DNA of 64,000 nt. Source: Cymbidium sinense. Lineage: Eukaryota > Streptophyta > Magnoliopsida > Asparagales > Orchidaceae. Within the stretch, counting starts at the first letter, position 1; each line of letters starts with the position of its first letter. The stretch covers positions 23,373,906 to 23,437,905 of the forward strand of contig CM038221.1 in the NCBI GenBank assembly GCA_021442155.1, in the 5' to 3' direction. Below the pieces are notes generated by a model. It searched no databases, was not told the origin of the DNA, and worked only from the letters and a program-made list of their open reading frames with translations. The position numbers and the translations under genes are program-made. Of the stretch, positions 1 through 64,000 are shown piece by piece.

Positions 1-3000
1 TTATACTTTATAGTACTCAAAGAATCTTATAAACACTTTTAATCAACAAGGATATCTATTTGAAATATGAAAATGAAGGGAGGGCAAGTAGTTTTTAATC
101 TCTCCATTAATTATAATATAAACTATAATTATAACCACTTATCTAGTTAATAAAATTATTGTGAATTGGTCGAGCTATTAGGAAGGTGTGAGAAGGTTGA
201 CACATTAAAAACTTTATGTAGTTCCATTTGAGCTTAAAAGTTTTAATGGAATTAAAATGATTGAAATTAAAAAAATATTTTAGAATCCAAAACAATGTTA
301 CTAAAAATATATATATATATTTAAAATAACAATTATTTGGTTTTGATTAATCAAGTTGGAGAGTACAATCTTTTGATGATTATCAAGCAACTAAAAAATG
401 ACCTTATAAAGAGAGGTTGCAAAGAGACATTGGTTTAAAATTATTAAGAGATTGAGAGTGATTTTGAGATAATTAATGCACATAAAAAGAAGTGCAGAAA
501 AGAAAATAACTTGAAACTATCCAAATTTTCTACCACACATCTACTAATCATTCCAATGACTATAATTACAAATCAAATTTTCCAAATCCATTGTTTTGAT
601 ACCACTTTATGTAACTATTACAACCCAACCCAATGTAAACCATCATATTAAGGTAGGTCACATAGTATTGAGATATAACAATTAATTAAATACCCAAGAT
701 CTATTTGGAAGGATATATATTTTTTTAATTTCACAATAACAGAGCCATTACTATCATCAAAATATCATAAAATAAAAGTAGTCACATCAGATCATATCAT
801 AAATGTATATCAAAATAATAATCATGGTATGATTCTTCCACCAACAAAACATATATATTATCACCGAAAAGTAATTGTCTAAAGTAGAAATAAACTTAAG
901 GTTAGGCTCTCAACATTAACCAAAAGCCTCTACTCAATCTGAGTTTTACCCTTTCTTGAAATATCACATTTGAATACAACAAAGGTGAGCAACCACGGCT
1001 TAGTAGGCTACTCAAAATCTATTATAAATTTAAATACACAAAATAAAAAAGAATATATATTTTCTAAAATATATTATTTTATAAACAATAAAATGTGTCT
1101 TAAATGAATTAAAATAATATTCAATAAGTCACATATTATGTTTATCAAGTACTCTGTCAATATATAAAGTAATATATATTGTAAGCATAAAGGAAGAAAC
1201 AATGTAAGTAACATGATGTCATAAATAAAATAAGATAATATGAAATAATAATTCATTTTTTTATTTAGATTATTTTAAAAAAATTTCTTTGCCCTTTAAA
1301 CATCCACTTATTCATATCTTCCCTTTACTCTTTATATCTCCACTTATTTACATATGTACGGGTTTGTAGAGACCCTTATAATTTCACTTTGATGCGCAAA
1401 AAATTGCATCCATCCAACGACCTACACTACCCCACCATTCACTTTTTTTCACAAATATTTTGATACTTAAGCATTGAATATTATTATTTTAAGTATATAT
1501 ATATTATCAAACATGTTACAAAACATATAAATATTAGTGAATACAACTAATAGTAGGAATTACACGTAAAATTGTGTATGTACATCAATAATCATAATTT
1601 ATAAAATTATTTATATGTAATATATAGAATATTTTGAAACTTTTTCTATTTTATAGTAATTTTTGTTAAGCTTAATATACTTATAAAAAATACACAAAAT
1701 GCTATACAACAAAAAATTGAAAATACCTAGTAAAAATTTTATTTTTCAATGTCAATATGTCCAGCATAGAGAAAAGTTACATGGTGAAAAGTTTATAAAT
1801 CTCAGTACATATGAGTTTGTATGAAATCCAACCAATAAAATATCAAATACACACACAAGTAATGAAATTAAAATCTAGTAGGTAAATTATAATCTATATA
1901 GAGTTGAATATTTTTCTCAATTGTCCTAACGGCGAATCAACTCTATGAGCCTCTGAACCTTACTTTCTCTCTCCTCATCTTTTTCCACTCCCTTTCTCTC
2001 TCTAAAACATTTCTGTTAGGGTGAAATGAAGAAAATGAGAGTGGGTTGGATTTTTATAGAAATTTTTTTTGTTAATTAATATATTAAGGGATATAATGAT
2101 AATTATAATAATTGTAATATTTTTATTATAATTTATTTGGATTCTTTTATATATTAAATACATGACAACTCTAAAATTATGAAAAATAAGTCAATAAATA
2201 GATAATCATGTTCGAAATATACTCACAAAAATAATTTGCAAAATGGACACCAGATGATTATAAAAAATTTTACTTTTATAATGATGTATAACTTTCTTCA
2301 AGAAGAAAATTCTATTAAGAAATATTTTATTTTTGTACTTATGATGCTCATGAAAATAGATACAAATATACTTAGAATAAAGTCAATAGTGTTGTAGGAT
2401 GTGATGAAGATGATTTCTGAATTAGATATAATACACATCCCTAAAATTAAATTAAATGCAGTAAATCTGATGTGTCAAATTTTTGTCCAATCAAATTTAT
2501 GAAAATCCATGAATAAATTGAACAATCCATAAAAAAATATTTGCTTTTTTGCCATCTTCTTTTACTTATTCTTCATGTGGAATTTAAGTGGTATTAATTA
2601 ATGAAGTAAGTTTTACACATGTTAAAAATTATTGATGTACTAATAAATAGATTCATCATATACAAATTTGATATAAATATATAATATATAAAACTATCAA
2701 ATTTTCTTTATATTTTTTATAGTGTCAATACATTAGAAGGTTTTTAGATTAGGATTAGAAAATGATAATATCCAACTAAACCTTTAACATATCAACATGT
2801 TGACTTGTTGTAATAAAATCATATTGATTGTGCTCGCTTTCTCATAATCTCTCTCTTTATCTATCTCTTAATGCTAATACATCAATTTTTTTTTAGGATT
2901 ATATGAGAAGAATAACATAATAAATTTTCTTAATTGCACAATCACTTATGGTTTAAAAATAATTTTACATCATTGGTATAAAATTTAATTAAAAAAATAA

Positions 3001-3554
3001 CATTAATAAGATGATAAAATTGAAGCCAATCATTTAAATGATTTGCACTTTTAGGTAAGATAAATTATATACTTATGTAATTATCACCACATTTGAAGGG
3101 GATGTGAATGAATAAATGATTTAAAAAGATATATCATAAATCAAAGGCAAATACTTATTATTACATGATATATATCTGATTAGTATGAAAAAATATTTGA
3201 TCAAATTAGCTATAAATGATAATCCACATCAATTTATAAAAATAAATAAATTGGATAAGAAACACCTAATCTTTTATGTGTCAAGAAAAGAAAAAATTAT
3301 GATGCTTTGCCCAATTGAATGATCTTTCACTAGTAATAAGTATGAGTTTGAATAGATCTTTTCTCAAACTAAAAGAAAGAGTAGATAATAGAGAAACTTT
3401 AATATAAGATATATATAAGAAAGAGTGAATAATGAACAAAATATCAAAAATCTTGAAAAACAATTGAAAGAAAAACTTGATTGAGATCATAGAGAAACTT
3501 TCAAAGCTTATAAGAGATAATCTTTTGTTAGAGTTCAAAGGCTCTTAGACTATT
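1..3554. other. AT-rich intergenic DNA, no gene recognised
   Basis: Mostly AT-rich sequence with frequent stops in all frames. Around 905-1020 a short stretch with a gtgagcaaccacggctta motif resembles LTR-retrotransposon debris, but I cannot assign it. A CT-rich stretch at about 1960-2010 looks like a leader or low-complexity tract. The two reading frames present (60 and 85 codons, minus strand) are Leu/Phe/Ile-rich translations of AT-rich DNA with no motif. Confidence 0.5.
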
Positions 3555-3608
3555 TGATGTAATGATATTTTAAATAATAAATAAAAAAACTAATTATTTT
3601 TTCAAGAA

Positions 3609-3610
<2 letters not shown>

Positions 3611-3645
<35 letters not shown>
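3611..3645. repeat. (AT)n microsatellite
   Basis: An uninterrupted AT dinucleotide tract, inside the extra segment of the copia 5' LTR that the 3' LTR lacks. Confidence 0.95.
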
Positions 3646-3648
<3 letters not shown>

Positions 3649-3768
3649 AAGCCTAAAAGTGATAATGCCTAAAGTGATAAACACCATTCTATGACGTATT
3701 TATTACATCAGATGATTATACCGCTGCAAAAGTGATATCCTACCTCCTGCCTCAACAATATTGCTTTG

Positions 3769-3769
<1 letters not shown>

Positions 3770-3799
<30 letters not shown>

Positions 3800-3952
3800 C
3801 ATATCATATAATTTTTATGTGTTTACATATTAAGCACCTAAAGTTAGTTATTTACTTTTCTAATATTTTTCTATACTTAAAAAAAATTATATTTCACTTT
3901 TAAAAAAGTGAGTGATGATTATTAGATGTATAAATACATAAGAATTATGTGG

Positions 3953-3990
<38 letters not shown>
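3770..3990. repeat. Dispersed repeat bounded by (TA)n, copy A
   Basis: (TA)n at 3778-3799 is followed by 'cataatttttatgtgttt', an 'agtgagtgatgat' motif, an 'ataagaatt.tgtggtatgta' motif and a second (TA)n at 3957-3989. The same order occurs at 20345-20640. The two copies differ by small indels but align by eye for about 200 bases. The sequence lies in the copia LTR segment that has no counterpart in the other LTR, so it probably arrived by insertion. I do not recognise the family; a small non-autonomous element with TA preference is one reading. Confidence 0.55.
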
Positions 3991-3992
<2 letters not shown>

Positions 3993-4927
3993 AATTTATT
4001 TCTTTATTTTATTTACGGATTAATTAATATTAAGTAATTGCAATTAATGGACGTTTTAGTCGTAAAAAGTTATTTATTAGCTAGTTCTAGCAGTCGGGTG
4101 AGAGATAAAGCGAAGTCGAGTGCAAGGAGACGAGAGGGCTGGGAAGAGGGTTAGGGCTTTCTAGTTCTTGCAGTGAGGTTGGTTCTTAGGTATCTGAGGT
4201 GTGAAAGAGGAGATTGGCAAGCTCTCGACGTGGATCGTTAGTGAAGAGAGTTATCACAGATTTTGATTTGGAGTTCTACGGAGTCTGCTAAGTAATATCT
4301 TCTTCTCATCTCTCTTCGGTTTTGCAGTGGCTAGAGGCATGGACTGTAGGTTATGTACTCTCTTCTTGATTTTTCGATGAAGTTGGAAAGCTTTTGTTCA
4401 TATTCTTCAAAGCTGTTTTTGATTTTTGGGCTGCATTGATACCTGTGATCACTTGTATTTGTTCTTCATTGATTCTGCAAAGTAACTTGATCGAGATTTC
4501 CCTGTGGATGTAGAGTTCTTTGGATCACGAAACACGTAAATTGCATTGTTTTTCCTGATTGTTTCTCACGACTTGATTGTGTTGGTATTGTCAGGAGTGT
4601 TTTCTCATGGCTAGTTAGTATATAATCATAAAATGTAATCTTTGATATGCAGTATATGTAAGAAACATTGCTTCCGACTGTTTTAAATAAATTTTTTCTT
4701 ATGACTATATATACAGAAATTGGAAAATCTCTTGCAAATGTTACGGTCCAATTTAATACATTACTAGTTTCTTGAATTTGGTTGAATTGTTTTTATTTTT
4801 CTTGCATATTAGTTGATCCAAAATTTTTTTTTTATTTATTGTTTTTTAAAACTAATAATTTAATAGAACTTTATTTAAGCAACTTGATTTTGGTCGGTGA
4901 TTAAGTTAAATCACTTGTCCCCAACAA

Positions 4928-4940
4928 TTTGCTATCAAAG
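4928..4940 (+). other. Degenerate primer-binding site of the copia element
   Basis: TTTGCTATCAAAG follows the LTR end CCCCAACA with one base between. Plant copia elements usually carry TTGGTATCAGAGC (initiator-Met tRNA) here; this copy fits with a few substitutions. Confidence 0.6.
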
Positions 4941-4984
4941 ACAACATCAATATTTGGTAAAGATGTGAGAAAGAAATTTTATAT

Positions 4985-5700
4985 AAAATAGTTTGTTGAC
5001 CGGAATGATTTTACTTCTGGAAAATGAAGATTGAGGCAATCTTGATACAACGAGGGTTGGAGAAAGCCTCGTTACCCGAATCAGAATTGCCATGATAATG
5101 CCTTCTGATTAAGAAAAGTGCAACATTTAGAAAAAAAAGGCTTTTAGCTTAATCATTTTTCAAGTGTTGTGAAAGGTGTCTTATGTAAAAACAATTTTAG
5201 AATTATGAAAGTAACTTGAGGAGTTATATTGGCAGAAAATGCTTCCTAATAGAATATACTTGAAGGTGAAATTCTTTGGCTACATAATGAAATAGCATGA
5301 GTTTTAGAGAGTTTAATATGTTAACTTTGGACCTAGAAGATCTAAAGATTGAAGATGAAGACAAGACAACAATCTTGCTGAACTCATTACCCAAGTCATT
5401 AAAGATTTTAAAAAAACCTTGAAATATGAAAGGGAAATCATTACTATGTTTGAAGATCATAATGTATTCTTTTAAAATCTTGACTTAAAAACCTTCGAAA
5501 GAGTAATCATGATAAAGATGTGCATATTCATGGAAGATCTCAAGAGAGAGATAAAATGATTTTAAGAATGAAAAATCTAAGAGTAGGGCCGGTTAGCTTC
5601 AAAGGAAGAGTAGAAAATGTAATGTGTTGGTTATGCAACAAGAATGGTTATATCATACTTGCCGATGGCGAATGACCATAGCACAAGTGTGCGTCATTTT
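4985..5700 (+). pseudogene. Ty1/copia gag remnant (UBN2/DUF4219-like, with zinc knuckle)
   Basis: Gag would coat the element's RNA in virus-like particles. Near 5001-5060 the frames read FVDRND, an F-T-tryptophan/lysine-like stretch, then KIEAIL and QRGLEKA, the hallmark start of TNT1-like copia gag. Near 5625-5668 is CWLCNKNGYI followed by a Cys in a shifted frame, a CCHC zinc knuckle whose His has become Tyr. Stops and frameshifts break the reading frame throughout, and it has no usable long ORF. It follows the 5' LTR and primer site, as expected. The family call is firm; the exact ends are approximate. Confidence 0.75.
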
Positions 5701-5760
5701 AAATATGACACAAAATTTTAAAAATATTAGTAAAAATATGAATAAATATGAAAAGCTATT

Positions 5761-5940
5761 ATATATATGTATGTATGCATGTGTGTTTGTATGTATTTGT
5801 GTATGTGTATGTATGTATGTGTGCATGTATGCATGTGTGTGTATGTGTATGTATGTATGCATGTATATATGTGATGTATGTATGTTTGTATGAGTGTATG
5901 TATGTATATACATATATTGTATATATACATATATATATTT
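5761..5940. repeat. Tetranucleotide microsatellite (TATG/TGTA)n
   Basis: Imperfect ATGT-type repeats on the plus strand with several register shifts and a terminal TATA stretch. It lies between the gag zinc knuckle and the protease remnant of the copia element. It produces Cys/Met/Tyr/Val-rich frames on plus and His/Thr/Ile/Tyr-rich frames on minus, which are artefacts. Confidence 0.95.
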
Positions 5941-6079
5941 TCAAATGAAATCTTAAAAATCAACTTAGCTTGTGCCATCCGTCATTTTGCCCCATTGACA
6001 TGTATGGTTATGTTTTGACTTGAAAGTTTTGTCAAGAAATAGCATTTAAAAAGAACTTAGATCTTAAGATGATGCATTG

Positions 6080-6680
6080 ATCGTCAGATACATTTATGAT
6101 TGTGCTGATGTTTTTATTGTTAGAAATCATCAGAGCTCATGAATGGTTCTAGATTCTATTTACTGTAGGAAAAGTTTTATTGGGAAAAAGTAAGGGTTGT
6201 TGTGTTGTTTGTATTAGATCTATTATAATTAAGATGTTTGATGGTCTAGTGAAACTTCTCAATGGTGTAAGACATTTCCATCTTAAAGAGGAGTTTGATT
6301 TCTCACATGACTTTGGATGATTTTGGTTTGTTCAAATCTAAAAGTGGGTTATTGTGTGTTTCTAATGATGCACTTGTGGTTACGAAGGGCTCTAAACAAA
6401 ATGGACTATATGTTCTACAAAGTAGCTATTGTGGTTGGTGAAACTAATGTATCAACTAGAATAGTGTTGGACAAAATGAAGAATTGGGTTCAATGGATGG
6501 GGCACTTCAGTGATTGAGGCTTAGTGGAGTTGCAAAAACAAGAATTGCTTAGTGGTGATTCAACTACAAAGACAGATTTTTATGAATCATGTATCATTGG
6601 CAAGTAACTCGGGCTTGGTTTCAAGCTATCAACACAAAGAGTATATAGAGTTTATTTGAGGAAGTGTATATATTATCACA
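6080..6680 (+). pseudogene. Ty1/copia protease and GAG-pre-integrase remnant
   Basis: At about 6141-6165 the sequence reads V-L-D-S, the active-site start of the copia aspartic protease, but the following Gly-Cys-Thr codons are missing. Downstream are KMFDGLVKLLNGVRHFP-like residues, matching the conserved 'DG...L..VRHIP' of copia pol. Then come DALVVTKGSKQNGLYVL and GHFSD.GLVELQKQELLSGD, matching the GAG-pre-integrase domain (GHMSERGM..L). The integrase core, RT and RNase H that should follow are absent: the 3' LTR starts about 90 bases later. This copy is therefore internally deleted and could move only with proteins from another element. Confidence 0.75.
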
Positions 6681-6768
6681 ACTTCCTAAATATATGTAAG
6701 TGGTATGTGTGGGCAGCTGTATTTATGTTTAATCTTTTGTTTGTAATATTTTAATCGAGATGAAGAAT

Positions 6769-6880
6769 TGATATAATATTATTTAAAATAATAAATAAAT
6801 AATAATTACAACTAATTTTTAACTGTCATTAACTAATTTCAGTTATTGACCTTTTAGTCTTAAGAAATGGTTTATTAATA
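6769..6880 (+). repeat. 3' LTR of the outer copia element, first segment
   Basis: It begins TGATATAATATTATTT with an AATAATAAATAAA run, like the 5' LTR start at 3555. It continues with a 'gaccttttagtcttaag' stretch matching the 5' LTR at about 4048-4066. The purine-rich GAGATGAAGAA just upstream could be the polypurine tract. The gypsy element at 6881-17946 interrupts it, and it resumes at about 17947. Confidence 0.75.
6876..6880. other. Target-site duplication TAATA, left copy
   Basis: TAATA precedes the TG of the gypsy 5' LTR; the same five bases follow the ACA end of the gypsy 3' LTR at 17947-17951. Confidence 0.85.
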
Positions 6881-7370
6881 TGTACTGAAGCTAGCATTGA
6901 ATGAATGAACATAACAGGAGTAAAGTGCAAGGCAGTGAACCACGCCCATTCAAATGTGATAACCAACCAAAGATTCTCTCAGCTTGATCAAGACCAGTTT
7001 GAATTCGTCTTGGTGGTTGCTAGTTCATTAGCATTAACACTTCATATTAGCATGACGCTATGTTGGGCGATTATTACACTGTAGACCTTTTACAACAAGA
7101 GTTACATAAAGTGGTACACATCTTTGTATAAATGTAGCCAATAATATAATGTATGAGGTGTCAATCTAAGCCTATAAATAAAGAGTCAAAGGTATATACT
7201 AGGTAACAAAATTCTATTTGACCCCGTGCAATATTTTATACTAAAATCTTACAGTTTTTCTCTCCCTAAGATGTTTTATCTTTCTCTTTCAATTTCTTCT
7301 TTCATTCCTTCTTTTTCTTTTAGTATATTTTGATATTTGGTTCGATATCATGGACATTTTGGATTTAACA
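6881..7370 (+). repeat. 5' LTR of the inner Ty3/gypsy element
   Basis: Starts TGTACTGAAG and ends GGATTTAACA. It matches 17593-17946 at 'ttgaatg.atgaacata', the 'aagtgcaagg' stretch, 'cctataaataaagagtcaaagg' and the final 'ttggatttaaca'. The shared 'ataaataaagag / ataaatatgggg' near 7171 is a plausible TATA region. This copy is longer because about 150 bases (7000-7150) are missing from the other LTR. Confidence 0.85.
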
Positions 7371-8700
7371 TCCTCAAATGCCTAGAAACAGAAGAGGAGC
7401 ACGTTGTGCGGTCGATGCAAAAGACAAAGAAGGTTACATTAATATGGCAAACCATTAAGAGTTAAGTAACGTAGTAGAATAACTTTGAGAAAAGGATGAC
7501 AATGATTAATAATGCATTAGAATGCATTTCTGGGTGACACTAAGGGTGGAGATGTTGTTTGACTTCATGGTCAGTAGAAGAAGGCCATCATCGACAAGGG
7601 GTGTTACCCTCAACCATGGGTGAGGATGAGACCTACTATCCAAAAACTAAAGAAGAAGACTCATCACCTTATGCCAAGAAGAGAAGGTAATGAGAAAGAG
7701 GATGACACAATTGGTGAATTCATTCTCCAGAGAGATAGTAAAGCCAAATCTCTTACAAAATTCAATATTTCAAATTTGGATTCATACAAAGGAAAGACAT
7801 ATCTAATAGTTTATGTAGTTTATTTTGAGTTGAAAGTTTCCTTGCTAGACATTAATGATCCTTTGAAGTATATGTTATTCTTTACAACCTTCAAAGAGTC
7901 TACACTTAGGTGGTTTACTCATTTACTTGTGGGAGCATTTCACCTTTTCCTTTGAATTCAAGGTGATGCCCTTGATATAGTTTACCAGTGCATAGTAGTT
8001 ATTGAAGAATTCACAGGTTTTGCTGCAAATGCGATAAGAACTCGACAAATCATTAAGGAGCTTTATTACCTAGTTTCAAAAGATCATATAAATTAAGAAT
8101 ATGCAGCCAGTTGTGGCCCAAGCAGCACTCACCAATGATCTACGAGATGGTTCATTTTGTTATACCCTCAATCTATAGTAGTTGAACCTTTGGTGCCATG
8201 TCAATGCTGAAGAATATAATTATGAGCTAAGTTTATCAAAGAAAGGCGAGGGGTAAACTTCAAAAGAGTTTTTTTATATTAAGTTTCCATAATAAGAAAA
8301 GTTGTTCGAAAGGTTGAAGGGTTGGAGATTGATTCATTGATAGAAGGCGAACTCATTTAATCATTGATGATTGCATATCGAAGAATGGTGCCTATTTCGC
8401 CATCTATAGTGACTTTATTAAGAGTTTCAATGGTCAAACTTGTTGAGGTCATTTAAAACATATAATTTTTTAAGAGATCAATTCTAATGAGGGTTGGAGG
8501 ACATCTCGAGGACTAGAAGAAATATTGCACTTACCATAGAGACCATGATGATGACACGAAGGAGTGTCTACATTTGAGGAGTTCAATTAAAGAACTCATT
8601 AAAGTTGAAAAGCTAAAGGAGTTTGTCCTGACAAAGAAGAATAATAACATGCAAGGAAAAAAAACAAATTGAAGAAGTAAGAAATTAAAAAACCTTTTCT
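7371..8700 (+). pseudogene. Tat-type Ty3/gypsy gag remnant
   Basis: The best open stretch (7620-7955) carries FNISNLDSYKGKT, then an L-D-I-N-D-P region and FKESTLRWF. This is the order of the Tat-type Retrotrans_gag domain (F.MP.L..YDG..DP...L and the A..WY motif). Near 8520-8650 it reads CTYHRDHDDDTKECLHL with SIKELI downstream, the conserved C-terminal HC cluster of these gag proteins (YC.FH...GH.T..C..L). Many stops and frameshifts lie between, so no product is expected. No clear primer-binding site follows the LTR: the 15 bases after 7370 do not match the usual Tat primer sites. Confidence 0.75.
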
Positions 8701-8779
8701 AGCACAAAGAATCCACATTGTTGGGGTTTTACCTGCAATTTATGGAGGAGTTGGAGAAGAAGCTTCTCATTAGTCTAGC

Positions 8780-9420
8780 CTTGTCTCCAATCAGGAGAGG
8801 TGAATTTGGCAAGGACTATACAAGTGTTAACTTCAAAGTTGCTGGTGATTGCATGGATTGAGGGTTACAAGCCTCAGAATGATGATCATTATAATGATGC
8901 CATTGTCGTCATTACAATGATAGTGAACTATCATACTAGAAGATCACATCATCCTCATAAACATTGGGAGTTTAGTGAACATCATATTTTAAAGTGTCTA
9001 TAATAAAGATGAAACTAAGGGTCTCTTGCCTAGCTTTGACCTCAAGTCCTCTCTTCATTTCTTGGGAGAGAGAAAGAAAACAAAAGGTATAATCACCCTA
9101 TAATGCTAATTACATGGGGTGAGGAAAAGAGACAATTCAGTACAATGATAGTCTTAATTACAACTGATGCATTGAGTACATATAATGCTATATTCGATCA
9201 ATCTTTATTAAACTCCTTTTGAGCTGTGGTCTATATATACCATGTTGTGATGAAATTCCTTTGTGGAGACCTAGTAATCATAGTTAGAGGAGATTTGTTG
9301 CAGTCTACTTGAAGGTTTAAGCAAACATCTAAGAGAAAATCTTGCAGCTCGATGTTTAGAGGGGAAGTAGGTTAAAGATTGAAGAGGTCGTGGAGGAAGT
9401 CTTGGCTATAGATAATAGAG
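8780..9420 (+). pseudogene. Tat-type gypsy protease remnant
   Basis: At about 9140-9310 the plus strand reads a T-D-A-L-S-T-Y-N-A-I-F-D stretch followed by L-L-N-S and Y-H-V-V-M-K-F. This corresponds to the conserved protease C-terminus of Tat elements (SAYNAILGRP.L..L.A..S..HL.MKFP). The catalytic D-G-S segment that should precede it is not recognisable, so the enzyme is inactive. It sits between gag and RT, as expected. Confidence 0.65.
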
Positions 9421-9589
9421 AAGGTCACACATTACTGATTATACTTAGTGTTGCATTTAGCCTATAGTAAAATATTAACACTTTGGGAGCACGTGGACAT
9501 ATTCATCTAGTCGACAGATGAAATGCCAGGGGTGGACATAAAGTTAGTCTGTAACTAGTTAAATGTAGACATAAGGGCGAGACAAATCA

Positions 9590-10620
9590 TGCAGAGCATG
9601 TGACTTGTAATTGTGACTTTGGTTGATTCTATTGGCCAGGAAGTGAAAAAGTTGCTGGATGTTGGAGTCATAAGATAAGTATAGCAAGATAATGGTATAG
9701 AAGTTGAAGGTTAAATGATGAATGTGCATTGCTTCACCAACTTAAACTTTGTATGCCCTAAGGATAACTATCTGCATTCGTTTATAGATGTACTAGTAGA
9801 TTCAACAATCGATTATCCAATGATGAGCTTCTTAGATGCTTTATGAGGGTACCATCATACCAAGATGCTTCTACTAGATTATGAGGAAATAACTTTTATT
9901 ATTAGTGATGGCTCATACTGTTATAATGTAAAGTCATTTGTCTTAAAAAATATTGGAGTAACATTATGATGAATGTAATTTTTAAAATTCAAAGAGAATA
10001 AATCTTTAGTCGTATTTGGATAAATAAAAATAAAAAAAATCACCTGAACATTACATATTAGATTGAAAGGAAACATTCAACACATTAATAAAGTACAATA
10101 TAAAACTTAATTCACTAAAATGTATTGTTGGAGCTTTAAGGGCTGATGGGTTGAGTTATTGGATTAAGTAGATTCATCTTTAAGTTGGACGAAAAGTGTT
10201 CAACATTTTCAAGGAATTGAAGAGTGAGAACTATATTTCTTGATACAATGAGTGCTAGAATGCATATATAATTGAAATCACTTTTGTCTTTGCTACAACT
10301 ACTTTAAATCCCAAAGCTTGAAGAAGACCTTTATGATATCTAGGATTTAAAGAAAAGGCTATAAGTTTGGTATTCGTCAGAGAGGAAGGAAGAAAATAAT
10401 GATCGATCTATTATATCAATAAAGTAGATATTCAATACTGGAGATGTTACCATGGGCATTAGTAACTATAATAAGAAGGCTTTGGCCATACTTTCAAGCA
10501 CACTTAGTACAAGTGGTAATATATCACATTTGAAGTCAATTTTATTTAAACTAGATCACACTGTGACTGCCAAAGTGGTCTGATTAGTTGAACAAATTCA
10601 ACTTCTCCTAGGCATATAAG
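9590..10620 (+). pseudogene. Tat-type gypsy reverse transcriptase remnant
   Basis: Frames from about 9730 read C-DFTNLNFVCPKDNY, then a LVDSTIDYPMMSFLDA stretch and GYHHTKM (9740-9870). These match RT motifs of gypsy elements (VDFTDLN.ACPKD.YPLP, LSF.DA.SGY.QI.M). D-G-S-Y-C-Y-N-V follows at 9908-9935. The region that should encode the Y.DD active site is lost or scrambled in AT-rich sequence at 9960-10130. At 10200-10260 a K-S-E-N-Y-I-S-W stretch before an E-C resembles the RT/RNase H hinge. Broken by several frameshifts. Confidence 0.75.
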
Positions 10621-10990
10621 AACTACAACCAAGTTAAGGCACTTGTAGACTTTTTAGTAGACTTTATAATAATTGGCTTGGAGGAAGATGCAATTGTGCA
10701 GAAATATCAACTCTGGACTCTATATGTTGATGAATCTTAAGAAAAACAAGGAGTTGACCTAAGAATGGTGTATTGAAAAGATTGAGGGATTATCTCTCAT
10801 GGTATTAGAATTTGTTTTTAGATTATGAATAACAAAGTTAAATACAAAGCACTTATTGTTGGACCAAGGTTCATGATTGGAGTTAGAGTGAAACATCTAG
10901 TAGCATTCTCCAATTTGCAGCTTGCAGTAAATCAAGTCATAGGGTTGTATAAAGCCAGAAGATGTATTGCAAAAATATTTATTTAAAGTC
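10620..10990 (+). pseudogene. Tat-type gypsy RNase H remnant
   Basis: The plus strand reads ALVDFLVDFI, then WTLYVDES, and after a gap NNKVKYKALIVGPR and LVAFSNLQLAVNQVIGLYKAR. This is the RNase H domain of Tat pol (ALADFLAE, WTLYVDGAS, NNEAEYEALL.GL, SDSQLVV.QV.G.YEAR). The first catalytic Asp (VD) survives, the E of NNEAEY is now K or V, and the SDS Asp is now Asn. The enzyme is dead. The order after RT is canonical. Confidence 0.8.
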
Positions 10991-11229
10991 AAAGTTGAAA
11001 TATGCAAATTTGAGTGCTTCAATATTGAACATATATCGAGGGAGCTGACTTATTGTTTAAATGAGAAACCTTGACATGAGATTAGCCTTAGAGCTTACTC
11101 ATGTCATAATTGAAGAAGAAAAATCATGGAGGTAGGATGTGAAAAAGTTCTGAGCTAGGTGTATTCATTGGTCGAATACCTTAAGTTTGGTACAATTTCA
11201 TCGAATGCCAAAGATTAAAGGTGCAATAC

Positions 11230-12345
11230 ATATTCATTGATAATGAATTATTTTGAAGATTGATGACAATGATATATCTAGATGCTTGAAGGTATATGAA
11301 GTGGTTGACATATTGAAAGAAATCTATTTAGGAGAATGTGAAAGTCATTTTAGATTAAGAACCCTGACAAATAGAATATATAATAGGGATGTTTTTGCGA
11401 ATTTTGAGAAAGGATGTTGAAAATTATTCAAGAAAATATATCCAATGTTAATAGTTTGCTCTTATGCATCATCAACCTTCTCACAACCTTCAACCTATAT
11501 CAAATTTCTGGCCATTTTCATGTGTTAGGAATGGATTTGTTTAGCCCTCTCCTTCTATCAAAAGGATAAAGAAAATTTGTTATAGTGGTGATTGATTATT
11601 TCATAAAGTGGATTGAGATAAAGGCCCTTACAAATATCACAGTATATGTTGTTTGCAACTTCATATTAACAAATATTATTTGCAAATGTAGACTTTCCAC
11701 TGGTGATCATCATTGACAATGACCCATAGTTTTCATATAATAGGATTGTTAATTTTGCAAAATTCATCTCAAATTTGCTTCAATTTATCCTTCAAAAATG
11801 AATGAAAAAATAGAGGTGAGTAAACTAATCCTAAACTTGCTAAGAAAGAAAGTAGGAGGTGCTAAAAGCAAGTGGGTTGAATTGTTACCATCGATACTTA
11901 GGGCACTGTGAATTACTCAATTAAAAGCAATTGAGTAGACAACATACGTTCTATCACATAGCGTATAGGTGATGCTATCTATAGAGTATAATTTGCATAG
12001 TCAAGGGGCAATCACTACATCAAACTTTCAAGAGAAAGGGTTTCGTGAATGGATCGTTGCAAATGAAGAGGGAATTACTTGACTTGTTGGAAGAATTTAT
12101 GATCCAATCTTCAATCAAGCAAGAAGAAGTTAAAAGAAGACTTGCAAAATACTATAATTTAAGTGTCAAAAGAAGAGTATTCTGATAGGAGACTTGATCT
12201 TGAAGAAAGTAGATGCAATAGCTTGCCAAAATGTACTTAACAAACTAGATTTCACCTGACAAGGATCATATACACAAAGTTATACTTGAAAAGAAATATC
12301 GAGGACATAGACTGTAGATGACCTCAAAATATTTTACTGTAAGAA
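11230..12345 (+). pseudogene. Tat-type gypsy integrase remnant
   Basis: At 11510-11700 frames read HVLGMDLFSPL, FVIVVIDYFIKWIEIKAL, then V-C-N-F and NIICK. These match the integrase core (GMDL.GP.P......VA.DYFTKW.EA.PL......F....I..RFG.P). The first Asp (MD) and DYF are present. Further on come K-W-V-E-L-L-P-S-I-L-R (11870-11900) and L-D-L-L-E-E-F (12073 on). The C-terminal G-D-L-(I/V)-L segment is visible as GACTTGATCTTGAAGAAAG at 12190-12208. In-frame stops and frame changes are frequent. It completes a gag-PR-RT-RH-INT order that defines a Ty3/gypsy element. Confidence 0.8.
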
Positions 12346-14337
12346 ACTCCTCCCTTTTTTCTTTTGTTCCTACAATTTCATTTATTGCAGAAGAATGAAT
12401 TCAATTGCTATTCTTCTTTAGTTACATTGCAAAAAATTTATTTGAATTCAACAAGTAAAATATAAGTTTTCAAATATAATTTTAAAAGTTACAATTCATC
12501 AAGTAGATGACTATTGAAGGTGTTGTTCCCTTTGTGGTTGTTAATTAATCAGGATAGTAAGGGTATTGGAAGTTGTTATCGAGATATTTAGTTTAAATCT
12601 TGCATACACCATTATAAATCTCCACTTTACAGACGGGTGGAAAAGAGAAGTAGATGAATACTCAAGAAATTGGGATAATCATTGAGTAGACGAATAGTTT
12701 GGTAAATAGATTAATTTCTCGAGTAGATGAACACTCAAGAAATCACATTATGAAAAATAATTTTTTTATTAAATGAATGAACAACGTGCGATTGAAGTTG
12801 ATAAACTTAAAGGTGGCCAACTTTAAGGAAAAAACTTGATCAACATTGGTCAATCTTTTTTCTTGTTTATTGTGACAAGTAAGATAAGGAGAAGATGTAT
12901 TTAGCTCAAGTCCATGATCAAGGTGATCTTGACTAATGGATAAGCTTAAAAGTAGCAATAAATTCTCTATAAGAGCGAAAAAGTCTCCAGGTAAAAGACG
13001 TGGGCGAGTCAAAGCTCCTAGGTAGAGAGACATTCAACACGTAACATTGTTGCTAGTCTTATTTTACTTAAATCTTATTTAGGAAGAGACGCATCTAATA
13101 AAAGAAAAAAAAATGTACATCACAAGCAACAATCTCAATTAAAGTAGTTCTTACTTGTGTATTTGCACTTCATGAATTCAGTAGATGGAATTCAACTTTG
13201 AAGCATTGGAACTTTTTTTCTTCAATATATCTATTAAAACACAAATCAAGTCATGGAACTTGATTCCCCTCCTTTGCGATGAATAAATTCTGCATGGAGT
13301 AAAGAGAGTATATTCTAATGATGAGTCTAAATGGTGACCACAAGTGACGAATGAGATCTCACGAAGAAGTGACCCATTAAAGTTGATGACTTATTTAAGG
13401 ATATACACGAGGAAGAAGAAGAATAAGAGTGAGGCATGAAAATGTCTAGAGTTGTGCATGACCTAAGATTCATCAAACTCATCAAAATTATTTTTACATT
13501 TGACGATCCTATTTGAAACATAAAGATCATATATCATCTTGATGTCATAATTGGAGTTTGTCAACATATTACTACTCTTATTGGACATAAAAGTTCATTT
13601 GGAGTTTTTTATTCATTAAAAAAAAATTCATTCTTATATAATTGTTGATATCCATCCGAAGATCAATCCTCTTTATTCGGAGGGAGTATCCGCTAATTCC
13701 TGAAGAACTTCTTTATGAGGTGTTCGTATTGCTCAATATAAGGGGAATTGATTTTCAGAGTTCAGTATTCATAAATTTTTTTTAAGTGGTTAATATTTTG
13801 TAACCATTAGCTTTATATTCATTACTTTGTGCTTTATACATCAACTTATCATGTTTTACATTATTAATGTTCAATTCACCACTCAATGATGATAAGAACT
13901 ATTATATGTCATAATATATTTGTCACATTGTGCTTGTTATATTATGCTCATACAATTTCTTACTCATCCCATTGTTTTTATCACAATATGTTTGTCACAT
14001 TATATTCGTTACAAAGTGTCTGCTAAAATGTGTTCATCACATTAAGGAGTTGTAAAATTTTGCCTAAGCAAGCTAGTGGAGAAGGTGTTATCTCCTGTCT
14101 ATGAGGATTTACAGACCTTTCAAACGTTGATGCAAGTGTTGAGCTCAAGTGAGGAAGAAGCGGAAGGAGATGACAAGAAGAGTACAACAAATGATGAATA
14201 AAATAATTTTACCTTTTATATCTATCTTTTTTTTTCCATACTTGTACTCAAGTCCAATATAAAATGTAATATTATCTTTGTTTACTTAGCCTACTTTATT
14301 CACTTCATTCCTTTTGTTTCTCCTTTAGTGCCTTGAT
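12346..14337 (+). other. Untranslated 3' region of the inner gypsy element, first part
   Basis: Between integrase and 3' LTR, Tat elements carry an unusually long spacer; here it totals about 5.2 kb. This first part has no recognisable coding sequence. The 96-codon minus frame at 12743-13033 has no motif. At 13900-14045 a loosely repeated 'tttgtcacattgtg' motif recurs about five times in variants, a degenerate short tandem repeat. Confidence 0.5.
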
Positions 14338-16044
14338 CTATTCCTTGAGCTCAACATTCCGCAAATAGGACATCCACATGTCTTGTTTCCTCTTCTTTGA
14401 CATTATAATCTCCATAAACAAACTGGAGTCCTTGTGATCGAGCTCGTTAGAGATGTTATTATTGGTTCTTTCCAATATCACCTTTAACTTGCACTCAATC
14501 TTGAGCTTCTTCAATTTGAGAATATTATGCTCAAGGTTTATTATTATCTTCGTTTGGTTGGACAAAACTTCACTGTCTTCTTGAAGCTATCACCATAACA
14601 AATTTGTGTTGACAGCTGGTTTCATTTATCTGCATCATCGCATAAGGAAGAAATTTTGTGGGAATTTTATTCTGTGATTTATGTATAGTTTTAGAGAACA
14701 CATTGGGGTTGCACTGGAATGCAGTTGAGTCTAACTAGTCCTCCGGCGAGCATCAATTGATAGTGCGATCAATCAAAGCCTTAATATTTTTCTCATTAAA
14801 ATGTTCAATTTTTTATCTAGTTAGCGTAATGAGAGTTGAAGTAGAGGTAGGAAGCCTCCATGGATATCCTTGGCTCGGCCTTTTGATGTACTTTTCATCC
14901 TTCTTCTTCCACCCCTTGTTTGGTGGGGTTAGGCTGCCCCTTGGCATATTCTCTTTCCTTGAGAAAGAATCTCCATATCAAAGTCTTAATTTTTCATTAT
15001 TGCTGATGCAAATAGGGGAGAGATGAAGTTTATGCTTCACCCTTATCATAAAATTCTCCTCCTCCTCTTTCTTTGAGTCTTTAGGCTCCACCTTCCTCAC
15101 TCTTTCTTCCTTCAAAGTATTGCATGAGGGAGGATCCTCATTAATATAAGCTATAATAAGTTGAACATGGAAAATAAAATTTTAGGAACTCGATGAATTA
15201 AATAAATTCAAAATAGGAGTGTACCAATGGATGAGTAGATATTGGAGGTAGTTATAGTTGGTATAAGTTGTGACCTTTATAGTAAGGTTCCTTATCTACA
15301 GTAAGTGCTTGTACTCCTCTTCACTGATGGCAGGTAGATATGCTTTATTGTTCATGAATGGAACTGGCTTGGCGGGATCGTCCACTTCTTCAGGCACTTC
15401 ACAAAACAGTACCTAACCTTTTGTTTTTTGATTTTATTCTGCAATCCTAACACCTATGCTCAGTTTGATGAAAATAATATAAATTCGTCCTCATTCACTT
15501 TCATTGTGAAGAGATGGTAGAATAACAGGATGGTCCATGGAATATTGTTCTTCATCATGTAACAAACTAGTGACATTATGCTTGTGAAGAAGTTCGACAT
15601 CATTTGCACGGACACAACATTGAGGGTGTCATCTAATTCCTTACAAAAAGGAACCAGAGTCCAAGATGGAACTAGTTTTAGTAATAACAAATCTTGTCCT
15701 CATAAATGGTGCTAGGGAACTCGCCCTTCTCCGTAGCTTGCGATTTATAAGAATTATCGAAGACCCACTTCTGCTGGAGGGAATTTCTATTCATAGTTAA
15801 CATCTTAGGGTAAATGGGAATGGAGTTGGTTACAAAGAGTTTGTCAGCATTTCTTAAGCAAGCACATTGCAATTTGTCGTATAAAAGAGAGGAGAAAATT
15901 GGGAACAAGGGGGAGTTACCGCAAGAAAGGAGTATGCTAAAGAATCTGAAGATCATGAAGAAGAAAAGTTTTGAGCTTAACCCTAAATTGGCTGTATATA
16001 TAGATTTTTCCAACTCTTTCAATGCACGTCTTTTTAAGTTCTAG
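14338..16044 (-). pseudogene. Probable antisense ORF (aORF) of the Tat element, decayed
   Basis: Some Tat-lineage elements (Grande/Retand type) are known to carry an extra ORF in antisense between integrase and the 3' LTR. Here the three best minus-strand frames lie in a row at just that place: 16022-15678 (114 codons), 15690-15460 (overlapping, frameshifted) and 14565-14338. The first reads K-L-F-V-T-N-S-I-P and then QQKWVFDN and EKGEFPS, loosely like the '.TGLP.SN..WK..FFFV....FP..W' pattern of the putative gypsy-type transposon domain. The last is Lys/Glu/Leu/Asn-rich and could form a coiled coil, as aORF C-termini do. The match is by eye and weak, so this is an inference from position and pattern. 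Confidence 0.4.
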
Positions 16045-17592
16045 GAAATTTAAAATTTAAATTCATTTCTTAAGATTTATCATTATTACTTTAGATTTTT
16101 AATAAAAAAAATACATGAGCACAACATCTAATTAGAAAAGAAATCATTTAAAATTAAAATTTTATTAATAAAAGTGCAAATACAATTCAGAATTATATTG
16201 GGTAAATATTGTTCGGCTCTTTAAAAGAAATAATTGAATTGAAAAAGAACTAAAGAAGTGGATTCAAAGTGATTTCATGGTAGATCTTTTCACTCTCTTG
16301 TAGACACTTTAGTACAAATTTTCCTCCAGCAAAGAACTAATCTGACTAAATGGACTTCAGCTTGGGTGGGGAGAGTGGTATGCTTCTTGCAAAGATTTTT
16401 TTTATTGCCTTGGCAAGGGTACTCTTTAATTCAGTCATGTCCAACAAAGTAGATTTCTTCAAGTTGAACTCATATTTATTAGTAGCAACAATTAACCTAA
16501 AAGTGTTGTCCTCAACATTCAATCCTCTAATCTTGTTCATAATCAAAGCTTCAATAGTCGCTCCAAAGAAGGTTGTCTTAATGTTGAAATAAGAGTCTTT
16601 CTGGCTGGGTTACTCGAACTGTTCGGCATATCTTATTCTTGGCTAGGAGAACTTGATCGATTGACTTTAGTGACTTGTTGAGTTAAAGAATTAGTAGATT
16701 TCAGGAAAAAAATATTTAAATAAATTGGAGATTGATTTTCAATAAATTTAAGTAAATATTTTATCGAAGAGGGGGTAGAAGTTGTCCTCTTAGCAACATC
16801 CTCCAAGCGCATTTCATCGACCTCAACTCTCTGCTCGTCAACACTTGACAGTTCAATAGGAAGTTAGTCAATCTCTTTCCTAATTCATTTAGTACCAGGC
16901 AAGGCAAATTTACTCTTTGAAAAGTGACGGCCCTACTTATCTCAAGTTGTTCTTCAACAGGAACATTCATATTTGGGATAATAATTGGATTGACAGACTA
17001 GTCTTCGTCAAGTTGCTCGCTTATGGAATTATATAAAAGTTTTACTATTCACATTCATTATTTGAAATAATAAAATGAATTAAATTTCAGCAAATATTCT
17101 CACCTCCTTCAAATAACGTCTCTGCAGGGGTAACAACTTGCACATTTCGAATGATTGCCAAGGAGGGAAGAAGCAGGTTGATCCAAAGCACTTTTTGGTT
17201 GAACTGCCAATATAGGAGTTCTCTTTATTTTTACCTTTTTCTTTACTTTTTTTTTTCCTCCAAGCTATCTAATCCTTTCTGCTTGCAAAAATGCCTGTAA
17301 TGATGTCTTCTTGAGGAATGCTAATTTTATTCTTCAGAACTTCCATCTCTTTTACAAGGAAGCGATTGAATGATTTAGGCTAAAAGCACACAAGGAGTGA
17401 GCATTTCAAAACAAAGCTTTTGAACTGTGTTTGTAGACCCAAGCTACATTGTTGTTGAAAATTGAATAAAGTTATTTCAATGGAATCAATCATCCACTAT
17501 ATTAAATATCTCAAACTTGCATTTATCAATCATTTTAAGAAGTAAGAGAATGGGGGAATAACTAAATATGTATGGCTAAATACCGAAAGAGA
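16045..17592 (+). other. 3' region of the inner gypsy element, second part
   Basis: No recognised coding sequence. Frames of 66-80 codons overlap on both strands at 16346-16592 and another lies at 16761-16970; none has a family motif. The minus frame at 16546-16346 could be an N-terminal part of the antisense ORF. The last bases before the 3' LTR ('aaataccgaaagaga', 17578-17592) are only moderately purine-rich, so the polypurine tract is not clear. Confidence 0.4.
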
Positions 17593-17946
17593 TGAACTCA
17601 AGGCTACATTGAATGGATGAACATAGCAGTAGTGAAATGCAAGGTAGATAACCACAATCAGTCAAACGTGATGACTAATCAAAGTTCTCTTAAGTTTGGT
17701 CAAGACTATTATGTACGAGGTATTAACCTTAGCTTATAAATATGGGGTCAAAGGTTGATATCAGGCAATGTAATTTTGTGATCCCACATAATCTCATGTA
17801 TCAAAATTCTTGAAGGCAATAAAATCTGAGAGTTTTCTCTCTTTAAGATTCTCTATCTATCTGTCTCATTTTCTTCTTTCTTTCATTTCCTCATGAAATT
17901 CTCCTGTTTGGTTCAATATGATTTAACTGAAAATTTGGATTCAACA
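17593..17946 (+). repeat. 3' LTR of the inner Ty3/gypsy element
   Basis: Starts TGAACTCAAGG and ends GGATTCAACA. It aligns with the 5' LTR at 6881-7370 apart from a roughly 150-base gap in the middle. Many substitutions separate the two copies, so the insertion is old. TAATA follows directly and repeats the bases before the 5' LTR. Confidence 0.85.
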
Positions 17947-17951
17947 TAATA
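17947..17951. other. Target-site duplication TAATA, right copy
   Basis: It follows the ACA end of the gypsy 3' LTR and is identical to 6876-6880. Confidence 0.85.
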
Positions 17952-18618
17952 CTAAACTCATTTTTGTTGCTTGTATATAGACCATCGTTTTTACTATTCA
18001 GCTAATACCAAAGAAGTGAGAGGAAAAGTTACGAGGTATCAACCTTATATGAGAAGAAACTAAGAAGTTGACGTACGAGGTTATCAACCTTACATGAGAA
18101 GTTGAGTCATGAGTGCAAGGGAGAGGAGAGGCCTCAGAAAGGGTCTCTTTCAGTGATATGAAGAAGATGTTGAAGAGGAGATTTGTACCCTCTCGACATG
18201 GAGCGTCAGTAAAGAGAGTTCTCACAGATTTTGGTTTTAAGTTCCACAATGGCTTACGTATAGAGAGTTCTTAACAGATTTTGCTTTTAGTTCTACAAAG
18301 TCTTCCAGGAAATATCTTGGCCTCATTCCTCTTTGATTTTGCAGTAGCTAGAGGCCTGAACTACAAGTTATGCACTCGCATCTTGATATTGTGATGTAGG
18401 TGAAAAGCTTTATCCATATTCTTCACTGATTCAATAAAGAGATCTAAGATGGAGGTTGTTCCGTAGATATATAATCTTGATTCTCGAACCGCATAAATTT
18501 CTTTGTTCTTCCTTACTGTTTCTTACGACTGGATTGTGTTGGTATTTGGACAAGATATTTTCTTATGGCTACTTTATATATTATTAGAAATTATAATCTG
18601 ATATGAATATATAATGTT

Positions 18619-18686
<68 letters not shown>

Positions 18687-18780
18687 ACATTGCTTCTCAC
18701 TGTTTTGAAGAAATTATTTCTTGTTATTATATACAAATGCAAAAATTTGCAAATCTTTTACATATTTTATGGTCAAAGGA
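17952..18780 (+). repeat. 3' LTR of the outer copia element, second segment
   Basis: Continuation of the copia 3' LTR after the gypsy insertion. It matches the 5' LTR 4090-4760 ('agagagttctcacagatttt', 'gattttgcagtagctagagg', 'tcttacgactggattgtgttgg', 'aaacattgcttct'). It carries two local duplications absent from the 5' LTR: one with 'acgaggt.atcaaccttata' at 18030-18090, one with 'agagagttct..acagatttt' at 18196-18295. Similarity fades after about 18775 and the expected CCAACA end is not found, so the LTR end is lost or diverged. Confidence 0.7.
18613..18691. repeat. (TA)n tract inside a near-perfect palindrome
   Basis: AATGTTTATTTTA on the left and TAAAAATAAACATT on the right are inverted copies that flank an (AT)n run of about 50 bases. 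The equivalent place in the 5' LTR (about 4640-4670) has neither the TA run nor the left arm, so the palindrome formed in this copy. Confidence 0.85.
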
Positions 18781-20343
18781 TTAGAATGATTTCTCAAATG
18801 TATTCATTCCATTTGCTACGTACAGGCTTTAGTTTCGTTTGCAGAAATCAAATCAAACTATTATTAATTCTTACTGTTTTTATATCTTGAATAAGTGGAC
18901 TGTTCATGCTGTTGGCCATGAAGCTTGTGTTTGTGTTTGTGTTTCAATTAACTGAAGCTTTCGTGACTAGTAATATAACAAAAGCTGTATTGTTCAGTCA
19001 TTTGAAGAGTAAATGCTCTTTGTTTGATCTCCCATTGCAAATAGAGAGAAAAAAAAAACTCATATTTTTAAAGAGGTTGTTTGGAATGATTTTTATTTTT
19101 TTATTTGAAATAAAATATATTTTTATTATTATAGTTATATTTAAAAATATTCAAAACATTAATAATTATTTTAAGGATTTTAAAAGATAATATTATTTAA
19201 TTTTAAAAATAAGAAATATTTATAAATCAATCATTTAAATTTAGTTATTTGCATCTTTTTTTCAAATTATGAAACTTGTATATTTTCGTTATATCATGAT
19301 CAAATTATTGATAATTTTATAAAAATAAAAAATATGGGTTGAATTTTTGTTATGAATTTTAATATTTGAATATCAATTTGAAATTTTATTGTTGAAGATT
19401 GTTAATTTGTAAATATATAAGAATAGAGTGATATTGTATATAAAAGTCTTAAAAATAAAAATATATTAAAAATAATTTTTGTTTACACAAAAACTCTTTT
19501 TGAGTAGATAAAATGAGGCAAGTCAATTTTATATTGGCAAATTTTGAATGATTTTCTATTAGATCATAAGCAATCGTCAAAATTCTATTAATGTTCCATA
19601 ACTAAGGTCCTATCATATTTGAATGGTGTTGCAACTGAAGGCCCAATTAAATAACACAAACTTCTTATTTCTCGCCTTCATATATAGTACAAATTTTTTT
19701 TAGAAAATAACGCTTACTAAAACTGAATACCAACACACACTCAATTTTCTCAATAATTAATCACTTGGTATGTATATATATATATAATTGATTATTTGAG
19801 CCGCGAGAAGGATTACTAATTCAAAATTAGCGATTAAATTACTGCTAATGAGGAACCTGATAGGATTTGCTATTATCTTATTTGGTGTCCGAACGCACGA
19901 AGTTGGTCACATATTATGGTTTTTTAATTAAATATTTGTTCATAATTTTGTTGTTATAATTTATATTTGATACGTGTCAATGCTACAGTTTTAATGTGTA
20001 CGATATTTGGATTTTTTTTTGGGATTATAAGATTCAATTAAATCAGGCATAATTTTTGGCATGAAGCATGCATCGTAGAGCAGGAAAAGAAAGGCCATAG
20101 TTGCATTTATTCCGTTTAAAAAATTTATTTTAAAGAACAAATGAAGGTCAAACGTTTCGATGATTCCAACAACTCCAAAAATGACTGAATTAAGTCTAGA
20201 AAGGCTGCAAACCTATGTTTTATAAGTTATTTTCGGTGAACAATTTTTCTTTATGAGACAAATATTATGTACAAATCTCTATTTCTGTAAATTTTTTATA
20301 CATTTATTTCGTAAGTTATTTATGATGATAATAAAAAATAGAA

Positions 20344-20344
<1 letters not shown>
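18781..20344. other. AT-rich intergenic DNA
   Basis: No gene or transposon recognised. The 94-codon plus frame at 18906-19190 is hydrophobic and Phe/Ile/Lys-rich as expected from AT-rich DNA, with no motif or neighbour to support it. Confidence 0.5.
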
Positions 20345-20424
<80 letters not shown>

Positions 20425-20650
20425 ATAATTTTTATGTATTTATATATATAACAACTAAAATTAGATATTTATTTATTTAACACTTTTCTATGTTTTAAAA
20501 GATGCATTTCAATTTTAGAAGTGAGTGATGATGATATTTTTGATGTGATACTGAAGATTATGATGTTATATATGTAAAAAATTGAAGCTTAAGTGTTATA
20601 TATGTAAATATATAAGAATTGTATGATATGTATGTAAATCCACCTAAAAT
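20345..20650. repeat. Dispersed repeat bounded by (TA)n, copy B
   Basis: A (TA)n of about 75 bases (20345-20421) is followed by 'cacataatttttatgta', 'gaagtgagtgatgatga' and 'ataagaattgtatgatatgta', the same order as 3778-3990. This copy has extra sequence at about 20545-20600 and lacks the second long (TA)n. Family unknown. Confidence 0.55.
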
Positions 20651-22179
20651 ATAATAGCCTATAGTCACTATTTTTCAAAGACTTACTCTATATTTAATCT
20701 ATGAACACATTTAAAATTGTTCCCATTACTTTAATTATGAGAATTTATATTTATTAACTCATGACATATAATTGATTAGAGCCTTCATTATTAATGGCCA
20801 CAGCCTAAGCACTATTCCAACCATTTGAGATTGCACTATCCTAGGTGAGTTGATTGACCTAGTTTACAAACAAAATTATATATTTAATTCACAATCTAGA
20901 GATACACATCAATAAGGTCTATTATGCTGAAGGGGTGGATCCAAAATTATTTCATGTGCTTTTTATAGTCTCATGAGCATCGCCAATATAAAGATTAACT
21001 TGATCAACTTTTATTTCCTTCCTAACCTCCTTACATCAAATTGGCCATAATTTCAAGATTCATAATTCTTCCTTCTACTAGTCACTTTCATCTATGTCAT
21101 AGATGTCCAAGAGAAGGAGCACCTTCACCATCTTTCCTAACCTTTCAACATTGCTTCATTTTTAAACTTTCAAATTATGTCGCCTTTGTCTCTTAGATTT
21201 AGGCTTTAGGTTGGTCGACTTAATGTGGGTTTTGAATCGATCAGTTTTAACATTTGGGCCAAAGTAAGTTAAACAAATCCTGCTCGCTAATGCACAAATT
21301 AAGATTTATCATGTCCCTCTAATTCAAATTTGAATTTTCTCCCATGTTCATGATGCTGGCACTGTGTATTTATCTCATTTTAAGTCATTTTTTTATTTTT
21401 CAAACATCCTAGATTAAATTTATAATTATTAAAATAATTTTAAGAAATTAATATGAATTTCATCACAATCCTCCATTGTGTTAATTTTTTCAAGAAGAAA
21501 AATATTTCAAAGTGAATCTGCAACAATAGTCACAAATAAACTTTTTACCAAAACTAAATCTCAGCCACAAATCAGTAAAAATAGCAACGAAAACTCAACA
21601 GAACAAACCCAATTTTAACTATATAGTTGAAGATCTATAGGCTTTGAAAAAATTATTATATATATATATCAAAAGAATAGTAGCCACATTCAACGTTTTA
21701 AAGCGCAAAAAAATCAAATATTTATACATTTAAGTCACCTTCTAAATATTCTTCTCATAAATTTTGTAAATTTTAATTTAAAAAATATTATGAAATGCCT
21801 AACCAAATATAATAATAATTTAGCTCAATTTAGAATAGTCCTATTAGTAAAATCAAGAAGCACTCTATTAAATTAATTATTTATAAATTAAATCAATTTA
21901 AATAATTTTATATTTTTCTAGACATATATAACACTCAAAATAACATTATTTATAAAATTAACATTAATTTGCTTCACTTAAATATTAAAATTCATAATAA
22001 TTTTTTTTTTTTTATCAAATGCTCAATAATTTCATCATGAAGCTCATAAATATAAAGATTCAATAATTCAAAAAATAAAATAAAAAATAATATAAGTTCT
22101 TCCTCTGTAAAAATATAAATTTTTAATGCTAAGCATGTAAATGTTCCTAAATTTTAGGAATCAGACGTTCAAACCGGCA
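20651..22179. other. AT-rich intergenic DNA
   Basis: No coding sequence or known element recognised. Poly(T) at about 22001-22013 and a short TA run at 21656-21670 are the only simple features. Confidence 0.5.
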
Positions 22180-22560
22180 AGTTTAGTCGGAGAATTGCCT
22201 GGCACGTGTAATGTTGGCTACACCCATTTCTCTCTGAACAGCTGCACGTGTGCGGTTCCCCGGCTCCCTTCCCCCCAACCCCTCTCACATCAAAGACCTA
22301 TACATCCATATAATCCGACCCTATAACTACAATCCTGCGACCCAAAACCTTTCCGATATAAAGTGATAAGGACAGCTCTTATTAAAAGAAGGACACGTGG
22401 AATAATGGGAAAAACTCTTCAATTAATCTATGTGGAATTTGGTGGCTATTATGTGGATAAGTAGAAAAGGCAGTTCAATTGTCATGGAGGTTGCATGGGT
22501 AGGTATGGCAGTTGTTGGAGGGCTATGGTTTGGTATGAGGTGACGTGGCAGGTTGTGGGT
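22180..22560. promoter_or_regulatory. Patch rich in ACGT-core (G-box/ABRE-like) motifs
   Basis: Three CACGTG hexamers lie at 22203-22208, 22245-22250 and 22394-22399, with TGACGTGGCA at 22541-22550. The patch is GC-richer than the AT-rich DNA around it. CACGTG and ACGTGG are binding cores of plant bZIP and bHLH factors. No convincing gene starts on either side within 3 kb. It could be a promoter whose gene is lost or not recognisable, or regulatory sequence of an unrecognised LTR. I cannot choose between these. Confidence 0.4.
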
Positions 22561-22643
22561 AGGCGGGTGAGGAGCGGGGAGGTTGGTGGGTTTAAATTAA
22601 ATATGTAAGATATTATAAATAAATTATTATTTGTTTTTATAAT

Positions 22644-22646
<3 letters not shown>

Positions 22647-22681
<35 letters not shown>
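22647..22681. repeat. (GA)n microsatellite
   Basis: Pure GA dinucleotides, about 17 units, just downstream of the G-box patch. On the minus strand it gives a Ser/Leu run in a spurious frame (22482-22721). Confidence 0.95.
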
Positions 22682-22684
<3 letters not shown>

Positions 22685-25149
22685 GAAAATGAACGTATAT
22701 GATAGGGAGGATTCGTATCATCTCTAATTATCATGATAATTACATAATATTATTCTTTAATTTAGATTAGTTAATTTATTTTGAATATGAGGTTGATTAG
22801 ATATACCCTCTAAAATTAATTATTATTTTGATGAACTTATTGAGTTATCTCGAATATGTTAGAGAGGGGGATTTGAAAATTTAAAATTATTCTTTAATTA
22901 TTATGATAGAACTCTACAATCATATGGCATAAGGTTTCCATTAGCAAAATCATAAATATATTTAAAAATTATTTATAATTAGAGTTATTAGATAGACTGG
23001 TTTACATTTATTTAGATAGAAGTTTAAATAGTTAAATGGAGCTCAAGCAAATTCTAAGTTAACGAACTTAGAGACTAATTTAGCTCAATATTAAAAAAAA
23101 AGAGTTATGCAAAGTCATTTTATGGTTTAAAGAATTTCAATACTTTGACCTAAAAAATTTATGATTGTCAAGGAAAACCTAATTGGAAGTCATCTAAGTT
23201 TCATCAATGACAATCATATTTTATCATTATTGGCATGATAATAAGAGGGGAGCAATACTTTTGACACCTATCAATTACCACAATTTTAATAAAATATTTA
23301 TATGACATATTTTTATAAAATAAATTGAATATATGAAGAGATTCTAGGTCATTTTCATATTTTTTTTATGCTACACATAATTTGGTGGTTAGTGGAAAAA
23401 AATTCTCAAGAAATGGGATATTAGGTAGTGGATTATTTAATGAATATACATCTCTACCTTTTTAGACTCATTATTATAGATTTGAAATTCATTCTTTTTC
23501 ATTAAGAATAGTGAAAATAAGAAGATCTAAAACCTTAGTTGTGCTAGTAGATCTTGAAAATTCAAAGTGTGATGGCTATCTTTAAAGATTTGTTAAACTA
23601 TTAATGACATAAACTATGACTAAAAAATAATTTTTTTAAAAAACACATGAATGCTTCGAAATACTTGATTTCCTTCCAAGTGTATTTAATGTAAAAAAAA
23701 TTGAAGAAATATAAGGCATGGAATGGTGCTTTTAAGTTTTAACTCTTATTAGGAATAATCTTATATATTTTCTTTTCTTTTTTTTTTAAAATATAAATTT
23801 TAATAGTTCAATTCTAATGGGGTGAGTTAATTCAAACCTTAACCCATTTTAAATATTTTATTTCATATGTAAAGCCATGATCCTATGCCTTTTGAAAGTT
23901 CAACCAATTTTATTGTTCATGCACATTACAAAAGTATATAAAGCAAATTAAATGTGAATAATTGTCGATTGATAATTTGGTAGAATAATTGATTTTAATT
24001 GGCCATAAAAATGACATGTCATACTGCTATTTGAATTTTAAATTTAATCGATCTAGTAGAGAATTTAATTTTAATATATGATTTTATTTAATTTTTTATA
24101 AATTTTTGATGTATCATTATTGATTAAAGATTATTTGCCTTAATCTATCTTATGAAAAATAGGCAAATAAAAATTAAAATATAAATTTTAATATGATTTG
24201 ATTATATATCAAACATGCAAGTGTTACACTTAAATTCAAGATCCACTTATTAAAATTCATCAATTTTATTTTATAGGAGTGTTCAAAACAAGTGATTTTT
24301 TTAATCATGTCCATTAAAACATTTAGAATAATTTGAGAAATTTGATTTAAACAAAATCATAGAAAAATGACACTTTTAGAGGCATCATTGTGATGTTCAT
24401 TATTTCATCAAAGTTTATTAATTGTCAAATTTTTATAAAAATAATTCAAACTAGGTCATGAATTATTAATGATCTTAATTTTCTGTTTAAAAATAGTAAA
24501 ATAAAAGATAATTACATAAAAAATGAATGTTTTATCATGGAATAAAAATTATTTATACTTGTAGATAAATATATACCCTCTCTTATGTGTCACCGATAGA
24601 AGAATGATGCTGTCACTCATACGTCTATGTGTATGTTATCCACGATATATGATAGGGTGTCCATATAGTATTACTACAAGATGATGATGATGATGATGAT
24701 AAATACTTGGTTTAACTTTAATATAGGATATATTAAAATATTTTATTTGTTTATTATCATTATTAGCTTTGTTGGAATAATAAAATATATTTCCATCTGA
24801 TCAAGAATAATTTTTTATGCAAATGATCATGAATCTCAAAGCATTTAAGAAGTTGAAATAATCACTTTGAAGAATACTTTTGATGATCAAATAGACTTAG
24901 AAAGGCACATAATTATGGTCAAAGTAGTTATTTTATGGCACAATTCCATTTTTTAACATGTTTGATTCTTAAGCCAATCAACCTAGTCCATATATAGCAA
25001 TTAAATCCATGCTAATTTAAGGCATTCTACACCTAGATCCCTTCGCCCATAAGCATGTCATCCATGGTGACATAATCTCAGTAATACCATATGCATATTC
25101 TCATCCTTTTTTTTTGTATATATGATTTAGTTTACCATATTTGTAGAAA
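22682..25149. other. AT-rich intergenic DNA
   Basis: No gene recognised. A short (GAT)n lies at 24681-24702. Continuation of the minus-strand gypsy element leftward from 25150 (protease, RT) is not visible. Confidence 0.5.
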
Positions 25150-25963
25150 GCACACTTATATTTTACATTCCATGCCATATGGCAGGTTAGTTATGCCTAA
25201 CATATTCATTACATATAAATAATGATAGTGGAGTAATGGGGAAGCAATTTTTGTGCTACTTGCTTCAGAGCTTATGCCACTATCAAATCTCTTGTTAAAA
25301 CTACCCTTGACATGCCTCTGAAGCTGTTGTTTTGCCTTGTAGATAAAATTAATGGCCTGTGAGAGTGACCAAATCGAGTTCAATCGAAGTTTGTCTTGGA
25401 TGGCTTCTTTCAATAAAATCTCTGACTTAATTTGCTCTTAGCTCATTGTTAGACTCATTTAAATTGTTCCTTGCATATAAACGATACAATTATACTATAT
25501 GTTCTCCACTATTTGTGTGCCTTGACTACGGTATTGATATTATATGTATAACAGTTGCTCAAAATCAGTTGGCAAGAAATGACCTCTTAATAGTTGTTTC
25601 ATTCATTTCAACTCCTTACAGGTCCCTTTCCTTCCCGTTGCTGTGCCTGTAGGAGTTGATTCATTGCGCAACTGCACCACCCTTAAGTTTGCACACTACA
25701 AGTCACACCCGCTTCTCTAGTTGGATCTCCATATAATTGAAGAAAATTTTCGCAAATTGTTCTGAATCCAAGTAATCCTCAATGTGTAAGTGCCCATAAA
25801 ATAGTGGAATGTCTACTTTCAGTTGATATTCAAAAGGGCGATTCATCTCATACCTGACTTCTTTTGCAATTTGACATACATTTACTCTTGATATGACCCT
25901 GAAAATTCCTCTAGACGAATCTGATGTCGAAAGCAGTAATCGAAATTGAACCTGGTCAAACAC
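25150..25963 (-). pseudogene. Ty3/gypsy gag remnant, main part
   Basis: From 25963 downward the minus strand reads LKVDIPLFYGHLHIEDYLD then N-Y-M-E-I-Q-L-E-K-R-V, the start of a gypsy Retrotrans_gag domain (VDIP.F.G.L..EDFLDW....E..F). After a broken stretch with MKQLLRGHFLP (about 25620-25590) and LYRLYARNNLNES come QDKLRLNSIWSLSQAINF and K-A-K-Q-Q-L-Q-R, the conserved end of the domain. Frameshifts and stops separate the pieces. The tryptophan-rich middle and the zinc knuckle are not seen, and no pol follows, so the element is truncated at about 25150. The N-terminal part continues beyond the solo LTR to the right. Confidence 0.8.
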
Positions 25964-25989
25964 TTAAAATATCATTTGGAAACTTTGAG

Positions 25990-26708
25990 ACATCAGTTAA
26001 ATTCTAAAAGCTCTCAAATATGGAGTGTTTATAGTCAATCGAGCCTCGACGAGCGGTTCACAAGCCAAATATCTTACAATTACTTCATTTGAGCATTCAA
26101 ATACACAAAATACATTATATGATCAAGGGAATCATCGAGGTCATGGAGATGAGTGGTTTTGGTGATATCTGAGACGCCACTCCACCTATAAATAGCTCTC
26201 ATTCTCTGAGGAGAGCAAAGAAGCGAGGAGAGAGTTCTAAAGATCCTCCAAACACGATCGTGCCGCCACTCGACGGTTATCAACCACCGCCACCGGCCGC
26301 CGCCGCCGCGTCGCCCGGCCGCCGATCATCGCTGCCGGTCATCACCAACCACTATCGTCGCCATCATCAATATCGCTTCATCATCGCTAACATCATCGTC
26401 AACATCGTGCCAACATCGCCGTCAACATCATCATCATCATCATCGCCACAACATCGTCGCCAAACATCGTCGCCAACATCGCTATCAACATCGTTTATTA
26501 CTAGAATCGTTGTCCCTTTCATATACTTATTATGTAATCCAGACGAAGATCTTGTACTAAAATGATACATAGTGGAAGTTTTTTATGCAGGTTTTCCTCT
26601 TTCGAGGTTTTTTAAAAAATTTTAGTTTTATTGTTTCACTTTAAATACCGTGTTTGGATTTCACAAAAGCAAAACTTTTACTCTACCGCAACTGATTTTC
26701 TAACACGC
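25990..26708 (+). repeat. Solo LTR (copia-like)
   Basis: On the plus strand there is a TATA box (TATAAATAG, 26187-26195) with a 'gaggagagcaaagaag' leader, then a GC-rich trinucleotide stretch. 'gcaggttttcctctttcgaggttttt' follows near 26588, a signature of copia-type R/U5 sequence. It ends near TTTTCTAACA (26695-26704). No primer site follows and no partner LTR is near, so it is a solo LTR. It lies between two pieces of an oppositely oriented gag. I could not find a convincing target duplication, and the left boundary is uncertain by tens of bases. Confidence 0.55.
26275..26490 (+). repeat. GC-rich CCG/ATC trinucleotide tract
   Basis: CCGCCG-type repeats (26285-26325) pass into imperfect CATCGTCGC/CATCATCAT repeats (26340-26490). 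The frames here on both strands (Ser/His/Pro-rich plus, Asp-rich minus) are simple-repeat translations, not proteins. Confidence 0.8.
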
Positions 26709-27060
26709 AACACCTCTTAAATGGACATCCTCATCACCATCTGAATTATATCGTCCGTCGGTTGCCAATCATTCTCTTCAATTTTGAAGTCACAATTCCT
26801 CAAGTGATGGTCTTGACTTCTCAAATTCCTCACCATCTACTTTCTAATCTAAGGGTTAACATCCTCTCCCTCTTGAGTGATTGTAGCTCTTGTTGCACTT
26901 CCTGGGTAAATTTTCTGAGTTCATCAGCTAGATCATCTACTTGATCTTCTAGTCTCTGGTGTGTTGCCTAAATGCGTTAAGGTTATGATTGCCGTCGACA
27001 ATCCCTCGCTTAATTCCCCGCACCATCTGCTCCAGGTCTAATATCAACCTGATGCAACCG
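26709..27060 (-). pseudogene. Ty3/gypsy gag remnant, N-terminal part
   Basis: On the minus strand, about 26944-26880 reads VDDLADELRKFTQEVQQELQSL, a heptad-like coiled coil as found at the N-terminus of gypsy gag before the VDIP domain. Further upstream, MVRGIKRGIVDGNHN comes from 27030 down. A loose ATCAGGTTGATA at 27040-27052 might be a relic of an initiator-Met primer site. The piece is collinear with 25963-25150 once the LTR between them is removed. Family certainty is moderate. Confidence 0.5.
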
Positions 27061-28305
27061 GCAAAACAACCTAACCAGGAACAAGAAGATTAAACGAAAT
27101 AGGGAAGAAGCACAAAATGGAAATTTCACTATTGGAAAGAATGACTGATTTAACACAAAAACTGCCTCCCCATTATTCTACTATCACAATTTATATGCAA
27201 CAAACTTGTTAGGCATATCGAACCTCTTAGATGGTATGCAATAAGTGTGATTTATGCAAATATGACAAACTAAATAATATATACAAAAAAGAAATAAGAT
27301 AATATGCTTATGGCATTAGTGAGATTGCATCACTTGGCCTCAATTCCTAATATGGATCAACAATTTTCTTGCAATTTCTCACTATATCCAAACTTTATGG
27401 GGTCCCTATGATCTTTATAGATCTCCATTTTGACAATCATTTGTGACATTAGTTTGCTTAGAAAGAAATTAATATTTTGACCCAAAAATGGTGGCATATT
27501 TTTATTATTTTTGGTAGCTTAAATTTTGATACATGAATAATATCAAAATTAATCTAGTAAATCTTTCAAATTTGATCCAACATCTCCATAATTTTTTTTG
27601 TGTCGAGCATTTAAGAAGATGTACTATATTTATCAATTGGAAACATCATGGCCTTGGCTTAAGGATGCCAATTAAGTAGGCAGATCCAAAGGTAGGATTA
27701 TTTGGTCATACTCTTAAACAAGAGAGGGTGCAATCAAGGCTATTAGTTATTTTATAAAACATTTTAATTAAAAAGACAACATATTTATGCTTAGTTTTTA
27801 AATAGCATAAATTATAGACATTATAACTAAGATATCATCAAGTTTATTAGTTGAACATAGAAGAATTGAACTTGGCTTATTTATAATTAAAGGTATATAA
27901 GTTAGGCTTGAGCTCAAATTTAATAGATTGAGTGCTTATATGAACTAAAAATAAACTCAAAAAATGAATGAGCATTTTGCTTCTTATATAATAAAATAGT
28001 TTATAAGACTAAATGAAAAATATATTTTAATAAATTTATAATTACTATTTATTTAATCGACATCAACCAAGCATCAATCAAATAAAATAATAAATAAATT
28101 TTGAATAAGTTTTTTTTTGCAATTATACAACTTAAATAAATAAAGCAAATTTGTTTATTAAATTGAAAGAACGGATGTTATCAAATCAATATGCAATTTC
28201 ACTAATGTTTAATTAAGTAGTTTGAAAAAAATAAAAATTGAAAAATAAATATAAATAATTAACTAGATATGATGCATTCCATAGAAAATGAGCTGACTTC
28301 AACTC
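27061..28305. other. AT-rich intergenic DNA with a diverged repeat copy
   Basis: No gene. At 27860-28060 'cttggcttattta', 'aggcttgagctcaaattt' and 'gaatgagcattttg' resemble the GAGCTC-type dispersed repeat described at 35770-36500 and 39605-40030, strongly decayed. Confidence 0.4.
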
Positions 28306-28318
28306 CTCAAAATAAGTT
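28306..28318. other. LINE target-site duplication, left copy
   Basis: CTCAAAATAAGTT, identical to 33934-33946 on the far side of the LINE. Confidence 0.9.
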
Positions 28319-28923
28319 TTTTTTTTTTTTGATAAAATGAGGGTCTCGCCCAGAGTTCATTTAAATGCAAAAATAGTTACAAGAAGTACAAAAGAGCCTG
28401 AGCTACAAAGAGAATAAGAGACAACAACCCAAGACAAAAGGAAGCAGTTGAACAAAATACAACTGATCCACTTTCAAGCAACTATAGAGACTATAAACTA
28501 AAACAGAGCAGAAAAACATATAATTAAGACAGACTTAGATAGTAAAACAGACTCCAATAAAATAGGAGCCAAGCTCAGCAAAACCAGCAAGACATTTGTC
28601 GTTGTGGACTCCATCCAACGAAGTCATAGACTTAAGAGCAGCCTCCAATATTGACAATCCAAAGAAAGGGGAATATATGGTCTACCTTAAATAGTGGATG
28701 ATGCTCTGGGGTTCAGACTTCCGATTGACTCCCATGAGGCTGGCGTGACATCATTGTTCCAAAAGAATAGAGAGAAAAGTGCACCCTTGTTTAGCCATAT
28801 CCATAAGAAAAAAAAAACTAGCAGAAAATATCCGCAGCTTCAGAAGAGAGGAGTATATGCAGTCCATCCGTCAGTCCAGCAAGAGAGAAGTTAGAGAGCA
28901 TAAATGCTATAAAGCATTTAGTG

Positions 28924-31900
28924 TCAAGTGTCAATTTCAGTAAAATATAAAGCATGTATAGCATCCGACAAATTCCCAACAAGCCTCCATTTAGAGCTTT
29001 TTTGTCTGATCACATAACATACTTTAGAGATGATTACATTAGTTGAAGCATTCTTAGAATAAAAAATTCTTTGATTCCACTCCATCCAGATGAAGTGAGC
29101 AACAATAAGGACGACAAGTAAGAAAAATCATCGAGTAATCGAGCAATAGATTGAATTAGCAAAATAAAGAAGTTGCATAAGAGAGTAGCCCAAGTGAAAG
29201 AAGTCCTCCATAGGAATACAACTTTTAAGTACTTCCATAGAGTAGTGACATTCAAAAAAGAGGTGAGAATATTTTTCCATCTCTTTATGACATAAAATAC
29301 ACAGTGAATCAACATTAACATTTCTAGTAATCAAAATATCAATGGTCTTCAAGCTTCCCATAATGGTATGCCATGCAAAAGTAGCATATTTAAGAGAATG
29401 ACCTTTAAACCACACAAACTTCACCCAATCCGGCTTTGGTAAATCCTGAAACAGAAATAAATGGGTTTTATTATGACTATAATTGCTTTTACCTAGCCAT
29501 AGATAGTTAATCTGCTCTTCATTAAAAAGAATTTTACTAATTAAATCAATGCAAGCAGCAGAAGTTAACAAATTACGAGGGAGCCTCCATGTATTATGAT
29601 AGATAACATCTCCTACCATAGTATGCAAGGGGCAGTCAAATCAGGAGAAGATTTGGTTACTAAACTTATCCCACAGTGACGAGCCATTAAGCCAAGGGTC
29701 AAAGAAAAAAGGGAGTTTACTTAAACTAGACACTTGGAAGGTAAAACACTCTTGAATGCGGGAAGCAGTTTTTTTCAGCTCTTTGCATAAGGGAGAAAGA
29801 AGATTAGAAGAGGAATGCCACAAGGAGAACTTATTTTCCAAAAACCAAAAGGAGATAAAAGAGTTAGAATTATAGATTCTCCATATAATCTTGGACTTAC
29901 ACATGATGTTTAAAGAGTCAAGGTTAGGAATACCCAACCCCCCTGAAAGAGTGGGCCTAGCCAGTTTAGCCCAAGACACAGTGATCATCTTACTATCCTT
30001 GCTGTTATTTTGCAGAAAGTTGTTCACCAAACTAGAGATCTTCTGTTTATAGTTCTTGGGAAGAGAGATGGATCGAAGCCAATAATAAAGACAGCTCCAA
30101 CAAGTATAACAAACCAATTATAATCTGCCAGCAAATGAAAGAAGTTTTTGCTTCCAACCGTTAAACCAATGCTGAAGTTTCTCAAAGAGTTTAGAACAAT
30201 CAATAGGTAAGCATTTAGAATGAAATAAAGGCAGCCCAAGATAATTCCAGGGAAGAGATTTAAAATTGAAACCCAAACCAACACATAATCTGTATAGACA
30301 GCTCATCCACCGACTTGGAGAAGCAAATAATGGACTTATCAACATTAGAGGACAGATTAGCTTCTTGAAAAAAGGTATGAAGAATAGAAGAGATACAGGT
30401 AATATTAGAGAGCTTAGTTCTGCCAAAAATAAGTAAATCGTCGGCATAAATAAGATGAGATATAGATCCATTCTATTTTTTTTATTGATTTGAAGATATT
30501 TTTCATGCTGAGATTGTCCATCATTCTTGAAAATACATCCATAACAATAGAGAAAGTGTATGAAGATAGAGGGCATCCTTGCCGGAGGCCCGATGTAGAA
30601 GAGAAGTAACCTTTAATAGCACCATTTTAAATGATTGAAAAAGGAATCTGATCAATGCAAGCTTCGATCCAATTGATGAAAGTAATAGGTAACGTCAGGA
30701 TAGAGAGCCTATGCAGGAGAAAGTGTCTATTAACATTGTTAGAGGCCTTTTTAAGGTCAATTTTGACATAGAAGCTTTTTGGGCTATTTTTTTGATTGAA
30801 ACTATAAATGATTTCATTAGCTAGGATGATATTGTCCGTAATATCATGACCTTGTACAAAAGCAGCTTTAGCCGGATGTATGAGAGAAGAAAGAATAAAG
30901 TTCAGCCTATTAGCAAGAAGCTTAGAAACCACCTTATAGAGAGTGTTGCAAAGTGATATGGGCCTATAATCTCCAATAGATTCAGCATGTTTGCTCCTGG
31001 GGATAAGGGTTATAGCAGAGTGTTTAACTCTAAGAGGAAGTTTAGATGTTTCAAAAAAGTAGTGGGTAGCTTCAACCAGAGAAAACCCAGTAATATCGCA
31101 AGTGTCTATAAACAATTTGGAAGTGAAACCATCCGGTCCTGGTGATTTATTGGGCCCGATAGAGAGAGCAGCTTTTTTAATGTCTTCATATTCAAAAGGT
31201 GCAAGAAGAGTCTCATTAACATGTTGAGAAATGCAAGGACCAACTGGTAAGTCCAGCCAATTAGATTTAGGAACCGTAGAGGGACAATTGAGTAAAGAAG
31301 AGTAGAAGGATAAGATCTAGTAAGAAATACCCTCTTGAGAATTTAGCTCTGTCCCATTGGATTTTAAGGTGCTGACATAGTTTTTATTCTTTATAATATT
31401 GATTCTTTGATATAGAAAATTAAGATCATCTTCCCCTTTGGTAAGCTAAGCACATTTGGCTCTTTGCATAACCCACTTACTTTCCCAATCTATAGCCTCG
31501 TTAAGTCTAGTTTGAATGTCAAGAGCCTCAGATAGGAGAGTGTTGCAAGTTGGGGTAGAATTCACACTATGATAAATCTCTAAAATTCTCAACTTCAAAT
31601 TGGATATTGTAGTAGATAAGTAATTAGCAGAGCTCCATTTAGCATTTTTTAAAACATCCTTAACATGTTTTATCCTATTGCAAAAGGAAAAAAATAGGAT
31701 CTCCTCCCACAGGGATTCTCCAAACGTTTTGAACAATATCCTGAAAGCCCGGGCAGCGGCTCCAAAAATTTTTATACACAAATCTGTGTCTTATGGAATT
31801 TTTTTCAGCCAAAGAGAGTAAGATAGAAGAATGATCAGATGTAAGAAGCGGAAGAACTTTCAGATGTGAAAAAAGAAAAGAGGCAATCCACCGAGAATTG

Positions 31901-32526
31901 TAAAGCACTCAATCTAGCAAACATCTGATGGGGTTGTTGAGCTGTTGATTAAACCAACTAAAAGAGATACTATTATTTTATAATTATAACAAACCATAAT
32001 GGAGTATACAGTTGTTAAAATCAGTATGCTTGCAAGAGATAGGGGCTCAACCACCAACTTTTTCCTTAGCACTTTGGATACAATTAAAATCCCCCATAAT
32101 GATCTATGGTTCATTGATTGAAGTAGCAAGAGTAGTAATCAAATTCTATAAGTCTTTTGCCCCTCGACTACTGTTTTTAGCATAAACAAAAGTTACAAGA
32201 AAGGTGTTGGAAGAGGTAGTGGAGAACCTACCATGGATGAATTGTGGATGTGAAAGAAGAGAAGAGAAGGAGAGCACATATGCATTCCATTTGAGCCAAA
32301 CTCGACCATTTGGCGCATCCAAGAAGTTGTGAAAACTGTCTTCATGTGGGAAAATGTTAAGTTTCTTTAAGGTGGAGGGATTATAAATAGTGGGTAGGTC
32401 AAGCTTAGTTTCCAACAAGCACAACACATCTACATGATTTTCTTTGACAAAATGTCTATAATCCTTGACTCTTGAGTCACTATGAAAGCCTCTCACATTC
32501 CAAGAGGCAATGTTGATGAGGGACAT
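28924..32526 (-). pseudogene. LINE ORF2 (endonuclease, reverse transcriptase, zf-RVT), broken
   Basis: ORF2 would nick the target and prime reverse transcription there. Start MSLINIASWNVRGF (32526) opens the AP-like endonuclease; LCLLETKL, GDFN (32094-32083) and SDHSSILL are its conserved motifs. RT motifs follow: TLIPRSKH, DYRPISLCNTLYKVVSKLLA (31000-30900), AFVQGHDITDN, FYVKIDLKKAS and the active-site YADD at 30448-30437. A zf-RVT region comes near the end (WHTIMGSLKTIDIL, CILCHKEMEKYSHLFFEC, 29400-29230). The frame ends at the TGA at 28926-28924. At least several frameshifts and stops split it into pieces of 70-166 codons. The catalytic residues are visible but not in one frame. Confidence 0.9.
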
Positions 32527-32605
32527 AAATTATTTTTGACTTTAGGAAGAGCCCCCTTTGGGCCTTCCTTTACGTCTATTGGAATTGGCTAGTACATTAT
32601 TGATC

Positions 32606-33774
32606 TTAGAAGAAGATGTCTTTGAACTGTACCAGGAGAAGGAATTGTTTGGGGAAGCTTAGTATGAGTTGATGGAGAAGAAGATGTCTTTGAACCGTAC
32701 CAGGAGGAGGAATTGTTTGGGGAAGCTCATTATGAGTTGATGGATTTTCAACTGGCTCTTCTTCAGCACCAAAATATGAGTCGTCAGCCGTGGACTCTAA
32801 ACTGTGTGAAGGATTAGCAATAGGCAAGTTTAAGTCAGGTGCAGTAGCTGTAGTGGTAGGAAGAGGTTGATAAAGGGGAGGAAGAGATGATATAGAGAGT
32901 CTAGGATTGCTCATTTCCCTAGGCCGAATAAGTGCAGATCGGGTGAGGTTCCTGCTTCTATTGCGACGAAGAGGAACAGAAGAAGGAGGTTTATAGTTTG
33001 GAGATTTTGGGCAAGTGTTGGCATTATGAGCGAAGGTGTTGCAAGCAACATAAGGGATGGGCTTCCATTCGTAGATAATTGGCTGAATCATCACCTTACC
33101 ATTGAGAGAAAGGGTGATAGAATATAGTAACGATGAAGAAGTGTTGATTTGAATGCTAACACGGGCAAAGGTTAGATGGGAGCCATTTGCAGTAAGAGGG
33201 TTTATGGTCAATGGAGTGCCAATTTTACTAGCAATTTTAGACATCCCTTTTCCGACCAACAGCATAATGGAAGATTAGGAAATTTCACCCAAATGGGGAA
33301 TTCATTGAAGTCTTCACGAACTAGAATAAACTCAGGAGTCCATTTCATAAAAATAAAAGGCTTTCCTAAAATAAACCATGAACCCCCATTAAAAACCATA
33401 TCCATATCTTCGACATAGTTAAACTTGAACAGAAAAAAATTGTCGGCCAAAGAAATTAGATCGACATTACCGCATAGTGTCCAAAGTTTCTTGATGGCTT
33501 GAAAAAGATGTTCGTAGAAGGGTCTCTTTCCTAGTGCGTATCCGACCTGAGCATTTTTCCACTGTTTCGACCCATGTGCAATTTCTTCTTCATTGAATGA
33601 CACAGTGTCCTCATTGGAGTGAATGAAGCTCAGATTGAAGGGTTTAGAGGTGGCACTCTGAGAGGTAAGGAGACTTTTCTAGTTGAGAAGAGTCGAGGGG
33701 GAGTGAGAAGGTGGTTGGCTTCCTGACATAGAAGAGGAAGAAGCGTTCAACAACAGAGAAGCACTAGCAGCCAT
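32606..33774 (-). pseudogene. LINE ORF1 (DUF4283 / zinc-knuckle nucleic-acid-binding protein), broken
   Basis: ORF1 protein would bind the LINE RNA. The likely start is the ATG at 33774-33772 (MAASASLLLN). An in-frame TAG stands at 33682-33680. The frame then runs through ALGKRPFYEHLFQAI, FLFKFNYVEDMDMVFNGGSW and IWVKFPNLPL, the DUF4283 domain. A frameshift near 33250 moves the rest to another frame: GMSKIASKIGTPLTI, FARVSIQI and IYEWKPIPY, then CNTFAHNANTC, a CCHC-like knuckle lacking its first Cys. The tail is Ser/Pro-rich and contains a 68-bp tandem duplication (32612-32747). Confidence 0.85.
32612..32747. repeat. 68-bp tandem duplication in LINE ORF1
   Basis: Two adjacent copies beginning 'gaagatgtctttgaac.gtac' at 32612 and 32680 differ at a few positions. 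On the minus strand they encode repeated PKQ/FPKQF-type residues near the end of ORF1. Confidence 0.85.
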
Positions 33775-33933
33775 AGGTAGAAGAAGGGGCAAAGGCCTTG
33801 TAGCATTGCCAAGCGAGAAAGCTCAGAATGAGAGTAATAAAGAAACTATTAAAATGGAAGAAGGGATTGCGAAAGGCGAAGGAGGCACGCCAAAGGGGAA
33901 CCCTAAGAGCATTGGGGATTAAAAAGAATTCTG

Positions 33934-33946
33934 CTCAAAATAAGTT
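33934..33946. other. LINE target-site duplication, right copy
   Basis: CTCAAAATAAGTT, identical to 28306-28318. Confidence 0.9.
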
Positions 33947-35769
33947 GCTTCTTCTCGTTCTCATAGAAGTAACGATTTATTATAACTAAGAAAGTCAGAA
34001 ATAAGTTGCTATAAATTTTAATGTATGGTGGGATAGCATCCACAAAAGTCATGATGTCTTTCTATAACTTTCACTTCTAGTCGACAATGACAACAATATA
34101 TTGATTATTTAATCTTGACCATTGTAGTTACACTAACTATTACAATTGAACTTCACAATCCTTTCACCCACATTTTCATGGCCTTATTAACACTAATACA
34201 ATATTATTTAAAATCGTACGTGGAATATTCTTTCATAATATAAGCTAGCTGACATTATCAACTTATTAAATATTTTATAGTATTTAAAATAAATAATAAC
34301 TTATAAATAATGATCATATGAGATATAAAATATCTAATTTTAGTATACTCATGTCTTTAAATGTGTACTCTATTCTCACTGTCAAATGTAGGTGTTGGTT
34401 GTTTCATAATGATGTGGTGTTATCATTTGCTAGATTTCTTATTAAAACTTATATATCTCTTTTATATTGCGTTGTAACACCATTTTTATTCTTATTCATA
34501 TATAACTTGCAAGATTGCATTCTACATTTTTTAACAAAATTTATAAATTAACCATATTAAAGTCTTTTGAAATTTCTAGAGTTCTCTTTCTCATTCTTCT
34601 TTCAAATGTATTCACTTTGTTATCATCACTAACAACTTTCAAAAGTCCTTCTTCAAAAATATTTATATGCAAATCAACTACAACATTCACTTTTATATCA
34701 TATATGGTTTAATCACTTGAAGGGCCAACATTAGAATCTATATTTGTTGATTACAAATCAATAGTTAGAGGTTGTTAACTATCAAAATCTTGGAGGCATT
34801 AGCTATGCTAAAGATTTAAGAACATTCAAACATAAGATCGATGATATGATATTATTTATGGCATATAAATTAGATACAAATCTATGTCAACATTTATTAT
34901 CATATAATATATAAGGAACTATCCATATTTTTTCATGCAGATGTAGAAGAATTGATTTATGAATCTTATAGAATATATTTTTAAGATATTCTATGTCATT
35001 TATTTTGTAATTTTATTCTTAAAATTATATAAAAACTTAAAAGATATTTTTTTTTCTTACAAAAAATAAAAGATTAATATTTTATGCTTTATAGAATAAA
35101 ACAAAGAGTACTACATTTTTATTTTAAAGCAAGAGATTTATTAAATTTTCATGAGACTTAATATCAAGTATTTACTAAGTTACTTATTAAATAAATAATA
35201 TAAATAGTTTATAAATATAAATAAATAAGTGATTGTATTCAAGTTTGGTTCAGCTAGACTTCAAGTTTTAAGAACTTCAAGTTTATTTAAATATTGCTAA
35301 CTCAAAAAAACTTAAATAAATATTAATCAAACTAAGTTTGAGCTATTCATCAAGCATACTGGTTCATTAATTACAATCATAATTATAAACATCTAAAAAT
35401 AGAAATAAAACTCATATAAGATACATATAGAGCCTTGTCATCACTTGGAGTGTTTGTTGATCATTTATGTTATTTCTAAATCTTTCTCACATACACTTTT
35501 TTATTGTGATTATTTGTAGCTACTCGTTGGCTTTATATCATTTAGTTTTCCCCTTCTTTTAGGAGGGAGATTCTCTCATTCAAATCTAATCATATATGAC
35601 TTTAGGTCATTCAATACTATGTTTTTATTCCTTAAAGAAGAATCATCTTAACTACCTCTTCTCAATTGTCAACTTAAGACCATTCAATTCTATCTTCCAA
35701 TCATGCAAGGAATTTTCCCAACCACTTTAAGTTGCATGCTAACTCTAAGTTAATACTTTCTTTCCCTGT
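33947..35769. other. AT-rich intergenic DNA
   Basis: No gene recognised. At 35180-35370 phrases such as 'ttcaagtttggttcagctag' and 'aagtttgagctattcatc' suggest another decayed copy of the GAGCTC-type repeat. Frames at 34318-34712 are AT-driven and lack motifs. Confidence 0.45.
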
Positions 35770-36500
35770 TAGAATAAAACCTATTTAGAATAGGCATATA
35801 AATGAGTCAATCAAGTTCAAGTCACAACTAACTCAAGCTCAGCTTACCCATTTCATGGTAGGCTCAAGCTTGAGTTTAGTTTATGTACCAAACTCCAACT
35901 CAACTCATAAAATTGATAAAAAGACAAGCCTTGGTTCATAAGATTAAGTTCTATCCCCCAAACTCTCAAAATTGTAGATTACAAAGAAGCAATAAAGTTA
36001 AAATAAGAGTTAGAGAAGCATGGATGGCGAGGAGTTGCTTTGAGAGCTCACAAGGGAGGCATTGTTTGTCTTGAAGTAACAATGGGAGTCCACTTGGGAA
36101 AGATATTGATGGCATGGAAGTCAAAATGGGAAGCTTCTAGAAAAGATATTGATAATGAAGAAGCCATAATAGTGATGTTTGAATAAGAAGTAAGAGTTTA
36201 TAAGACTCACGACATTTAAAGAAGCAAAAGAAGAGTTTGTGAGATTTATGAAATTCGAAGAAGAAGAAAAGTTCATGAGACTCATTAGAGAATGAATTTT
36301 AGGGGAGAAATGGGATTTAAGCTTTTATTAGATTTAACCAAGTAGCTTAACAAGCCTACTTGATAAGCTTTATCAACTAAAAACTAAGCTCATATAATAT
36401 ACGAGCAGCAAATTAAGTTTGAGCTCGAGCTCAACTCTATAAATTCAACTCAAGAGTTAAATAACGAGTTTAACGTAAGCCAACTTGACTCGCACCCTTA
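35770..36500. repeat. GAGCTC-type dispersed repeat, ends visible
   Basis: The left part (35790-35890) has 'ctcaagctcagcttaccc' and 'ggctcaagcttgagttta'. The right part (36345-36500) has 'tttgagctcgagctcaac', 'taacgagtttaacgtaagcc' and ends 'gactcgcacccttaa', the reverse complement of the 'agggtgtaaatgagccgag' start seen at 39611. The middle (35950-36320) is GA-rich, and its short frame (35883-36074) has no motif. This widespread plant repeat type has no function I can state; which transposon class it belongs to is unclear. Confidence 0.5.
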
Positions 36501-37764
36501 ATTCTAACTACCTCAATCTAATCACTCACTAATAGACCAACTCCATGTTATTTGGTCATCTTCCTTTGTGTGGCTGCCCATATCATGCTTCCAAATTCTC
36601 TACACCATCAGTAAATGGGATGCTCACTAGAGTTTAAGTTTTTTTAAAATTATATTAATAGCATCTTTGTTTTATTATGATAAAGTTAACACAAAGGAGT
36701 ATTTGATTATTTGTCATACATTTTTTTAAAAAAAGTATCTTCAATTACAAAAAAATAATCGTGCAAAATTGGATCGAATCTATTTTAATATGTTTAATGC
36801 TCAAACAAACTAAGCCAGCAAATACAATCAGGTTAGATCAAGGCGGACTAATCTAAGCTTTTTATGAATAATCCAATTGACACTTATCATACTTCTTAAA
36901 CATTGCTTACTATTTTTAAATCATCTCATTTAAATGTAATTCTCAACAACCAAAATATCTTCACCAAATTATCTCTCACAATTTTAGGAAATTGATTTCT
37001 TATTTTTCTATTTGTTTTTTCTCTATATTACTAAATAAATGTAATTTTGTTTTTTTTTTAAATTTTTTCAACAATTTTAAGAAAAAATAAACCTCCTAAA
37101 ATCTAACTATTGATAAGGTTATAACATCATTACACGAGCTCATTAAGAATATATAAGATATAAGAGATTACCGTTGATTGAGCTTTGCTCTTAACGAGAG
37201 ACGTTCGTAGATACAATACGTTTAGTTGCCATTAAAACTTAAGATTCAAATATATATAAGATACTGTTTATGATACTATATCAATAATGTTAAAAAAAGT
37301 TAGGTGATATTTCGATAAAATAATATATTTATATAATAAATAGTACAATTATTATATTTTTTTGAAAAATAAAATTGTAGAAGAATTTGTCATGATCACC
37401 AAGCTAATAAACAGTTGTATATACAACGTAACATTTCTATCTTATATTAGTACATAAAATTAAAAGAGAAAACAGAACAAAATGTTACAAAAACAAAATA
37501 ATGATCTCTTCTCTTATTTTCTTACTGCCGACGCGTCGACTGCTGACGCTTTGACGCGATTGATCGCTGAGGTTACATCATCATTATTTTTACGAGTAAT
37601 TTTCATTAATATTTAAGATTAAATTATTTATATATTAATGTTTAGTTATTTTCATTTGTGAAATTCTCATTCAAATATTAAAATTTCATAAAACAATTTT
37701 AACTATTATTTTGTTTTTATCAATTTTCAATAATTTAATAATATCACAAACTAATTTATTTTAA

Positions 37765-37766
<2 letters not shown>
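36501..37766. other. AT-rich intergenic DNA
   Basis: No gene or element recognised. A short GC-rich patch with 'gccgacgcgtcgactgctgacg' (37527-37548) contains the palindrome GACGCGTC. Confidence 0.45.
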
Positions 37767-37828
<62 letters not shown>

Positions 37829-37911
37829 CATGTATATATATATATATTACATGTATATATATATATATACATGTATATATATATATATACGTATAATAAT
37901 ATATATATATG

Positions 37912-37952
<41 letters not shown>

Positions 37953-38008
37953 ATATACATATGTATACATACATGTATACATATACATACATGTATATAT
38001 ATATACAC

Positions 38009-38091
<83 letters not shown>

Positions 38092-38092
38092 G
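37767..38092. repeat. Long (TA)n block with CATG interruptions
   Basis: About 325 bases of TA dinucleotides. A 'tacatgtatatata' unit recurs three to four times between 37830 and 37890, and 'acatacatgtatac' variants occur at 37960-38000. It yields Tyr/Ile-only frames on both strands, which are artefacts. It directly abuts a copy of the dispersed repeat that starts at 38093. Confidence 0.95.
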
Positions 38093-38350
38093 GTGTAAAA
38101 TATATTAAATTTGAGCAAATCAAATTTTTATTTGTGTTTAGTTGGTTCGAAAATCACTCTATTCCTGTTTAAAATAGTTTGAAATTTTGGTATTTGTGTT
38201 TAACTAGAATTATTTGAAATGATTCATATAAATTTGAAATGACTCAAAAAAATAATAATTTTAAAAATATGAATAGCCAATGATTTGAACTTGAACTGAT
38301 TTTTGTATGATAAAAATAACAATTATGAAGCCATACTTCCTACTATGAAA
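38093..38350 (+). repeat. Dispersed repeat, decayed plus-strand copy
   Basis: 'taggtgtaaaatatatta' then 'tttgtgtttagttggttcg', 'tttgaaattttggtatttgtg' and 'gaaatgattcatataaatttgaaatgact' run parallel to 39611-39760 ('agggtgtaaatgagccgag', 'cgtgtttggctta', 'ctcgaaattttagtgttcgtg'). The GC positions of the other copy are changed mostly to A or T here, as in methylated-C decay. Confidence 0.6.
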
Positions 38351-38689
38351 TTATTTATATATATACTATTAAATTTTTATGCATTTAAATATTTAAGTAT
38401 TCGAAGTAAATTGTATATTTTTACGTATATATTTTGATGAAATTAAAAAATAAAATATTATTTAAATAAATATAATAATTTAGATATTAGACATATAAAT
38501 ATATAAAAAATAGTGTGATACATATATTTAAATATCCGTTATTTTATTTAGACAGTGGTAATTTTATAAACTGAACAAATTTTTAGTGACATATAGTACA
38601 TATCTAAATCTATCTTTTTTTTTTGTTTACTTTTATGATGGAGAAGGCTTTTACTTTATTATAATTAATAATATTATGTTTTCTTAAAA
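38351..38689. other. AT-rich intergenic DNA
   Basis: Nothing recognised. Confidence 0.5.
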
Positions 38690-38995
38690 ACAAAAGGGTT
38701 GGCCCATTGAAGGAAAAAAGGGGGGAATCGGTTGAAATTTGATTCCAGTTGACGAATTGGCGAGAGCGAGAAGCAATCGCTGGCCCAATCACGAGCTGCC
38801 GTCAGGCCGGTCTGTGCAGACCGGAAGGGTCTGAACCACTCAGTGATGGCTTTACAGGCCAATTACTTGGCGTTTGCTCGATGGCGACGGTTCGTTCCGT
38901 GCTGCCACTTGCCGAGCCGACGAGAGATGGCGACTTCTTCCGTCTCCTTATTTTCTTCGGTCCAGGGAAGACCACTGACAGATTTTAAATTTGCT
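38690..38995. other. GC-rich, CpG-containing island of unknown origin
   Basis: A 300-base patch far richer in G, C and CpG than its surroundings. It has a short plus frame (38749-38988) and an overlapping minus frame (38862-38674), neither with a known motif. Inside the plus frame MATVRSVLPLAEPTRDGDFF begins at 38881. An 8-bp inverted repeat CCGGTCTG/CAGACCGG with a 2-base loop lies at 38807-38824. It might be a first-exon fragment captured from a gene, part of an unrecognised element, or a young insertion. I cannot name a function. Confidence 0.35.
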
Positions 38996-39037
38996 GACCG
39001 GCGTAAAAGTAAAATGTGATAATTTTTTTTTTATCAG

Positions 39038-39051
39038 AAGAATATTCGTTC
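39038..39051. other. SINE target-site duplication, left copy
   Basis: AAGAATATTCGTTC; the right copy at 39258-39271 differs at one base (G to A). Confidence 0.85.
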
Positions 39052-39257
39052 TCACCCACCGTCTCTTAGTTCAATTGGTGAACATGGACTGAGAAACCCC
39101 GGATCAATTGAATCCTCTTGAGGCTACGTAATGGTGGAGAATCAAATTTAACCCAACACATGATGATGAAGTAGCCCAGGGATAATACAGATGATATCTA
39201 CCCATAAGATAGGTGAGGTGTTGGGTGGATACCCATTATAAAAAAAAAAAAAAAAAA
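39052..39257 (+). mobile_element. tRNA-derived SINE
   Basis: A short element of about 205 bases. Its head has a tRNA-like A box (TTAGTTCAATTGGTGAACA, about 39066-39084) and a B-box-like GGATCAATTGAATCC (39101-39115), the internal pol III promoter. It ends in a run of about 20 A (39238-39257). A 14-base direct duplication with one mismatch flanks it. It encodes no protein and would depend on a LINE, such as the family at 28319-33933, for movement. I cannot assign a named SINE family. Confidence 0.8.
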
Positions 39258-39271
39258 AAGAATATTCATTC
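39258..39271. other. SINE target-site duplication, right copy
   Basis: AAGAATATTCATTC directly after the A tail. Confidence 0.85.
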
Positions 39272-39331
39272 CCTGATTTGTTATGAGCAATGGTCAAGAG
39301 ACTCGTGGAAAAATTACATTTATCTCTGAAG

Positions 39332-39335
<4 letters not shown>

Positions 39336-39373
<38 letters not shown>
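39336..39373. repeat. (TA)n microsatellite
   Basis: Pure TA dinucleotides, about 19 units. Confidence 0.95.
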
Positions 39374-39375
<2 letters not shown>

Positions 39376-39604
39376 TGATTAGATTTTATTACTGGTGACG
39401 GGCATCTGATTAAAGGCTATGCTGGCCCCTATGGCGAAGACCGGGGTTAATTTTTATGATGATAATAAACATCATTATTGATAACAATGATGAGCGTTAC
39501 TATTAATGTCCATGTGAAAGTTGAGGTTGGTGGAGAGAGACGGGCATTAGGATTAGTAGTAATAGATGCTTATTGGGCTTAGAGGATAGTTCACTTGTAT
39601 ATAT

Positions 39605-40030
39605 TAAATTAAGGGTGTAAATGAGCCGAGTTTGAGTGAGCCGAACTCTTATTCGTGTTTGGCTTACATTCAAAATACCTCGAAATTTTAGTGTTCGTGT
39701 CCGACTCAAATTATTCGAAATGGCTCGTATTAGCTCTAAATGAAATAATTTGAAAAATCCGTAAAAGAGAAGATTCGAATATAGGTTAATCTTTTGCATA
39801 ACAAAAACTTTAACTACTAAACCATACTTGCACCTATAGTATATATATTATTATACAATATAATATATATTTTTTATTTCGACCTAAATCGAGCTGAACA
39901 CGATCGAACAAAGGATTGTTAATGTTCGACTCATTTATAAATCGAGTTTGAACTATTTGTTCATATTCTGCTCGCTTACTTAATGAACGAGCCGAACACG
40001 AGCTGTTTACGAACAACGAGCTATTTTAAT
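39605..40030 (+). repeat. GAGCCGA-type dispersed repeat, best-preserved copy
   Basis: Begins 'aagggtgtaaatgagccgag' and has 'gagccgaactcttattcgtg' and 'ctcgaaattttagtgttcg'. After an AT-rich middle it ends with 'gaacgagccgaacacgagc' and 'acgaacaacgagcta'. The terminal GAGCCGA(A)C motifs occur in direct and inverted forms. Related copies are at 38093, 35770-36500 and, decayed, at 27860 and 35180. The two minus frames here (39503-39799, 39834-40016) are shadows of the repeat. Confidence 0.65.
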
Positions 40031-41329
40031 AGCCCAATATTAAATAGGGAATGAGTGAGTGTTAGTCTCTTCCATATATTCGAAGCAGATAATTTCCACA
40101 TAGGATTGAAGAATGGGTAGGGAGATCTCGAGTGACATAATGAACTTCATTAAAAAATAACATGAAGCTAAACATAATGCTTACTTGTAACACAAAACAT
40201 CTTTTGAGACTTGATATCATGATCATTATAAAAGATCAAATTTTCTTGTTATTTAAACTTGTATAACCAAATCAAGATAAGTGTTGTAGCCTAAGTTGAT
40301 ATTACTATTTTATTCATATTAAATGCTATTTGATTTACTAATCAAGGCATGTCTCATCTCAAGTCTCAATAACTCCTTTATCTTAGACAACTAGGTTTTT
40401 TTATACGAAAATTTTAAATTATTCTTATATTTCATAATTGTAGACTCTAACGAGATCTTATTATATTTTTATCTAGTTTGTCAAGAACTCAAAGAAAAAT
40501 CTAAAATAGCCAATATAATAAAAATAAAACATAAATAGGTCAAATACTTTTACCCAAATGATTTTTCATTCGTTTCTTTCAAAAACTATGTCACATTATT
40601 CAAGCCATTATGCAAAGATTTATTTTAAAACTTAATGTGTATGTATATTTTTGCCATTTTATGTAAATCTTATATCTTATAAATATAAAGTAAAAGCAAT
40701 AAAATATTTTATTTTATAGTAAACAAATTCTTTATTAAGAGTTCAATAAAAAAATTATAAATGTAATTATCAATTAAAATTTTAATTCAATTGACAACAA
40801 TTAAAAAAGAAAAATAAAATATGTATTTCATTTGATCTAAGATTTGGTAAATATGAGTTGATCCATTGGATGAATTGTTGCATTAATTTTATTGTTTACA
40901 TAACAAAACAAAAATGAAATATATTAGGGTTACATGGAGTTGAAGTGTATAGGAAGAATCCCAAGGGGTTACAAAAGGGTGATGTGAGAGAGCCAATTGC
41001 ACATGTTATTTATAATATTAGGGATTTTAATTATCACCACCAACTCAATTAATATATATTGAGTGATTTTAGTAGCCAAGGAAGTCATGAACAAAATCCC
41101 TTAATATATACTTTATGCTTTGACCATGTTGAAATTGTCAAGTTTTTAAAAGATTTAAGACCATAACTTACCATTAATGATGTGTGGTATTTTAATTTGG
41201 AGTCATTGGGGTACCACGCAGATCTTAAGAGGTACTTATTAAAGTGATCGAGTATAACATTAAGGTATGATGTACCATCTCGAAAGATGGAGACATCACC
41301 CTATGATAGACCTAATTAATAAGGACTCG
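40031..41329. other. AT-rich DNA left of the tandem units
   Basis: No gene recognised. The last 300 bases (41020-41329) may already belong to the long LTR that follows, since no insertion boundary could be found. Confidence 0.4.
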
Positions 41330-41742
41330 TTTGACCTCACTTTTGGAGTGAGCTCTCAACTTTTTCATCTTAAAGATAGGACTCCTCTAGACATTAAGTG
41401 TTCCTTAGTCTTAAGACACTTATAGTGATTAAGTAATCACTTAACCTAACCCTAGAGACTTAGAAGAGTTAGCCATATGAATAGGTCATGCTTTAGGGGT
41501 ATTAGGAAAACTTGCCTACCCTATAGCTTGAACTAAATCCTTACTTCCTTCTTTCAAGTCAAACTTCAAATTCAAACCAACTTCAAATTCAAATCAACTT
41601 CAAATTCAAATCAACTTCAAATTCAAATCAATTCCAAATCAAACCTTAAATCAAATTCCAACTCAATGGATTTTCTCAAATCATAAATCAATTCAAAAAC
41701 TCAAATCATGAATCAATTCCAAGTGATTGAAACCCGTGATCA

Positions 41743-41772
41743 ATTCCAACAACAACAACAACAACAACAACA
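41743..41772. repeat. (CAA)n microsatellite
   Basis: About nine CAA units giving a Gln run in a spurious plus frame (41708-41950). It is absent at the matching place in unit 2 (about 47480). Confidence 0.9.
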
Positions 41773-41864
41773 AGCCTTAATCCCACTAGGTGGTGATCAA
41801 TTCCAAAAAAAACCAAAATCTTTCCTAAGCCCTTTTGATTCCATCTCATGGACTATGCTCAAAT

Positions 41865-42125
41865 CAAATCCAAATCACTCCAAATTCAAAAGATTTTCTC
41901 ACAACCCATTTATATTCTCATTTATATTCACAAATAAAAAAGAAATATAAATTCAAATAACAAAAACTAAATTGAAAACTAAAATCCAAACTCAACTTAA
42001 ATCCAACTTAAATCCTTCAAGTCAAATCCTTAAACTTAGCCCAAATAAAATTCAAATCACTCCAAACTCAAAAGATTTTCTCATAACCCATTTATATTCT
42101 CATTTATATTCACAAATATAAATAA
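41865..42125. repeat. Local duplication found only in unit 1
   Basis: A block of about 70 bases starting 'caaatcactccaaattcaaa' near 41870 recurs near 42054 with few changes; both include 'tttatattctcatttatatt'. Unit 2 has the block once (about 47535-47600). Confidence 0.75.
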
Positions 42126-44521
42126 AATCCAACTTAAATTCAACTTATGCTCTTTCCAAACAAATTCTTGAACTTAGCCAAATCATTCTCAAACCAATCC
42201 AAACCTTTGAATTTTCTCTTCAAACAATCATGCCATCAATCTCAAACCAAATACAAACATAAACTTCAATCATCAAATCAAAATCAAACTTACCCAAGTC
42301 AAACTCATATTCACCCTTTTGACTTAAAATTGTTAAATAAATCAAAGCCCATTTGACTCCAAACCACTTGCAATTGGATTCATATTTCAATCATAAGTCC
42401 ATATGTGAGTTCAAACAAACTTGAATCAAGCCTTGATGCTAATTAAGCTAATTTAACCCACCCCAAAGTGACCTAAAACACTTTTTTGAGCCAAATTTTA
42501 ATCCAACCCAAATTGGATTGAACTAAGCCCATCAAAGCCTCACATTGTGAACAACAATCATTTTAGAGTGATCAATAACTCAAATTAGGTCAAACCAAGT
42601 CAAACCTAACTATTGACCAAGTCAACACTTAGCCCAAATGAAACCCAAACTAGCCAAAATCCACTACATGCCAAATTGATTGAAACTATTGATCTAAACC
42701 AATCTATAATCAATGATTGAACTTGACCAAGTCATCATTTGAACCAAACCTAGCCTAATTGGCCACTTGATCTAAGTTGACCCAAGTTGGCCTAAAAAGT
42801 CAAAATATGTCAAATCTTGATCTAAGCCAAATTGATTGCAACCAATGGGTCAAATTCTTTCTAAATTACTTGTTGAATTTGACCAAAGCTTTAATTGGCT
42901 AACTAGACCCAACCTACCCCAATTGACTATGAACCAAAGTTGACCTGAAAGGTCAAATTAACTTGAAATTAAATGAAACTAAAATTGATTGAAACCAAAG
43001 CTTGTAATACATTTCAAATGATCAACCAAGCCTAAACCAACCCATGACCTAACCCAATTGGCTCAAATGGGTCAAATTGGTCAACTTGACCCATTTGACC
43101 TAAATGAACCTAAATGAACCAAAATTAAATATAAATCAAATTGAACCAAACCAATGATAGGCTAAAATGATCATTTGAACTGGTTTAAGCCATGGTTTGA
43201 CCAATTGAATCAATAACCCAACTTGACCAAAATAGGTCAAATTGAACCAATTCAATCCAAATGAACTCCAAATCATTTGAAATTTGGCCCAACCCATTTT
43301 TGAATCATTTCAAATCTGTCCAAATCAAAATCAAGGCCAAGTGACTGCTTTACCCCTAGGTCAAAGGGTATCATATGACCAAATTCACTTGGAATTTGGT
43401 CATATTCCTTCTCCTGACCACTTGACATCTTCCTAGTGGTCCATTTGGACACTAAGGAGGGTCTTGAACATGACCCAATCACCTTGGGTCAACCATGACC
43501 TAACCCAAGGCCAAACTGACCCCTCAATGCAAATTGGACACTTGAATCACCTCCTACACTCACCTAGCACATGAGCACTCCTTCTCTTCCACTTCTCTGC
43601 CAAAAATAAATCACATGGAGTCCCTAACAACCTAAATAAACTCTTCAATCCAAGAAATTGATCAAAAATGGCAAAGCAAGTCTCGGTCGTCCGATCCGAG
43701 TAGAGGGAGATATACTCCCCCTCATTCCAACTCAAACTAAGTTCATTGCATTCAATTGAGCTAGAGTGATTGAAAGCAAGCTTCTCCAAACTTTCCCAAG
43801 CCATTTCCAAGCCTCTTGAATTTCTCCTTTTCGGTTTTCTTCAAAGCCGAAATAGGAGAGGCCTAAGAAAATTCCAATTCATCCAATTCTCGACCAAACC
43901 TAAATTCACTTTGCAAGCACCATCAAGGGACCTAATCGAGGTCACCCAAGGCATTTCCCAAGTCTCTAAGCCACGAGAAGGGGGATTTTGATCGATGCCG
44001 CAAGCCATTGAAGGGGAGCTTGGTCAATTGAGCAATCCACTTCAAATCAGGACTTGAAACCTTCAACAGAGCTTCGTCTCTACAAGACAAAGCTACCTCC
44101 TCCGTTGAAAGCACCGGTGATAGCCTCCAGCGAGGTATTGCTCAAAATTGATCCTCCCTTAAAAATTGCTCAGTCTTTTGTGAAGGGAATTATAATCCTA
44201 TTAGATCCCAGCCGTTGGATGTTCTTCCCTATACCTCTTGATGGTGTGGGGTGAATCCTAGCCTAATCCAAGCTTAGGTGAACTCAGATCAAGTGGTGGA
44301 GGATGGATGACCTTCATCCCCTATAGCTTAGGCTGGGATGAATAATGAGCCTTCCATCCAGCATGTTTTGGATGGACGACCCTGATTAAATCGATCAGAT
44401 CCACTGATTTAAGCTCTTTAGAACCACGGATTAACCGGTGCCGATCCTTGATCGATGACCCGAGCGCATTACCGCCACCGACGACGCGATGTGATAACTT
44501 GAATAAGCAATCCTGTCGTGC

Positions 44522-44556
44522 CACGTGGAAAGCACGTCATGTCAACAGTGCACGTG
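44522..44556. promoter_or_regulatory. Pair of G-boxes in unit 1
   Basis: CACGTG at 44522-44527 and 44551-44556, 29 bases apart, with 'cacgtcatgtcaac' between them. The arrangement is kept in unit 2 (50232 and 50263) although the sequence between them has changed. ACGT cores bind plant bZIP/bHLH factors. Whether this acts as an LTR enhancer is inference. Confidence 0.4.
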
Positions 44557-47500
44557 GTGCTGATGGGATTAGTTAATTAATTAGGCTATTCTAATTATCT
44601 TTTAATCACAAAAACTTCATAAAATTATAATTAAATGTAGAAAAATCAAAAAAATATAAATGAAGGCTCATTTTAAAGGTAGTTTAGAGGGGAATCCAAT
44701 AAAATTATTTTTTAATTGATTTTGAAAGTGAAATTTTCTTAATTAGGATTTAATTAAAAATTGAATTACCTTAATTACTCCCTAATTACTTCATTAATTA
44801 ATTCTAAATTTTTCTGACATATTTAGTGGGATAACTTCTGCCTCTCTTAATTTTCTTGGAATTTATTAATGATTTAATTAGAAAAATTAATTATTGAATC
44901 TCTAATCATCCCCTTAATATAATTAAGAGTAATTAAGCATATGAATAGTGGTTTAATCCTTTAATTGATATAATTAAACATTGTTTAAGTAGGGAGGAGG
45001 TTTATGGAATGGGTTTGAGATATTTTCCCTAAGTTATTCCCTAAACCCCTTTCTTCCTTAATCCAAACATAATTAAGGATTAATCCACTAATGATCTATT
45101 TAATTAGTCTAATTGAACTTTCAGAACTAATTTAGAATTAATCAATCTTTTGCTGGGTAGATCCTTAGGTGTTCAAAAGCCTAAGGTAAGTTTGAAAAAA
45201 TTATATCCAACTTACATGTGTGGGAAGGTTATGAAAGTACTTAATGAAAACCATTTAGTTTAATTAATCAATAATTGTGAGCCAATTGCATTAGACTCCT
45301 TTATGTCTTAGGTGCATTATTGATTTAAATTCCACGTAGTTGCATATCATATGTTGGCTCATAATTATTAGTTTAATTATGTTAAAGTGATATAGGTAAG
45401 GGGTAATTAATGGATTTAATTCACACATTAACCTAAATAAAATATAAAATCAACCTAATTATTCTAAAAATTAAACTAAAACAATTCATACATGGGAGAA
45501 ATTGGTTAGGACTAGTAAACTCTTTTCACATTTCCAAAGTCAAATCAAATTCAAAAATAAAAACCTCTTTAAAGAATTTTGATTCACTTTAAATGATCTT
45601 ATTTCATAGGATTGTCTTTAGGAATTAATTAGGGTGAATGAAGTCATATGCTTACATCATTTTATATCTTTCCAAGCATGCTAAATATTGTATGCCATAT
45701 GAAATCATGCATTCATATCTTTTGAAAAATCAATTAAATGAAATATTTCCTTTATGTCAAATTGCATGTTTTGGCTAAAGTAAGAATATGAATGGCTATT
45801 ATCACTATTAAAAAAAAAAGTATTTTCATAACTTATAAAATCAAAGATTATAAATGAGGTGATGCTACTTATAAGTACTTATAAGCTTACATGTGATTAT
45901 AGCATAAGATGTGTTATGTGATTTTTTTTCTCTTTCTTAACATGAATTTGAACAGGATTTGCAAAGTGTATAGTTCATTTAAAAAGAACATAACACTTGC
46001 TTAAATATATTCCTATGCACTCCCATGTTATGACTTAAGAAGGATCCTCATATTACACATGTAAATGGTACAACCAAAGTCAAACAAAAATATTTTGCAT
46101 GATTCTTCATCCATTTGTTTTCTGTTTGTATATGCACATGTATTTAAGAAAAGTAGTATATTAGTCTGGACATCCTAGGATTGCGAGGCTTTAAGTAGCC
46201 CCAAGTAGGTCTTGTACCTTACACCCCGGTGAAAATAATGGCTACTGCACTCACTTATATATCTTTTATACATGTAGATGTGCATTTGATTAATGGATAA
46301 GAGAGTCCATCTTTTCTACTTAATAAAAGATATGCATTCATGGAATGTCCAAATTTTCTTAAGCAATATCTCTTAGCATTCATCATCAAGGTGTGCTAAA
46401 ATTTGCACTGCATGTATATATATGCTTAGAATTATTCATATGCATAGTATACATGTTGGAAAGAAATAAATGGTTGTGTTATGTGATAATAATTCATTTT
46501 AATTAATCTTAAGATGCCTTTCTTATTTAATAAGTTTATTTAGAGCAAATCTAAACTCAGGGTTAATTAAAACACATAATAAAATATTCACTAAAGAAAA
46601 ATCATTAATGAATCTACCTTAGAAATTACTTAAGGTAGGGATGAAAGAGAAGTTCTCTTCTCTTTTCTTCTCTTTACAATATTTAGTAATTAAGTGTAGG
46701 TTCGTTCAAACCAAATTAAATCATCAAATAAAATTGACAAATTGACTAAATCATTTAAAATAAAACCACCATCTAAGTTAAATCATTCACATTTAAATAA
46801 TTATAACCTTAAAGCCTAGCTAAGATATACCACACAAGCCTTAAATGAAACACACATTAGGCTAAGTCACCATTTCTAGCTCTATGTTAGGGTGGTGCAT
46901 GGTTTGATGCCTGATTTTATTTTGTGATGTAATGTTTTTAGATTGGATGTTAGGGTGCATGTGCATAGACTGGATGATAGGATGACTTAAGTCTAATCAT
47001 GTCTTCTATAGGGGATTATGCTTAAGGGAGCGCTGTAATAAAAATATAAATACTTTTCCTGTGCAGGTTGCTTATACCCCTAAGCATGATCCCAACTAGG
47101 ATAGGTGGACTTGGTTACTCACGTGTGGGGTTGTTGACCTTATTTTTAGAATGAGATCTCAACCCCTCCATCTTAGACATAAGACTTCTCTTAGACACTA
47201 AGAGTTTTCTTAGTCTTAAGACACTTTTAGTGATTATGTGAACACTCAACCTAGACCTAGAGACTTAGAAGAGTTAGTCATAGGAATAGGTCATGCCTTA
47301 GGGGTGTTAGGAAAATTTTGCCTTCCTTATAGCTTGAACCAACTCCTCACTTAAATTCCAAATCAAGTCTAAACCAACTCCAAACTCAAAATCAAATCAA
47401 CATCAAAACTTAAATCAATCTCAACTTAATTGATTTTCTCAAACTTAAATCAATTCTAAATGATTGAAATTCCAAATTCCAACAATTTTTCCTACGTCAC

Positions 47501-47686
47501 TTTGATTATATCTTATGGACTTAGCCTAAATCAAATCTAAATTGAAGAAGTTTTCTCATAATCCACTTATATTCTCATTTATATTCACAAATATAAATGA
47601 AATATAAATTCAAATAACCAAAACTAAATTTAGAAATCAAATTCAAATTCAACCACAATTCAACCTAAGCCTTTCAAGTCAAAATC

Positions 47687-48030
47687 TTGAACTTAGCCAA
47701 ATCAAATTCAAATCAAGCCAAACCCTTGATTTTTCTTCATGATTCAATCAAAACTTTAATCATGAATCCAAATATAAACCATCAATCCAAGAATCAATTC
47801 GAAACTCAAATCCAAATTCAACCACAATTCAACCTAAGCCTTTCAAGTCAAAATCTTGAACTTAGCCAAATCAAATTCAAATCAAGCCAAACCCTTGATT
47901 TTTCTTTATGATTCAATCAATCCTTCAATCATGAATCCAAATATAAACACAAACTTCAATCATCAAACTAAAACTAAATTCAAAAAATCAAACCCAAGTC
48001 AAACTCATGTTCACCCTTTAAAATTGAAAT
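47687..48030. repeat. Local duplication found only in unit 2
   Basis: A block starting 'gaacttagccaaatcaaatt' near 47690 recurs 169 bases later near 47859, and both copies give the spurious peptide start MNLAKSNSNQAKPLIFL. Unit 1 has only one such block (about 42170-42240). Confidence 0.85.
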
Positions 48031-50231
48031 TGTCAAATGAATCAAAACCCATTTGACTCCAACTCACTTGCAAATGGATTTATATTTTAATCATAAGTTC
48101 ATATGTGAGTTCAACCAAACTTGATTCAAGCCTTGATCAAGTCAATTTATCCACTTAGCTCACTTGATCCAAAGTGACCTAAAGTACCCCTCTTGAGCCA
48201 AATTCTAATCCTACCTAAATTTGATTGAACTAAGCCTATCTAGGCCTCACATTGTGAGCAACAATCATCATGAGATGATCAATCACTCAAATTGGATCAA
48301 ACCAAGTCAAACTTAAGGGTTGACCAAGTTAACACGTAGCAACACTTAGCCAAAATAAAATCTAAACTAGCCAAAATCTATCATAGGCCAAATTGATTGA
48401 AACCATTGATCAAACTCATTCATGATCAATGTTTGAACTTGACCAAGTCATCATTTGAGCCTAACCTATCCCAATTGGCCACTTGACCCAATTTGACCCA
48501 ACTTGACCTAAAAAGTCAAAATGTGTCAAAACTTGATCTAAGCCAAATTGATTGAAACTAATGGATCAAGTTCATTACAAATCACTTGTTGAACTTGATC
48601 AAAGCCTCAATTAGCCAACTAGACCCAACCTAGCCCAATTGACCTTGAACCCAACTTAACCTAAAAAGTCAAATTGAGCCAAAATCAAATTAAACCAAAA
48701 CTGATTAGAAAACAAAGATACCAGTACATCTCATATGACCAATGATACCTAAACCAACCCATACCTAAGCCAAATTGGTCAAATGGGCAAATTGGTCAAC
48801 TTGACCCATTTGCCTAAATGAAATCAAATGAACCAAATCCAAATATAAATCAAATTGAACCAAACCAATGATGCCAAAATATTTCAAATGGTCATATGAA
48901 CTTGACCCAACCCTTGGTTTGACTCAGTTTGACCAATTGGTCGACTTGACCTAAGTTGACCCATTTTGACCTAAATGAGTCAACATGAGCCAAATCATAT
49001 CAAATCAATTTCAAATTCATTGAAACTTGGCCCAACCCATTTTTCAATCATACCAAACATACTCAACCTAAAATACAAGCCAAATGACCATTTTAACCCT
49101 AGGTCAAAGGATAATTCTTGGCCAAATGCACTTGGAATTTAGTCAAATCCTCTTCATAGCCACTTGTCACTAGTGAGCATGATGCACATGACCCAATAGG
49201 TTTGGGTAAGCCAAACCCAACCCAAGGTCAAACCGACCACTCCCTTCATTTTAAGCACATGGAAATCACTCCTCCACCCAAAATCAGCACATAACACTCC
49301 TCCACTACCTCCTATGGCCAAAGTCAAATACATAACACCCTAAACGTCCTAACAAACCCATTGCATGAGGTGAATTTGATCAAAATGACATCTCTAAGCT
49401 CAGCCATCCGATCCACCTAAGGGGAATATACTCCCCCTAAGTTCACTTCATTCACACGGACTCACAGTCGATTAAAGCAAGGGAAGCTAGAGAAACCAAT
49501 TGCAAGCTCCTTCAAGTCTCCTAGAGCTTCTTCCATTTCTCCTCTTCTCAGTTTCTTCAAGCCGAAAATAGGGGAGCTCCACCATTTTTTCAAACACATA
49601 CAATACCCAAATTCAGCTCAATTGCTCTTCCAAGCACCTTGAGGGAACCCAATCGAGTTCACTCAAACCTTCTTCCAAGTTCTCAAGGCATGGGAGAGGG
49701 GACTTTGATCAAGGCTGCAAGCTTAGGAGGAACGTTTTGGTCAATTGAAGGAGTCACTCAATACCAAAGCCTCAAATCTTTAATAGGGCTTTATCTCTAC
49801 CAGATGAAGCTACCTCGATGGATTAGAGTGCCTGTGATAGCCTCTGATGAGGTATGCCTTCTACCCGAGCTTAAATTAGGGAGTGTGTGGTCCTTTGTGA
49901 AAGAACCTCATGCAAAATTGACTGTTGGATTTACTTGTGCTTACTTTCTAGATGGTGTGGGTAAAGTTTGAGTTCAATCCGAGCTCAGTCAAGCTTAGAT
50001 CTTGCCCTAGAGAGTGGACGGATGCCCTCTCCCACAGGCAAACTCAGTGACGGATCATGGACCATCCATCCATGCATTTTGGATGGATGATCCTCTGATT
50101 TATCTATTAAGAACTGCGGGCTCGATCTCAACCGTCCGATCCTTGATCGGACGATCCAGAGAGAAAGCACATAGCACCACCACTGATGTGGCACTGGGAT
50201 GTGATAACTTAAGTGAGGAATCCTATTGTGC

Positions 50232-50268
50232 CACGTGGAAAGCGCATGCCGCGTCAGCAGTCCACGTG
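50232..50268. promoter_or_regulatory. Pair of G-boxes in unit 2
   Basis: CACGTG at 50232-50237 and 50263-50268, matching the pair in unit 1. A palindromic 'gtccgatccttgatcggac' at 50134-50152 lies just upstream. Confidence 0.4.
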
Positions 50269-53200
50269 ATACCGACATGATTAGTTATATAATTAGAGGT
50301 TTTAATTAATTCCTTAATCACTGAAACTTCAAAATAACATAACTAAATGTAGAAAAATCATAAATACAAAATAAAATGCATTATGAAGATAATTCAGTAA
50401 GGAATTCACTTAAGTTATTTATAATGGATTTTGAATAGTATATTTTCCTTAATTAAGGTTTTAATAAAAATTTATTAACCCTAATTACTCCCTAATTACT
50501 TCATTAATTCATTTCAAATTTCACAGATGTATTTAGTGGGATGACCTCTATCTCCCCTAATTTTCTTGGGATTTATTGATGAGTTAATTAGGAAAATCAA
50601 TTAATGAATCCGTAATCACTCTCTTTATGTAATTAAGGGTAATTAAGCATGTGAACAGTAGTTTAATCCCTTTATTAAGTTAATTAAGCCTTGCTTAAGT
50701 GAAGAAGAGGTTTATGGAATGGGTTCGGGGAATTTTTCCTAAGCCATTCCCTAAACCCCTTTCCTTCATTAATCCAAACTTAATTAAGGACTAATCCACT
50801 AATCACCTATTTAATTAACTTGATAAAAATTTAAAAATTCTAGAACTTAACTAATTCATCTTGGGTAGGTTGTTAGGTATTCAATAACCTAAGTAACTTA
50901 ATAAAAATCAAAATCTAACCTACATGTGTAGGGAGGGTTATGAAAGAACTTAAATTAAACCCTTTAGCTTAATTAATCACTAATTGTGAGCCAATTGCAT
51001 TAGGCCCCTTTATTTCCTAGGTGCATTACTATCTTAAATTTCTTGTGTGGTTTTATGCCATACATTGGCTCATAATTATTTGATTAAATATATTAAAGTG
51101 GTGTAGGTAAGGGGTAATTAATGAACTTAATATATACCTTAACCTAAGCAAAGCATAAAACTCACCTAATGGTTCTAAAATTAAACTAAACAACATACAC
51201 ATGTGGGAAATGGGTTAGGACCAGCAAACCTTTTCACATTTTCTAAATTCAAATCGAACTTAAAATAAAACAAAAATCTCTTAAAAATAAATTTGGTTTA
51301 CTTTAAATAATCCTATTTCATAAGGTTGTCTTTAGGAATTAATTAGGGTGAATGAATTTACATGCTTTCATCATTTTATTTCTTTCATAATATGCTAAAT
51401 GTGTATGTCATATGAAAATCATGCATTCATGCCTTTTGAAAATTGAATTAAAAATGAAATATTTTCTTTATGTCAAATTGCATGTTTTGGCTAAAGTAAG
51501 AATATGAATGGCTATTATGACTATTAAATCCAAAATTATTTTCAAAACTTATAAATAAAATATCATAAGTGAAAGATATGCTACTTATTTATTTATAAGG
51601 TATGTGAGTATAAATATAAAGATGTGTATTGTGTGGCTTTCCTTCTCTTCTCTTTTAAGATGAATTTGGATGGATTTACAAAGTGTATGGTTCTTTTAAA
51701 AGAACATAACACTTGCTTATATCTTTTCATATCCACTTCCATGTTATGAATTAAGAAGGATTCTCAAATTTAAACATGTAAATGAAACAACCAACAAATT
51801 AACCAAACAAACATCAACTTTTGCATGATTCTCTTTCCATGCATTTCTTTTTGTACATGCACATGTATTTAAGAAAAGTGATATATTAGTCTGGACAACC
51901 ATGGGGTTACGAGGCTTTAAGTAACCCTAAGTAGGTCTTACACCTTACACCCCTGGTGCTAACAATGACGGTGTACTAACTTATGTCTTTTATACTTGTA
52001 AATGTGCATATGAAAAATGGATAAAAGAATCGCTCCATTTCTACTTAACAAAATCATGCATCATGAAGCATCCAAATTTTCTTAAGTAACTCTCTTAGCA
52101 TTCATCATTAAGGTATGCTAAACATTTCGATTTGCATGTATAGATATGTTTAGGATTCATCCATATGCATGTTACACATGTTGGGAAAGAAATGAAGTAT
52201 TGTGTATTTTGTGATAGTATTTCACTTTACTTAATCTTAAAATACCTTTTTTTAATAGGTTTGTTTAGGAAAAATCTAAACTTAGGATTGATTAAAACAC
52301 ATAATAAAACATTCACTAAACAAAAATCAAACATGAATCTACCTTAAAAATTACTTAAGATAGGGAGGAAAGAGAAGATTTCTTCTCCTTTCCTCTCTTT
52401 ATAACTTAGTAATTAATTGTAGGATTAAGTCAAACTAAATCAAAATACAAAATAAAATCAACAAAAGCAACTAAATCAGTTACATGAAACAAATCCTCTA
52501 AGTTGAACATTTCCATACTTAGAAAACTTCAACCTTAAAGCCTAGCTAAGCATACCACACAAACTTTAAATAACACACACATTAGGCTAAGTCACCACTT
52601 CTAGTCCTATGTTAAGGTGGTGCATGGTTTGATATTTGCTTATATTTTGTGATATTTTATTTTTAGTCTAGATGTTAGGGTGTATGTGCATAGATTGAAT
52701 GGCAGGGCGATCTTAGTCCAACCGTTATCTTCTGCAAGAGATTGTGCTTATGGGGTGCTGTAATAAAAATATAATTGCTGTGTAGGTGCTTATACCCCTA
52801 AGCATAATCCAAAATAGGCCATGTGGACTTAGTTACCCATGTGTAGGGTGCTAAGTCCAATTTACATATATTCATGCTTGGGATTGTTGGTTTGTTTAGC
52901 TAATCTCTGTTTTACAGGTATTAGTTAGATTTAGTATTCCCTTTTTCATGTAATTTTGTAATTAGGATTTTAGAATGATTGTTATGGGATATTAGGATGA
53001 GCATTGGTCATAAGACTATGCCTTATGTACCATGTGAAGGCTTTGGAGTAACCACATTCCAACCAACCAAAAAGAAAAAAAGAATAGAGAAGAAAGAAGG
53101 AAGAAGAAAGAAGAGAGAAGAAATGAAGAATGAAGACTTCCATAACAATGAATTACTTCTTGATTGTATTTAATTCATTTGTAATCTAGATTGTATAAGG

Positions 53201-54190
53201 GTAGAGCTTGACTACTCAATTTATTTTTGGGTTTGTGCGATGGAGCCCGACCACAAATGACCTTTTATTCTTTTGCGCTAGCTTTGTAAATTGATTGATA
53301 TTTGTTTAGCTTGTGCATTAAGATAATATCTTTTCCTAGTTTATTCCTTGCTTTGATGTGTGACTTGGATGATGATTAGGTTCTTAGAAAAATAAATTGT
53401 CTACCCAACTAATCAATTCAAACTAAAAATAAACAACTCATAACCTTACCTAAATCTTAGTTATAAATCAAGATAAAAGAATTAGCAACCCCTTAGCTGG
53501 ATGTTGTATTACTTCATCATGCATAAAAACATATTATTTCACTCTTGACTTGGAGGGCTTCCACCTTTTCCAAAGAACTTGGCTTGACCTTTGAGAGCCA
53601 TGGTGGAAATACACCTCCTCATCTTGCTGATTTTGGCCCATAATCTAATTTCTAATGCATTAGGCATACAAATCCTAAAGCTTGTGTCAAATTGATTGTC
53701 CAAAAATAAAAATAAAATGTGACAAAATTTGTATTAGATTTAAGTCATTAAGTCATGCCCTACATGATCTAGTCTCTTAGGGAGTGTGTTTAAGGACTTA
53801 GTCTCTTTCTAAATAAATAATAGCCTAGTTATCTTACAAAAGCATATGACCTGCCTACTTATTTTAAAATTGTAGGAGGAGTTAGTTAGCGGCCATCCCT
53901 AGGCGGTTGTAAGTCCAACAGTTGGGTGGTTTTTTCTCTTTTGTGGATGTAAACCAAATACCCATTTTTGCCTTAAATTTAGGTCATGCTCTTGGGCCTC
54001 GCCAAAGCTCCATAGATTTAGGTTCATAGGTTGCTACTTTTCTTTGCGGGCTACGAGCATAAATTCTCACCTCTTAGGCATTTCTATGACCTTGTATCAT
54101 GGAATTGTAAGCCCTAACTTTACAAAGAAAAATTAAATTAAATAAATCAATTCAATTTTAAAAATATAAATACCAACTATCTGATAGTTT

Positions 54191-54228
54191 GGGATGCTTA
54201 CTAGGCTTCCTAGTATCATAAGCATCCC
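54191..54228 (+). other. Hairpin in the LTR end region
   Basis: GGGATGCTTACTAGG and CCTAGTATCATAAGCATCCC pair around a CTT loop, with a few bases bulged in the right arm. It lies about 500 bases before the LTR end and upstream of the TATA-like site. Confidence 0.7.
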
Positions 54229-54456
54229 CTACTTATCTTCTTTTGGCTTCGATAAGAACTCCCTCCTCTTGATCGATCTCACTTGATCTTCAAAAAAATA
54301 AACCAAACGATTGATTGTCCTACATTTCAAAATCTTTAGAGACATCATTTACCTAGAGTATTCTAAGGAATCTTTAGATGTAATTAACTATGGGGGCTTG
54401 CCCTTATAGGGAACTTAATGGACCTGATTTAAAATAAACTCTATTTTACTTTTTCA

Positions 54457-54464
54457 TATAAAAT
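54457..54464 (+). promoter_or_regulatory. Possible TATA box of the Tat/Ogre-like LTR
   Basis: TATAAAAT in 'tttcatataaaataagg'. If used, transcription would begin about 30 bases later, leaving roughly 230 bases of R-U5 before the LTR end. This is a pattern match only, in AT-rich DNA. Confidence 0.3.
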
Positions 54465-54729
54465 AAGGGAAGAATCTCTGGTATATTTTGAAGACCCATA
54501 GTCCTTAGGAGTCCTTATTGAGATGATTTGGTCCATTGTAGGGTGGTGACTTCTATCTTTCGAGATAATACACCTCTCCTCAATGTCATACCCGATCACC
54601 CTAATAAGAACATATGTGGATCTACATGGTGTCCCGAAAAGGTGTTATATATTTCTATTTTCATCTATCCTCTTTTCCAAAAGGGGGATAGAAGAAGGCA
54701 AGAATATATAATTTTACCACAAATTTTTC

Positions 54730-54747
54730 TGGCGACTTCGCTGGGGA
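54730..54747 (+). other. Primer-binding site of the Tat/Ogre-like element
   Basis: TGGCGACTTCGCTGGGGA. Ogre-type Tat elements carry TGGCGACTC(C/T)G(C/T)TGGGGA here, reported to pair with the 3' end of a tRNA-Arg. It stands 8 bases after the LTR end ACA. It sets the element's start and plus orientation. Confidence 0.85.
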
Positions 54748-54846
54748 AGATTCATCTCTCCATCTTTGGTAAATGATCATTGTCTCCAAGTATCAATAGT
54801 AGGTTTGTACTTTTGTATGAATCATGGACTATCTTTCTTTTTTATT

Positions 54847-56286
54847 GGCACTTAGCTTATTTTATCCTTAAGTTAAGCTAGCCAACATCTTTAAGTTTTA
54901 GGACCTTACCCCATATTGGTCTTAAAACTCCCGTTGGGTTCCCCAATGGGTGAAAATAAAAATTTAATAAAAAGAAAATGATCAAAGACTTCCTCTTTAC
55001 CATTTCTTTGGTAAGGAAATGTTCATTCCAAAAATAAAGACAAAATAAATCCTTCATAAAAGTCTTGCTTTTCAAAAGTACTTTTTCAAAATATACTTAA
55101 TAAAATATTTACGCTACATCTAATAATTTCTATAATTGTTACGTGTAGGAACATTTCAAAAATAAAACCAACAATCATATTTTCCAAAAGCACAAATGAA
55201 TACCTTCCCTCAATTTACTTGAATGAATATTTCATCTTCAAATAAAAATAACAATCAACATTCCAAAAATAAAACCAAAAAAATCAATTTTCAAAAAGCA
55301 CATATAAAACCTCTCCACTCAATATACCCACATTTATTGAATGGAGGTTTCATTTCCAATCAAAATAAAAAATTAATCAAAAAGCACATATGAAACCTCT
55401 CCATTCAATATACCCATATTTATTGAATGGAGGTTTCATTTCCAAATAAAATGACACAATTTTGAAATCCCACTTAACATATTCCATATATGATTAGGTT
55501 GGAATTTCCTTTTTCAAAAGAAAAAAAGTAATAATCACACACGAAACTACATCTTTGAAAAATGAAATATAATTAATTTCCATCGTACATACCCAAATTT
55601 GTTAAATGAAAATCTCTCTTTTCAAAATCAACAAAACACAAATTTTTTGAAACACATTTTTGGGATTTCATTTAGCATACTCAAATTTGCTAAGTGAAAT
55701 CTCCATTCCACAAAATTTAAAACACACTTGGAACTTCATTTTAGCATGCCACATTTGCTAAAAGTGAAGTCCCCATTTTCAAAATAAAATTTCAAACACA
55801 TTTTTGAATTTCATTTAAGAATCCTATTTTTTTTTAAAATTCTCTTTCAAAAATAAAACACACTTGAATTCTTCATTTAGCATACCCAAATTTGTTAAAT
55901 GAGGATTCCATTTTCAAAATCACAAATGATTTACAAAATAAAGCAAACAAAGAAAAAGAAGAAATTGTTTTCAAACACCTCACTTAGCATACCCAAATTT
56001 GCTAAGTGAGTGAATTCCAAAAATCTCAAATCAAAATTAAATCAATTGACCCTTTACTTTAACATACTCAAATTTGTTAAATGAAGGGTCATCAAAATCA
56101 AAAATAATAATTCAAAATGAACCTATGGAAGCATCTCTCAAAAAGTATTTGAACCCATTTTTAACATACCCAAATTTGCTGAAACTGGGTTCAACATTCA
56201 AAAAATCCTCTTTTCAATCAATCTCAAAATCTCCTCTAAATCTATTTAAGCCCCACTTAACACTTTCAAGATGCTGAGTGTGGGTT
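54847..56286 (+). other. Leader hairpin array (about 17 stem-loops)
   Basis: Consecutive inverted repeats fill the leader between primer site and coding region: 54847-54883, 54894-54929, 54930-54950, 54990-55018, 55114-55148, 55306-55350, 55392-55437, 55464-55507, 55576-55612, 55662-55704, 55730-55774, 55806-55843, 55866-55909, 55976-56012, 56048-56090, 56151-56192 and 56250-56286. Most from 55306 on share a 10-base loop like TACCCAAATT; stems of 13-19 bases differ between units but pair within each. Spacing is about 60-110 bases, and the linkers are rich in 'tttcaaaa' and 'aaaataaaa'. As RNA this would be a bead-string of stem-loops. Role unknown; packaging, dimerisation, translation control or a template for small RNAs are all possible. 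Confidence 0.8.
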
Positions 56287-56289
56287 CAA

Positions 56290-58045
56290 ATTTTAAAATT
56301 CAAATTCTCAACAAAAAAAGGAATCTGATTCAAGTTTATTTTCAACATTGCAGACTTTCTATCAGCCTCAGTTTCTATTGATTGCAATGATAGTGCAGAA
56401 GTATGTGTTCACGTTTCCTCATGGGATGGATCGAGATCTGTTCCATGATCTATGCCCACCTCATTCACTTTGGTGAGGCTGAAGTATGTGAGGAACCCCT
56501 ACCACAGCAAGTGACCAAAGTGTGTCATCCAAAATGACATGCCATCGATGAGATCCCCTCATTAAAGAGGAAGGTTATGGAGGTTCCCACGAATGATCAT
56601 GCCAAATATTAGTGTGCTAGTTCCCCATGCTTCCCTCTAGTATACTCCTTGGCACCTTCAAGGGGAAGGCTCTGATCTGTGGATTGTCTCCACCTATTGG
56701 GTCTAGCTCCTACTTTGCTCGACCTACCCGAACCCAGCAAAGAAAGAAGAACCGCATGATCAAGAGGTACTGCACTCGCATTACTAGAGAGTTGGAGACA
56801 CCTAGCCTATTAGGAGTTTCTATGGTTTCTTTAAAACAGTTCCATCCATCTAGATCTGACAGAGAGGATGCTAGGATTTCTGCTCACTCTAGTGATTAAA
56901 ATTGTAGTGAGAGGAGGAGGTGGTCGATCAATTTTACATCGAAAGAGTCATGGATGATCGAGTTGTGATTTGAGATCTATCATTTTCAAAATCTGGACAT
57001 AACTTAGTGAGAGGCTGAGAGGCTGCATATCATTCATGTTACTGAGCACCAAGGTACAACAAAATCGATTGCACTTATCAATTTTCCGATCAACGCCTAT
57101 CACCATAGACAAGATCTTACTCTACTACACACCATGGAGGGGATTTATCAGAGAGTCGTGGTGCCTCCACCACACCACTCTTCTCGTCAGCCTCTTGTAC
57201 ATTTCTCAAGATATCTATTTCAACCAAGGCCATGAAGGCGCATTGAAGAAGAGAACCTTGGTGATCATGGCGAGATCCGTTCATCCACCCTATTATGGCA
57301 AGGTCAGCCTGACCTTCCTTATAGTGGTGAGGATACACTAAGTCATCTCATCACCACCACCACCACCACCACCACTGTAGGCTATCGAGATAGTCACAAC
57401 AGTTGAGGGAGGAGGAGACATTTCACTCACCCCTATGGCCATAGATCTTGTTTGGAGTGCCACTGATCCAACAAGAATAAGAGTATTTTCCTCTGGCATA
57501 GTCCTCACAAGATCACCACTAGTAGATCGAGGTTAGGTGCTTATCTATTCATGAGTCACTACAGATTCAATCTTTCATGCCTATTCAAACCGATCCTAGA
57601 TGACAAATTCAAGATCTAGTAAAGAAGAAGGAAATCTTAAGATATGTCTAGTCTGATTTAGATGATGAAAAGGTCAACTTTGATCTAAATGAAGATGATC
57701 TGTTAGAGGATTCAACAAGGGCACACATGATAGATACTCGAGGTTCTCTCTTCCATGAGTAGCAGACTATGGAAGGTGCTGAGGCCGAGGAGGAAGACAT
57801 AGCCTACTCGACCCAACACCTCCCAAGCAAATAAAGATGAACAAATAGATATGATGAAGTAGATCGAGGACTTGTTAGCGCATTTAGCACTTGAATTAAA
57901 CAGGTCCATCTTGCTATAAATGACTAGTCAACCAGTTGGTGCATGTCTTGGATCCAACCAAGACTTTACCTCCAAGAGAAATGGTAAACCATCATATATA
58001 GGAAGGTATTGATAGTACCTCCATACAAAAAAAAGACATCAAACC
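56290..58045 (+). other. Region between leader and gag; possible ORF1 remnant
   Basis: GC content rises here to a coding-like level. Short plus frames at 56627-56899 and 57036-57341 have no motif I recognise. Ogre elements carry an extra ORF of unknown function before gag; this region has the right place and size, but I see no sequence proof. A (CAC)n run lies at 57350-57375. Acidic residues around 57660-57800 resemble the linker before Tat gag domains. Confidence 0.4.
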
Positions 58046-59165
58046 ATGAGTAGCGGTGAGAGAAGCATTGGCTTAAGCTCAGGAGGATCGCCCAAAGGTA
58101 GACCCTACCCAGAGGAATTTGATGCCATCCAATATCCTAAGAGTTTTGTTCCACCTTCTTTCAAGAGCTTCGATGTCAGTGAAAACCCGAGGTAGCATAT
58201 TGCACACTTCGGAGCCAGTTATTGTAATGCCGATGGCAGTGACGCTTTAGTCTTCCATCTCTTTATCAGTAGCTTAGCATACATAGCCTTTGATTGGTAT
58301 GCTAAACTTCCCAACAGTTCAGTGAAGACTTTTGCTAATTCAGAGCAACTCTTCATCAAGAGGGTTGCTAGAGCTCAGCAAAGGGTGATTGTAGGAGATC
58401 TCATCGTGACTCAATAAAACCCTGGTTAGTCTCTCATTGATTACATTCTCAGATGACATAATTTGAGTATGAAATATAAAGATGTCTGAATAACATGCCA
58501 TTAAGATTCTGCTTAAGAATATCTATGGCCCAGTTGCCTTTATGCTCAAAGGTTTCACCATCAGAACTTTTGAGAAGCTAATCAACAAGGCGGCTAGCTT
58601 TCAAGGAGAAGCCAAACAATCGCCTTTTTGGACCAATCAACAAAGTCGAATCCACATAATGCTTTTGAGAAGAAGCTTGGGACAGTGATAGCAGTAGACA
58701 AGGGAAAATAATCGGACATAGAGCATTTTGAGAGACCTCATTCTCCACAACCATCACTTTCACCTCCTCTACCACCACCGAGGTAGCCCTACTGGTCTCC
58801 ACAACAGCCTCCATGGCTCGCACTACCTCCTCCTCAGGTTACATCATCAGCAGCAGCAGTACACATACCCACTGCCAGGTAGTTATGGTCCACCTACTCT
58901 TTTGGATAAATTTAACAAGCCTTATTTATTTAAGGGGGGAGGTAATCATGAAGATATTTAAGAATCTTTTAAAGATGCCTGATTTTTAGCTACCTGAACC
59001 TAGGAGACTAAAGAAAGTGGGAAAAAGTAATGATCCTAACTTTTAACCCTACCACCGTATGCTAGGTCATGTTTTGGAAGATTGCTTCACATTCAAGGAC
59101 TGGTTTGAACATAGCTTCAAGACCGGCGCTATAGTTATCCTGAAGGAATACCTTGTGGAATAATC
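58046..59165 (+). pseudogene. Tat/Ogre-like gypsy gag, broken
   Basis: Gag would form the particle around the element RNA. The ATG at 58046 opens MSSGERSIGLSSGGSPKGRP, then YPEEFDAIQYPKSFVPPSF and FKSFD. The Retrotrans_gag core follows: HIAHFGASYCNADGSDALV, FDWYAKLPNSSVKTF, EQLFIKRV and SLIDYILR. In-frame stops stand at 58193 (TAG), 58415 (TAA) and 58427 (TAG); the first fits a CAG-to-TAG change. A Pro/Gln-rich linker (58730-58890) leads to LPEPRRLKKVGKSNDPN and then YHRMLGHVLEDCFTFKDW (59040-59110), the C-terminal HC cluster of Tat gag. The family call is firm; the copy is dead. Confidence 0.85.
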
Positions 59166-60089
59166 ATATAATTCTAGGTAATCCTTGGGGATACTTATGA
59201 TCCTTCCAAAACCAAAGAAGGTTGGGATATCTCCTTATCCCACACCTCTAAGAAAATTATCTTGAAAGTCAATAAACTTTCATTGCAAGTGCCTCAGCCA
59301 GCTCAAACCTCCAACACCAAAGAAGATTTATAAGTTGCTAGAGCCAACTGTGGAAAGGGGAGTTCAGAAGACAGCTGGTGCTCTGATAGCTGGCAAATAC
59401 TAACCGAGTCCACCCACACATTACATTACTACATTAACGACTACTTCTACTTCAGCTAGCTCTTCTTCCAGTAGACATCTTGTATCGATGGATGAGGGCA
59501 TCAAATTCCTCACCCCACTTTACATGATTTCTACTTTGTACCTCCTTCAAAACCCAAGAAATCGAAGAATAAAGCTAGCTTGAATTATATCTGTGTAACT
59601 TCTAATAGGTTGTTTAAATCTATTCCTAATGATAACTCTTCAAGTCTAAATAACAATTATAATAACTCTGATCTTCCTCCTTCTAATTCAGAGTTAGACC
59701 TTCCTTCTCTGAATACTACAGGTTCACCTCTTGAGATAGACTTGGAATCATTAGATTCTGAGGGTCCCATAGGAGAAGCTGTAAGTAAGCCTGATGTGCA
59801 GGTAGAATCTTCCATTACCTTGTGACAAGAGATCACTAAAGTCAACCTCCGTAGTGGCAATGTTCTACCTCCTAGAGTAGCACCTCAAGATAGAGGGAAA
59901 CAAGTCATTGGTTCAGATGATCGAGAATCCCCTCCATAGGTTTCTCCACCCTTGGATATGCTTGTGGAGGATCAACCCAAGATAGACTATAATGTCCTCT
60001 CTCCTCTGAGAAAGTTGCCATCTAAGCTAAGCATATACTTATCTAAAGAGATGAGAGAATCACTAATCAATGCTCTCCTTGATCCAGAG
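59166..60089 (+). pseudogene. Gag-protease linker of the Tat/Ogre-like element
   Basis: Coding-like but without a recognised domain. A plus frame at 59580-59825 is Ser/Asn/Asp/Pro-rich (LNNNYNNSDLPPSNSELDLP), like the low-complexity linker before protease in these polyproteins. NLRSGNVLP-like residues near 59845-59870 match a conserved motif of Tat pol just upstream of protease. Confidence 0.55.
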
Positions 60090-60612
60090 ATATGTTTAGC
60101 TTAGTTGACTGCTATTAGAGAGGAGGCACATTATTCTATAGAAGCTTAGGGAATCACTTTCACAAATAAAGACCTACTTTTGGGGGACATGGAGCACAAC
60201 TGTTCCCTCTACATTACAGTTGACATGGGTAGATTCAGACTTGCCAGAGTTCTCATCGATCTAGGTGCATCAGTGAAAATTATGAGTCTAAAGACCCTTG
60301 CATATTTGAGGATCAACATCTCCACACTCCGAGGATATTGAATGATGTTAAGAAGATTCAATAAATAAAGTGAGAGGGGCTTTTGGTTCCATAGTGTTAC
60401 CTTTGGAGATAGGTGACGGGAATACTAAAGCCAAGTTTTATATCATTTATTTGAATACTTCATTCACCGCTTTGCTCAGTAGGCCTTGGATACATCAGAA
60501 CAAGATGATTTCATCCTCCCTCCATTAGTGCATCAAGTTCACGAAGGATGGGATTGAGTACTATGTCAAAGGTGATGAAAATCATTTTTCAATCAGAGAG
60601 GTTGATATATAT
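60090..60612 (+). pseudogene. Tat/Ogre-like aspartic protease, broken
   Basis: Retropepsin that would cut the polyprotein. Frames read GITFTNKDLLLGDMEHNCSL and FRLARVLIDLGASVKIMSL at 60160-60290, with the catalytic Asp codon at 60258-60260. The usual D-G-(G/S)-(S/A) is D-L-G-A-S here, so the Gly after Asp is Leu. A frameshift occurs near 60345. Then ALLSRPWIHQNKMISSSLH, a stop at 60538, and CIKFTKDGIEYY (to about 60570) match the conserved end (LLGRPW.H...VVPSTLHQ..K). The fold is recognisable; activity is not expected. Confidence 0.85.
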
Positions 60613-60928
60613 ATGAGGATGCGACCTACTATCTTCCTCAAAATACCTTTTCTTGTGAACTTGGTCAAAATTAAAATGCAAATGCAAAAGAAAAAGAAAA
60701 AAAAAGAAAAAGTAAAAGAAAAAGAAAAGAAAAATGAAACTCCAAGTGAACAAGAAAAGGAAATTGAGGAAGAAGTGGAGTCGCATATCACATTCCACCC
60801 ACAGTTCATTCCATCATATGGACATGTGGGTATGATGACTCGACCTCCACTAGGAAGAGGTAGAGGCAGAAACATAGACAGTTCCAGAGGTGGAAGATCC
60901 TTTGGTTGGCCATCAGCCAATAGGAGTT
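60613..60928 (+). pseudogene. Post-protease segment, Lys-rich, cut by a copia insertion
   Basis: Open for 106 codons (60613-60933). MRMRPTIFLKIPFLVNL is followed by a Lys/Glu-rich run (60675-60775) and then ITFHPQFIPSYGHVGMMTR and a Gly/Arg-rich end (PPLGRGRGRN). Such low-complexity segments follow protease in some Tat elements. The frame stops at the copia LTR, and RT, RNase H and integrase of this element must lie beyond the right edge if they survive. Confidence 0.55.
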
Positions 60929-63134
60929 TGTGAGTCACTATAGCACCCAAGAGGGGGAGGGGGGGTGAATCAGGCGATATTAAAAATTTTAAAACTTAAA
61001 TCATAAATTTTAAGTTATAATAAAAAAATATTTTTTGATTTTATAATAACAAGATACAATTCTTAATGCAGCAAAAACAAAAATACAGTAAAGTAAAGAG
61101 AGACAACAATTTTTACGTGGTTCAGCCAAACTCCAAAATCGGCCTACGTCCACGCCTAGCCACCATGGCTAAGAATCCATTAGATGCAAAATAGCTTATA
61201 AATAGTACTCTCTTATAATGGGGTGATTACAACCCTTACAACAATATGTACTCTCCTACAAAGGGGCGAGTACAACCCCAATATAAATTCTATAGCATGA
61301 AAAGAAAAATATAAAATAATAAATTTTGATAAAATAAATCTCTCACAAATATACCAAGCTATCCAATTCAAAAAGTGATCTCACAACTTATAAATGATCA
61401 CTTACAACTAAAAAATTTGGCAAGATAAAATGCTCAGTTAATATTGATAAGAAATAATAAAATAAATATATTAAAGTGATCTTACTAAGATGTTTATGTT
61501 ATTACAATTTGTAGACTAATATAAAAATAATTTTAAAATAAATTCACAATATTCTTTAGCAGAATAAAATAAATTTCAGCAAGGAATAATTTATTTTATT
61601 TTAACAAAAAGATTCTTTCAATTAATGCTAATGATCACAAAATACTTAATAAAATGAGTATATGATAGATCTAAGTAGGCTAGTATACTTTTAATTAAAA
61701 GAGAGATCTAACAAATATGAAAATAATTTCAACACAATAAATTAATTTGAAATGCTTAAAATATACTTCTAAAATAGATCTAAGAATAAATGATATTTTA
61801 AATAAGACTAATGAAGAAATATTTTAAGAAACCAAAAGAAATTTGTAGGAAGTTAAAAATTTCAACAAGTTGAAATAGATCCTATAAGCTATCATAAGAG
61901 TTTTTCATAAAAAAATGATTGAGAAACTTTGATGTGAAAAATAATGTCTAAAGATTAATCCAACAAAAAGTATAAATTTGAAAGAATAAATAGATGTTAA
62001 AAATAACATGAACAACTAAGGGATTAAGATCAGGAAAATAAACTCAAGTAATTTGAGAAAGCTTGCATAGTTGAAGATGTTGAAGCTTCCAAACCAATGA
62101 TTTGATCTTGCAATATTTGGAAAACATTTGGAAGGAAAATCTAAGAAATTTTCTCTTAGATTTGCTGGAAGGATTTTGAATTTGAATGAGAAATACTTTC
62201 ATGTAGAGAATGAGGGCTATTTATAGGCAAGAAGGTCATTTTGAATTATTTCAAAAAAAAATATTATTCTAACATCATGTTATCATCTAATAATTTAATA
62301 TTCAATAAAAATATAATTTATATTAAATAAATATTAAACTCAAGCAGCCAAAGTTTGGCTATTCACATGGGAAAGTCAAAAATAATTAAATATGGCTCTT
62401 AATATATTCAAACCATGTAACATACATTCATTATTAAAATCATCTAATATTTGAAAAGTCATAATAAATTAAATTTTAATCAAACATGGGTCATGTAACC
62501 TATCAAATTAAAGAAAAAAAAATCCAAGGAATCTGTTGGAGATGAAATCATGTATAAATTCCTTGATTATAAAATGACTTTGGCTAAAATATAAAATTTG
62601 ACATATTTTTGTTAATATTGAAATATGACATTTAAATATTATGATATAATTTATATATAATCATACATATGTTATCATATAACCTTCAAATTAAATTAAA
62701 ATATTTAATTATATTAAGTAAAAAATAATTACACTTAATAGTCATAATTTATTATCATTTATTATTTTGACAATTCAAATGCCATGTATGAAACATATAA
62801 TTGAATGTTAATTAGATGAGATTATATAAATTAACCTCATTAAAATAATACAGTCAAGCAAATTGATTCATGCAAATGAACTCATATGAATTTCTAAGAT
62901 AGTTATAAATGCTTATAACCTAAAATATTGTATCTTGAGCTTCATATTATCCATTTTGATCTATATTTCATTTTTCCACTCTTTCAATTTTCTCAAATAT
63001 ATTTTGAGATGTATTGGATATCTAATTAGCAATTAATATATCTAAAACACATAAAACATACACTAGAACATCCAAGCATTCATTTGTTATCATCAAAATT
63101 GATTGGATTGAACATGAGGCTCAATAAGCCAACA
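60929..63134 (-). repeat. 3' LTR of a SIRE-like Ty1/copia element
   Basis: On the minus strand it starts TGTTGGCTTATTGAG at 63134, right after a polypurine tract. It ends near 60929-60931 in '...tagtgactcaca'. A 'cacccccccctccccctcttggg'-type G/C tract at 60947-60967 is typical of SIRE-like LTR ends. The block 'tttacgtggttcagccaaac' with 'ggcctacgtccacgcc' (61117-61158, plus strand) is a common plant copia LTR signature and confirms orientation. Length is about 2.2 kb. The 5' LTR and the second target duplication are outside the window. Confidence 0.75.
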
Positions 63135-63149
63135 GTCTCCCCCTTTTTG
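63135..63149 (-). other. Polypurine tract of the copia element
   Basis: On the minus strand CAAAAAGGGGGAGAC directly precedes the LTR start TGTTGG. It primes plus-strand DNA synthesis in LTR elements. Confidence 0.8.
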
Positions 63150-63372
63150 ATGATGACAAACTAATATTGGGTATTGATTTTGATGAAGGTGCAAATTGAC
63201 CTTTCATCATAGTTTTTGAAAAAAAATTTTTCTTCTAAAAAAATGATGTAAAAGAGATTAATAATGTTGCTCCCCCTAAATGTATGCATGAAATAGATTT
63301 AATATTGACCAACATTTTACTCTTCTCCCCCTTTTGATAACATCAAAAAGTTAGAACAAACTACATATAATT
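63150..63372 (-). other. 3' untranslated segment of the copia element
   Basis: Between the RNase H end and the polypurine tract. It contains a second, similar 'tctcccccttttgataacatc' stretch at 63325-63345, so a polypurine-like tract occurs twice (63135 and about 63326). No coding sequence. Confidence 0.6.
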
Positions 63373-63999
63373 TTAAATATTAAGATCTGACATTCCAAGA
63401 ATGCATCTTAAAGTACAGAAACGTTCTTCTTGTAATGGTTTTGTAAAAACATCTATAATTTGTAAATCGGTACTAATGAAATTAATATTAACATCACCTT
63501 TGAAAACATGATCCCTAATAAAATGATGTCTAATTTCTATATGCTTGGTTTGTGAGTGCTGGATAGGATTTTTGGTCAAACTAATAACACTAGTTTTATC
63601 ACACTGAACTAGAATGTGATCTTGCTTAATACCAAAATCTTCTAATTGTTGCTTTAACTAAAGGACTTGAGCAACACAACTACTGACAGCTATGTACTCA
63701 GCCTCAACAGTGGATAAAGCTACAAAATTTTATTTCCTAGATGACCAAGACACAAGCAATGATTTTAAAAAATGACATGTGCTTGATGTGCTTTTTCTAT
63801 CTACTTTACATCCAACAAAATTAGCATGAGAATAAGCAACCAAATCACATGATAAAGAATTTTTAGGATACCACAAACCTAACCTAGTTGTGCCTATCAA
63901 ATACTGAAAGATATGCTTGACTGTTATTAAATGTGATTCTTTCGGGTTGGCCTGAAAATGCAAGGTATAAAAGTGAACCTATCATACTCCTATAAAGTT
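63373..63999 (-). pseudogene. Ty1/copia RNase H end of pol, broken, runs off the right edge
   Basis: RNase H would degrade the RNA strand during reverse transcription. From the right, the minus strand reads HLITVKHIFQYLIGTTRLGL, LVAYSHANFVGCKVDRKSTS and LVSWSSRK. After a TAA (expected Gln) near 63730 come N-F-V-A-L-S-T-V-E-A-E-Y, then a TAG (expected Trp) near 63660, and QCDKTSV, NPIQHSQTKHIEIRHHFIRD and DVFTKPLQEERF. These are the diagnostic motifs of plant copia RNase H, closest to SIRE/TNT1-type. The first catalytic Asp (usually YSDADWAG) is His here. The C-terminal stop is at about 63373. RT and integrase lie beyond 64000. Confidence 0.9.
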
Positions 64000-64000
64000 T

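Follow-up and report, generated by a model that had tools for sequence, protein, structure and literature searches.

Analysis of the window (the whole 64-kb stretch of DNA considered here) revealed a hairpin-rich retrotransposon leader, the 3' part of which is one hairpin family. The array structure is well supported, and we consider it probable, with good confidence, that the pairing of the hairpins has been kept by selection. As far as our searches go, this real, high-copy, structured leader is new among the structural variants of retroelement leaders.

The hairpin array and its host element

Local folding of the leader (54748–56330; pairing span of at most 70 bases) revealed 18 stem-loops that have 8 or more base pairs and an energy of −5 kcal/mol or below, in line with the "about 17" counted in an earlier reading of the sequence alone (the sequence-only reading), and the individual stems and loops quoted there lie where they had been placed. 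A covariance model trained on 45 hairpins (5 from each of nine classes, drawn from 40 copies of the family) matched 10 hairpins at 55305–56196 on the + strand, 9 of them with E < 0.001 and 1 weakly at E 0.14; 2 of the 10 are members of the training set. Nine of these 10 hairpins are also among the 18 folded stem-loops, and the tenth (55570–55619, class 4) reaches only −0.6 kcal/mol in the window copy. The other 9 folded stem-loops, 6 of which lie at 54796–55148, had no match to the covariance model, so the shared loop that the sequence-only reading had ascribed to an array of about 17 is a property of the 3' group (55305–56196) only. At E ≤ 1, the remaining matches of the model in the window were a weak one at 34326 and three on the complement of array hairpins. 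The features of the leader and of its element, all on the + strand, are as follows:

54730–54747, +, primer-binding-site-like sequence, read in the sequence
54845–54885, 54894–54929, 54930–54950, 54994–55017 and 55114–55148, +, five tested 5' leader hairpins of unrelated sequence (fold; aligned in 32 of 40 copies)
55305–55354, +, array hairpin, class 2 (covariance model, 53.1 bits)
55391–55440, +, array hairpin, class 2 (56.6 bits)
55460–55511, +, array hairpin, diverged, weak match (20.2 bits, E 0.14)
55570–55619, +, array hairpin, class 4, weak fold (45.5 bits)
55658–55707, +, array hairpin, class 3 (61.6 bits)
55727–55775, +, array hairpin, without a class after the loop filter (29.9 bits)
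55863–55912, +, array hairpin, class 6 (57.8 bits)
55970–56019, +, array hairpin, class 7 (58.7 bits)
56045–56094, +, array hairpin, class 5 (57.3 bits; in training set)
56147–56196, +, array hairpin, class 8 (50.7 bits; in training set)
56251–56284, +, final leader hairpin, without a model match (fold)
58016–58414, +, decayed gag-like pieces (stop-free, named by eye; Pfam silent)
60150–60525, +, decayed protease-like pieces (stop-free, named by eye; Pfam silent)

The segment 55300–56292 folds at −212.6 kcal/mol, compared with −134.2 ± 7.1 kcal/mol in 20 dinucleotide shuffles (z −11.1), and is thus far more stable than shuffled controls of the kind that the sequence-only reading had proposed; the folding z of its complement is −7.6. 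No Rfam family matched the leader, and the sole Rfam match was a weak one to MIR1507 outside it (50695–50774; 26 bits versus a gathering score of 73). The 5' hairpin at 54894–54929, which is outside the family, has a loop (TTACCCCATATT) that resembles the array loop, and it may be an old relative.

The host genome (3.53 Gb, 2174 contigs) was searched with an 887-base array query, which yielded 8698 initial candidates; 40 of these were scored, and all 40 matched. The set of 40 copies used throughout consists of the window copy and 39 others, with the duplicate loci L003 and L005–L008 removed, and it represents the most similar copies rather than a random sample. The array is present in all 40 of these copies, contrary to the possibility, raised at the outset, that other family members lack it. 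A loop-anchored search allowing up to 3 substitutions identified 582 hairpins, of which a loop filter retained 517 and 488 fell into nine classes of at least 6 members, with 6–18 classified hairpins per copy (median 12). The class order is nearly fixed, with exceptions in several copies: class 2 (repeated), 4, 3 (repeated), 9 (in some copies), 1 (repeated), 6, 7, 5, and 8. Classes 4, 5, 6, 7, and 8 are single in each copy where they are found (39, 34, 33, 32, and 31 copies, respectively), which, together with the nearly fixed order, indicates a fixed 3' end and a variable number of hairpins in the inner and 5' blocks.

The hairpins have a common architecture. In 200 sampled hairpins, the stems have a median of 15 Watson–Crick pairs and 181 have at least 11, whereas controls displaced by 37 bases from the hairpin centre give a median of 7 pairs and only 44 with at least 11. 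The 10-base loop is close to UACYCAAAUU and is conserved across the nine classes, and the spacers between hairpins are rich in A (0.50) and poor in G (0.06). The exact 22-mer hairpin core TTAGCATACYCAAATTTGCTAA occurs 35,815 times in the host genome, compared with 0 occurrences of the reversed control; it had 0 exact matches in IMG/VR viral contigs.

The primer-binding-site-like sequence TGGCGACTTCGCTGGGGA at 54730 is putatively of the Ogre type, antisense to tRNA-Arg. In 22 of the 40 copies, a like site with up to 4 substitutions precedes the array. Pfam gave no useful match to the gag- and protease-like pieces of the window or of a sister copy on contig C16. In that sister copy, which is tied to the family by the array hairpins in its locus (L047), Pfam identified RVT_1 (4e-17), RT_RNaseH (1e-8), RVT_3/RNase_H (5e-6), and Integrase_H2C2 (1e-9), in that order; the domain test concerns this copy, and its domain order is as in Tat/Ogre elements (Ty3/gypsy). 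The array sits between the primer site and the gag-like pieces and not between pol and the 3' LTR, the position of the tandem arrays in the Tat/Ogre 3' UTR.

Probable selection for base pairing

The pairing of the stems was compared with a tree-preserving null, in which the tree and the substitutions of each branch were kept and the substitutions were moved among stem columns (six runs of 150 or 300 replicates, with 98–244 of the 488 hairpins). The observed fraction of Watson–Crick pairing was 0.775–0.797, compared with null means of 0.40–0.56, and was higher than in any replicate. The summed G statistic was likewise above every replicate, so that both measures exceeded the null in six of six runs. 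An assignment test on the outer arms of the nine classes revealed that, among 362,880 assignments of 3' arms to 5' arms, the true one alone reaches the observed energy; 2 of the 9 5' arms nevertheless bind a 3' arm of another class more strongly, by about 2 kcal/mol.

The covariation score of the alignment of 45 hairpins was 0.447, whereas shuffles gave 0.232 and slid partners no more than 0.239, which bears out the initial observation that the two arms of the stems change in step. In the same alignment, the number of pair types was not above shuffles, nor was the number of pairs with a double change (11 of 14, compared with 10.2 in shuffles; 209 of 500 shuffles reach it), and the RNAalifold consensus energy, computed across mixed classes, was only −3.4 kcal/mol. 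Inside classes, 28 of the 49 double-change cells are Watson–Crick. A one-set R-scape-like test (122 hairpins, 703 pairs) gave no pair at E 0.05, the best being k3 (0.075) and k5 (0.30); scaled to the 16 proposed pairs, the same values become about 0.002 and 0.007. The hairpins represent in effect nine lineages, and therefore the power of this test for single pairs is low. Covariation above phylogenetic expectation, by which the sequence-only reading had asked to be judged, is thus found in aggregate against the tree-preserving null and not pair by pair.

Variants common to at least 3 copies were also set against singletons in 36 and 32 aligned copies. The ratio of shared to singleton variants in the stems (36:158) is lower than that in the spacers (75:195; p 0.027) and in the 3' flank (57:88; p 3e-5), and the ratio in the loops (12:33) is no lower than that in the spacers (p 1.0). 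An initial Fitch analysis of 581 hairpins gave 12 Watson–Crick-to-Watson–Crick double changes at partner pairs on internal branches and 63 on terminal branches, compared with at most 5 and 27 at slid partners; the total of co-changed branches was hardly above the slid values (33 versus 19–31 and 198 versus 134–196, respectively). Being dominated by terminal branches and spurious loops, the Fitch analysis was not used further. A separate indication, of more frequent pairing for shared than for singleton stem variants among orthologs (p 0.004 and 0.01), was discarded, the listed variants being mostly C>T/G>A transitions.

The likely selected strand

The tiles of the array fold at a median of 1.82 times the shuffled energy on the + strand and 1.28 times on the − strand, with the + strand higher in all 40 copies, whereas tiles of the 3' flank fold at 1.05 times the shuffled energy (40 copies). 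The mean hairpin probability is 0.755 on the + strand and 0.530 on the − strand, and the + strand is higher in 341 of the 446 scorable hairpins (of 488). This folding bias fits a role of the A-rich, G-poor spacers in insulating the hairpins from one another in the sense RNA.

Wobble counts point in both directions. Among class-majority wobbles, G.U exceeds A.C (6 versus 3 at one threshold and 5 versus 3 at another), and at pair k3 the genome-wide counts are 4017 for G.T and 2748 for A.C. Among the 100 matches listed for each k3 state, a count by eye found another match of the same state no more than 2 kb away for 36 G.T and 6 A.C places, and many of these may share one origin. By contrast, A.C exceeds G.U among wobble cells in the 40 copies (257 versus 188), among their shared variants (24 versus 13), and among variants common to hairpins of one array (7 versus 1); shared ortholog variants number 13 each, and the single-side cells of the five tested 5' hairpins give 65 G.U and 55 A.C. 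Because these counts disagree, the + strand is not proven. Of the selection on RNA structure claimed in the sequence-only reading, selection for pairing is supported, and the + strand RNA is the likely selected molecule, with the wobble counts in conflict.

Strand-specific mutation was considered as the source of the A.C excess and rejected: C>T and G>A rates are similar in the flank (0.125 and 0.132) and in the hairpins (0.061 and 0.069), and C>T is higher in the spacers (0.094 and 0.059). At CG stem pairs of the array, 3'-arm G>A changes outnumber 5'-arm C>T changes in the 40 copies (104 versus 53), and 3'-arm G>T changes outnumber 5'-arm C>A changes (60 versus 17), even though the two arms are mirror contexts.

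Possible function and relation to known systems

We propose that the hairpins would have been kept by selection for pairing during the active period of the element, the spacers helping each of them, as computed, to fold independently. Hairpin number varies in the inner and 5' blocks, apparently because units of hairpin plus spacer are duplicated, and the order of the 3' members is kept. In the genomic RNA, the conserved loops may serve as contacts for a protein, for which the Gag of the element itself is the likeliest candidate, and multivalent binding could then lead to full-length RNA being chosen for packaging into virus-like particles. This whole explanation, in which a Ty3/Tat (Ogre-like) leader array kept by pairing selection acts as a multivalent packaging platform, is our tentative preference, with slightly more doubt than trust. 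The Gag/packaging role itself, suggested by analogy with packaging signals between the primer site and gag, is possible and calls for a little more caution again. That copies gain and lose hairpins by unit duplication, so that the number of Gag sites and the competition between sister elements would evolve like a dial, is a doubtful extension.

The main non-selective rival dispenses with selection on RNA. Reverse transcriptase could switch templates and copy one arm of an imperfect palindrome from the opposite arm, which would repeatedly restore its perfection, and slippage could multiply the palindromes; the compensatory differences would then be mechanical. The wobble test without a consistent + strand signal and the highly variable array length between copies are consistent with such a process, as is the view, in the accessible text of PMC7004042, that Tat tandem repeats arise in replication by abnormal strand transfer. 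However, template switching explains neither the conserved loop nor the A-rich, G-poor spacers, and the better folding of the + strand in 40 of 40 copies and the G.U and G.T majorities in the class-majority and k3 counts speak against it; we regard it as unlikely. The inverted repeats at very high copy number could also make the leader a substrate or decoy of the host small-RNA machinery (Dicer). At about 15 bp, however, the stems are short for a Dicer substrate, the leader has no Rfam miRNA match, and a conserved loop is not expected of such a substrate, which makes this reading highly improbable.

Two further rivals would give the array a different role in the RNA. AUGs are abundant in the leader (279 in spacers and 232 in hairpins across the 40 copies), and simple scanning to gag is therefore unlikely, which makes translation control a serious rival, whereby a hairpin-rich leader would let ribosomes reach the reading frames by shunting or internal entry despite the many upstream AUGs. 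The structured leaders of plant pararetroviruses are used for both shunting and packaging, but the known shunt, as the accessible text describes it, uses a single large stem-loop together with a short frame upstream and not an array of small hairpins (PMC5902531). Translation control would not need the conserved loop either, and we consider it quite unlikely. Alternatively, the palindrome CAAAUUUG, contained in the loop and its closing pairs, could allow hairpins of two RNAs to form kissing loops and thereby dimerise the RNA. Outside class 2, 360 of the 380 hairpins contain AAATTT, and in Ty3 a palindrome close to the 5' end mediates dimerisation (PMC11381356). On the other hand, only 32 of the 108 class 2 hairpins have AAATTT, the loop proper leaves only AAAUU, an A/U-only core would be weak, and a single site should be enough; dimerisation is an improbable role, and distinctly so.

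Retroviral packaging signals are a few different stem-loops between the primer site and gag, and the few differing stem-loops of these signals and of Ty3 contrast with the 6–18 copies of one hairpin here. A structured leader between primer site and gag is a feature shared with both, in which it serves packaging and dimerisation (for Ty3, PMC11381356). The plant pararetrovirus leader is comparable in being long, AUG-containing, and structured; it is used for translation and packaging and is described in the text available as a single large stem-loop without an array (PMC5902531). Within the same retrotransposon lineage, Tat/Ogre/Retand elements carry tandem repeat arrays of variable length in their 3' UTRs, downstream of gag-pol (PMC7004042, PMC11963269), and in this they resemble the present element; the accessible portions of these two sources do not mention hairpins or covariation, whereas the Cymbidium array is structured and lies upstream of gag. 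Sireviruses have repeated, dyad-symmetric palindromic motifs, conserved as in the present array of a plant LTR retrotransposon and located in the LTRs or before the envelope-like gene; however, these are Ty1/copia elements, and their short CGG-CCG boxes are discussed, in the text available, as DNA regulatory boxes without covarying stems and shared loops (PMC2829016). Features in common with the present family, in part putative here, are found in the orchid Ogre-related elements with a 2-ODD domain, which are sister to Ogre within Tat and have a tRNA-Arg-antisense primer site and dual RNase H, and whose description does not mention leader hairpins in its accessible text (PMC9289625). No description of a hairpin array in a plant retrotransposon leader was found in the literature searched, which covers few subscription journals and is partial.

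The array thus places tandem repeats in the 5' leader, compared with the 3' end for the Tat/Ogre arrays in the part of the literature that was found. LTR retrotransposons fill much of many plant genomes, and to our knowledge little is known of their RNA packaging signals. If the proposed role is true, an expandable array of near-identical hairpins would be a modular, countable packaging signal that sets packaging strength. The 40 copies, which differ in hairpin number and, by class, in their stems, constitute a natural experiment in which packaging, dimerisation, and translation are testable with short RNA fragments.

Positions 41799–47131 and 47468–52849 form a 5.5-kb direct duplication with 74.6% identity, and 41213–41328 is the reverse complement of 54509–54630 at 73% and may represent the LTR of a related element on the opposite strand. 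On the minus strand, open reading frame pieces at 29128–33265 resemble a non-LTR (LINE) reverse transcriptase, and pieces in the 4 kb directly after the window (L046) resemble a Ty1/copia polyprotein, both named by eye.
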